Positions 1-35,845 of a stretch of DNA of 35,845 nucleotides are shown in pieces. This stretch comes from an uncultured Clostridia bacterium. GTDB lineage: Bacteria; Bacillota; Clostridia; Oscillospirales; Acutalibacteraceae. Each line of letters opens with the position of its first letter. Positions within the stretch are counted from its first letter, which is position 1. The position numbers were made by a program, and so were the translations under genes. The DNA lies in the NCBI GenBank assembly GCA_947169815.1, contig CAMVRG010000003.1, positions 1-35,845 of the forward strand. Reading direction: 5' to 3'. The notes under the pieces were generated by a model. It saw nothing but the letters and a program-made list of their open reading frames with translations, had not been told where the DNA came from and ran no database searches.

Positions 1-333
1 AATACGGGTATGGCTTTTTCCATGTTCAGCGGCGCAAGGTGGTTTTTTATTGCGCTTACGTTTATCGTATGCGGCGTTGCGCTCTGGTATTTATTCTCAA
101 ACCGTTGTAATAATCTGTGGGAATACTGGAGCATAGGCGTTATCATATCGGGTGGTCTGGGAAATCTTATTGACCGCGTGCTTTACGCGTACGTTATAGA
201 TTTTATTGAGCCTACCTTCGTTAATTTCGCAATATTCAATATTGCCGACAGCGCGGTAACTCTCGGCGCAATATCGCTTGCGGCGTGTCTTCTTACCGAT
301 GCGTTTAAAAAGGACGGTAAAAAGGATGGCTGA
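1..333 (+). CDS. lspA: Lipoprotein signal peptidase (signal peptidase II), 5'-truncated by window edge
   Basis: Frame open from base 1 (NTGMAFSMFSG...); conserved GGLGNLIDRV and FNIADSAV motifs with catalytic Asp residues; hydrophobic helices; followed by rluD-type gene, a common neighbour order. Confidence 0.93.
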   Translation, partial: NTGMAFSMFSGARWFFIALTFIVCGVALWYLFSNRCNNLWEYWSIGVIISGGLGNLIDRVLYAYVIDFIEPTFVNFAIFNIADSAVTLGAISLAACLLTDAFKKDGKKDG

Positions 334-1255
334 GAAATATACGTTTAAGGTCAGTAGAGATAGCGCGGGCGAAAGGCTCGACAGGTATATTGCCGAATGC
401 CTTGATACCGTTACGCGCTCTGCGGTACAGAAGATAATAGACGGAGGCGGCGCGCTCTTAAACGGGGAGGCGCTGGACAAAAAATATAAAATCAAGGCGG
501 GAGACGAAATTGAATTTACCGTTCCCGACGCAAAGCCTCTTGACGTTGAGGGCGAGAATATCCCGCTTGATATAGTATATGAGGATAAGGACTTACTTGT
601 AGTTAATAAGCCCAAGGGAATGGTTGTACACCCCGCGAGCGGTAATTACAGCGGTACTCTTGTTAACGCGCTGCTTTACCATTGCGGCGACAGCCTTTCG
701 GGAATTAACGGTGTTTTAAGACCGGGTATAGTTCACAGAATTGACAAGAACACCTCAGGGCTGCTTATAGTCGCTAAAAACGATTTGGCGCATACGGGAC
801 TCGCCGCCCAGATAAAGAACCACTCCTTTGAAAGAGCCTATGAGGCGGTAGTTTATGGTAATATCAAAGAGGATAAGGGTACGGTAAACCAGCCTGTCGG
901 ACGAAGCCCGAAGGACAGAAAAAAGATGGCTGTTACCTTTAAAAACTCAAAAAACGCTACGACTCATTATGAGGTAATAAAGAGGTACGGCGATTTTACC
1001 CATATCCGCTGCAGGCTTGAAACGGGAAGAACTCACCAGATAAGAGTTCATATGGCGTATATAGGCCACCCCGTTGCGGGCGACGACGTATACGGACCGA
1101 AAAAGGTAATTAAAGGACTCAGCGGACAGTGTCTCCACGCAAAAATGATAGGCTTTGTCCACCCGATTACGGGGCAGTATCTTGAATTTGAGAGCGAGCT
1201 GCCCGAATATTTTAAGGATTTTATTAAGAAAATATCTTATGGAAAAGACGTTTGA
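326..1255 (+). CDS. RluA/RluD-family 23S rRNA pseudouridine synthase (S4 domain + catalytic domain)
   Basis: ATG at 326 (MAEKYTFKVS) overlaps lspA end; S4-like N-terminus; GIVHRIDKNTSGLLIVAK catalytic motif; ETGRTHQIRVHMAYIGHPVAGDDVYG. Confidence 0.95.
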   Translation: MAEKYTFKVSRDSAGERLDRYIAECLDTVTRSAVQKIIDGGGALLNGEALDKKYKIKAGDEIEFTVPDAKPLDVEGENIPLDIVYEDKDLLVVNKPKGMVVHPASGNYSGTLVNALLYHCGDSLSGINGVLRPGIVHRIDKNTSGLLIVAKNDLAHTGLAAQIKNHSFERAYEAVVYGNIKEDKGTVNQPVGRSPKDRKKMAVTFKNSKNATTHYEVIKRYGDFTHIRCRLETGRTHQIRVHMAYIGHPVAGDDVYGPKKVIKGLSGQCLHAKMIGFVHPITGQYLEFESELPEYFKDFIKKISYGKDV

Positions 1256-2105
1256 AAACTGGCTTGTAGTATCCGATATTGACGGAACGCTGAACAATAA
1301 AATGAGACGGCTTCCGAAACGGAATTATGACGCTATTAAGGAATTTACCGAGCGCGGCGGAAACTTTACTCTCGCCTCGGGAAGACTTCAGTCGAGCCTT
1401 GAAAGAAACTATAACAGAATAACGCCAAATCAGCCCGCAGTAGTTCTCAACGGCGCGGGGCTTTACGATTATAATAAACGCGAAATGCTCTGGCGCTCAA
1501 CTATTGGTATAAAGGGAAGGGACTTTGTACGCTATATCGCGAAGGAATATGACGAGATATTCAAGAGCGTTGATATAGGAGTTTATTTTGACGACTATGT
1601 ATATATCGTTAAAAGCGGACTCCTTGCAAGGTCAACAATGTATTTTGACAAGGCGCCCCACGAATACGTAAAGTCGCTCGACGATGTGCCCGAGGACGGC
1701 TGGATGAAGGTTATTTTCTGGTCAAACCCCTTTGTTATCAATAAGCTTCAGACGCTTATAAGAGAGGAAAACAAGGAAAAGGACGCCGAGGCTAATTTTA
1801 TGAGCTCGTCTGCGCTTTCGCTTGAAATGCTTCAGAAGGATACCCATAAGGGAGTCGGAATAATGAAGCTCGCGGATATGCTTAAAATTGATAAAAGCCA
1901 CGTCGCGGCTATCGGTGATTATTATAACGACTGGGATATGCTTAAAACGGTAGGGCTTCCCGCCTGCGCAGGTCAGGCTCCCTCGGCTATACACAGAATA
2001 TGTAAGTATGAGGCGTGCCACTGTAATAATGGCTGCGTAGCGGATTTGCTCGGATATATTATGAGCGGAAAAGCCGAAGAGGATATTTTAAGCGGAAAAA
2101 TATAA
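1239..2105 (+). CDS. Cof-type HAD-superfamily hydrolase
   Basis: Start ATG 1239 (MEKTFENWLVVSDIDGTLNNK); DxDGT motif I, later GDYYNDWDML motif IV; overlaps preceding gene. Confidence 0.9.
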   Translation: MEKTFENWLVVSDIDGTLNNKMRRLPKRNYDAIKEFTERGGNFTLASGRLQSSLERNYNRITPNQPAVVLNGAGLYDYNKREMLWRSTIGIKGRDFVRYIAKEYDEIFKSVDIGVYFDDYVYIVKSGLLARSTMYFDKAPHEYVKSLDDVPEDGWMKVIFWSNPFVINKLQTLIREENKEKDAEANFMSSSALSLEMLQKDTHKGVGIMKLADMLKIDKSHVAAIGDYYNDWDMLKTVGLPACAGQAPSAIHRICKYEACHCNNGCVADLLGYIMSGKAEEDILSGKI

Positions 2106-2140
2106 AGGTCTTAATGCAACGCATTAAGACCTTTTCTTTT
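2105..2140. terminator. Intrinsic (possibly bidirectional) terminator between convergent genes
   Basis: Perfect 13-bp stem AAGGTCTTAATGC-AAC-GCATTAAGACCTT followed by TTCTTTT. Confidence 0.88.
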
Positions 2141-2142
2141 AC

Positions 2143-3990
2143 TTATCTTGTATAAATATGTGTGTAATCGCTGTAAGGCGAATAGTAGGTTACGCCGTTT
2201 CTTACTTTATATGCTCTTACCTTAACATAGTAGCTTCCGCCCGAGCGGTAAGCGTTAACGGTATTTTTCAGACTGTCGGCGCCCGTGAATTTCTTCGTTT
2301 TATAGTTCTGTTTAAAGCTGCTCGTCGTGCTCCACTTAACCTGATATCCCGTTACGTTCGCAACCTTGCCGTGCTTTACTGTTATCGCCTTGACTGAATT
2401 TGAAGCGGCGCTTTTTAGTTTAGGAGCGGCGGGGCAGGTGTAATCCGAATACGCTGTGCTTAACGAGCCGTTCATTGTAACGCCCTTTTCGTTTACCTTA
2501 ACCGCCTTTACCCTGAACTTATATTTGATATCTGCTTTAAGCTCGGTAATCTTTGCGGTATTTGAGCTTACTTCTTTATAGCTTTCATACTCATTTGAGG
2601 TATTGTTATATTTGTAAACGATATATTTATCTGCGTCCTCCTGCTTTGTCCACTTAAGCTTAATGTACGTATTGCTTCTCTTGGAGGTGCTTAATCCCTT
2701 AACCTTAGCGGGCTTAGTGCAGGTTGTAACTATATCTGAGATTACGCCGAAATAGTTTATCTTATTAACTGTCTTATAAGCCTGAACGATAAGGGGATAA
2801 TCCTTAGCGGGGGAAAGCCCGCTGAGTTCGGCAACCGTCTCTTTAGTAGTAACAAGATGAACCCACTTTCCGTTTTCAAGGCATGAAACGCGGTAGCCGT
2901 CAACGTCCTCCTGCGTCTCCCATTTTACCGTCAGCGAAGTCGCTTTCCTCTTTGTAAGAACGGGCGAGGCAGCCTTTGGCGGAACGATATTGAAATTAAA
3001 CGTAGCCGAGGGAACTCCCTCATAGTCGTTACAGCCCGTAACTGTAACTGACGCCTGCCCTATTTCAATGTTATTCTTAAACGTTACATAATAATCTTCG
3101 CCTTTAACGAGAAGGTCGCCGTTATATTTTACGTTGACGCCTGGAGTTATTTTATTTCCCGTATAGCCGCAGTTAGGTATTACGTCCGCGGTGAAGGTTT
3201 TCTGAGCAAGCTCGCTTCCCGAATAAAGAAAGTTTGAGTCAACGTAGCCGTCTATGCCGTTTATCTTTCCTTTTGAGGAGAACTGCCAGATATAAAAGGC
3301 TCCGTTATATGTTGTTTTAGTTGTATAATTTGCCATCCATATGGGATAGCTTTTTGCAAGCTCCTTACCGTCGATAACCTCGCTTAAAAAGCTCTTGTTA
3401 GCGTAAATCATCGGATTATAGCCGTAGTATTTAATCTTTTCGCAGAAAGCCTTTGCAATCTTCGTACATTTCGTTTTATTAAGCGTTCCGTTTTTCCACG
3501 CCTTATCGAAGCGGCCGCTTGAAACCTCGGCGAATTCATAGTCGAACGCTACGGGAAGGTTTATGTATTTCTTATAACTTTTGATAATATCTACCGTCTT
3601 TTTAGCTTCCTGTTTCGCTTCGGTTGTTGTTATCGCCTGAGAGTAGAAATATATTCCTATATCAAAGCCCTGCTTTGCGGCGGCGGTTATGTATTCGTCG
3701 AATTTAACGTCTTTATTCATCGTACCCTCAGAGGCGTAACCGCGGTATCCTGCGCGGAGAATTACATATTTAACTCCCGCTTTTTTCATTTTTGCGAAAT
3801 CAACCGTTCCGTTATGCTTTGAAAGGTCAACGCCCTGATAGATTTTGCACTTGTCGAACTGGTCCTGATGAGTATAGGTTGAGGACGTGAAAATACTGCC
3901 CGTTTTAGACGCTGCGTGAGCGTAAACAGGGAAGGAGAAAAGTATTGAAATTGTAAGAATTACAGATAATAATTTATACAGTATTTTCAT
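2143..3990 (-). CDS. Secreted GH25 lysozyme with C-terminal fibronectin type III-like domains
   Basis: Signal peptide MKILYKLLSVILTISILFSFPVYAHA; GH25 motifs GVDLSKHNGTVDF, VILRAGYRG, VAFDYEFAE; several SLTVKWETQEDVDGYRV-type Fn3 repeats. Confidence 0.92.
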   Translation of the reverse strand: MKILYKLLSVILTISILFSFPVYAHAASKTGSIFTSSTYTHQDQFDKCKIYQGVDLSKHNGTVDFAKMKKAGVKYVILRAGYRGYASEGTMNKDVKFDEYITAAAKQGFDIGIYFYSQAITTTEAKQEAKKTVDIIKSYKKYINLPVAFDYEFAEVSSGRFDKAWKNGTLNKTKCTKIAKAFCEKIKYYGYNPMIYANKSFLSEVIDGKELAKSYPIWMANYTTKTTYNGAFYIWQFSSKGKINGIDGYVDSNFLYSGSELAQKTFTADVIPNCGYTGNKITPGVNVKYNGDLLVKGEDYYVTFKNNIEIGQASVTVTGCNDYEGVPSATFNFNIVPPKAASPVLTKRKATSLTVKWETQEDVDGYRVSCLENGKWVHLVTTKETVAELSGLSPAKDYPLIVQAYKTVNKINYFGVISDIVTTCTKPAKVKGLSTSKRSNTYIKLKWTKQEDADKYIVYKYNNTSNEYESYKEVSSNTAKITELKADIKYKFRVKAVKVNEKGVTMNGSLSTAYSDYTCPAAPKLKSAASNSVKAITVKHGKVANVTGYQVKWSTTSSFKQNYKTKKFTGADSLKNTVNAYRSGGSYYVKVRAYKVRNGVTYYSPYSDYTHIYTR

Positions 3991-3998
3991 GTTTCCCC

Positions 3999-4841
3999 CT
4001 ATAATCTTTTTTTAGTGTAAAAATAATCCGTATCGACGTACTTTGAGCTTACGCCGTCGCATTTACCCTTTTCGCTGTACTGCCATATATCGTAGTAGCC
4101 GTCGTAGGTTACCTTTTTATTGTAATCGGCAACCCAGATAAATACGTCGTCGGGTATATTCTTCATATTCATATGCCATCGGTATATGTAGCTTGAAGCG
4201 TATACTCCCGGGGTATAGCCGGCTTTTCTTACTTTATCGCAGAATGCATTTACTATCTCGGTATTCTGCTTTCTTCCGAGCTTGGCTTTATACAGCCTTC
4301 CCGTTGATTTCCCGTTTCTTGAAGCGTATTCAAAGTCAATTACAACGGGCAGGGTGATATTATAGCCCTTAATTTTATTTAAAACAAATTCAGCCTCTTT
4401 TTCAGCCTCTTTTTTATTGATTGCCTGAGAATAAAAATAAACGCCGACGGGGATATTATGCTTGATAGCGCCCTTGATATTAGCCTCAGCCCTTTTATCA
4501 AAGCTGATTTCGCCCTCTGAATAGCCGCGAACGCCGACTCTTACGAATACAAAATCCGCCTTCTTTGAGACCTTCTTCCAGTTAATCTTTCCGTTGTGGG
4601 AGGAAACGTCGATTCCCCACGCAACTTCCTTTGAAAGCTCGGTAACTCTGTTTTGTCTTTTAGCCGAGCCGCCTGAAAAAATTGCTGCGGCGACTATAAG
4701 AGCGATTACCGAAAGAGATATTATTATAAGAATAATACTCTTTTTATTTGCCTTACCCTTAACGGACTTTTTCTTAGCGGGCGAGGTCTTTCTTTTATAT
4801 GAAGAAGTCTTTTTCTTACCGTTTTTCGTTTTATCAGCCAT
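3999..4841 (-). CDS. Membrane-anchored GH25 lysozyme
   Basis: Lys-rich cytoplasmic N-terminus then TM (IILIIISLSVIALIVAAAIF); GIDVSSHNGKINW, VVIDFEYASRNG. Confidence 0.92.
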   Translation of the reverse strand: MADKTKNGKKKTSSYKRKTSPAKKKSVKGKANKKSIILIIISLSVIALIVAAAIFSGGSAKRQNRVTELSKEVAWGIDVSSHNGKINWKKVSKKADFVFVRVGVRGYSEGEISFDKRAEANIKGAIKHNIPVGVYFYSQAINKKEAEKEAEFVLNKIKGYNITLPVVIDFEYASRNGKSTGRLYKAKLGRKQNTEIVNAFCDKVRKAGYTPGVYASSYIYRWHMNMKNIPDDVFIWVADYNKKVTYDGYYDIWQYSEKGKCDGVSSKYVDTDYFYTKKRL

Positions 4842-4990
4842 ATAAAACTCCTAATTATCCCCTTTATAATAATATATTAAAAATAAAATTTCAATAGTAA
4901 AACGCGAAAAAGTTACAAAATGGAAAAAAATTGTTACAAAAAGCAACAAAATCTGCCACCTCGTTTCTTTATTAATTGTGTTTTACGTTA

Positions 4991-5019
4991 TTGCTATTGT
5001 CAATTTATTGTGATAGAAT
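4991..5019 (+). promoter_or_regulatory. Predicted sigma-A promoter for the 5047 gene
   Basis: TTGCTA-N17-TAGAAT upstream of ATG 5047. Confidence 0.55.
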
Positions 5020-5046
5020 AATAAAAAATAATTCTGAGGTGTTATT

Positions 5047-5601
5047 ATGGAGAATAAAAAATCAACTGTAATTATCCTTGTTATAGCCGCGCTGATTATA
5101 GGCGTGGGCACTGCGGTTGCTTTTATGTATAAGGGCGGCGAGGAGCAGGTTACGACAACCGAGTCCACAGTATCTCAGAGCGAGGCGGTTGAAAGCACCA
5201 CAGCCGAGTCTGAAACTCAAAGCACTACCGAAAGCACAACTGCCGAAACAACCACGGCTCCTGACTATTCCTTCCTTGAAAGCGGAATATGGTATTACTA
5301 TGCAGACTCCTCGCGTGAGGCGTATGCTTTTCAGTTTACAGACGAGGACGACGTGAATATTTCATATTTTGACGAATCAAACCTTGACGGCGAGGACGCA
5401 AAATTCTTTACGGGCGGCGCCGATTATAAGGTTGAAAACTCAGCTCTCATTATTGACGACGTTCCCGCTTCAATTTCAGTTAAGAAATTCGTATTTAAAA
5501 TCGACGGACAGGACATCATCGACGAAAACGGCAATAAGCTTGAAAAGGTAAATAAGAAAAAGCCGAGCGTAGAGCCTCCGTTTAATCATTTTAATTCCTG
5601 A
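5047..5601 (+). CDS. Membrane-anchored protein with Thr/Ser/Glu-rich linker, unknown function
   Basis: N-terminal TM (VIILVIAALIIGVGTAVAFMY), TTTESTVSQSEAVESTTAESETQSTTESTTAETTT linker, small globular C-terminal domain. Confidence 0.75.
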   Translation: MENKKSTVIILVIAALIIGVGTAVAFMYKGGEEQVTTTESTVSQSEAVESTTAESETQSTTESTTAETTTAPDYSFLESGIWYYYADSSREAYAFQFTDEDDVNISYFDESNLDGEDAKFFTGGADYKVENSALIIDDVPASISVKKFVFKIDGQDIIDENGNKLEKVNKKKPSVEPPFNHFNS

Positions 5602-5602
5602 T

Positions 5603-6253
5603 ATGGCGAGAGAGCTTAAAAGATATCAGCTTATTGAAAGAACGATTATAAAGACCTACCGTAAGGAGCTGTGGAACCCGTTTATCCGCGGAGTTAAAAA
5701 CTTCGGACTTATAAACGACGGCGATATAATCCTTTTAAGGCTTGAAAATACAGCCGAGTCGATGCTCCTTGCCAAGCTGCTCTCTCAGCTTAAAAGAGTC
5801 AGCGAAACCGGGTTTGAGCTGATAATAACGGGGGAGAGCGAATGTATTGAAAACGCGGATATTCTTAATATTCCGCTGAGTGACGGCGGGGTCGGGTTTA
5901 ATAAAACCGCCCTTTGCAATACGCTGAGCGATATATGCGAGGACGTGCTCGGGGGAATGCTGTGGAAATCCGAAATAAAGGGAGTGCTCCCGATAGAAAA
6001 GGGCAATGTTGAGATAATACGCCCTATGTTCTGTGTAAGCCGCGACGACGTTGAAAGATGGGCTAAGCTAAACGCTTTGACCTTTGATAATAATAAGCGC
6101 GAAAGCAGGGCGGCTGAGCTTCTTTCTGAGCTGAAAAAGAAAAATCCCGATACCGAAAGCAATATATTAAACAGTCTTTCGGCGCTCTGTCTTGATACGA
6201 TGGTCGGGTATACAAAAAACGAAATAAAGCATTCATTTCTTGAAGATTATTAA
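5603..6253 (+). CDS. TtcA/PP-loop-family homologue that has lost the SGGKDS motif and the expected Cys motifs (candidate pseudoenzyme)
   Basis: YQLIERTIIKTYRKELWNPFIRGVKNFGLINDGDIILL...MLLAKLLSQLKR and C-terminal IIRPMFCVSRDDVERW...NILNSLSALCLDTMVGYTKNEIKHSFLEDY resemble TtcA-like proteins, but the SGGKDS position reads LENTAES. Confidence 0.75.
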   Translation: MARELKRYQLIERTIIKTYRKELWNPFIRGVKNFGLINDGDIILLRLENTAESMLLAKLLSQLKRVSETGFELIITGESECIENADILNIPLSDGGVGFNKTALCNTLSDICEDVLGGMLWKSEIKGVLPIEKGNVEIIRPMFCVSRDDVERWAKLNALTFDNNKRESRAAELLSELKKKNPDTESNILNSLSALCLDTMVGYTKNEIKHSFLEDY

Positions 6254-6280
6254 ACGCAGGGGAAACCTTGCGTTTTTTAT
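6252..6280 (+). terminator. Short intrinsic terminator
   Basis: AAACGCAGG-GGAAA-CCTTGCGTTT followed by TTTAT. Confidence 0.7.
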
Positions 6281-6281
6281 A

Positions 6282-6310
6282 TTGACAACGAATATAATAT
6301 GGTGTATAAT
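6282..6310 (+). promoter_or_regulatory. Consensus sigma-A promoter TTGACA-N17-TATAAT
   Basis: TTGACA 6282-6287, 17-bp spacer, TATAAT 6305-6310. Confidence 0.88.
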
Positions 6311-6322
6311 ATGGTTGAACAG

Positions 6323-6338
6323 ATGAACAATCGTTCAT
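6323..6338. promoter_or_regulatory. Candidate operator palindrome ATGAAC-AATC-GTTCAT
   Basis: Perfect 6-bp arms just downstream of the predicted transcription start; resembles TGAA-type ArsR/SmtB-family operators. Confidence 0.5.
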
Positions 6339-6371
6339 ATGTATAAATATGAATCTGTTGGAGGTGCCTTT

Positions 6372-6590
6372 ATGAAAAAGACATATAAAATAGATGTTGA
6401 CTGCGCTAACTGCGCTAATAAAATGGAGCTTGCCGCCGCAAAGGTTGACGGCGTAGTAAGCGCCGCGGTTAACTTTATGCTCCTTAAAATGAAGATTGAA
6501 TTTGAAGAGGGAGCCGACGAAAAGAAGGTAATGAAAGAGGTAAGAAAGGTCTGCCGCAAGGTTGACAGCGACGCAGAGGTATATATCTAA
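6372..6590 (+). CDS. Stand-alone heavy-metal-associated (HMA) domain protein
   Basis: RBS GGAGG, ATG 6372 MKKTYKIDVDCANCANKMELAAAKVDGV; HMA CxxC. Confidence 0.88.
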   Translation: MKKTYKIDVDCANCANKMELAAAKVDGVVSAAVNFMLLKMKIEFEEGADEKKVMKEVRKVCRKVDSDAEVYI

Positions 6591-8473
6591 TGAATAGAAA
6601 GCAGAAGATTAATCTTATAAGGATTATCGTTTCTGCGCTGCTTCTAATTGTTTTTTCTGTAACCTTAAAGGGCGTTAACCCTTATATAAGATTTATATTA
6701 TTTTTAATACCTTATCTTATAGCGGGCTATGATATTCTACTCAAAGCGTTTAAGGGAATAATTAACCGCCAGGTATTTGACGAGAACTTTCTTATGGCGA
6801 TAGCTACCGCAGGCGCTATAATAATAGCCCTGTTAAAAAACGGAAGCTATACCGAGGCTATAGCCGTTATGGTTTTCTACCAGACGGGCGAGCTTTTCCA
6901 GAGCTATGCCGTAGGAAAGAGCCGACGGAATATAAGCGAGCTTATGGATATCCGTCCCGACTGCGCCTATATTGAAAAGGACGGCGAAATTCAGGAGGTT
7001 GACCCCGACGAGGTTGAAATCGGAAGCGTAATAGTTGTCAGCGCGGGGGAGAAAATCCCGATTGACGGTATCGTAATTGAAGGAACGTCAACTCTTAATA
7101 CAAGCGCCCTGACGGGCGAAAGCGCGCCGAGAGAGGTTTTTGAAGGCGACGAGGTTATAAGCGGCTGTATCAATATAAACGGGCTGCTTAAAATAAAAAC
7201 GACCAGGGAGTTCGGCGAATCTACCGTATCTAAAATACTTGACCTTGTTGAGAATTCAAGTATGAAGAAGGCGAAAACCGAACAATTTATAACGAAGTTC
7301 GCAAAATACTATACTCCCGCGGTCTGCGCTTCGGCGCTACTCCTTGCTCTTGCGCCTCCGCTTATCAGGTTATCAGCAGGCTATGAGGCGATGTGGAGCG
7401 AGTGGATATACAGAGCGCTGACCTTCCTTGTAATAAGCTGTCCGTGCGCGCTCGTTATTTCAATTCCGCTGACCTTCTTCGCGGGAATAGGCGGCGCGAG
7501 CCGAAACGGCATACTGATTAAGGGCGCGACCTTCTTTGAAACGCTCTCAAAGACGAAATACGTTGTTTTCGATAAAACGGGCACGATGACTAAGGGAGTC
7601 TTTGAAGTAAGCGAAATAAGCGCCTCAGAGGGCGTCAGCAGTGATATAATACTTGAAAAGGCGGCGTACGCCGAGGAATATTCAAACCACCCTATAAGTT
7701 TAAGTATAAAATCGGCTTATAAGGGCGAAATTGACCGAAACAGACTGAGCGACATTAACGAGCTAAGCGGCAAGGGCGTAACGGTAAAGCTTGACGGAAA
7801 AGAGCTTGCGGTAGGAAACGCGGCGCTTATGAAAACGCTCGGGATTGACTTTAAGGAAAACGGTAAGTCGGGTTCCGCCGTTTACGTTGCCGAAGAGGGA
7901 AGATATCTCGGATGTATTCTTATAGCGGATAAAATCAAGCCGACCTCTAAACAGGCGATAGCCGAGCTTAAAGCGCTCGGAGTCAAAGAAACGGTAATGC
8001 TTACGGGCGACGTTAAAGCGGTTGCCGAAAGCGTAGCCTATGAGCTCAGAATTGATAAAGTATACAGCGAGCTTCTTCCCGCCGACAAGGTAAGCCTTGT
8101 TGAAAAGATAATAAGCGGTAAGAAGGATAAAGAGGCGGTAGCCTTCGCGGGCGACGGAATAAACGACGCGCCCGTTCTCTCAAGAGCCGATATAGGTATT
8201 GCGATGGGCGCTCTTGGCTCTGACGCGGCAATTGAGGCGGCTGACGTCGTACTTATGGATGACGACCCTCTTAAGATTTCAAAGGCGATAAGAATAGCTA
8301 AGCGCTGTCTCAGAATAGTTTATGAAAACATTTATTTTGCAATCGGAGTAAAGCTTATATGCCTTATCCTCGGAGCGGCTGGAATAGCTACAATGTGGCT
8401 TGCGATATTCGCAGACGTAGGCGTTATGGTAATTGCGGTACTCAACGCAATAAGAGCGCTTGAGAAAAAGTAA
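6590..8473 (+). CDS. P1B-type heavy-metal ATPase (Zn/Cd/Pb class likely)
   Basis: SCPCALVISIPL (CPC), LTGES, DKTGTMTKG, GDGINDAPVL, C-terminal ADVGVMVIAVLNAIRAL (DxG). Confidence 0.93.
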   Translation: MNRKQKINLIRIIVSALLLIVFSVTLKGVNPYIRFILFLIPYLIAGYDILLKAFKGIINRQVFDENFLMAIATAGAIIIALLKNGSYTEAIAVMVFYQTGELFQSYAVGKSRRNISELMDIRPDCAYIEKDGEIQEVDPDEVEIGSVIVVSAGEKIPIDGIVIEGTSTLNTSALTGESAPREVFEGDEVISGCININGLLKIKTTREFGESTVSKILDLVENSSMKKAKTEQFITKFAKYYTPAVCASALLLALAPPLIRLSAGYEAMWSEWIYRALTFLVISCPCALVISIPLTFFAGIGGASRNGILIKGATFFETLSKTKYVVFDKTGTMTKGVFEVSEISASEGVSSDIILEKAAYAEEYSNHPISLSIKSAYKGEIDRNRLSDINELSGKGVTVKLDGKELAVGNAALMKTLGIDFKENGKSGSAVYVAEEGRYLGCILIADKIKPTSKQAIAELKALGVKETVMLTGDVKAVAESVAYELRIDKVYSELLPADKVSLVEKIISGKKDKEAVAFAGDGINDAPVLSRADIGIAMGALGSDAAIEAADVVLMDDDPLKISKAIRIAKRCLRIVYENIYFAIGVKLICLILGAAGIATMWLAIFADVGVMVIAVLNAIRALEKK

Positions 8474-8479
8474 ATAATT

Positions 8480-8504
8480 AAGGCAGGTTCGACCTGCCTT
8501 TTAT
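8480..8504 (+). terminator. Intrinsic terminator of the ATPase operon
   Basis: AAGGCAGGT-TCG-ACCTGCCTT then TTATTATT. Confidence 0.85.
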
Positions 8505-8510
8505 TATTGC

Positions 8511-8540
8511 ATAAAAATAAACCTTGGGTTTCCCCAAGGC
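8511..8540 (-). terminator. Intrinsic terminator of the minus-strand giant gene
   Basis: CCTTGGG-TTTC-CCCAAGG; minus strand reads ...CCTTGGGGAAACCCAAGGTTTATTTTT. Confidence 0.8.
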
Positions 8541-8559
8541 TTATTTTATTAATGTTTAA

Positions 8560-11500
8560 TTATCCTGCAAGAGTCTGAAGAAGGTCGATAAGGTCGAGGA
8601 TAACTGCGTCAGTTTCGCCCTGAAGCATTCCGAGAACCTGACCAACAACGTCAGCTACTGTTGCGGACATTCCGTCGATACCGCCTATAAGCTTAACAAT
8701 TGCATCGTAGTTGCCCTTATAATTAATGGTTTCGATAAGGAATCTGAGTACCGTAATGAGGGTTATATCCTCATCGGATTTAACGTACATTCTTGAACCG
8801 AAGCAAGCAACCTGTGAAGGCTCGTTGAATACCATTTCGCCGCAGCTTGCAAGCGCGAGCCAGTCAATGTCGGGAAGCTCAAGATTGAGAGCAGAGCCGC
8901 CAATCTTAATCTTCGGAAGAATTGAGTTGATAAGCGGAACAACCTTGTCAGCGCCGATAAGTCCGCCGAGCGTACCCTTAATGTCGTAAAGGTCGAACTT
9001 AGCCATATTGATTCCGACCTTATCCTTGAGAAGCTTCGGAACGTCAAGTCCTGCAGCCTTAAGGATTGTATTAACGTTAGCAATCGGCTTTAATGCGTCA
9101 AGAAGCGCTGTGATAGGTGTAAGAAGATTATCAAGTACCTGAGTTAAACCGTCGTTTGCAAAGAAGAGTGCAAGGTTCGGAAGCATATTAGCTACTGTCT
9201 CAAGAGGAGCAGCAAGTACGTCTTCTACCTTATCCCAGAGAGGATTGAGAATATCAAGAAGGATATTGTCATACTCGTGGAAGATGTCTTCTCTGTACTG
9301 GTACTGTGTCTTAATGTTGTAAACTCCGAGACCCTCAAGAAGAGGAGCGATAGCGGAGGTGTAACCGTCAGAACCGGGGACAGATACAAGGTTGAAGAGG
9401 TTAAGCGAAGCGTCGTTGAGGAGTACGTCGAGTACGCCGAACATCGGACGAAGAACAGCGGTTAATGCGTGGATAAAGCTGTCTCTGTCTTTTACGCCGA
9501 ACTTAAGGTTTTCAGCCTTAATCTTCTTCCATGAGCCTGCTCTTCTGATTACGTTTGCAGCGGCCGGATATTCCTGACCGTAGTTGCTGTCTGTGAGAAG
9601 CTTAGCAACGTTATCGGTTGAGAAGTCAATCTCGGTCTGAGCAAGAAGGTCCGTAAGCGAACCGTCGCCAACCTTTACGCCTTCAACTGCGCCGTAGATA
9701 CCGGTTGCAGCCTTAGCTACGAGGTCGTCGGTGTAGAGCTTCTCTTCAACGAGTCCCGTAAGACCGCCTTCAAGAAGTCCGCCGATAAGTCCGTCAAGCA
9801 TCGGAGCGAGCTTACGGCAGAACTCTTCGTCGAGCTTGCCCCACTCAAATGTTGAATCCTTATACTTGAAGTCTCTGTAATCGAAGAATTTATCGGTAGC
9901 GCTTCCGTTAAGGAGATAGAAGAGAGCGCCTACGATTTCATCAGGAGTAGCGATTGCGATATTATCGAATATGCTTCCGATGATAGCCTTAAGAGTATCG
10001 TTCTTCTTAATAGCGTCGATGTTGCAGATAAGCTTCTTAAGAGCCTTAGCGTTCTTGATAAGAACCTTAGCAACATATCTGAATACCGCTACGAGAACCT
10101 CGCCCTTACGAGCTTGAACCTGAAGGGTTGTGTACTTGCCCTTGTCGTTCTTAGCCTTGCTCTTTACGGTTTCGATAGTGCCGTGGCTTGCAATCTGAGC
10201 CCAGGTAAAGTTCGGAAGCGTCATTCCGAGCTTATCCTTGAGAAGATTTGAAAGAAGCGGAACTACAATATCCTGAATGTTGAAGGATTTAAGGTCGTTA
10301 AGCTTGAGGTTAAGTTTAACGTCAACGCCGATTAAGTCGGCAATAACATCGCCGAGGTTCTTACCCGTAATGCCCTTGATGAGCTTGTCGAGGTCGAGAC
10401 CGTTCTTCTTAAGTACGCCCATAAGTCCCTTCTGTGAGGTAATGGGAGCAAGAAGATTAGCAACTGCCTGAGATAATCCGCAGCTGTCAAGGAAGTAAGC
10501 AACGTTCGGAAGAATACCGCAAAGGGTATCAAACGGAGCGTTAGTTACGTCGTCGATTAAGCCGCCGATAGGCTTGAGGATGTTGATAAGGAGGTTATCC
10601 TTAGCCTTCTTATAATCCTTCTTGTACTGCTTGTATGTCTTGATTCCGTCACACATAAACGCTTCGAGAAGCGGGATAATCGCGCTTTCGTAACCGTTTG
10701 TTCCGAGTGTGAGGTCAATACTCTGAAGCGTGTCGTTAATGTCGTCAACGATACCGTCGATGTCGATAACGAGCTCGCTCTTGGTTGTTCTGTGGTCGCT
10801 TGCTGTCTTGTTGTAGCTCTGTACGGTTAAGATGAACTTGCCGCCCTTAATCTTATAGTTAAGAGTTGCAGCGTTTTCGCCCTTGTCGGAAAGGATTTCC
10901 GTTGAGCCGTTAACCTTAAGCGATCTTACGAGAGCCTTGATGTCAAGACGCTTTAAGAGCGGAAGCTTGCCTTCGCAGAGAAGAACCGCAAGAATATCGT
11001 CGAGCGGACGGAGCGAAGCTGCAAGACCGTTGATAAAGCCTGTCTTAGCGCCGTTAGTCTTATTCGTGAAGCCCCAGTTAATCTTTCCTACCTTATCCCA
11101 GCTCTTAGCCTTCTTAAGAGTCTTAGCGGCTGAGGTGTAGGTCTTTCCGTAGCTCTTGTCAGTAAGGTACTTGGCAAGTCCCTTAGGAGTTACGTCCATC
11201 TGGAGCGAAGCGAGAATCATTGTTACCGTATCGTTGCCAGTAAGTGCGCCGTAAAGAGCCTTGGCAATGGTAGTAATGATTTCGTTAGTGTAAAGATTGT
11301 CTCTTACGAGAGCGTTGAGACCTTCGATATCCGTTACTCCGAGGCTGTTGAGAAGCGGGAATACGTTGTTAACAAGGTCATCGAGCTTGTCAACGTCTTC
11401 GCGTGCTTCCTTAGCGGTTACGAAGTCAGGATACTTAAATGTGTTCTTAAGCTTCTTTGAGTATTCAGCGAATGACCAGTAAACCTCGGTCGGGCTCTTG

Positions 11501-12612
11501 AATACGTTAATCGCCTTAACGATTACTGTGAGAAGCTGAGCAGCGTTGAGTCCCTTGAGAATCTTGGCAACGCTCGGGTCTAAGCTGTTAATAAGACTTG
11601 TGATAAGGTCAGCGCCGAGTAATGAATCTACAACGTAAGCGTATACGAGGAGAAGTACCTCAGCGGGTGACTCAGCCGCATAAAGTCTGTCGAAGTTGAT
11701 GTTCGGGAGCTTGAGGTTAAGCGGTAACTTACCTGCAAGAAGTTTATTGAAGAGAGCCGTAGCAATATACTTCTTGGGAAGACCGTTAAGATCGATTACA
11801 CCGTTAATAAGGTCGTTGAGCTTAGTCTTTACAAGCTTTGCGAAGGTCGGCGAGAGATTTGAAACGTCCTTGTCAAGGATGTTCGCGATACCGTTGATAT
11901 GAAGGTCAATGGTGCCCTTGAGACCGCCGACAATCTGTGTAATCTGCGAGTCTCTGAGAACGCCGCCGAGTCCCTTAACAAGGTTGAGGATGAAGCTCAT
12001 CGGAGCGTCGTAAAGCTCGTTGAAGATGTAGCCGAACGGCATGAGGATTCCGTCAACAAGCATCTTGCCGTACTTCTTATCCTTGAACGCCTTGTTGAAA
12101 TCGGAAGCGCTCATAATCTTGCCCTTAGCGCCAACACCCGTTGAGATATTAGTGAAGAGGGGAACAAGAACTTCGCTGTAAAGATTCTTTTCGGTACCCT
12201 TCTGGGTAACAGAGGTAGCGAGCGCAGCGCCGAGTACAGCGGCAATACCGTTAAAGGATTCGCCGAGTGCATCGTAGAACGCTTCCTTGTCGCCCTTGCT
12301 GAAGCCGTACTTCAGGAAGTCGTGAGTATTATAGGTCTTCTTATCGTAGTTAAGAGCTGTAATCTGTACCTTGAAGGAATTCCAGTTATGGTAATCTTCC
12401 TTCTTAAGAATCTTAGCAGTATCTTCATACTTATCGGTAAGACGCATAGCAACTGCATCGGGAGAAACGATACCGTAAAGAGCGTCGGCGATAAGCATGT
12501 TCGGGTCTCTCTTATTAAGTACGCCCGAATCAGCATTATAGAAGAGATAGTCTATAATGTTTTCAAGAAGTGAATATGTCTGAATAACGAGATTTGAAAG
12601 GTTAGCCGAGGT
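8560..12612 (-). repeat. Three diverged tandem protein modules within the giant protein (approximate boundaries 12612, 11293, 9732)
   Basis: Modules begin VYTSANLSNLV / LYTNEIITTIAKALYG / LYTDDLVAKAATGIYG and each contains a ...PLLE/PLF... - ...ILxP(I/L/F)...(D/N)APxxxxxxxLP...-type block. Confidence 0.7.
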
Positions 12613-15600
12613 ATATACCTTATTCTTGTCAACGTCTCCGTCTGAGGTCGGCTTATTACCAATCTTACCTGTTGTAGCAGGCTTCTGAGAGGTTTCGCCT
12701 ACAACGAAATACAAATAGTTATTAACGAGTTTTAATAAATCATTTGTATTCTTAGCGCCGAAGTAAGCGGCAAATACCGTAACAACGCCTGAAAGAAGGT
12801 TGTCGGTAGAATCCAGATCAAATCCGTTAAGCGATGTATTTGAAAGAAGAGATGCAAGTAATTCATCAAGAACATCAACAAGCTTTTTCGCAGCGTTAAG
12901 GTTTTCCTTAGTAAGGAGCTTGTCGTAATCTGTTCCGGCTGCCGATACGTTCTTTGATTTCTTGGAGCTTGCAAGAAGGGGAGCCGTACCGTGGAGCGCC
13001 TTGTTTACGTTGTATTTTGCTTTTCCTTCGTTTTGTTTAATTATTGTTTCGATAAACGGCCACAGACCTCTTGATTCTCCGCCCTTAGTGAAACGTATAT
13101 TAGAAATAAGGAAGAAACCGGAGGTAATTGAGAAGCCGACAAAGTTTGTCTTGCTTTCGCCTTCAATGGTGTTAGCCGCAGTTCTCTGCTCTAACGTGAA
13201 GGTAGCGTCGTCGCTTCTCTTAAGCTGGAAGAGACCGTTTAATGCGTCGGTAATAACGCTTGTTTCGCCGAAGTCGCCGAGAGCGGCAAGTAAGCCGTAT
13301 ACGAGCGGAACCTCGGATGTAATCTTATTGCTATCGTCTGAAATGACATCGTTTAAGAAATCGAGTAAGCCGTTAATCCAGTTGCCGATAAGAAGGTCAA
13401 CAACAGATGTGAGAATCTTAACGGCGTTAGCCTTGTTGGAATCGTTTGCAGCAAGAGTCTCAAATTTATCATAATGAACATTATAAGTTTCTACTATTCC
13501 GCTAACAGTTCGTGTAGCAATCTTACCTTCATAGTTGAACGCCCAGTCGGAATCAACGGCATATTTTTCCATAAAGTTCTTTCCAAGTCTGTCAATTAAC
13601 TTGGGAAGACCAACCTTGAGGTCATTAAGACCGTCGTTACCTTCATTATAGGTACCGTCCATATCCTTAATAAGGTTTTTATCAGTAGAACCTTGTCCCG
13701 GTACATATCCGGCATCTTCTTTGAGATAATCGTCTACGCCGTCTCTGAGGAAGGTGAGAAGTTCATCTACAATTTCATAAACACCGGGATTCTGAAGCGT
13801 AGTAGCCGTATCTCCTCCGATAAGACCTGCGATTAACTTAACAAGCTGTTCGCTGTCGAGAGAAGCAATAACCTGGTCAGCTATGTAGATATTTGTGAAA
13901 CGGGGTACATTTTCATTGAAATCAGCAGTTTTTGTTTCCGTTTCAAATTGAATGTTACCGCCTTCATCAAGAACATAACGACCTTCATCGTCGAGAATAG
14001 GATCATGATATTCAACATCAGAATATGTGCCAACCATTCCAACTGCTGTCATACGATCTCCGGTTATCCAATGAAGGATTGCGGGAAGCGCAGTATTTAA
14101 GTCGATATGAAGAGCACCGAGACCTATATCAGTATTACCTGCAGCTTGTGTATATCTATAAAGGTCAAGTTTTGGGTTATAATTGTGGGAGATATCAGCA
14201 ATCATACCTGAAAGCATATCAGGAGAAAGCAGTGTATCATCCAATATACGATACGGAATTGTATCTTCTCCCCTAAGATTAGAATAAACGTTGTGGTCAT
14301 CTATATCGTCGTGAAGAATAACAGGGAGTAAAGTTTCAACAATTACTATAATTAACGGTAATAAGTTGAAAACAGTTTCGGCGGGTTCATTGTATAACCT
14401 CTCCCAAATATTTGTAACTATGCTTACAAGATCAGCATCTCCGTCCAACAGTTTGTTTATCATCGACTGAAGATCAATCGGAGATGTCATTCCTAAAATA
14501 GGAATTACTTTTTCATTCAGGGCTATATTTGCGGCAGCAACTACAGCAGATTCAGGAAGATTATCATAATCTGAATAGCTATAAGGCTCTATATCTGTGC
14601 TTTTCTCATAAGGATTGCAAAAACCGATTTTAAAGTAATCAGCAATCTTTACGCCCTTAGTATTCACTTTGTAATCTTCTGCTGCGTCTCCCATAGCTGA
14701 AAGCATAGCTTCGCCAAGTGCATCTGCATCCGAATAGTCACCAGAAACAAGAGAAGTTTCAGTGTTTAACTGCTTCAGGAGTGTAAAATAGTTTTCTGAA
14801 GTGGTTTCAAAAGATGTACTATAATCGTTCTCCGAAACAATATACTTATCAAGTATAGCGTAAGTCCAGTAAGAGTCGAAAGCTTTTGTGAGGTTTGCTG
14901 CACTCTTTGTTAAAAGCTTAATGGGCTTTACAGGAGTCTCGTCAGCCAAACCGGTATATTCGTTCAAGAAAGTATTTCCGGTAAGTCTACCTCTTCTGTC
15001 AACAGTTTTACCCTCTTCAAAATATAGATCTTTAATTTCACTTAAGTTGGACAAGGTAATTGTAGTTTCGTTACCAGGAATAAGCTGATTAGCTTTTATC
15101 GGGGTTCCGGCCTTATCCATAAGATAAATGTAAATGTACGTGTTGAGAACTAAACGTCCTTTGGGAACCGCGTGGTAAAAATAAAGCTTAGCAGCGCTAT
15201 CGAGTTCATTATCCATACCGATAGCTTTAAAAACATTTACATAAAAGTCATAATAGTAATCTTTGCGCTTTCCAAGGAGATTACGGATATCTTCTTCGCT
15301 TGTAATTTCTCCCAAAGTACGATCTGAGTTAGGCGCATTTTCAATAGCGATATTATCAAGTACTGCGTCAGCTTCTTCGCTCTGCTCGTAAAGAGCCTTA
15401 ATCGCGTTATCACTATCTTGTCTCGTGTCAAGATTTTTTTCGCACTTTGCAAGGAGTTTATCAAGTTCTTTAAGAGTATCTGTGCAATACTTCTTTAAAG
15501 CAGCATTACTGGCTTCTTTTCCAGCTTCGCAGAATTTGTAAAGTCTGTAAAAGCTCCAGTCACCATCTTTTGGATTCACAGCGTCAAGCGGTGAAAAAGT

Positions 15601-15987
15601 GGTGTCATAAACTTCCTTATTGTCTGAGTACGCGCTACCGTATTTTTCTGTTAAAAAGTCCTCTTTACTAACCTCTTCTCCGAATGCATTGAGAAGAAGC
15701 GGGGAAGCGCCGGCAACAACGTCGGACAGGGTGGTCTGTGATGTTACGGGGTTAACAATATTGTTATCCTCTAACAGCTTCTTGATAGCGTCAATCTGAA
15801 TAAGACTGCCTAACAAGTCATTAAGCGCGTCGAAAGCCTCTTCGGCTTCGGTCGCGTTGTTCCAGTAGTTCAGGTTAGTGTCGGTTTTGTTTCCGTCTGC
15901 TGCGAAGGCGGTAAAACGGATTGAACAACTGGTGATTACCATTACTAAGCTGAGAAACAGGCTTAGTAACTTTTTGGTCGTTCTCAT
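8560..15987 (-). CDS. Giant (about 2475 aa) secreted alpha-helical repeat protein, unknown function
   Basis: Single uninterrupted ORF; signal peptide MRTTKKLLSLFLSLVMVITSCSIRFTAFA; AAGGAG RBS with best spacing to ATG at 15987; C-terminal half contains at least three diverged tandem modules. Confidence 0.9.
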   Translation of the reverse strand: MRTTKKLLSLFLSLVMVITSCSIRFTAFAADGNKTDTNLNYWNNATEAEEAFDALNDLLGSLIQIDAIKKLLEDNNIVNPVTSQTTLSDVVAGASPLLLNAFGEEVSKEDFLTEKYGSAYSDNKEVYDTTFSPLDAVNPKDGDWSFYRLYKFCEAGKEASNAALKKYCTDTLKELDKLLAKCEKNLDTRQDSDNAIKALYEQSEEADAVLDNIAIENAPNSDRTLGEITSEEDIRNLLGKRKDYYYDFYVNVFKAIGMDNELDSAAKLYFYHAVPKGRLVLNTYIYIYLMDKAGTPIKANQLIPGNETTITLSNLSEIKDLYFEEGKTVDRRGRLTGNTFLNEYTGLADETPVKPIKLLTKSAANLTKAFDSYWTYAILDKYIVSENDYSTSFETTSENYFTLLKQLNTETSLVSGDYSDADALGEAMLSAMGDAAEDYKVNTKGVKIADYFKIGFCNPYEKSTDIEPYSYSDYDNLPESAVVAAANIALNEKVIPILGMTSPIDLQSMINKLLDGDADLVSIVTNIWERLYNEPAETVFNLLPLIIVIVETLLPVILHDDIDDHNVYSNLRGEDTIPYRILDDTLLSPDMLSGMIADISHNYNPKLDLYRYTQAAGNTDIGLGALHIDLNTALPAILHWITGDRMTAVGMVGTYSDVEYHDPILDDEGRYVLDEGGNIQFETETKTADFNENVPRFTNIYIADQVIASLDSEQLVKLIAGLIGGDTATTLQNPGVYEIVDELLTFLRDGVDDYLKEDAGYVPGQGSTDKNLIKDMDGTYNEGNDGLNDLKVGLPKLIDRLGKNFMEKYAVDSDWAFNYEGKIATRTVSGIVETYNVHYDKFETLAANDSNKANAVKILTSVVDLLIGNWINGLLDFLNDVISDDSNKITSEVPLVYGLLAALGDFGETSVITDALNGLFQLKRSDDATFTLEQRTAANTIEGESKTNFVGFSITSGFFLISNIRFTKGGESRGLWPFIETIIKQNEGKAKYNVNKALHGTAPLLASSKKSKNVSAAGTDYDKLLTKENLNAAKKLVDVLDELLASLLSNTSLNGFDLDSTDNLLSGVVTVFAAYFGAKNTNDLLKLVNNYLYFVVGETSQKPATTGKIGNKPTSDGDVDKNKVYTSANLSNLVIQTYSLLENIIDYLFYNADSGVLNKRDPNMLIADALYGIVSPDAVAMRLTDKYEDTAKILKKEDYHNWNSFKVQITALNYDKKTYNTHDFLKYGFSKGDKEAFYDALGESFNGIAAVLGAALATSVTQKGTEKNLYSEVLVPLFTNISTGVGAKGKIMSASDFNKAFKDKKYGKMLVDGILMPFGYIFNELYDAPMSFILNLVKGLGGVLRDSQITQIVGGLKGTIDLHINGIANILDKDVSNLSPTFAKLVKTKLNDLINGVIDLNGLPKKYIATALFNKLLAGKLPLNLKLPNINFDRLYAAESPAEVLLLVYAYVVDSLLGADLITSLINSLDPSVAKILKGLNAAQLLTVIVKAINVFKSPTEVYWSFAEYSKKLKNTFKYPDFVTAKEAREDVDKLDDLVNNVFPLLNSLGVTDIEGLNALVRDNLYTNEIITTIAKALYGALTGNDTVTMILASLQMDVTPKGLAKYLTDKSYGKTYTSAAKTLKKAKSWDKVGKINWGFTNKTNGAKTGFINGLAASLRPLDDILAVLLCEGKLPLLKRLDIKALVRSLKVNGSTEILSDKGENAATLNYKIKGGKFILTVQSYNKTASDHRTTKSELVIDIDGIVDDINDTLQSIDLTLGTNGYESAIIPLLEAFMCDGIKTYKQYKKDYKKAKDNLLINILKPIGGLIDDVTNAPFDTLCGILPNVAYFLDSCGLSQAVANLLAPITSQKGLMGVLKKNGLDLDKLIKGITGKNLGDVIADLIGVDVKLNLKLNDLKSFNIQDIVVPLLSNLLKDKLGMTLPNFTWAQIASHGTIETVKSKAKNDKGKYTTLQVQARKGEVLVAVFRYVAKVLIKNAKALKKLICNIDAIKKNDTLKAIIGSIFDNIAIATPDEIVGALFYLLNGSATDKFFDYRDFKYKDSTFEWGKLDEEFCRKLAPMLDGLIGGLLEGGLTGLVEEKLYTDDLVAKAATGIYGAVEGVKVGDGSLTDLLAQTEIDFSTDNVAKLLTDSNYGQEYPAAANVIRRAGSWKKIKAENLKFGVKDRDSFIHALTAVLRPMFGVLDVLLNDASLNLFNLVSVPGSDGYTSAIAPLLEGLGVYNIKTQYQYREDIFHEYDNILLDILNPLWDKVEDVLAAPLETVANMLPNLALFFANDGLTQVLDNLLTPITALLDALKPIANVNTILKAAGLDVPKLLKDKVGINMAKFDLYDIKGTLGGLIGADKVVPLINSILPKIKIGGSALNLELPDIDWLALASCGEMVFNEPSQVACFGSRMYVKSDEDITLITVLRFLIETINYKGNYDAIVKLIGGIDGMSATVADVVGQVLGMLQGETDAVILDLIDLLQTLAG

Positions 15988-16143
15988 AATCATCTCTCCT
16001 TTTCTTTTAATGATTTCGACAAAAGTATCAAGTCTTAAAATAATAATAAAAGCGATATTTTTGCCGATACAGTACGGATTTACGCCGAAGCTGTCTGATT
16101 TTTGGGCGCAAAATTCCCATACTGTGCGAACGATATCAATATA

Positions 16144-16172
16144 TTTATAACAGATAAATAAAATAATGTCAA
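16144..16172 (-). promoter_or_regulatory. Predicted sigma-A promoter of giant gene 1
   Basis: On minus strand TTGACA-N17-TATAAA, leaving a 5' UTR of about 150 nt. Confidence 0.7.
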
Positions 16173-16289
16173 TAGAAATAAATAAATAAAATTAATAAAA
16201 ATTTTACATTATAACATCATTTTACCCTCTGCTCTGAGCGAGAATACCATTTTATATATAAAAATCTGAAATTTACGACAAAATAATTT

Positions 16290-16372
16290 GCCGCAGCGGA
16301 GCGAGAAAATGGAGTAATTCGTTTGGTGAAAGGGGTACAATCAAACAATTAAGGAGATGACTCCGCTGCGGC
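16290..16372. other. Long inverted repeat with internal stem (candidate structured RNA or regulatory cruciform)
   Basis: GCCGCAGCGGAG (16290-16301) and CTCCGCTGCGGC (16361-16372) are perfect reverse complements; internal GTTTG/CAAAC. Confidence 0.7.
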
Positions 16373-16446
16373 GAGTGAACGGGCAATAAATAGAGGGAGA
16401 ATAAATATCGCCTCGGTTACTCTATATATAGTCGTTGTAAAGGAAC

Positions 16447-16481
16447 TTCACTTTACTTTTGAGTTGTATCTGTAAAGTGAA
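16447..16481. repeat. Inverted repeat
   Basis: TTCACTTTAC (16447-16456) and GTAAAGTGAA (16472-16481), perfect 10-bp arms. Confidence 0.8.
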
Positions 16482-16683
16482 ATTACTTAACATTACAAAT
16501 ATGTAAAAAATGTAATAATTTTACATCCTATTTAGTTAACAAGCCGTAAAAAGTTTTTGAACAAACTGTTAACATTTCATTCAAATCATACATCATACGC
16601 CTTAATTTGTCAATACCTTATTCACAATTTGTTAACATTTTTGGACGGTTATCCATAATCGTCATAATTTTCAGCGAATTGTA

Positions 16684-16712
16684 TTGACAAATAATGTTTT
16701 TTATGTTTTAAT
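16684..16712 (+). promoter_or_regulatory. Predicted sigma-A promoter of the dockerin giant cluster
   Basis: TTGACA-N17-TTTAAT, about 150 nt upstream of the predicted start codon. Confidence 0.75.
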
Positions 16713-16869
16713 TAACTTGCGTAAAATGCGTTTTATATAATTAAATTTATAATTTACTGTGAACTTAATTGTTCTTCAACCTACTGCGGATTTTCTGCAG
16801 CTGGTCAGAGGTTGCGACGACGGTAAAGTACGCATTAATCGTAAATTCTTTATGGAGGAAAACAGAAAA

Positions 16870-19800
16870 GTGGAAACAAAAAAATCTAAAGTTTTTACTC
16901 GTAAGCTGATTTCATTGGTTCTCGCGGTTGTAATGGCTGTTTCCGGATTCTTCGGAGTTGCTATGTCTGCTCAGGCATATCAAAAAGGCGGCTATAACGA
17001 TTCTAATGTTAAAAGCAATCTTTTAGCATGGGTCGACGCTACCGACGATCAGACTTTCGAGGCTCTTCTTGACTATTTAGATGATTTGCTTATCAATTTG
17101 GACTGGGATTCGATCAATGCAACCATTACAGCGGCCGACATTCCCGGAAAAATTCCCAGTGCTCTTGGAATAGCTTTGGAACTTACTCTTGACATCAACC
17201 ACCTTCCTGCTGTTTATGTTCATGCTAAGTCAAAAGCGGCTGCTAAGTTACTCGGTGTAGATATTGACACGACTATTTCTGGAAGAGTTACCAGCATCGA
17301 CGATGTTATTGATCTTTTATTCCAGGTCAAAACGGCAGTAAGTGATATTACCGCAGAAGCGGGTGGTATTGCAAGCATTGCGAATATCAGTCTTGATACA
17401 TTGTCAAGTATTAACTGGGACGTATTCGGCGGTTATTTCCATAATTCTGTAAGCCAGGGTGCAGCTGGATATAAAGCTAGCAACGGTTCTTACAGAAGTA
17501 ATAACTCTGCTAAATACATAGTTAAAGGTCTGTTAAAGTGGTTACTTAATGACAATTACCATAACGGAAACAATTCGAGCTTGGTTCGTAATCTTCTTTA
17601 TGGTGAACTTATGGTCATTAAAAACACTAAAGACAACAAAGACCTCATTGATATTTACAAGATGTTAGAAGGTACTCTCGGCCTTGAAGACTGGGAAAAA
17701 GACGGTGAGACGAGACTTTATCAGACAGGAAACGGTATCGTTTACAATCTGCTTAAATCTCTTATCGTTAAGAATGTGGGTCTTTATGACGATGGTGTAG
17801 ACCGTTTGAAGACTGATAACAGTTGGGTCTATGACCAGGAAGCATATAAGATTGCCAATTACTATCTTCAGAAACTCAGCTTCGAGATTACATATCCCGA
17901 GAGAGTTGATTTCACCGGCTCAGGTATGAAAGACGCCGAGGGTAACGATATTGAAGGTTACCGCAACGATTCTTCCAAGCGCCGTTATGCAATTGCTAAG
18001 GCTGCAGGCAAGTTCGATGAATCAACAGGTAAAATCGACGCTGCGTTTGCTACGGCAAATAAGTGGGATCCCAACCTTATTTATTCAACTGAGGAAGGTT
18101 ATGAAGGTAACGTACTCGTTGCTAAGTATGGCTCAACTACATTCTCAATTAATGCAAATGATACACTTCATTCTGCATTTATGAGAGCGGTTCCGATTGT
18201 TTGGAAAACAGCTCTTAAGCCTACCGTACAGCTTGTACACGTTAACTATAGCGGTCATGATGAGCACGGTACAAACTTTGATAACGCTTTCTATTATTGG
18301 GTAAGCGATAATATCGGCTGGAACAGAACAGATTGGACTCAGAACTATACTGCTGCTAACATGGCTGCTTTCACAGCTGCTAAGTATCAGGATTACGGTT
18401 TTGATTCAGCTGCTGATTTCGAAGAATACATTGCTTATACTTTAACTTATAACAAAGAAAGAGTTGCTAAGAATAAGTATTACAACTGGAGAGACATCGA
18501 CGCAAGCATTCTCTTTAACGAAGTTCGTTACAGCCCGCTTGCTGATCAGTATTTCCACATTCAGACTGGTCCGCTTAACCTCTACTTTGAGGAAATCGGA
18601 TGTCCGACTGTAATTGATTTCTTTGAGAATTCATTTAATGCTTCCGGAACACTCATCAGCCAGATTGACGACGTACTCGTTGCCGCTATGGCTGACCTCT
18701 TCCCGAACAGTAAGAACAACACAGTTGGTAAGACAGTCGAGACTGACGGTGAATACAGCGTTACTCCGATGACTCTTCCTGCACTTGCAGCTGATTCAAC
18801 AGGAACAGTTGCAGGAACAGTTTCAACTCTTATCAGCGACGCTGCTAAGGTATTACAGTATGCGGCTGACGCTACTGACGCAAACATTCTTAATTCGTTC
18901 TATGCGTTTAACGGCGCTAATACTCAGGTAACGGAAGCTAACCTCGAAGAGGCTATTATTCCGTTTGCAATCTCCGCTCTTAAGCATTGGTCTCTCACAG
19001 AGCCGATTCATGACAGCGACTGGGATAAGGTAAGCGATATTGAGTCAGGCGCAGTTGTTGCACTCAGCGAATATCTCAAGTACGTATATCCCGACAGAGA
19101 TTACTCACAGTACTATGACCTCGAAGAGAGAGACGCTGTCGTTGACGGACAGACAGTTGCTTCTTATAAGTACATCGTAGCTAAGTCAGACGAAAGCCTT
19201 CTTAACGACGTAATCGTACCTATGGCTGGCGACGCACTTCTCTTCGTTGTTACAGCTGCTGGCGTTCCTGTTTACAAGCAGACTCCCGGCGCTACAACCG
19301 TAGTAACTGAAGGCTATAACAACAATACCGGCAACGCTGAGATTCTTGATCCGTACAGCTATACCTTCTTCGGTAAGGGCTCAGGTATCGACAATGTTCT
19401 TTGGCAGACTATTAACGGTGTTGCTTGCTACTTCGCAGTAGATAAGGGCATTGCGGGTCTTGTAAACCTTGAAGGAAGAATTACCAAGTCACAGACCATA
19501 TGGCAGAATCTTGATGTAATTCTTAACAGATTCCTTCCCGCTCTTTCACCGCTCTTTAAGCAGGCTACATCAGCAGGCGACGGAGCTGTAAGCAACAGCG
19601 TAGGAACTATCAGCTCGAAGAAGCTTATCTGGGATCAGCTTGTATGCGGTCTTGCAGACGTTGGCGGACAGACTCTCTTCACTAAGGTATTCACTTATGT
19701 AGGAGATCTCTTCACTTGTGCACCGCTTACTAATTCAAAGATTCTCAACTTCGTTATCTTTGATGTTGTTAAACCTCTTCTTAATATTGTTCTTGGTTCA

Positions 19801-22569
19801 AGATCAACCACACAGAGAGCAATCATTAGTCAGACGGCATCAACTACAAACCCGGTTGACACATTCTTGAAGAGAGCTAACCTTATAGATGTATCTATTG
19901 ATAATCTTATTAAGAATCTCTACGAGGTACTCTTCGGCGGTGGCAATGCTAATGCTGCTTCTGTAAGTACTTACAAAGCGCTTGGATTTGGTCTTAACGC
20001 GCTTCATATTCTTCCTAAACTTGGCGATAACAGAATCGGCGGCGTAACTGCAACTCTTAAAGAGCATGCTTTCACGAGCACGAATATTAACGTTAAGATG
20101 GATATTAGAAACGAGTCTTGGGGCTTTGCAAGCTTCTATAAAAAGGCTGACGGCACTATCGCTCAGCGCGGAAGATATTCAGCTAATATTGTTAGCTATC
20201 AGGTTCTCAATCCTGATGGAACTGTTAACAACAATTTCTCGTTTGCTAAGGACGGAGATCAGTACTTTACTACAGGCGCATTAGCTCCCGAAGGATATAC
20301 AAGAGTTGTATTAAGCGGTACTGCTTCAACGAATACTCTTTATACAGTTGTTGTAAACTATACAATCGCTGCAGTTGACGCAAACGGCGGAAACGTTGTA
20401 AGAAACTATTCAACAAAGGCAGTTGATTTCTTCTATGTTGGTAACATTATTGACGAAGCTTGGACCGAAGCTTTCAGCGGAAATCATGTAAGCTCTACTG
20501 CTCCGGAAACGCTTGTTACTGCTTCAAATAATGCTACAACAGGTATTAATTATACAAGTGCAAACTATATTGGACTTGGAACTAATGCCGGTGGAGCTGC
20601 TTATGCTTATTATGTTAAGAACGGCGGTTCTGCAACAACAGTTGCTAACTCTTATGCAACAGTAGCGGCTAATACGCCTAACTATTATACTAAGGCTGGC
20701 GTTCCTTCAACTAATGCCAATGCATCAGCAGCATGGATTGCTGTTGATAAGAACGGTAATACCGTATACGGCGAAGATGACGTTGAACCTGCTGAGACAA
20801 CTATTGCAGAGGATCCAAACGTAATCGGATATCGTAAAGTAACAGACGAAGAAAACAACGAAAAAATTGTTGCTATCGCTGTTGACAGAACTACAATTGG
20901 CGATTATATCCCCGGTACTCCGCTTGCTGGCGTATATCTTAATACTGAGAGCTATTCAGTTGACGCATATCAGGCAGGTAACGCGGATGAAGGTGTTGAC
21001 GAGAAGTTTGGTGAAGCTCACGTAAGAATTATCTCTGGTGACAGCGAATCGGGACTTTCAACTGACTATGCTCCGATGGTTGTTAGAAATAATAAGAATT
21101 ATACATTCACCACTATTATTTCAACCGGCGATATTGATGGTCCTTATGGTTCGTTAAAGGGTCATTCAAAGGGTCTTGCTTCTCATTATCTCACTTCGAA
21201 TATTGCAAGAACTATATCAGCATATAATAATCTTAAGACTCCTCTTGCTACAGCTCTTAATCTTACTATTGCAAGCGGTATTAACGCATCTAACATCGCA
21301 ACTTGTCTCGATGTTGCTGATAACGATGAAAATCTTATTGACCTTGCTATTGCCAATCCGTCCGCAGAGGTTCAGAGTATAGTTAGTGATGTAATTGAAG
21401 CTCGCAGAGGCTGTAACAATATCAACTACAACTCACCCGCTCTCTATGAGAAGGGCGTTGATATGGCTAAGGAAGCTGAAGCACTTCTTGTTGCTGAGGC
21501 ACAGCAGGAAGAGAAGACGGCTGATGACGGTTCAACTTACATGGCTGATAAGGTTGATGAGGATGGCTATGTAGTATATAATTACTATTCATATTCACCT
21601 TCCGTTCTGCTTCTTGAGGCTGTAAGATCTTATAATACGCTTTACAAGCCTCAGGCTCAGATTGTTGCGTTCAACGCTTCTGCTTCAGGTAAGCTCGTAA
21701 CTGACGAGGTTGCTCACGCAACTTCTAAGTGCGACGACTATGACGAGGTAATCGCAGCTACTGCTAACGATTACAGCGACTTTACTGCTACTGTAGATTC
21801 AAGCGTAGAGCCTTACGAGTTCCCGTACTCATCCAAGGAAGGCCACGAGTATGACCTTATGGATACTTATAACGTAACTGTTGCAGCAGGCACAGAGCTC
21901 AAGTTCGGTGCTATCGGCACAGGCAACAAACTCGTTAACGAGGGTCCTGTAGTTTACTCGGCAGAATCCTGGAAGGTATACGTTGACGCACTCGGCGAAT
22001 GTATTGCAGCTATCAACAGCGGCGCTACAATCTCTGATTGCTATGACGCAAGATGCCACCTTGTAATGGCTGAAAACAACCTCGAAGAGGGCGAAACCGA
22101 AGGCATTACAATCAGCGGTACAGTTTACATGGCTCAGGATGCTAACGGCACAACCGGTACATTCGGTGCTCGCGGACTTAACTTCAAGGTTGACGGCGAC
22201 TACGTACTTGACGCTGAAGGACAGCCTGCTGTAACCTCATCTGAGGCAGGTCACTACGGCGAATTCGAAATCGTAGTTCCCGAGAGAACGACTGAAATCG
22301 TTATCACAAGTGATACTACGGTTGACAGAACTGTAACTCTCAGCGGTACAGCTGACGTAAGCGGCGCTAACATTAAGGTTGTAACTCTTGATAACAACAA
22401 GGACGGTAAGGTTAACAACGTTGACTTCGGTGTATTCAAGAAGAAACTCAATGGTACAGATATTAAGTATGACCTTAATAACGACGATAAGGTTAACAAC
22501 GTTGACTTTGGTGCATTCAAGAAGATTCTGAACAAGAATATCAGCTATTCTGCTCAGTCTCTTGACTAA
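16870..22569 (+). CDS. Giant (about 1900 aa) secreted protein with C-terminal X-like module and type I dockerin
   Basis: Probable GTG start at 16870 behind GGAGG (alternative ATG 16852; ORF-track start 16759 unlikely); signal peptide KLISLVLAVVMAVSGFFGVAMSAQA; C-terminal LDNNKDGKVNNVDFGVFKKKLNG...YDLNNDDKVNNVDFGAFKKILNK. Confidence 0.9.
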   Translation: METKKSKVFTRKLISLVLAVVMAVSGFFGVAMSAQAYQKGGYNDSNVKSNLLAWVDATDDQTFEALLDYLDDLLINLDWDSINATITAADIPGKIPSALGIALELTLDINHLPAVYVHAKSKAAAKLLGVDIDTTISGRVTSIDDVIDLLFQVKTAVSDITAEAGGIASIANISLDTLSSINWDVFGGYFHNSVSQGAAGYKASNGSYRSNNSAKYIVKGLLKWLLNDNYHNGNNSSLVRNLLYGELMVIKNTKDNKDLIDIYKMLEGTLGLEDWEKDGETRLYQTGNGIVYNLLKSLIVKNVGLYDDGVDRLKTDNSWVYDQEAYKIANYYLQKLSFEITYPERVDFTGSGMKDAEGNDIEGYRNDSSKRRYAIAKAAGKFDESTGKIDAAFATANKWDPNLIYSTEEGYEGNVLVAKYGSTTFSINANDTLHSAFMRAVPIVWKTALKPTVQLVHVNYSGHDEHGTNFDNAFYYWVSDNIGWNRTDWTQNYTAANMAAFTAAKYQDYGFDSAADFEEYIAYTLTYNKERVAKNKYYNWRDIDASILFNEVRYSPLADQYFHIQTGPLNLYFEEIGCPTVIDFFENSFNASGTLISQIDDVLVAAMADLFPNSKNNTVGKTVETDGEYSVTPMTLPALAADSTGTVAGTVSTLISDAAKVLQYAADATDANILNSFYAFNGANTQVTEANLEEAIIPFAISALKHWSLTEPIHDSDWDKVSDIESGAVVALSEYLKYVYPDRDYSQYYDLEERDAVVDGQTVASYKYIVAKSDESLLNDVIVPMAGDALLFVVTAAGVPVYKQTPGATTVVTEGYNNNTGNAEILDPYSYTFFGKGSGIDNVLWQTINGVACYFAVDKGIAGLVNLEGRITKSQTIWQNLDVILNRFLPALSPLFKQATSAGDGAVSNSVGTISSKKLIWDQLVCGLADVGGQTLFTKVFTYVGDLFTCAPLTNSKILNFVIFDVVKPLLNIVLGSRSTTQRAIISQTASTTNPVDTFLKRANLIDVSIDNLIKNLYEVLFGGGNANAASVSTYKALGFGLNALHILPKLGDNRIGGVTATLKEHAFTSTNINVKMDIRNESWGFASFYKKADGTIAQRGRYSANIVSYQVLNPDGTVNNNFSFAKDGDQYFTTGALAPEGYTRVVLSGTASTNTLYTVVVNYTIAAVDANGGNVVRNYSTKAVDFFYVGNIIDEAWTEAFSGNHVSSTAPETLVTASNNATTGINYTSANYIGLGTNAGGAAYAYYVKNGGSATTVANSYATVAANTPNYYTKAGVPSTNANASAAWIAVDKNGNTVYGEDDVEPAETTIAEDPNVIGYRKVTDEENNEKIVAIAVDRTTIGDYIPGTPLAGVYLNTESYSVDAYQAGNADEGVDEKFGEAHVRIISGDSESGLSTDYAPMVVRNNKNYTFTTIISTGDIDGPYGSLKGHSKGLASHYLTSNIARTISAYNNLKTPLATALNLTIASGINASNIATCLDVADNDENLIDLAIANPSAEVQSIVSDVIEARRGCNNINYNSPALYEKGVDMAKEAEALLVAEAQQEEKTADDGSTYMADKVDEDGYVVYNYYSYSPSVLLLEAVRSYNTLYKPQAQIVAFNASASGKLVTDEVAHATSKCDDYDEVIAATANDYSDFTATVDSSVEPYEFPYSSKEGHEYDLMDTYNVTVAAGTELKFGAIGTGNKLVNEGPVVYSAESWKVYVDALGECIAAINSGATISDCYDARCHLVMAENNLEEGETEGITISGTVYMAQDANGTTGTFGARGLNFKVDGDYVLDAEGQPAVTSSEAGHYGEFEIVVPERTTEIVITSDTTVDRTVTLSGTADVSGANIKVVTLDNNKDGKVNNVDFGVFKKKLNGTDIKYDLNNDDKVNNVDFGAFKKILNKNISYSAQSLD
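22387..22542 (+). other. Type I dockerin domain (two Ca-binding F-hand-like repeats)
   Basis: DNNKDGKVNNVD...FKKKL and DLNNDDKVNNVD...FKKIL. Confidence 0.9.
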
Positions 22570-22630
22570 TTGTCACACTATATAATGTTTTAATAATTAT
22601 TTATTAAATCGTTAGAGCTTCCGTAAGTCC

Positions 22631-22650
22631 CCCCTCTTCGGAGGGGGGCA
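22631..22650. other. GC-rich UUCG-loop hairpin without U-tract
   Basis: CCCCCCTC-TTCG-GAGGGGGG between two same-strand genes. Confidence 0.8.
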
Positions 22651-22780
22651 GGGAAAAGTTTAATGCGTGTTCCTGATATGAAGGTTCTTTCACCATGGTG
22701 GTATGAGGAACGTGCATTGAAGAGCTATCACGTATTGTTGTTTTTACAACAGAGAGCAGGAATTTTTGGAGGTGATAAAA

Positions 22781-23866
22781 TTGAATACCGTAAGAAAATT
22801 CTTTGCCGCCCTGATGCTTCTTAGCTTTACAGTTTTCTGCGCTCCGCTTTGTGCCTCGGCACAGACGGGAACGCTCGGTACGGAAACTCCGTATTTATTC
22901 TGTTCGTTTTATGACCAAAGCGGCGATGCAGTCGACGGCAACGCCCTGACCTCGGGAGAATATAGAGTCGACGTAGTTCTCTCAGGGATGGAAAATGCTG
23001 CGGTAATGCAGTTTGAGGCAACAGCCAACTTGAGTTCGGGCGTCTTGACTGACCTGAGCGTCCTCTCAACATATGCCGATACTGACAACAGCTTTGAAGA
23101 AGCTGCCGCAGAGTATATTGACGACGGACAGATAGCCGTAATTTTAGTATCCGAAAATGAGGATACCTCCCCGATAGATTCGTCGGGTACGGTTTTAGCG
23201 TCCTTCAGCGCAACGGTAAATTGTAACGGAACAATCGACTTTAACGATTATTTCAACTTTGTAACCGACTCCGACCTTACCTTCTTTGAGGCGGATTTCG
23301 GAGACGGCGATGATTGTTACGCCCTCACTCAGGGCGAGGGAATAGCGTATACCGTTTATCCAATGACGGCGGACGTGACTCCCGTATTTAACAATGACAT
23401 AATTATCAGCGGTACTGTTCTTATTTCGCAGAACGAAAACGGAAATACGGGTACCTTCGGCGCTCGCGGAATTAACTTTAAGGTGGGCGGCGAGTACGTT
23501 AAGGATTCCGGCGGAAACAACGCGGTTACCTCGTCCGCCGCGGGACACTACGGAGAGTTTGAAATCACGGTTCCTGCGGGAACTACCGAAATCACTCTCA
23601 CCGGTGCTTCGACGATAGACAGAACGGTTACGCTCAGCGGTAACACTGATATAAGCGGAGTTTCAATTCCGATTATTTACTGCGATTATAACGACGACAG
23701 TAAAGTTAACAATATTGATTTTGGTGCATTTAACAAAAAGTTAAACGGAACTGATGTTTTATACGACTATAACAATGACAATAAAGTCAATAACATTGAT
23801 TTCGGAGCATTCAAGAAAATTCTTAACAAAACTGTAAATTATCCCGAATTATCGCTTGATAATTAA
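22781..23866 (+). CDS. Secreted protein: cohesin-like N-terminal domain, X-like module, type I dockerin
   Basis: GGAGG at 22768-22772 precedes TTG 22781; signal peptide KFFAALMLLSFTVFCAPLCASA; GEYRVDVVLSGMENAAVMQFEATANLSSG...; C-terminal CDYNDDSKVNNIDFGAFNKKLNG...YDYNNDNKVNNIDFGAFKKILNK. Confidence 0.88.
   Translation: MNTVRKFFAALMLLSFTVFCAPLCASAQTGTLGTETPYLFCSFYDQSGDAVDGNALTSGEYRVDVVLSGMENAAVMQFEATANLSSGVLTDLSVLSTYADTDNSFEEAAAEYIDDGQIAVILVSENEDTSPIDSSGTVLASFSATVNCNGTIDFNDYFNFVTDSDLTFFEADFGDGDDCYALTQGEGIAYTVYPMTADVTPVFNNDIIISGTVLISQNENGNTGTFGARGINFKVGGEYVKDSGGNNAVTSSAAGHYGEFEITVPAGTTEITLTGASTIDRTVTLSGNTDISGVSIPIIYCDYNDDSKVNNIDFGAFNKKLNGTDVLYDYNNDNKVNNIDFGAFKKILNKTVNYPELSLDN
23678..23830 (+). 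other. Type I dockerin domain
   Basis: Two F-hand-like calcium loops as above. Confidence 0.88.
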
Positions 23867-23906
23867 TTATTGATTTAAGAATCAATACAATTTGGAGGAA
23901 AAATTA

Positions 23907-26900
23907 ATGAAAAAATCTTTTAAAAGAGTAATCGCTTCCTTCCTTGCTGTATTAATGGTAATGTTTGCTATGCCTTTCACAGCTATGGCATACGGCGCTG
24001 ATGAAACTCCGAACTTCGGTTTAGTTTTCAACGCATTTACCTTTAATAACCAGTACTTCAACTATACTCAGAAAGCTACTGCAGTCACAAACCGTGGCGT
24101 TAAGGATATGCCTCTTGAGTATGTTGAAACTTCAAACGGCGGACAGATGTGGGCAAGGAAGTCAATTGCTGATACAGCAGGCTTTACTGCCGCTGGCGGT
24201 GCAAGCGGAAATAATATCAGATATAAGAAGACCGGCGACTATCAGCTTCAGAACGGCGACTACTTTACACTTTCAATAACTGTTGAAAATATTGCAACAG
24301 TATTTGCTTGGGGTGTAAACCTTGAGTATACAGGTATTACTCCTGCAACGATTTATAAGTGGTCTTATGAAGATCCTGATTCTGGTGAAACGGCTACAAG
24401 CCTTACGCTTATTTCTAAGGACGATAACTCCGCCCTTCAGACTACTGTTGAAGATTTAGGTCTGGATTATGATAACGATGTAGTCTATGAAGAATTTGCT
24501 CCTGAGGGACTTCCGATTACCCAGATTTCTTCAGGTTCAACTTACTTCAAGAATCAGAGAGACTTCGACGTTGGCGGTTCAACCTATGAATCTTGGGGTA
24601 TCGCAGCCGGCGGTGCGTCAAACGGCGATTACACCGACCTTTCTTCTTGTCCTACACAGGGCTCAGGCGTTAACACCTATAAGAACCCCGAGACAGGTGC
24701 TCCGAGCTATAACTTTGACTACAGAGTACCTATGGTTACTTACCTCTTCAAGGTAACTGATAAGGATAATATCACCTTCGGTCTTCATGAAGATGAAGCT
24801 TACTATACTTCAGACTTCGACCACATTGCAAAGGATGATATTTACAACTACAATAAGTATGATACCGACGGAGTTACCGAGCTTGCAAAGGGCGCAACCG
24901 TAAACTTTATGGGAAGCAACGTATACAACACTTCTCCGGTTGTTACTTATCCGACAGTAACTATCACTACTCCGGCAGGATATCAGGACCTCAGCTACAC
25001 AGCTGACGCTTCTACAACTACTTACGCTGTACCGAACCTTGCTGATTACACCAAGGCTGCTGATGATGATTATCATTACACGGCACAGTGGAAGGACAAC
25101 AACGTTCCTTCAGGTACATTCGGTTCTGCTGACGAGACCTTCGAGATTGAGTTTGCTCAGGCTGCTCATACATTCGACGAAGGTGTTGTTGACCCCGCAC
25201 CGACATGTACAACTCCCGGTACTAAGACTTATACCTGTACCGTTTGCCAAAAGACCGCTACCGAGTCTGTAACAGATACAAACGCTCATTCATGGGGCGC
25301 TTGGGCTGCTGACGATTCAACTTGGGCTACAACTACTGACCAGACAGTAGAGGCTAACAACAGCGCTACTGTTACATTCAAGAGAGTTTGCGCTAACTCT
25401 GCTTCTCACACCGAGTCTCAGAACGTAAACGCTACTGTATCTTCATTCACAGCTGCTCAGGAAGGTGTTGCAGGTTCTGTAACCTTCTCGGCAACTTATG
25501 AAGGCGTAACAGCTACTAAGACTGTTGAGCTTGAAGCTCTTGCTCATACTCATAACTACACAACACGTCAGGAAATCCCCAATACTCGTGTTGCTTCAAC
25601 ATGTAAGACAGCAGGTTCATATCAGACAGCTCTCTACTGCGCATGCGGAGAGTATGATGCAAATTCTGTTGAGACTGAAACCCTTCCTCTCGACGCTAAC
25701 AACCACGAGAACCTTCAGAACATGGCTGCTATCGCCGCTACTTGCGAAACTGCAGGAAGAACTGCAGGTAAGTACTGCGACGCTTGCGATACATGGACCG
25801 AAGGCGGCGAAACAATTCCTGCTAAGAACCATGACTTCTCAGGCGCTATTGATATCACCTGGGCTCAGACAGCTGAATCAGGCGAGAATAAGTGGACTGC
25901 ATCAGGTGTTCAGCACTGCGTAAACGATGCATCTCACACTCAGGAAATCGCTGTTGATACAGTTTACAGCCATAAGGACGCTTCTAATAAGGAAGCTGGC
26001 TACGATAAGTGGGAAGCTAAGGTAAACGGTGAAGTTCAGGATACTAAGACTGAAACAATCGCTGCTGCAGGCGTTAACATCACAGTTGCTGCTACTGACC
26101 TTGGTTCAGTAGAGGGCTCAATCGAGACCAACGGCTCTGAGGTAACTAGGGCATTTGCATATGGCGACAAGTACACAGTAACAGCTGTTCGTCCCGCTGG
26201 CACAACATTCCTTGGCTGGCAGATTAACGGCAAGCTCGTATCAACAACTGAGACTTACTCAAGCGTAGCATACACAGACCTTACTCTCGTTCCTGTATTC
26301 CAGGAGACTGCAGACGATAACATCAACGTATTCTTCTATGATAAGTATGGTAACACCATCAAGGCATTCAAGGATGTAACAGTTGCTGAGTATCAGGCTG
26401 CAGTTGCTGAGGGAGTTCCCGCAGGCCCGACATATCCCGGATACACATTCGCAGGATATGACAAGTCTGACGAAGATATTAAGGCTAACGACAAGTCCGC
26501 AACATTCACAGCACAGTACGAAAAGGCTGACACAACCTATACTGTAAACGCTCCCGGCGCTACTATCACAGCAACAGAGGGTACAGTAGACGGTGAAACC
26601 GCTACCGTTCCTTATGACGCTCAGGTAACAGTTAAGGCAGCAGGCGCAGCAGGTTGGGCAATCGACGGCGTAACAGTTGCTTACGGCGAAGAGTACACCT
26701 TCTACGTAGGTGCTGATGTAACAGTTACACCTGTAGCTGATGCAGAGGTTGCTCCTATCGTTAACATCATCAACGTAACAAACAATGCTCCGAACTACAC
26801 AGTTCTTGCAACACGTGCAGCAGGCAACGCAACAATTAAGCAGCGTGGCTGGATGTACGGCAGAAGCGCTTCTAACGCTGACCTTGCTGACCTTGAGGCA

Positions 26901-27068
26901 GCTAAGGCCGCAAGCGGCGTAAGAGTTAAGATTGCTGACGCAAGTGCGTCTGACCAGTTCGCTCTTACCTTCAAGGCTTCAGCAGCAGGTACAATCAGAG
27001 TTCGTGCATTCATCGTTGATGCAAGCGGTAACGTATACTACTCAGCTATTGAGGACGTAGCCGTTTAA
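23907..27068 (+). CDS. Large secreted multi-repeat protein (CxxC repeats, InlB/Flg_new-like repeat)
   Basis: GGAGG RBS, ATG 23907, signal peptide KRVIASFLAVLMVMFAMPFTAMA; TCTTPGTKTYTCTVCQ, TCKTAGSYQTALYCACGEYD, TCETAGRTAGKYCDACDTW; NVFFYDKYGNTIKAFKDVTV...GYTFAGYDK. Confidence 0.88.
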   Translation: MKKSFKRVIASFLAVLMVMFAMPFTAMAYGADETPNFGLVFNAFTFNNQYFNYTQKATAVTNRGVKDMPLEYVETSNGGQMWARKSIADTAGFTAAGGASGNNIRYKKTGDYQLQNGDYFTLSITVENIATVFAWGVNLEYTGITPATIYKWSYEDPDSGETATSLTLISKDDNSALQTTVEDLGLDYDNDVVYEEFAPEGLPITQISSGSTYFKNQRDFDVGGSTYESWGIAAGGASNGDYTDLSSCPTQGSGVNTYKNPETGAPSYNFDYRVPMVTYLFKVTDKDNITFGLHEDEAYYTSDFDHIAKDDIYNYNKYDTDGVTELAKGATVNFMGSNVYNTSPVVTYPTVTITTPAGYQDLSYTADASTTTYAVPNLADYTKAADDDYHYTAQWKDNNVPSGTFGSADETFEIEFAQAAHTFDEGVVDPAPTCTTPGTKTYTCTVCQKTATESVTDTNAHSWGAWAADDSTWATTTDQTVEANNSATVTFKRVCANSASHTESQNVNATVSSFTAAQEGVAGSVTFSATYEGVTATKTVELEALAHTHNYTTRQEIPNTRVASTCKTAGSYQTALYCACGEYDANSVETETLPLDANNHENLQNMAAIAATCETAGRTAGKYCDACDTWTEGGETIPAKNHDFSGAIDITWAQTAESGENKWTASGVQHCVNDASHTQEIAVDTVYSHKDASNKEAGYDKWEAKVNGEVQDTKTETIAAAGVNITVAATDLGSVEGSIETNGSEVTRAFAYGDKYTVTAVRPAGTTFLGWQINGKLVSTTETYSSVAYTDLTLVPVFQETADDNINVFFYDKYGNTIKAFKDVTVAEYQAAVAEGVPAGPTYPGYTFAGYDKSDEDIKANDKSATFTAQYEKADTTYTVNAPGATITATEGTVDGETATVPYDAQVTVKAAGAAGWAIDGVTVAYGEEYTFYVGADVTVTPVADAEVAPIVNIINVTNNAPNYTVLATRAAGNATIKQRGWMYGRSASNADLADLEAAKAASGVRVKIADASASDQFALTFKASAAGTIRVRAFIVDASGNVYYSAIEDVAV

Positions 27069-27084
27069 TCTAACATAATTTAAT

Positions 27085-27120
27085 AATTAACCGCCCTCTC
27101 CCTTCGGGGAGAGAGGGTTA
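27085..27120 (+). other. UUCG-loop intergenic hairpin
   Basis: CTCTCCC-TTCG-GGGAGAG core flanked by TTAACC/GGTTAA complementarity; no U-tract. Confidence 0.7.
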
Positions 27121-27138
27121 AGCATAGGAGGTACAATT

Positions 27139-27252
27139 ATGAAGGAGCTTTATACAAAGCCTGAGGTTGACCTTGAAGAATTTGAAACCGTAGATGTATT
27201 AACTGCATCAACTGGCGGAATCGACCAGGACTTTGATCCGGACGATATTTAA
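27139..27252 (+). CDS. 37-aa acidic peptide MKELYTKPEVDLEEFETVDVLTASTGGIDQDFDPDDI
   Basis: Below the ORF-track size cutoff; AGGAGG RBS (27126-27131) 7 nt before ATG; stop TAA 27250; immediately followed by strong terminator. Confidence 0.82.
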   Translation: MKELYTKPEVDLEEFETVDVLTASTGGIDQDFDPDDI

Positions 27253-27281
27253 TAGGTCCCAACTTCATAAAAACTCAAGGG

Positions 27282-27308
27282 GGGCGCGGAGCAATCCGCG
27301 CCCTTTTT
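27282..27308 (+). terminator. Strong intrinsic terminator after the small peptide gene
   Basis: GGGCGCGGA-GCAA-TCCGCGCCC-TTTTT. Confidence 0.93.
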
Positions 27309-27324
27309 CGTCGAAACGTACTAC

Positions 27325-27364
27325 GCGATTGAAACATAACGCTTCGCATTATGTTAGTAATCGC
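27325..27364. other. Nested stem-loop
   Basis: GCGATT/AATCGC outer stem enclosing CATAACGC-TTC-GCATTATG (one mismatch). Confidence 0.6.
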
Positions 27365-27382
27365 TCCGAATGTTTCTCCTCT

Positions 27383-27409
27383 CAGCGGCAGTACAAGTAT
27401 CTGCCGCTG
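27383..27409. repeat. Inverted repeat / stem-loop
   Basis: CAGCGGCAG-TACAAGTAT-CTGCCGCTG, perfect 9-bp arms. Confidence 0.8.
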
Positions 27410-27411
27410 TA

Positions 27412-27443
27412 TTAAAAAAAGCCGTGCGGCTCTACCGCACGGC
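27412..27443 (-). terminator. Intrinsic terminator of the LCP gene
   Basis: GCCGTGCGG-CTCTA-CCGCACGGC with A-run on + strand (U-tract on minus strand). Confidence 0.88.
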
Positions 27444-27465
27444 TTTAAATTGTTTTTTCTTATTG

Positions 27466-28716
27466 TTATTTCTTTTCCTGTTCCTGCTCGGCTTTTAACT
27501 GCTTTGCGGTTTTTGTATAAATATATTCGATAAGCTTTTCCTTGTTTTTATCTATATCTATTGCGATTACGCTTGCGCCGCCCTTGTTGGCGTATTCCCA
27601 CGTTCCCTCAAAGGGTACCTTTTCCTGGAACATATCGCCGCTGATACAGAATCCCGCCATAGCGGCTACGCCTTTAAGCTGAGCTTTAGTTAAATCCGTT
27701 TCAATATACTCGGCGCTTGCGTTTGCCATTTTATAAAGCTTAAACGGGTTTTTCTTTGCCTTGTTGAGAATCGCCGTCATTACTGTGCGCTGTCTCTGAG
27801 TTCTGTTAAAATCGGTATCAATCTTTCTTATTCTGCAATAGGCGAGCGCCTGCTTTCCGTTAAGGGTACGCCTTCCCGCCTTGAGCTTAACGTTTCCGTA
27901 TCTGCCCTTATGGCTTGTTACCTCTTTTGCTTCCTTTTTAGTAACCTTGATTTCAACCCCGCCGACTGAATCAACAAGCGACTGGAACATTTCAAAATTA
28001 GTTACTATATAGCCGTCCACGTCTACGCCGAAATTATATTCGATTGCGTCAACTACTCCGCTGTATCCCGTTTTTCCCGTTGAGGCGTTGAGCCTCTGCT
28101 CCTTTTCAAGAGAGGGGACGTAAACCCAGGTATCTCTTAAAAACGAGGTCATTTTTATACAGTGGTGCTTCATATCAAGGGATATAAGCATCATAGTATC
28201 GGGTCGGCTCGTTTCCTTTTTCTGATTCTTTCTTGCGTCAACTCCGAGAAGAAGAATGTTCTTAACCGAACCGCTGTCTTTTAAATCCGCTGCGGCGACG
28301 TATTTATTATCGAGGTGCTCGTCGTAGTTCATCTTGGCGAGAACGCCCTCGACCATACCGACAAGAATAAGAATAACGGCGAGAATAACGGCGAGTACGG
28401 TAACTTTTCTCTTTTTCTTATTGCTTATCTTTTTCTTCGCCTGCGATTCCTGCTTTCTCTGAGCGCGCTGGTCGGCTCTCATTTTAAGATATTCCTCGCG
28501 CTCCCTCTGTTCTCTCAGTTCCTCCTCTGTAGGATAATTATTCCCGCCGTATCCCGGCTGATTATCTCTTATCTCGGCTGAGGAGGAATGCATCGGAACA
28601 TACTCGTCGGGAGTAGCGCCTCTGTAATAGTTCTCGTCCTCGGGAACGCTTCTGTCCCTGCTGTCGTTATTTATTCTTCTCTGGGGATTAAAGCCTTCGT
28701 TATCAAATCTCGGCAT
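27466..28716 (-). CDS. LytR-CpsA-Psr (LCP) family cell-envelope transferase
   Basis: ATG 28716 with AGGTGG RBS; TM VTVLAVILAVILILVGMVEGV; NILLLGVDARK, RPDTMMLISLD, SFLRDTWVYVP, RTQRQRTVMTAIL. Confidence 0.93.
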   Translation of the reverse strand: MPRFDNEGFNPQRRINNDSRDRSVPEDENYYRGATPDEYVPMHSSSAEIRDNQPGYGGNNYPTEEELREQREREEYLKMRADQRAQRKQESQAKKKISNKKKRKVTVLAVILAVILILVGMVEGVLAKMNYDEHLDNKYVAAADLKDSGSVKNILLLGVDARKNQKKETSRPDTMMLISLDMKHHCIKMTSFLRDTWVYVPSLEKEQRLNASTGKTGYSGVVDAIEYNFGVDVDGYIVTNFEMFQSLVDSVGGVEIKVTKKEAKEVTSHKGRYGNVKLKAGRRTLNGKQALAYCRIRKIDTDFNRTQRQRTVMTAILNKAKKNPFKLYKMANASAEYIETDLTKAQLKGVAAMAGFCISGDMFQEKVPFEGTWEYANKGGASVIAIDIDKNKEKLIEYIYTKTAKQLKAEQEQEKK

Positions 28717-28830
28717 AATTACCACCTTTTACCTTTTTAGTAGAAATAATTTTACTACATCGCAGGGCATATTTCAACTTTTATTTTAATAATTATTGAT
28801 TTTGTAATAATTTTCGTTTATTATATTAGT

Positions 28831-29154
28831 GCAACTTATCCAGACGGTTGCGCGCGAAAGCGTGAGGAAAGTCCGAGCAGCACAGAGCAGGATGACGGCT
28901 AACGGCCGCCGAGGGTGACCTTAGGGAAAGTGCAACAGAAATATACCGCCGTTTACGGTAAGGGTGGAAAGGCGGGGTAAGAGCCCACCGAGCAGACGGA
29001 GACGCCTGCTGCCATGTAAACCCCATCCGCTGCAACGCCGACTGAGGGGCTGTTTGCTCGACACATAACCTCGAAGGGCGGCTTGAGCGTATTGGTAACA
29101 ATACGTCGAGATAGATAACCGTCCACGACAGAACTCGGCTTACGGATAAGTTGC
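28831..29154 (+). ncRNA. rnpB: RNase P RNA (class A)
   Basis: P1 stem GCAACTTATCC/GGATAAGTTGC; GAGGAAAGTCCGAGC, CAGGATGACGGCTAACGGCCG, AGGGTGACC, ACAGAACTCGGCTTACGG. Confidence 0.96.
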
Positions 29155-29182
29155 TTTATTTTTATAAAACAAGGGTGATATT

Positions 29183-30025
29183 ATGCTTGTTAATATGAAA
29201 GAGCTTCTGGCTGACGCAGAAAAGGGCGACTACGCCGTAGGCTCGTTTTCGGTAGCGAATATGGAAATGGTTCTCGGCGTTATTAAAGCCGCCGAGGAGC
29301 TTAACGCGCCTGTTATTCTTCAGATAGCAGAGGTGCGTTTAAAACAGTCTCCGCTCGAGATTATCGGACCGCTTATGGTAGCCGCCGCAAAGAGCGCAAG
29401 AGTTCCTGTTGCGGTTCATTTTGACCACGGAAAGACTATGGAAAAAATATCTCAGGCGCTTGAAATCGGCTTTACCTCGGTAATGTTCGACGGCTCTCAT
29501 CTTCCGCTCGACGAAAACATAGAGATGACCAAAAAGGTTATAGAGAAAGCGAAGCAGTACGGCGCGGCGGTTGAGGCTGAAATCGGCTGCGTAGGAGGAA
29601 GCGAGGACGGAAGCGAGGATATTGCGATTAACTGTACCCGCCCCGAGGACGCCGTTCGCTTTGAAAAGGAGACGGGCGTTGACGCGCTTGCTATCGCTAT
29701 CGGTAACGCTCACGGAAATTATAAGAGCACGCCGAAGCTGAGATTCGATATTCTGTCCGAGGTTGATTCGCTTACCGAAACTCCCCTCGTTTTACACGGC
29801 GGAACGGGAATAACTCCCGAGGATTTCGTGCGCTGCTCAAAGACGGGAATAAAAAAGATAAATATTGCTACCGCTACTTTTGATAAGGTTGAAAGCACGG
29901 TAAGAAAATGCTATAATGAAAATAGGATAAACGGCTACTACGACCTTCAGGGCGCTGAGGTTGAGGGCGCTTATCAAAACGCTAAAACACATATATTGAT
30001 TTTTGGAACGGATAATAAGGCATAA
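29183..30025 (+). CDS. Class II ketose-bisphosphate aldolase (FbaA/GatY/IolJ family)
   Basis: YAVGSFSVANMEMVLGVIKAAEELNAPVILQ, VAVHFDHG, VEAEIG, IAIGNAHGNY, LVLHGGTGI, KINIATAT. Confidence 0.93.
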   Translation: MLVNMKELLADAEKGDYAVGSFSVANMEMVLGVIKAAEELNAPVILQIAEVRLKQSPLEIIGPLMVAAAKSARVPVAVHFDHGKTMEKISQALEIGFTSVMFDGSHLPLDENIEMTKKVIEKAKQYGAAVEAEIGCVGGSEDGSEDIAINCTRPEDAVRFEKETGVDALAIAIGNAHGNYKSTPKLRFDILSEVDSLTETPLVLHGGTGITPEDFVRCSKTGIKKINIATATFDKVESTVRKCYNENRINGYYDLQGAEVEGAYQNAKTHILIFGTDNKA

Positions 30026-30038
30026 GGAGAGAAAAGTT

Positions 30039-31058
30039 ATGCAAAACTATGTAACATTTGATATGAGTAAGCCGATTGACTTTATTCCTATCGGAAGAAT
30101 TGCTATCGACTTTAACCCGACGGATATGTATATGCCCCTTTCAAAGTCGTCTAACTTTAATAAATACGTCGGCGGCTCTCCCGCTAATATCGCCGTCGGT
30201 CTTGCGAGACTCGGCTGTAAGGTAGGCTTTCAGGGCTGTGTAAGTAACGACCAGTTCGGCGACTTTGTTGTAGATTATTTCAACAACGAGGGTATTGACA
30301 CCTCTCATATAACGAGGGCCAAAAACGGAGAAAATATCGGACTCACCTTTACCGAGATTCTCTCTATAACCGAGTCCTCAATCCTTATGTACCGCGAAAG
30401 CGTTGCGGATTTCTGTATGGCTCCCGAGGATATCGACGAGGAGTATATCGCTTCGGCTAAGGCTATCGTTATAAGCGGAACCGCGCTTGCAAAAAGCCCG
30501 TCAAGAGAGGCGTGCCTCAAGGCGATGATGCTTGCAAAAAAGAATAATACAAGAATTATCTTCGACATAGATTACCGTGCTTATACGTGGAAGAGCAAGG
30601 ACGAAATTGCCGTTTATTATTCTCTTGTTGCTCAGAACGCGGACGTAATTATGGGCTCGCGCGAGGAATTTGACCTTACTGAAGGAATTATCGGAATTAA
30701 GGAAAGCGACCCCGAATCCGCTAAATACTGGCAGTCGTTCGGCGCTTCAATCTGCGTTATCAAGCACGGAAAAAAGGGCTCTACCGCCTACACTAACGAC
30801 GGTAATTTCTACGATATCAAACCCTTCCCCGCGGTTCTTCTCAAGGGCTTCGGCGGCGGCGACGGCTACGGCTCAGCCTTTCTCTATTCTCTCCTTAAGG
30901 GTAAGGACATTATCGACTGCCTTGAATTCGGCTCAGCCTCAGCCTCGATTCTTATCGCGGCACACTCCTGCTCAGACGCTATGCCGACGGCAGACGAGGT
31001 TGAAGCGTATATAAAGAAATGTAAAGACGAATACGGAGAAATGGTAGCAAGGGTTTAA
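30039..31058 (+). CDS. PfkB-family sugar kinase, IolC-like (5-dehydro-2-deoxygluconokinase)
   Basis: ATG 30039 with AAGGAG RBS; FIPIGRIAIDFNP, YVGGSPANIAVGLARLGCKVGFQGCVSNDQFG, DIDYRAYTW, GFGGGDGYGSAFLYSL. Confidence 0.88.
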   Translation: MQNYVTFDMSKPIDFIPIGRIAIDFNPTDMYMPLSKSSNFNKYVGGSPANIAVGLARLGCKVGFQGCVSNDQFGDFVVDYFNNEGIDTSHITRAKNGENIGLTFTEILSITESSILMYRESVADFCMAPEDIDEEYIASAKAIVISGTALAKSPSREACLKAMMLAKKNNTRIIFDIDYRAYTWKSKDEIAVYYSLVAQNADVIMGSREEFDLTEGIIGIKESDPESAKYWQSFGASICVIKHGKKGSTAYTNDGNFYDIKPFPAVLLKGFGGGDGYGSAFLYSLLKGKDIIDCLEFGSASASILIAAHSCSDAMPTADEVEAYIKKCKDEYGEMVARV

Positions 31059-31088
31059 CTTCCTTCCTGAAACTTTATATTTTATTTA

Positions 31089-31117
31089 TTGATTTTACTG
31101 TTAATATATGGTATAAT
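31089..31117 (+). promoter_or_regulatory. Predicted sigma-A promoter of the riboswitch-ATPase unit
   Basis: TTGATT-N17-TATAAT; predicted start coincides with aptamer 5' end. Confidence 0.75.
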
Positions 31118-31124
31118 ACGGGGC

Positions 31125-31220
31125 GTATAAGGGAGTAGTTCCGCGCAATCCTTTACATAGCGCGAGCTAAATCAACAACTTGTCTTTACGACTGGTTTAG
31201 CCTTAAAGAATGAGACTTGT
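31125..31220 (+). promoter_or_regulatory. yybP-ykoY (Mn2+-sensing) riboswitch aptamer
   Basis: ATAAGGGAGTAGTT ... AATGAGACTTGT; P1 ATAAG/CTTGT; CGCG/CGCG stem; GCTAAATC/GGTTTAGC stem. Confidence 0.87.
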
Positions 31221-31250
31221 ACATAGTTTTGCTATGTACAGGTCTTTTTT
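31214..31250 (+). terminator. Riboswitch expression-platform terminator
   Basis: GACTTGTACATAG-TTTTG-CTATGTACAGGTC-TTTTTT overlapping the P1 3' strand. Confidence 0.88.
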
Positions 31251-31264
31251 ATAGGAGTGAACTT

Positions 31265-33907
31265 ATGAAAGAGTATTTAAGAAGCTATTCAGAAGTGCTT
31301 GAAGAGAATAAAACCTCTCAGAGCGGCTTATCGTCCTCGGAGGCTCTCAGAAGACTTGAAGAAAACGGAAAGAACAAGCTCGCTGAGGGTAAGAAGGATT
31401 CGCTCATTAAGCGTTTCTTATCTCAGCTTGCCGACCCGATGATTATTATACTTATAGTTGCCGCGGTTATCAGCGCCGTTACCGCCGTTATCAACGGCGA
31501 AAAAGAGGGCTGGGCTGACGTAATTATAATTATGGTAGTTGTAATTATAAACGCCGTTCTCGGCGTATATCAGGAAGCGAAGGCGGAAAAGGCTATTGAA
31601 GCGCTTCAGGAAATCGCCGCCGCTACGTCTAAGGTTATCCGTGACGGAAAGCTTATCGACGTAAAAAGCGAGGACATAGTTGTAGGCGATATAGTTGTAA
31701 TTGAAGCGGGCGACAGTATTCCCGCTGACTGCCGTATTATTGAAAACGCCTCTCTTAAAATAGAGGAGGCGGCGCTTACGGGCGAATCCGTTCCCGTTTC
31801 AAAGACCGAGGAGATTATAAGCTCTGAGGGTTCCGACGACGTACCTCTCGGCGACAGAAAGAATATGTGCTATATGGGCTCAAACGTCGTTTACGGCCGC
31901 GGAAAAGCGGTTGTTGTAGCAACGGGTATGGATACGGAAATGGGTAAGATTGCCGACGCTCTTACTCAGGCTGAGGATGAGGAAACTCCGCTTCAGATTA
32001 AGCTTAATCAGCTTTCCAAGGTGCTTTCGGTTCTCGTTCTTGGAATCTGCGTATTTATATTTGCGTTTGATATTATCCGTACGATTATGACGGGCGATAA
32101 GGTGACCTTTGAAAATACTCTCGGCTTCTTTATGGTAGCGGTATCGCTTGCGGTAGCGGCTATTCCCGAGGGACTTGCGGCGGTTGTTACTATCGTTCTT
32201 TCAATCGGCGTTACCAAAATGAGTAAGAGAAACGCCGTTATACGAAGGCTGACTGCGGTTGAAACCCTCGGCTGTACCCAGATTATCTGTTCCGATAAAA
32301 CGGGTACTCTCACTCAGAATAAGATGACCGTTGTTGAATATAAAGGCAGCGACGAAAAGCTGCTTGCAACGGCTATGGCGCTTTGCTGCGACGCGGAACT
32401 TCAGGAGGACGGCTCGGTTAAGGGCGAGCCTACCGAGGCGGCGCTCGTTGCATATGCCGATAAGCTTGAACTTAAAAAGTACGAGCTTGAAGAAAAGTTC
32501 CCGAGAGTAGGCGAGGCTCCGTTTGACTCGGGACGTAAGATGATGTCCACAGTCCACGAAACCGAAAACGGCTTCGTTCAATATACCAAGGGCGCTCCCG
32601 ACGTTGTACTTTCACTTTGTACTACAGCGCTCGTTGACGGCAAAAAGGTTCCGATGACAGACGATATTAAGGCTCAGATTGCCGCTCAGAATAAGGAGAT
32701 GGCGGATAAGGCGCTGCGCGTACTCTGCGCGGCTATGAGAACCTACGCCGTTCAGCCCTCAAACGAGCCTGAGGAGCTTGAAAGAGAGCTTTGCTATATC
32801 GGCTTGACGGGTATGATTGACCCCGTTCGTCCCGAGGTTGTTGACGCAATTAAGGAGTGCGCTACGGCGGGTATAAGACCGATAATGATTACGGGCGACC
32901 ATAAGGATACGGCGGTTGCTATCGCTAAGTCGCTCGGAATAATTGAAAACGAGGAACAGGCTATTACGGGCTCCGACCTCAATAATATAAGCGACGAGGA
33001 GCTCGATACAAGAATTGAAGAATTCTCGGTATATGCCCGCGTTCAGCCCGAACACAAGGTAAGAATAGTCAAGGCGTGGAAGAAAAAGGGTATGATTACC
33101 GCTATGACGGGCGACGGCGTAAACGACGCGCCCTCAATCAAGAACGCCGATATCGGCGTAGGCATGGGTATTACAGGTACTGACGTTACTAAGAACGTAG
33201 CCGATATGGTACTTGCCGACGATAACTTCGCAACGATTGTTTCGGCGGTTGAAGAGGGAAGAAAGATTTACGATAATATCCGCGCTTCAATTCAGTTCCT
33301 TCTCTCTTCAAATCTCTCAGAGGTACTGACTATCTTTATTGCAACGCTCTTAGGCTTTACTCTCTTTGAGCCCGTTCATCTTCTCTGGATAAATCTTATT
33401 ACCGACTGCTTCCCCGCGCTTGCGCTCGGTATGGAAAAGGGCGAGCCCGATATTATGCAGCGCGCTCCGCGTGACAGCCGCGACGGTATATTCGCGGGCG
33501 GTATGGGCTTTGACTGCGCTTGGCAGGGAGTTATGGTAACCGTTCTTACTCTTGCCGCATATTTCTTAGGCGAGAGGTTCGGCGGCGGTTCGCCCGAATT
33601 TGTTCATCAAAGGGCTATGACTATGGCGTTCTTAACGCTTTCAATGTCTGAGATTTTCCATTCGTTCAATATGCGCTCGCGCCGTAAATCAATCGTACAG
33701 ATGGGTAGCCTTAACTGGTATCTTATCGGCGCTATGCTTGCGTCAATTGTACTGTCAACGGTTGTTATTTATATTCCGTTCTTAACTAAAGCCTTTGATT
33801 TCATACCGCTTACTATTAATCAGTACGCGGCTTCAATCGGTATCGCATTCCTCGTAATTCCGATAGTGGAAATCGTAAAGGCAATCCAGCGAGCGCTGAA
33901 AAAATAA
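31265..33907 (+). CDS. P2-type cation-transporting ATPase (Ca2+/Mn2+ class)
   Basis: ATG 31265 with AGGAG; LTGESVPVSK, AAIPEGLAAVVTIVLSIG, CSDKTGTLTQNKM, TGDGVNDAPSIK, LLWINLITDCFPALALGMEKGEPDIM. Confidence 0.94.
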   Translation: MKEYLRSYSEVLEENKTSQSGLSSSEALRRLEENGKNKLAEGKKDSLIKRFLSQLADPMIIILIVAAVISAVTAVINGEKEGWADVIIIMVVVIINAVLGVYQEAKAEKAIEALQEIAAATSKVIRDGKLIDVKSEDIVVGDIVVIEAGDSIPADCRIIENASLKIEEAALTGESVPVSKTEEIISSEGSDDVPLGDRKNMCYMGSNVVYGRGKAVVVATGMDTEMGKIADALTQAEDEETPLQIKLNQLSKVLSVLVLGICVFIFAFDIIRTIMTGDKVTFENTLGFFMVAVSLAVAAIPEGLAAVVTIVLSIGVTKMSKRNAVIRRLTAVETLGCTQIICSDKTGTLTQNKMTVVEYKGSDEKLLATAMALCCDAELQEDGSVKGEPTEAALVAYADKLELKKYELEEKFPRVGEAPFDSGRKMMSTVHETENGFVQYTKGAPDVVLSLCTTALVDGKKVPMTDDIKAQIAAQNKEMADKALRVLCAAMRTYAVQPSNEPEELERELCYIGLTGMIDPVRPEVVDAIKECATAGIRPIMITGDHKDTAVAIAKSLGIIENEEQAITGSDLNNISDEELDTRIEEFSVYARVQPEHKVRIVKAWKKKGMITAMTGDGVNDAPSIKNADIGVGMGITGTDVTKNVADMVLADDNFATIVSAVEEGRKIYDNIRASIQFLLSSNLSEVLTIFIATLLGFTLFEPVHLLWINLITDCFPALALGMEKGEPDIMQRAPRDSRDGIFAGGMGFDCAWQGVMVTVLTLAAYFLGERFGGGSPEFVHQRAMTMAFLTLSMSEIFHSFNMRSRRKSIVQMGSLNWYLIGAMLASIVLSTVVIYIPFLTKAFDFIPLTINQYAASIGIAFLVIPIVEIVKAIQRALKK

Positions 33908-33912
33908 ACATC

Positions 33913-33945
33913 AAAGGACAAGTGGAAACACTTGTCCTTTTTTAT
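33913..33945 (+). terminator. Intrinsic terminator after the P2 ATPase
   Basis: AAAGGACAAGTG-GAAA-CACTTGTCCTTT-TTTATT. Confidence 0.9.
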
Positions 33946-33967
33946 TATTTATGATATTATCTTACTT

Positions 33968-35317
33968 ATGGATATTAAGAAAAACGATGAGATTAAACTG
34001 AATATAGAGGCTGTGACGAGCGAGGGCAGTGCGGTCGGGCATTATGACGGGATTGCGGTGTTTGTAAGAGGCGCCGTACCGGGCGATATAATTATCGCGC
34101 ATATTATCAAGACCTCGAAGCGCTACTGTATCGGAATTATAAAAGAGATTATTACTTACTCTGAGTCGAGAATTAAAAGCGACTGTCCCGTATCGGATAA
34201 ATGCGGCGGCTGCTCGTTCAGAAATATGACCTATGCCGAAGAGATTAAATATAAGTATGGCAGGGTTAAGGACGCAATCCAAAGAATAGGGCATCTCGAT
34301 GTTCCGATTAACGAGGTCGTCGGCGCAGAGAAAACCGACGGTTACCGAAATAAGTGTCAGTATCCCGTTTCAATCTGTGACGGGGAGCTTTTCGCGGGCT
34401 TTTACGCCTATAAGAGCCACAGAATTATACCCTGCGCCTCCTGTAAACTTCAGAATGAGGCTTTCGGCGAATGTCTTGACGCATTCTCGTTTTGGGTGAA
34501 AAACGCCGATATAAGCTCGTATGACGAAAAAACGGGCAGGGGGCTTCTTCGTCATATTTATCTGAGACGTACCTCTCTCGGCGAGATTATGGCGTGCGCC
34601 GTAATAAACGGCGACTCGCTTCCCGAAAAAGAAATGCTTATAGAGGAGCTTACGAAAATAAGCGGAGTTAAAAGCGTCTGCGTTAATATAAACAAGGAAA
34701 ACAGTAACGTTATTTTAGGTGAAAAAACGCTTACCCTTTGGGGAAGCGATACAATCCGTGACAGGCTTTGCGGTCTTATCTTTGAACTCTCGCCGAACTC
34801 GTTTTATCAGGTGAACCACGACCAGTGCGAAAGGCTCTACGCCGTCGCTGAAAGCTATGCGGGGCTTACGGGGAACGAAACGGTTGTTGACCTTTACTGC
34901 GGTGCGGGTACGATAGGGCTGACGATGGCTGACAAAGCTAAACGCGTGTTAGGAATTGAAATCGTACCGCAGGCAGTTGATAACGCAAAGAGAAACGCCG
35001 AAATAAACGGGATAGATAACGCCGAATATTTCTGCGGCGACGCGTTTGAGGGCGCAAAGGAGCTTGAAAAGAGGGGAATAACCCCCGATGTTGTAATCCT
35101 TGACCCGCCGAGAAAGGGCTGTCAGAAGGAGCTTTTCGACGTAGTTGAAAGAATGAATCCGAAGCGGCTCGTCTACGTATCGTGCGACGCTTCAACTCTC
35201 GCAAGAGACCTTGCGATACTTAAGGAGAAGGGCTATATAACAAAAGAAATCACGCCCGTTGATATGTTCCCGCGTACTCCCCACGTCGAGGCGGTTGCGC
35301 TTGTTGAAAGGATATAA
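33968..35317 (+). CDS. 23S rRNA (uracil-5-)-methyltransferase, RlmD/RumA-type (TRAM + SAM methyltransferase, 4Fe-4S Cys motif)
   Basis: ATG 33968 MDIKKNDEIKLNIEAVTSEGSAVGHYDGIAVFV; CPVSDKCGGCSF; FYQVNHDQ; VVDLYCGAGTIGL; ILDPPRKGC; VYVSCDASTLARDL. Confidence 0.94.
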   Translation: MDIKKNDEIKLNIEAVTSEGSAVGHYDGIAVFVRGAVPGDIIIAHIIKTSKRYCIGIIKEIITYSESRIKSDCPVSDKCGGCSFRNMTYAEEIKYKYGRVKDAIQRIGHLDVPINEVVGAEKTDGYRNKCQYPVSICDGELFAGFYAYKSHRIIPCASCKLQNEAFGECLDAFSFWVKNADISSYDEKTGRGLLRHIYLRRTSLGEIMACAVINGDSLPEKEMLIEELTKISGVKSVCVNINKENSNVILGEKTLTLWGSDTIRDRLCGLIFELSPNSFYQVNHDQCERLYAVAESYAGLTGNETVVDLYCGAGTIGLTMADKAKRVLGIEIVPQAVDNAKRNAEINGIDNAEYFCGDAFEGAKELEKRGITPDVVILDPPRKGCQKELFDVVERMNPKRLVYVSCDASTLARDLAILKEKGYITKEITPVDMFPRTPHVEAVALVERI

Positions 35318-35318
35318 T

Positions 35319-35845
35319 ATGCTGTCTTACGAAACAGAAATACTAATGGATTTTCTCCGTTTCAGACCCGAGGATTCTATGCCCGTTTTGTCCTTTTTTG
35401 CGAAAGAGGAGGGCGCGGTTTCTCACTTTGACGGGGAGAAAAACAATTTTGTATATATCCCGGGAAAAAAAGACGACAGAGTTCTTCTTATCGCTCACGC
35501 GGATACGGTTTGGGACGATTACTATATCGAAAAAGGCTTTAAGGAGCCTCTTGCCGAAAACTCCGCCGAGATAGAGCACGAGCCCGTAATCGACAGTAAG
35601 AATATAATTTCTCAGGGCGGCTCGGAAAAATGGGGCTTCGGCGCCGACGACAGGGCGGGCTGCGCTATGCTGTGGCTGTTGAAAGACAGCGGGCACTCGC
35701 TTTTGATTACCGACGGCGAGGAGCACGGTCAGCTCGGCGCGCATCATTTAGTTGATAATTATCCCGAACTTGCCGACGAGCTGAACAAACACTCCTATAT
35801 GCTTCAGCTTGACAGAAGAAACGGGAACGATTATAAAACCTACGG
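35319..35845 (+). CDS. M20-like metallopeptidase, 3'-truncated by window edge (absent from ORF track because no stop codon)
   Basis: ATG 35319; in-frame VLLIAHADTVW, GFGADDRAGCAMLWLL, LLITDGEEHGQLGAHHL, open to base 35845. Confidence 0.82.
   Translation, partial: MLSYETEILMDFLRFRPEDSMPVLSFFAKEEGAVSHFDGEKNNFVYIPGKKDDRVLLIAHADTVWDDYYIEKGFKEPLAENSAEIEHEPVIDSKNIISQGGSEKWGFGADDRAGCAMLWLLKDSGHSLLITDGEEHGQLGAHHLVDNYPELADELNKHSYMLQLDRRNGNDYKTY

Follow-up and report, generated by a model that had tools for sequence, protein, structure and literature searches.

The peptide gene and the secreted protein in front of it

The DNA analysed here, referred to as the window, is a stretch of 35,845 nucleotides from a metagenome-assembled genome (88% complete) of an uncultured member of the Clostridia. 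On its forward strand a 37-aa open reading frame follows directly behind the gene for a large secreted protein, and the unit has the following features:

23892 to 27068 (+): gene for a large Sec-secreted protein directly 5' of the peptide gene, with signal peptide MKKSFKRVIASFLAVLMVMFAMPFTAMA; the same layout is seen across the family
26745 to 27065 (+): C-terminal domain (CTD) of that protein, an Ig/FnIII/PKD-like beta-sandwich common to most peptide-linked secreted proteins
27087 to 27121 (+): hairpin with a UUCG cap, lying after the secreted-protein gene and before the peptide gene (RNA fold -20 kcal/mol, z -3.5)
27126 to 27131 (+): Shine-Dalgarno sequence AGGAGG, 7 nt 5' of the ATG, read from the sequence and kept in homologues
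27139 to 27252 (+): putative LppA-like precursor peptide gene, 37 aa, MKELYTKPEVDLEEFETVDVLT|ASTGGIDQDFDPDDI, called from sequence, family conservation and dN/dS
27139 to 27204 (+): predicted leader, M1-T22, from conservation over 127 homologues and the leader logic of the linear polyphosphorylated peptides (LPP; PMC13381572)
27205 to 27249 (+): predicted core, A23-I37, variable and acidic after a fixed-spacing [TS]-x-S
27208 to 27210 (+): predicted phosphorylation site S24, core position 2, by analogy to LPP Ser+3
27277 to 27308 (+): intrinsic terminator hairpin at the end of the unit (RNA fold -24.2 kcal/mol, z -4.94)

The reading frame (27139-27252) runs from an ATG start through 37 codons to a TAA stop. 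These signals, together with AGGAGG and a strong terminator, had been described in an earlier note on this DNA and were all borne out; none of 200 shuffled sequences was as stable as the terminator hairpin. The note was also correct that the peptide has neither a signal peptide nor Cys. No match to the peptide was found in Pfam or NCBIfam, and homologues were recovered from 36 of 60 relatives in a permissive single-sequence search and from 33 of 38 same-genus genomes in a profile search. The earlier note had staked its reading on conserved homologues and on a dN/dS away from neutrality: 127 distinct full-length homologues were obtained, and the copy in a sibling species (L034, uncultured Eubacterium sp.) differs by five synonymous and two non-synonymous changes, giving a dN/dS of about 0.09. 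Judged by these comparisons, the 37-aa frame is a real gene under purifying selection.

Peptide gene and secreted-protein gene are separated by 70 bp in the window, with the UUCG hairpin inside this gap, and mostly by 2-90 bp across the family; with this spacing the peptide and the secreted protein are probably expressed together. A hairpin occurs at the same place in L034, L006, L007 and L011, and in the window no T-run lies 3' of it. It is possibly an RNA-processing or partial attenuation element, and may set the ratio of CTD protein to peptide.

The secreted partner has 1053 aa from its likely start at 23907 and no Pfam match. A same-strand gene lies within 200 bp upstream for 74 of 89 distinct peptides, with a contig edge in the way for 6 of the 15 others, and at loci with enough upstream DNA this gene usually encodes a large protein with a signal peptide. 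Partner architectures vary and include repeat proteins (the window type) as well as S8 subtilase + LRR proteins; a lipoprotein gene often comes after those of the subtilase type. An iterated profile placed the CTD, about 110 residues long, in 53 of 73 upstream proteins and in 77 of 99 in a larger set. No Pfam family covers this domain; in an AlphaFold2 model (pLDDT 81) it is a beta-sandwich, and Foldseek matched the model to PKD/FnIII-type domains. Its two classes are probably one domain, as suggested by the iterated profile and common GFVY/ARAY motifs; hhalign of the two classes alone gave a probability of 56% (E 1e-4).

The pairing also holds in the converse direction. When the 43 CTD loci with the strongest matches in the genus were examined, 35 were followed on their own strand by a peptide gene no more than 500 bp away, and among the genus CTD matches no CTD-peptide pair was found on opposite strands. 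Eight strong and six of the weaker unmatched CTD loci were re-read: three weaker ones have a divergent peptide that the profile had missed, one strong locus is directly followed by an RRE gene, and another stops at a contig edge.

Two further large frames with weak dockerin type I matches lie upstream in the window (16759-23866) and belong to a gene order conserved in several species. The conserved LCP gene downstream (27466-28725) was rejected as a part of the system: it recurs together with the same neighbours in the same subset of loci, and we attribute its presence to local synteny.

Leader and core

Among the 127 homologues, Y/F-x-x-P near the N terminus is present in 125. A [T/S]-x-S could be placed in 118, of which 114 have its Thr at a distance of precisely 18 residues from the Tyr. 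The leader consensus across the family is YxxPx[VIA]xxx[FY]xxxD[VI][IL]TxS, represented in the window's peptide by Y5-x-x-P8-x-V10, F15 and D19-V20-L21-T22; the N-terminal segment that to the earlier note looked conserved in style is a feature of the family. By analogy with LPP leaders, these residues are predicted to form an RRE-binding motif. The sequence after T-x-S is variable, with a median of 17 residues; family cores have 23% D+E and 2% K+R, and a single Cys occurs in all of them.

A conserved 5' part followed by a variable 3' part argues for a leader, M1-T22, and a core, A23-I37, with a conserved S24. The leader-core split proposed in the earlier note is therefore upheld by conservation, with one amendment: the note had placed it at Gly-Gly, whereas conservation predicts it to lie at T22|A23. 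A GG does follow T-x-S in the window's peptide, as would suit a double-glycine (C39-type) bacteriocin precursor, but it is missing from most of the 127 homologues; being unconserved, it is not the leader/core boundary, and a double-glycine leader identity was rejected on this ground.

Probable maturation genes and their association with the peptide

The earlier note had found no maturation enzyme in the window. This is true of the window itself; every gene of a maturation machinery is, however, present on other contigs of the same genome:

C12, C93 and C110: one RRE each, PF05402 above cut-off
C93, 3260 to 3970: HprK-like kinase, assigned from motif, weak similarity and synteny; no Pfam match
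C93 and C12: NTP_transf_5 (PF14907)
C13, 23521 to 23946: SpI-like peptidase, with an ABC exporter gene adjoining on C13

The first lead to this machinery was an 88-aa PqqD-like protein adjoining the peptide in L037, L059 and L030. Genomes of other families have these parts gathered into a single cluster, in the order secreted protein, peptide, an optional lipoprotein, HprK-like kinase, RRE and S24/SpI-like peptidase. Clusters of this kind were read in L089, L091, L151, L152, L157 and L158, often with NTP_transf_5 and/or an ABC exporter added; L090 has the cluster parts with its secreted genes at the opposite end. Those of L089, L090, L151, L152 and L157 are complete, most of them with the NTP transferase and/or the exporter. 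Within the wider class, RRE, peptidase and kinase lie within about 1.5 kb in L220, L222 and L224. The radical SAM, YcaO or C39 enzymes that the earlier note had suggested looking for were not what emerged, the machinery being instead of the LPP/paeninodin type (RRE, HprK-like kinase, SpI-like peptidase and NTP transferase), and we do not regard the peptide as a radical-SAM or YcaO precursor.

The YxxP-binding Asn and Asp are found, 37 residues apart, in each of the three RREs from the window's genome, and over the RREs as a whole the Asn is present in 14 of 17 and the Asp in 13 of 17. The kinase family has a nearly invariant Walker A motif, SGTGK[ST]TH, and a weak NCBIfam similarity to ScmC/HprK-rel-A; against solved structures its sole match was the P-loop of PEP carboxykinase, which is weak and agrees with an HprK fold. 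The peptidase family alignment has GxSMxP with an aligned Ser, and invariant H75 and D90; it matched the archaeal-type signal peptidase TIGR02228 weakly, and no match was found among solved structures.

Three loci outside these sets were noted. In L162:8902-13726 (G049), RRE, HprK-like and SpI-like genes occur alongside a YxKP peptide that contains Cys and what may be a radical SAM gene; this is perhaps a related but distinct RiPP type. L147:11804-12931 (G033) has RRE and HprK-like domains in a single 398-aa frame, a possible natural fusion. In the window's own genome, L088:1554-2948 (C28) has a weak N-terminal PqqD match and resembles a SCIFF-type radical SAM maturase, separate from the LPP-type system.

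In the window's genus the machinery is not adjacent to the precursors, and the link there rests on co-occurrence. Over 37 same-genus genomes, in tests that carry no correction for shared ancestry, an RRE was found in all 32 genomes with the peptide and in none of the 5 without it (Fisher p 2.3e-6), with corresponding values of 1.4e-5 for the peptidase, 4.8e-5 for the kinase and 1.3e-4 for the CTD. Peptide, RRE, peptidase, kinase and CTD are all absent from the same five genomes (G004, G014, G018, G021 and G034). Across 245 genomes of the order, a strong RRE occurs in 40 of 46 peptide genomes vs 28 of 199 others (p 2.5e-21, likewise uncorrected for ancestry). Peptide and RRE lie 0.8-3.1 kb apart in 11 genomes, where about 0.5 would be expected by chance. 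The evidence that shared ancestry can least readily explain away is the physical linkage of these genes, which recurs in different families. The precursors themselves are dispersed, with up to 11 copies per genome here and up to 15 elsewhere in the class, where they again mostly lie behind large upstream reading frames.

The location of the enzymes, outside the window and on other contigs, could be taken to mean that the peptide works unmodified within the cell, regulating the secreted-protein operon or serving it as an adaptor, and that its link to RRE, kinase and peptidase is only taxonomic. We consider this very improbable, given that four components are jointly absent from the same five genomes, that peptide and RRE are closely paired in 11 genomes, that complete clusters occur in different families, and that the leader motif is the one bound by LPP RREs. 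The earlier note's proposal of a RiPP-type peptide coupled to the secreted proteins instead gains support from the leader/core split, the gene placement, the co-occurrence and the complete clusters.

Relation to known RiPP systems and possible role of the product

The closest known system is that of the LPP RiPPs of Bacilli, defined in PMC13381572 (Nat Commun, 20 May 2026) from the lppAKBSDN cluster of Paenibacillus alginolyticus. There, the LppA leader reads YxxPxVLxHQxIxFETxxS; LppB is an RRE that contacts YxxP via N33 and D70, LppK is an HprK-like kinase that polyphosphorylates Ser+3, and LppS is an SpI-like peptidase (S29/H68/D93) that cleaves after T-1 (PMC13381572). The Clostridia system has in common with it a short precursor with a YxxP leader and a variable C terminus, a discrete RRE whose Asn and Asp are spaced 37 residues apart like N33/D70 of LppB, an HprK-like kinase, an SpI-like Ser/His/Asp peptidase, an NTP transferase and an MsbA-like exporter, and the lack of a lasso B2 protein. 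The YxxP, the hydrophobic residue at -3, T-1 and a Ser thereafter are kept in the Clostridia leaders, whereas LxHQ and FET are not, and the full VLxHQxIxFET consensus is absent. Furthermore, the Tyr lies two residues farther from the predicted T-1 than in the Bacilli, the conserved Ser is at +2 rather than +3, and the acidic cores are shorter than the characterised LPP core of 45 residues. The Clostridia precursors are multi-copy and scattered behind secreted proteins, whereas those of the Bacilli lie in capsule loci. Since the gene set and recognition logic match while the leader consensus and spacing differ, we regard the system as LPP-type but not as a plain LPP member. By this analogy, the 37-aa frame is in all likelihood an LPP-type RiPP precursor, matured in trans by enzymes encoded elsewhere in the genome, and its mature product is very probably a short acidic phosphopeptide.

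Paeninodin/pseudomycoidin-type lasso clusters also have RRE, HprK-like kinase and nucleotidyltransferase genes together with [Y/W]xxP leader recognition, and the peptide might on that account be read as a lasso precursor. The paeninodin-type systems differ, however, in a Trp-type leader and a Gly in the RRE pocket, where the Clostridia system has a Tyr-type leader and Asn. No match to the B2 peptidase family PF13471 was found in the window's genome (G000) and it is absent from nearly all relatives, no cyclase occurs in the clusters read, and the cores are without the Gly1...Asp/Glu8-9 ring pattern. The missing B2 largely refutes a lasso identity, and a lasso or double-glycine precursor is to our minds the least credible of the readings considered here, with next to no chance of being correct. 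For the SynChlorMet (SCM) cassette, NCBIfam gave weak matches to ScmC for the kinases and to ScmD for one RRE, but far below family cut-offs, and the described Clostridia clusters have no radical SAM partner.

For an LPP-type pathway in these organisms, homology to the Paenibacillus lpp system is our basis for inferring each reaction, as well as where cleavage and phosphorylation would occur. The discrete PqqD-like RRE would bind the leader through Y5-x-x-P8, the HprK-like kinase would phosphorylate the conserved S24, and the cytosolic Ser/His/Asp SpI-like peptidase would cut at T22|A23. The acidic 15-residue core ASTGGIDQDFDPDDI with its phosphate, possibly decorated with a further group by the NTP_transf_5 enzyme, would then be exported by the MsbA-like ABC transporter.

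An LPP-type identity would bring Clostridia of the gut and rumen into a RiPP family whose first description, in May 2026, was from Bacilli, with a new layout in which a single enzyme set acts in trans on up to 15 precursors per genome, nearly each of them behind a large secreted protein. It would also provide an annotation for a large group of small reading frames without a family and for a CTD without a Pfam entry. The main text of PMC13381572 mentions neither Clostridia nor secreted proteins, and no earlier account of the arrangement was found in the further literature covered, many subscription papers lying outside that coverage; direct coupling of LPP-type precursors to large secreted proteins has apparently not been described before. 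The biological role of LPPs is stated to be unknown in PMC13381572, and the pairing of a partner protein and its domain with the precursor is a direct, testable lead on it.

The mature peptide may serve its partner protein at the cell surface, as a ligand, anchor or cofactor of the Ig-like CTD. This role is favoured by the pairing with CTD proteins and by the way in which core distance tracks CTD distance (77 pairs; r 0.56, partial r 0.48 given the leader), the leader itself tracking CTD distance less closely (r 0.41). Co-inheritance can explain part of the core/CTD correlation, and we therefore propose the role tentatively, at somewhat less than an even chance. A more specific form of it, which we hold a shade more tentatively still, is that a shared RiPP line makes many phosphopeptides and that each of these belongs to a single co-encoded surface protein, whose CTD recognises it. 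If true, the RiPP would be a fitted part of a secreted protein and not a free natural product.

The main rival to an accessory role is that the peptide is secreted as a pheromone and perceived by an AgrC-like histidine kinase together with a LytTR regulator. Short, exported, modified peptides are typical pheromones, and at five loci (L036, L038, L050, L051 and L056) Pfam matches identify two genes upstream of the subtilase-peptide units, one for a GHKL (AgrC-like) histidine kinase and one for a LytTR response regulator. Most peptide genes, however, including that of the window, have no such sensor pair beside them. If the product were a pheromone, there would also be no need for a genome to carry as many as 15 divergent paralogues that each accompany a different secreted protein; we consider a pheromone role unlikely. 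Several families of modified peptides that use MsbA-like exporters are antimicrobial, and diverse cores would also suit a bacteriocin-like RiPP. The cores are nevertheless strongly acidic and nearly devoid of Lys and Arg, unlike most bacteriocins; the peptides are tied to secreted structural proteins, and no pattern of immunity genes was seen next to them. We consider an antimicrobial function improbable.

A C-terminal motif is common to exported lipoproteins and a peptide core. Lipoproteins encoded after the peptide (L051:9875-10595, L036, L055, L057 and other c3 lipoproteins) end in D(K/S)(D/E)GWI(N/T/D)(K/R)WY, and one L051 peptide ends in DDEGWIDKWY, near-identical to this C-terminal motif.
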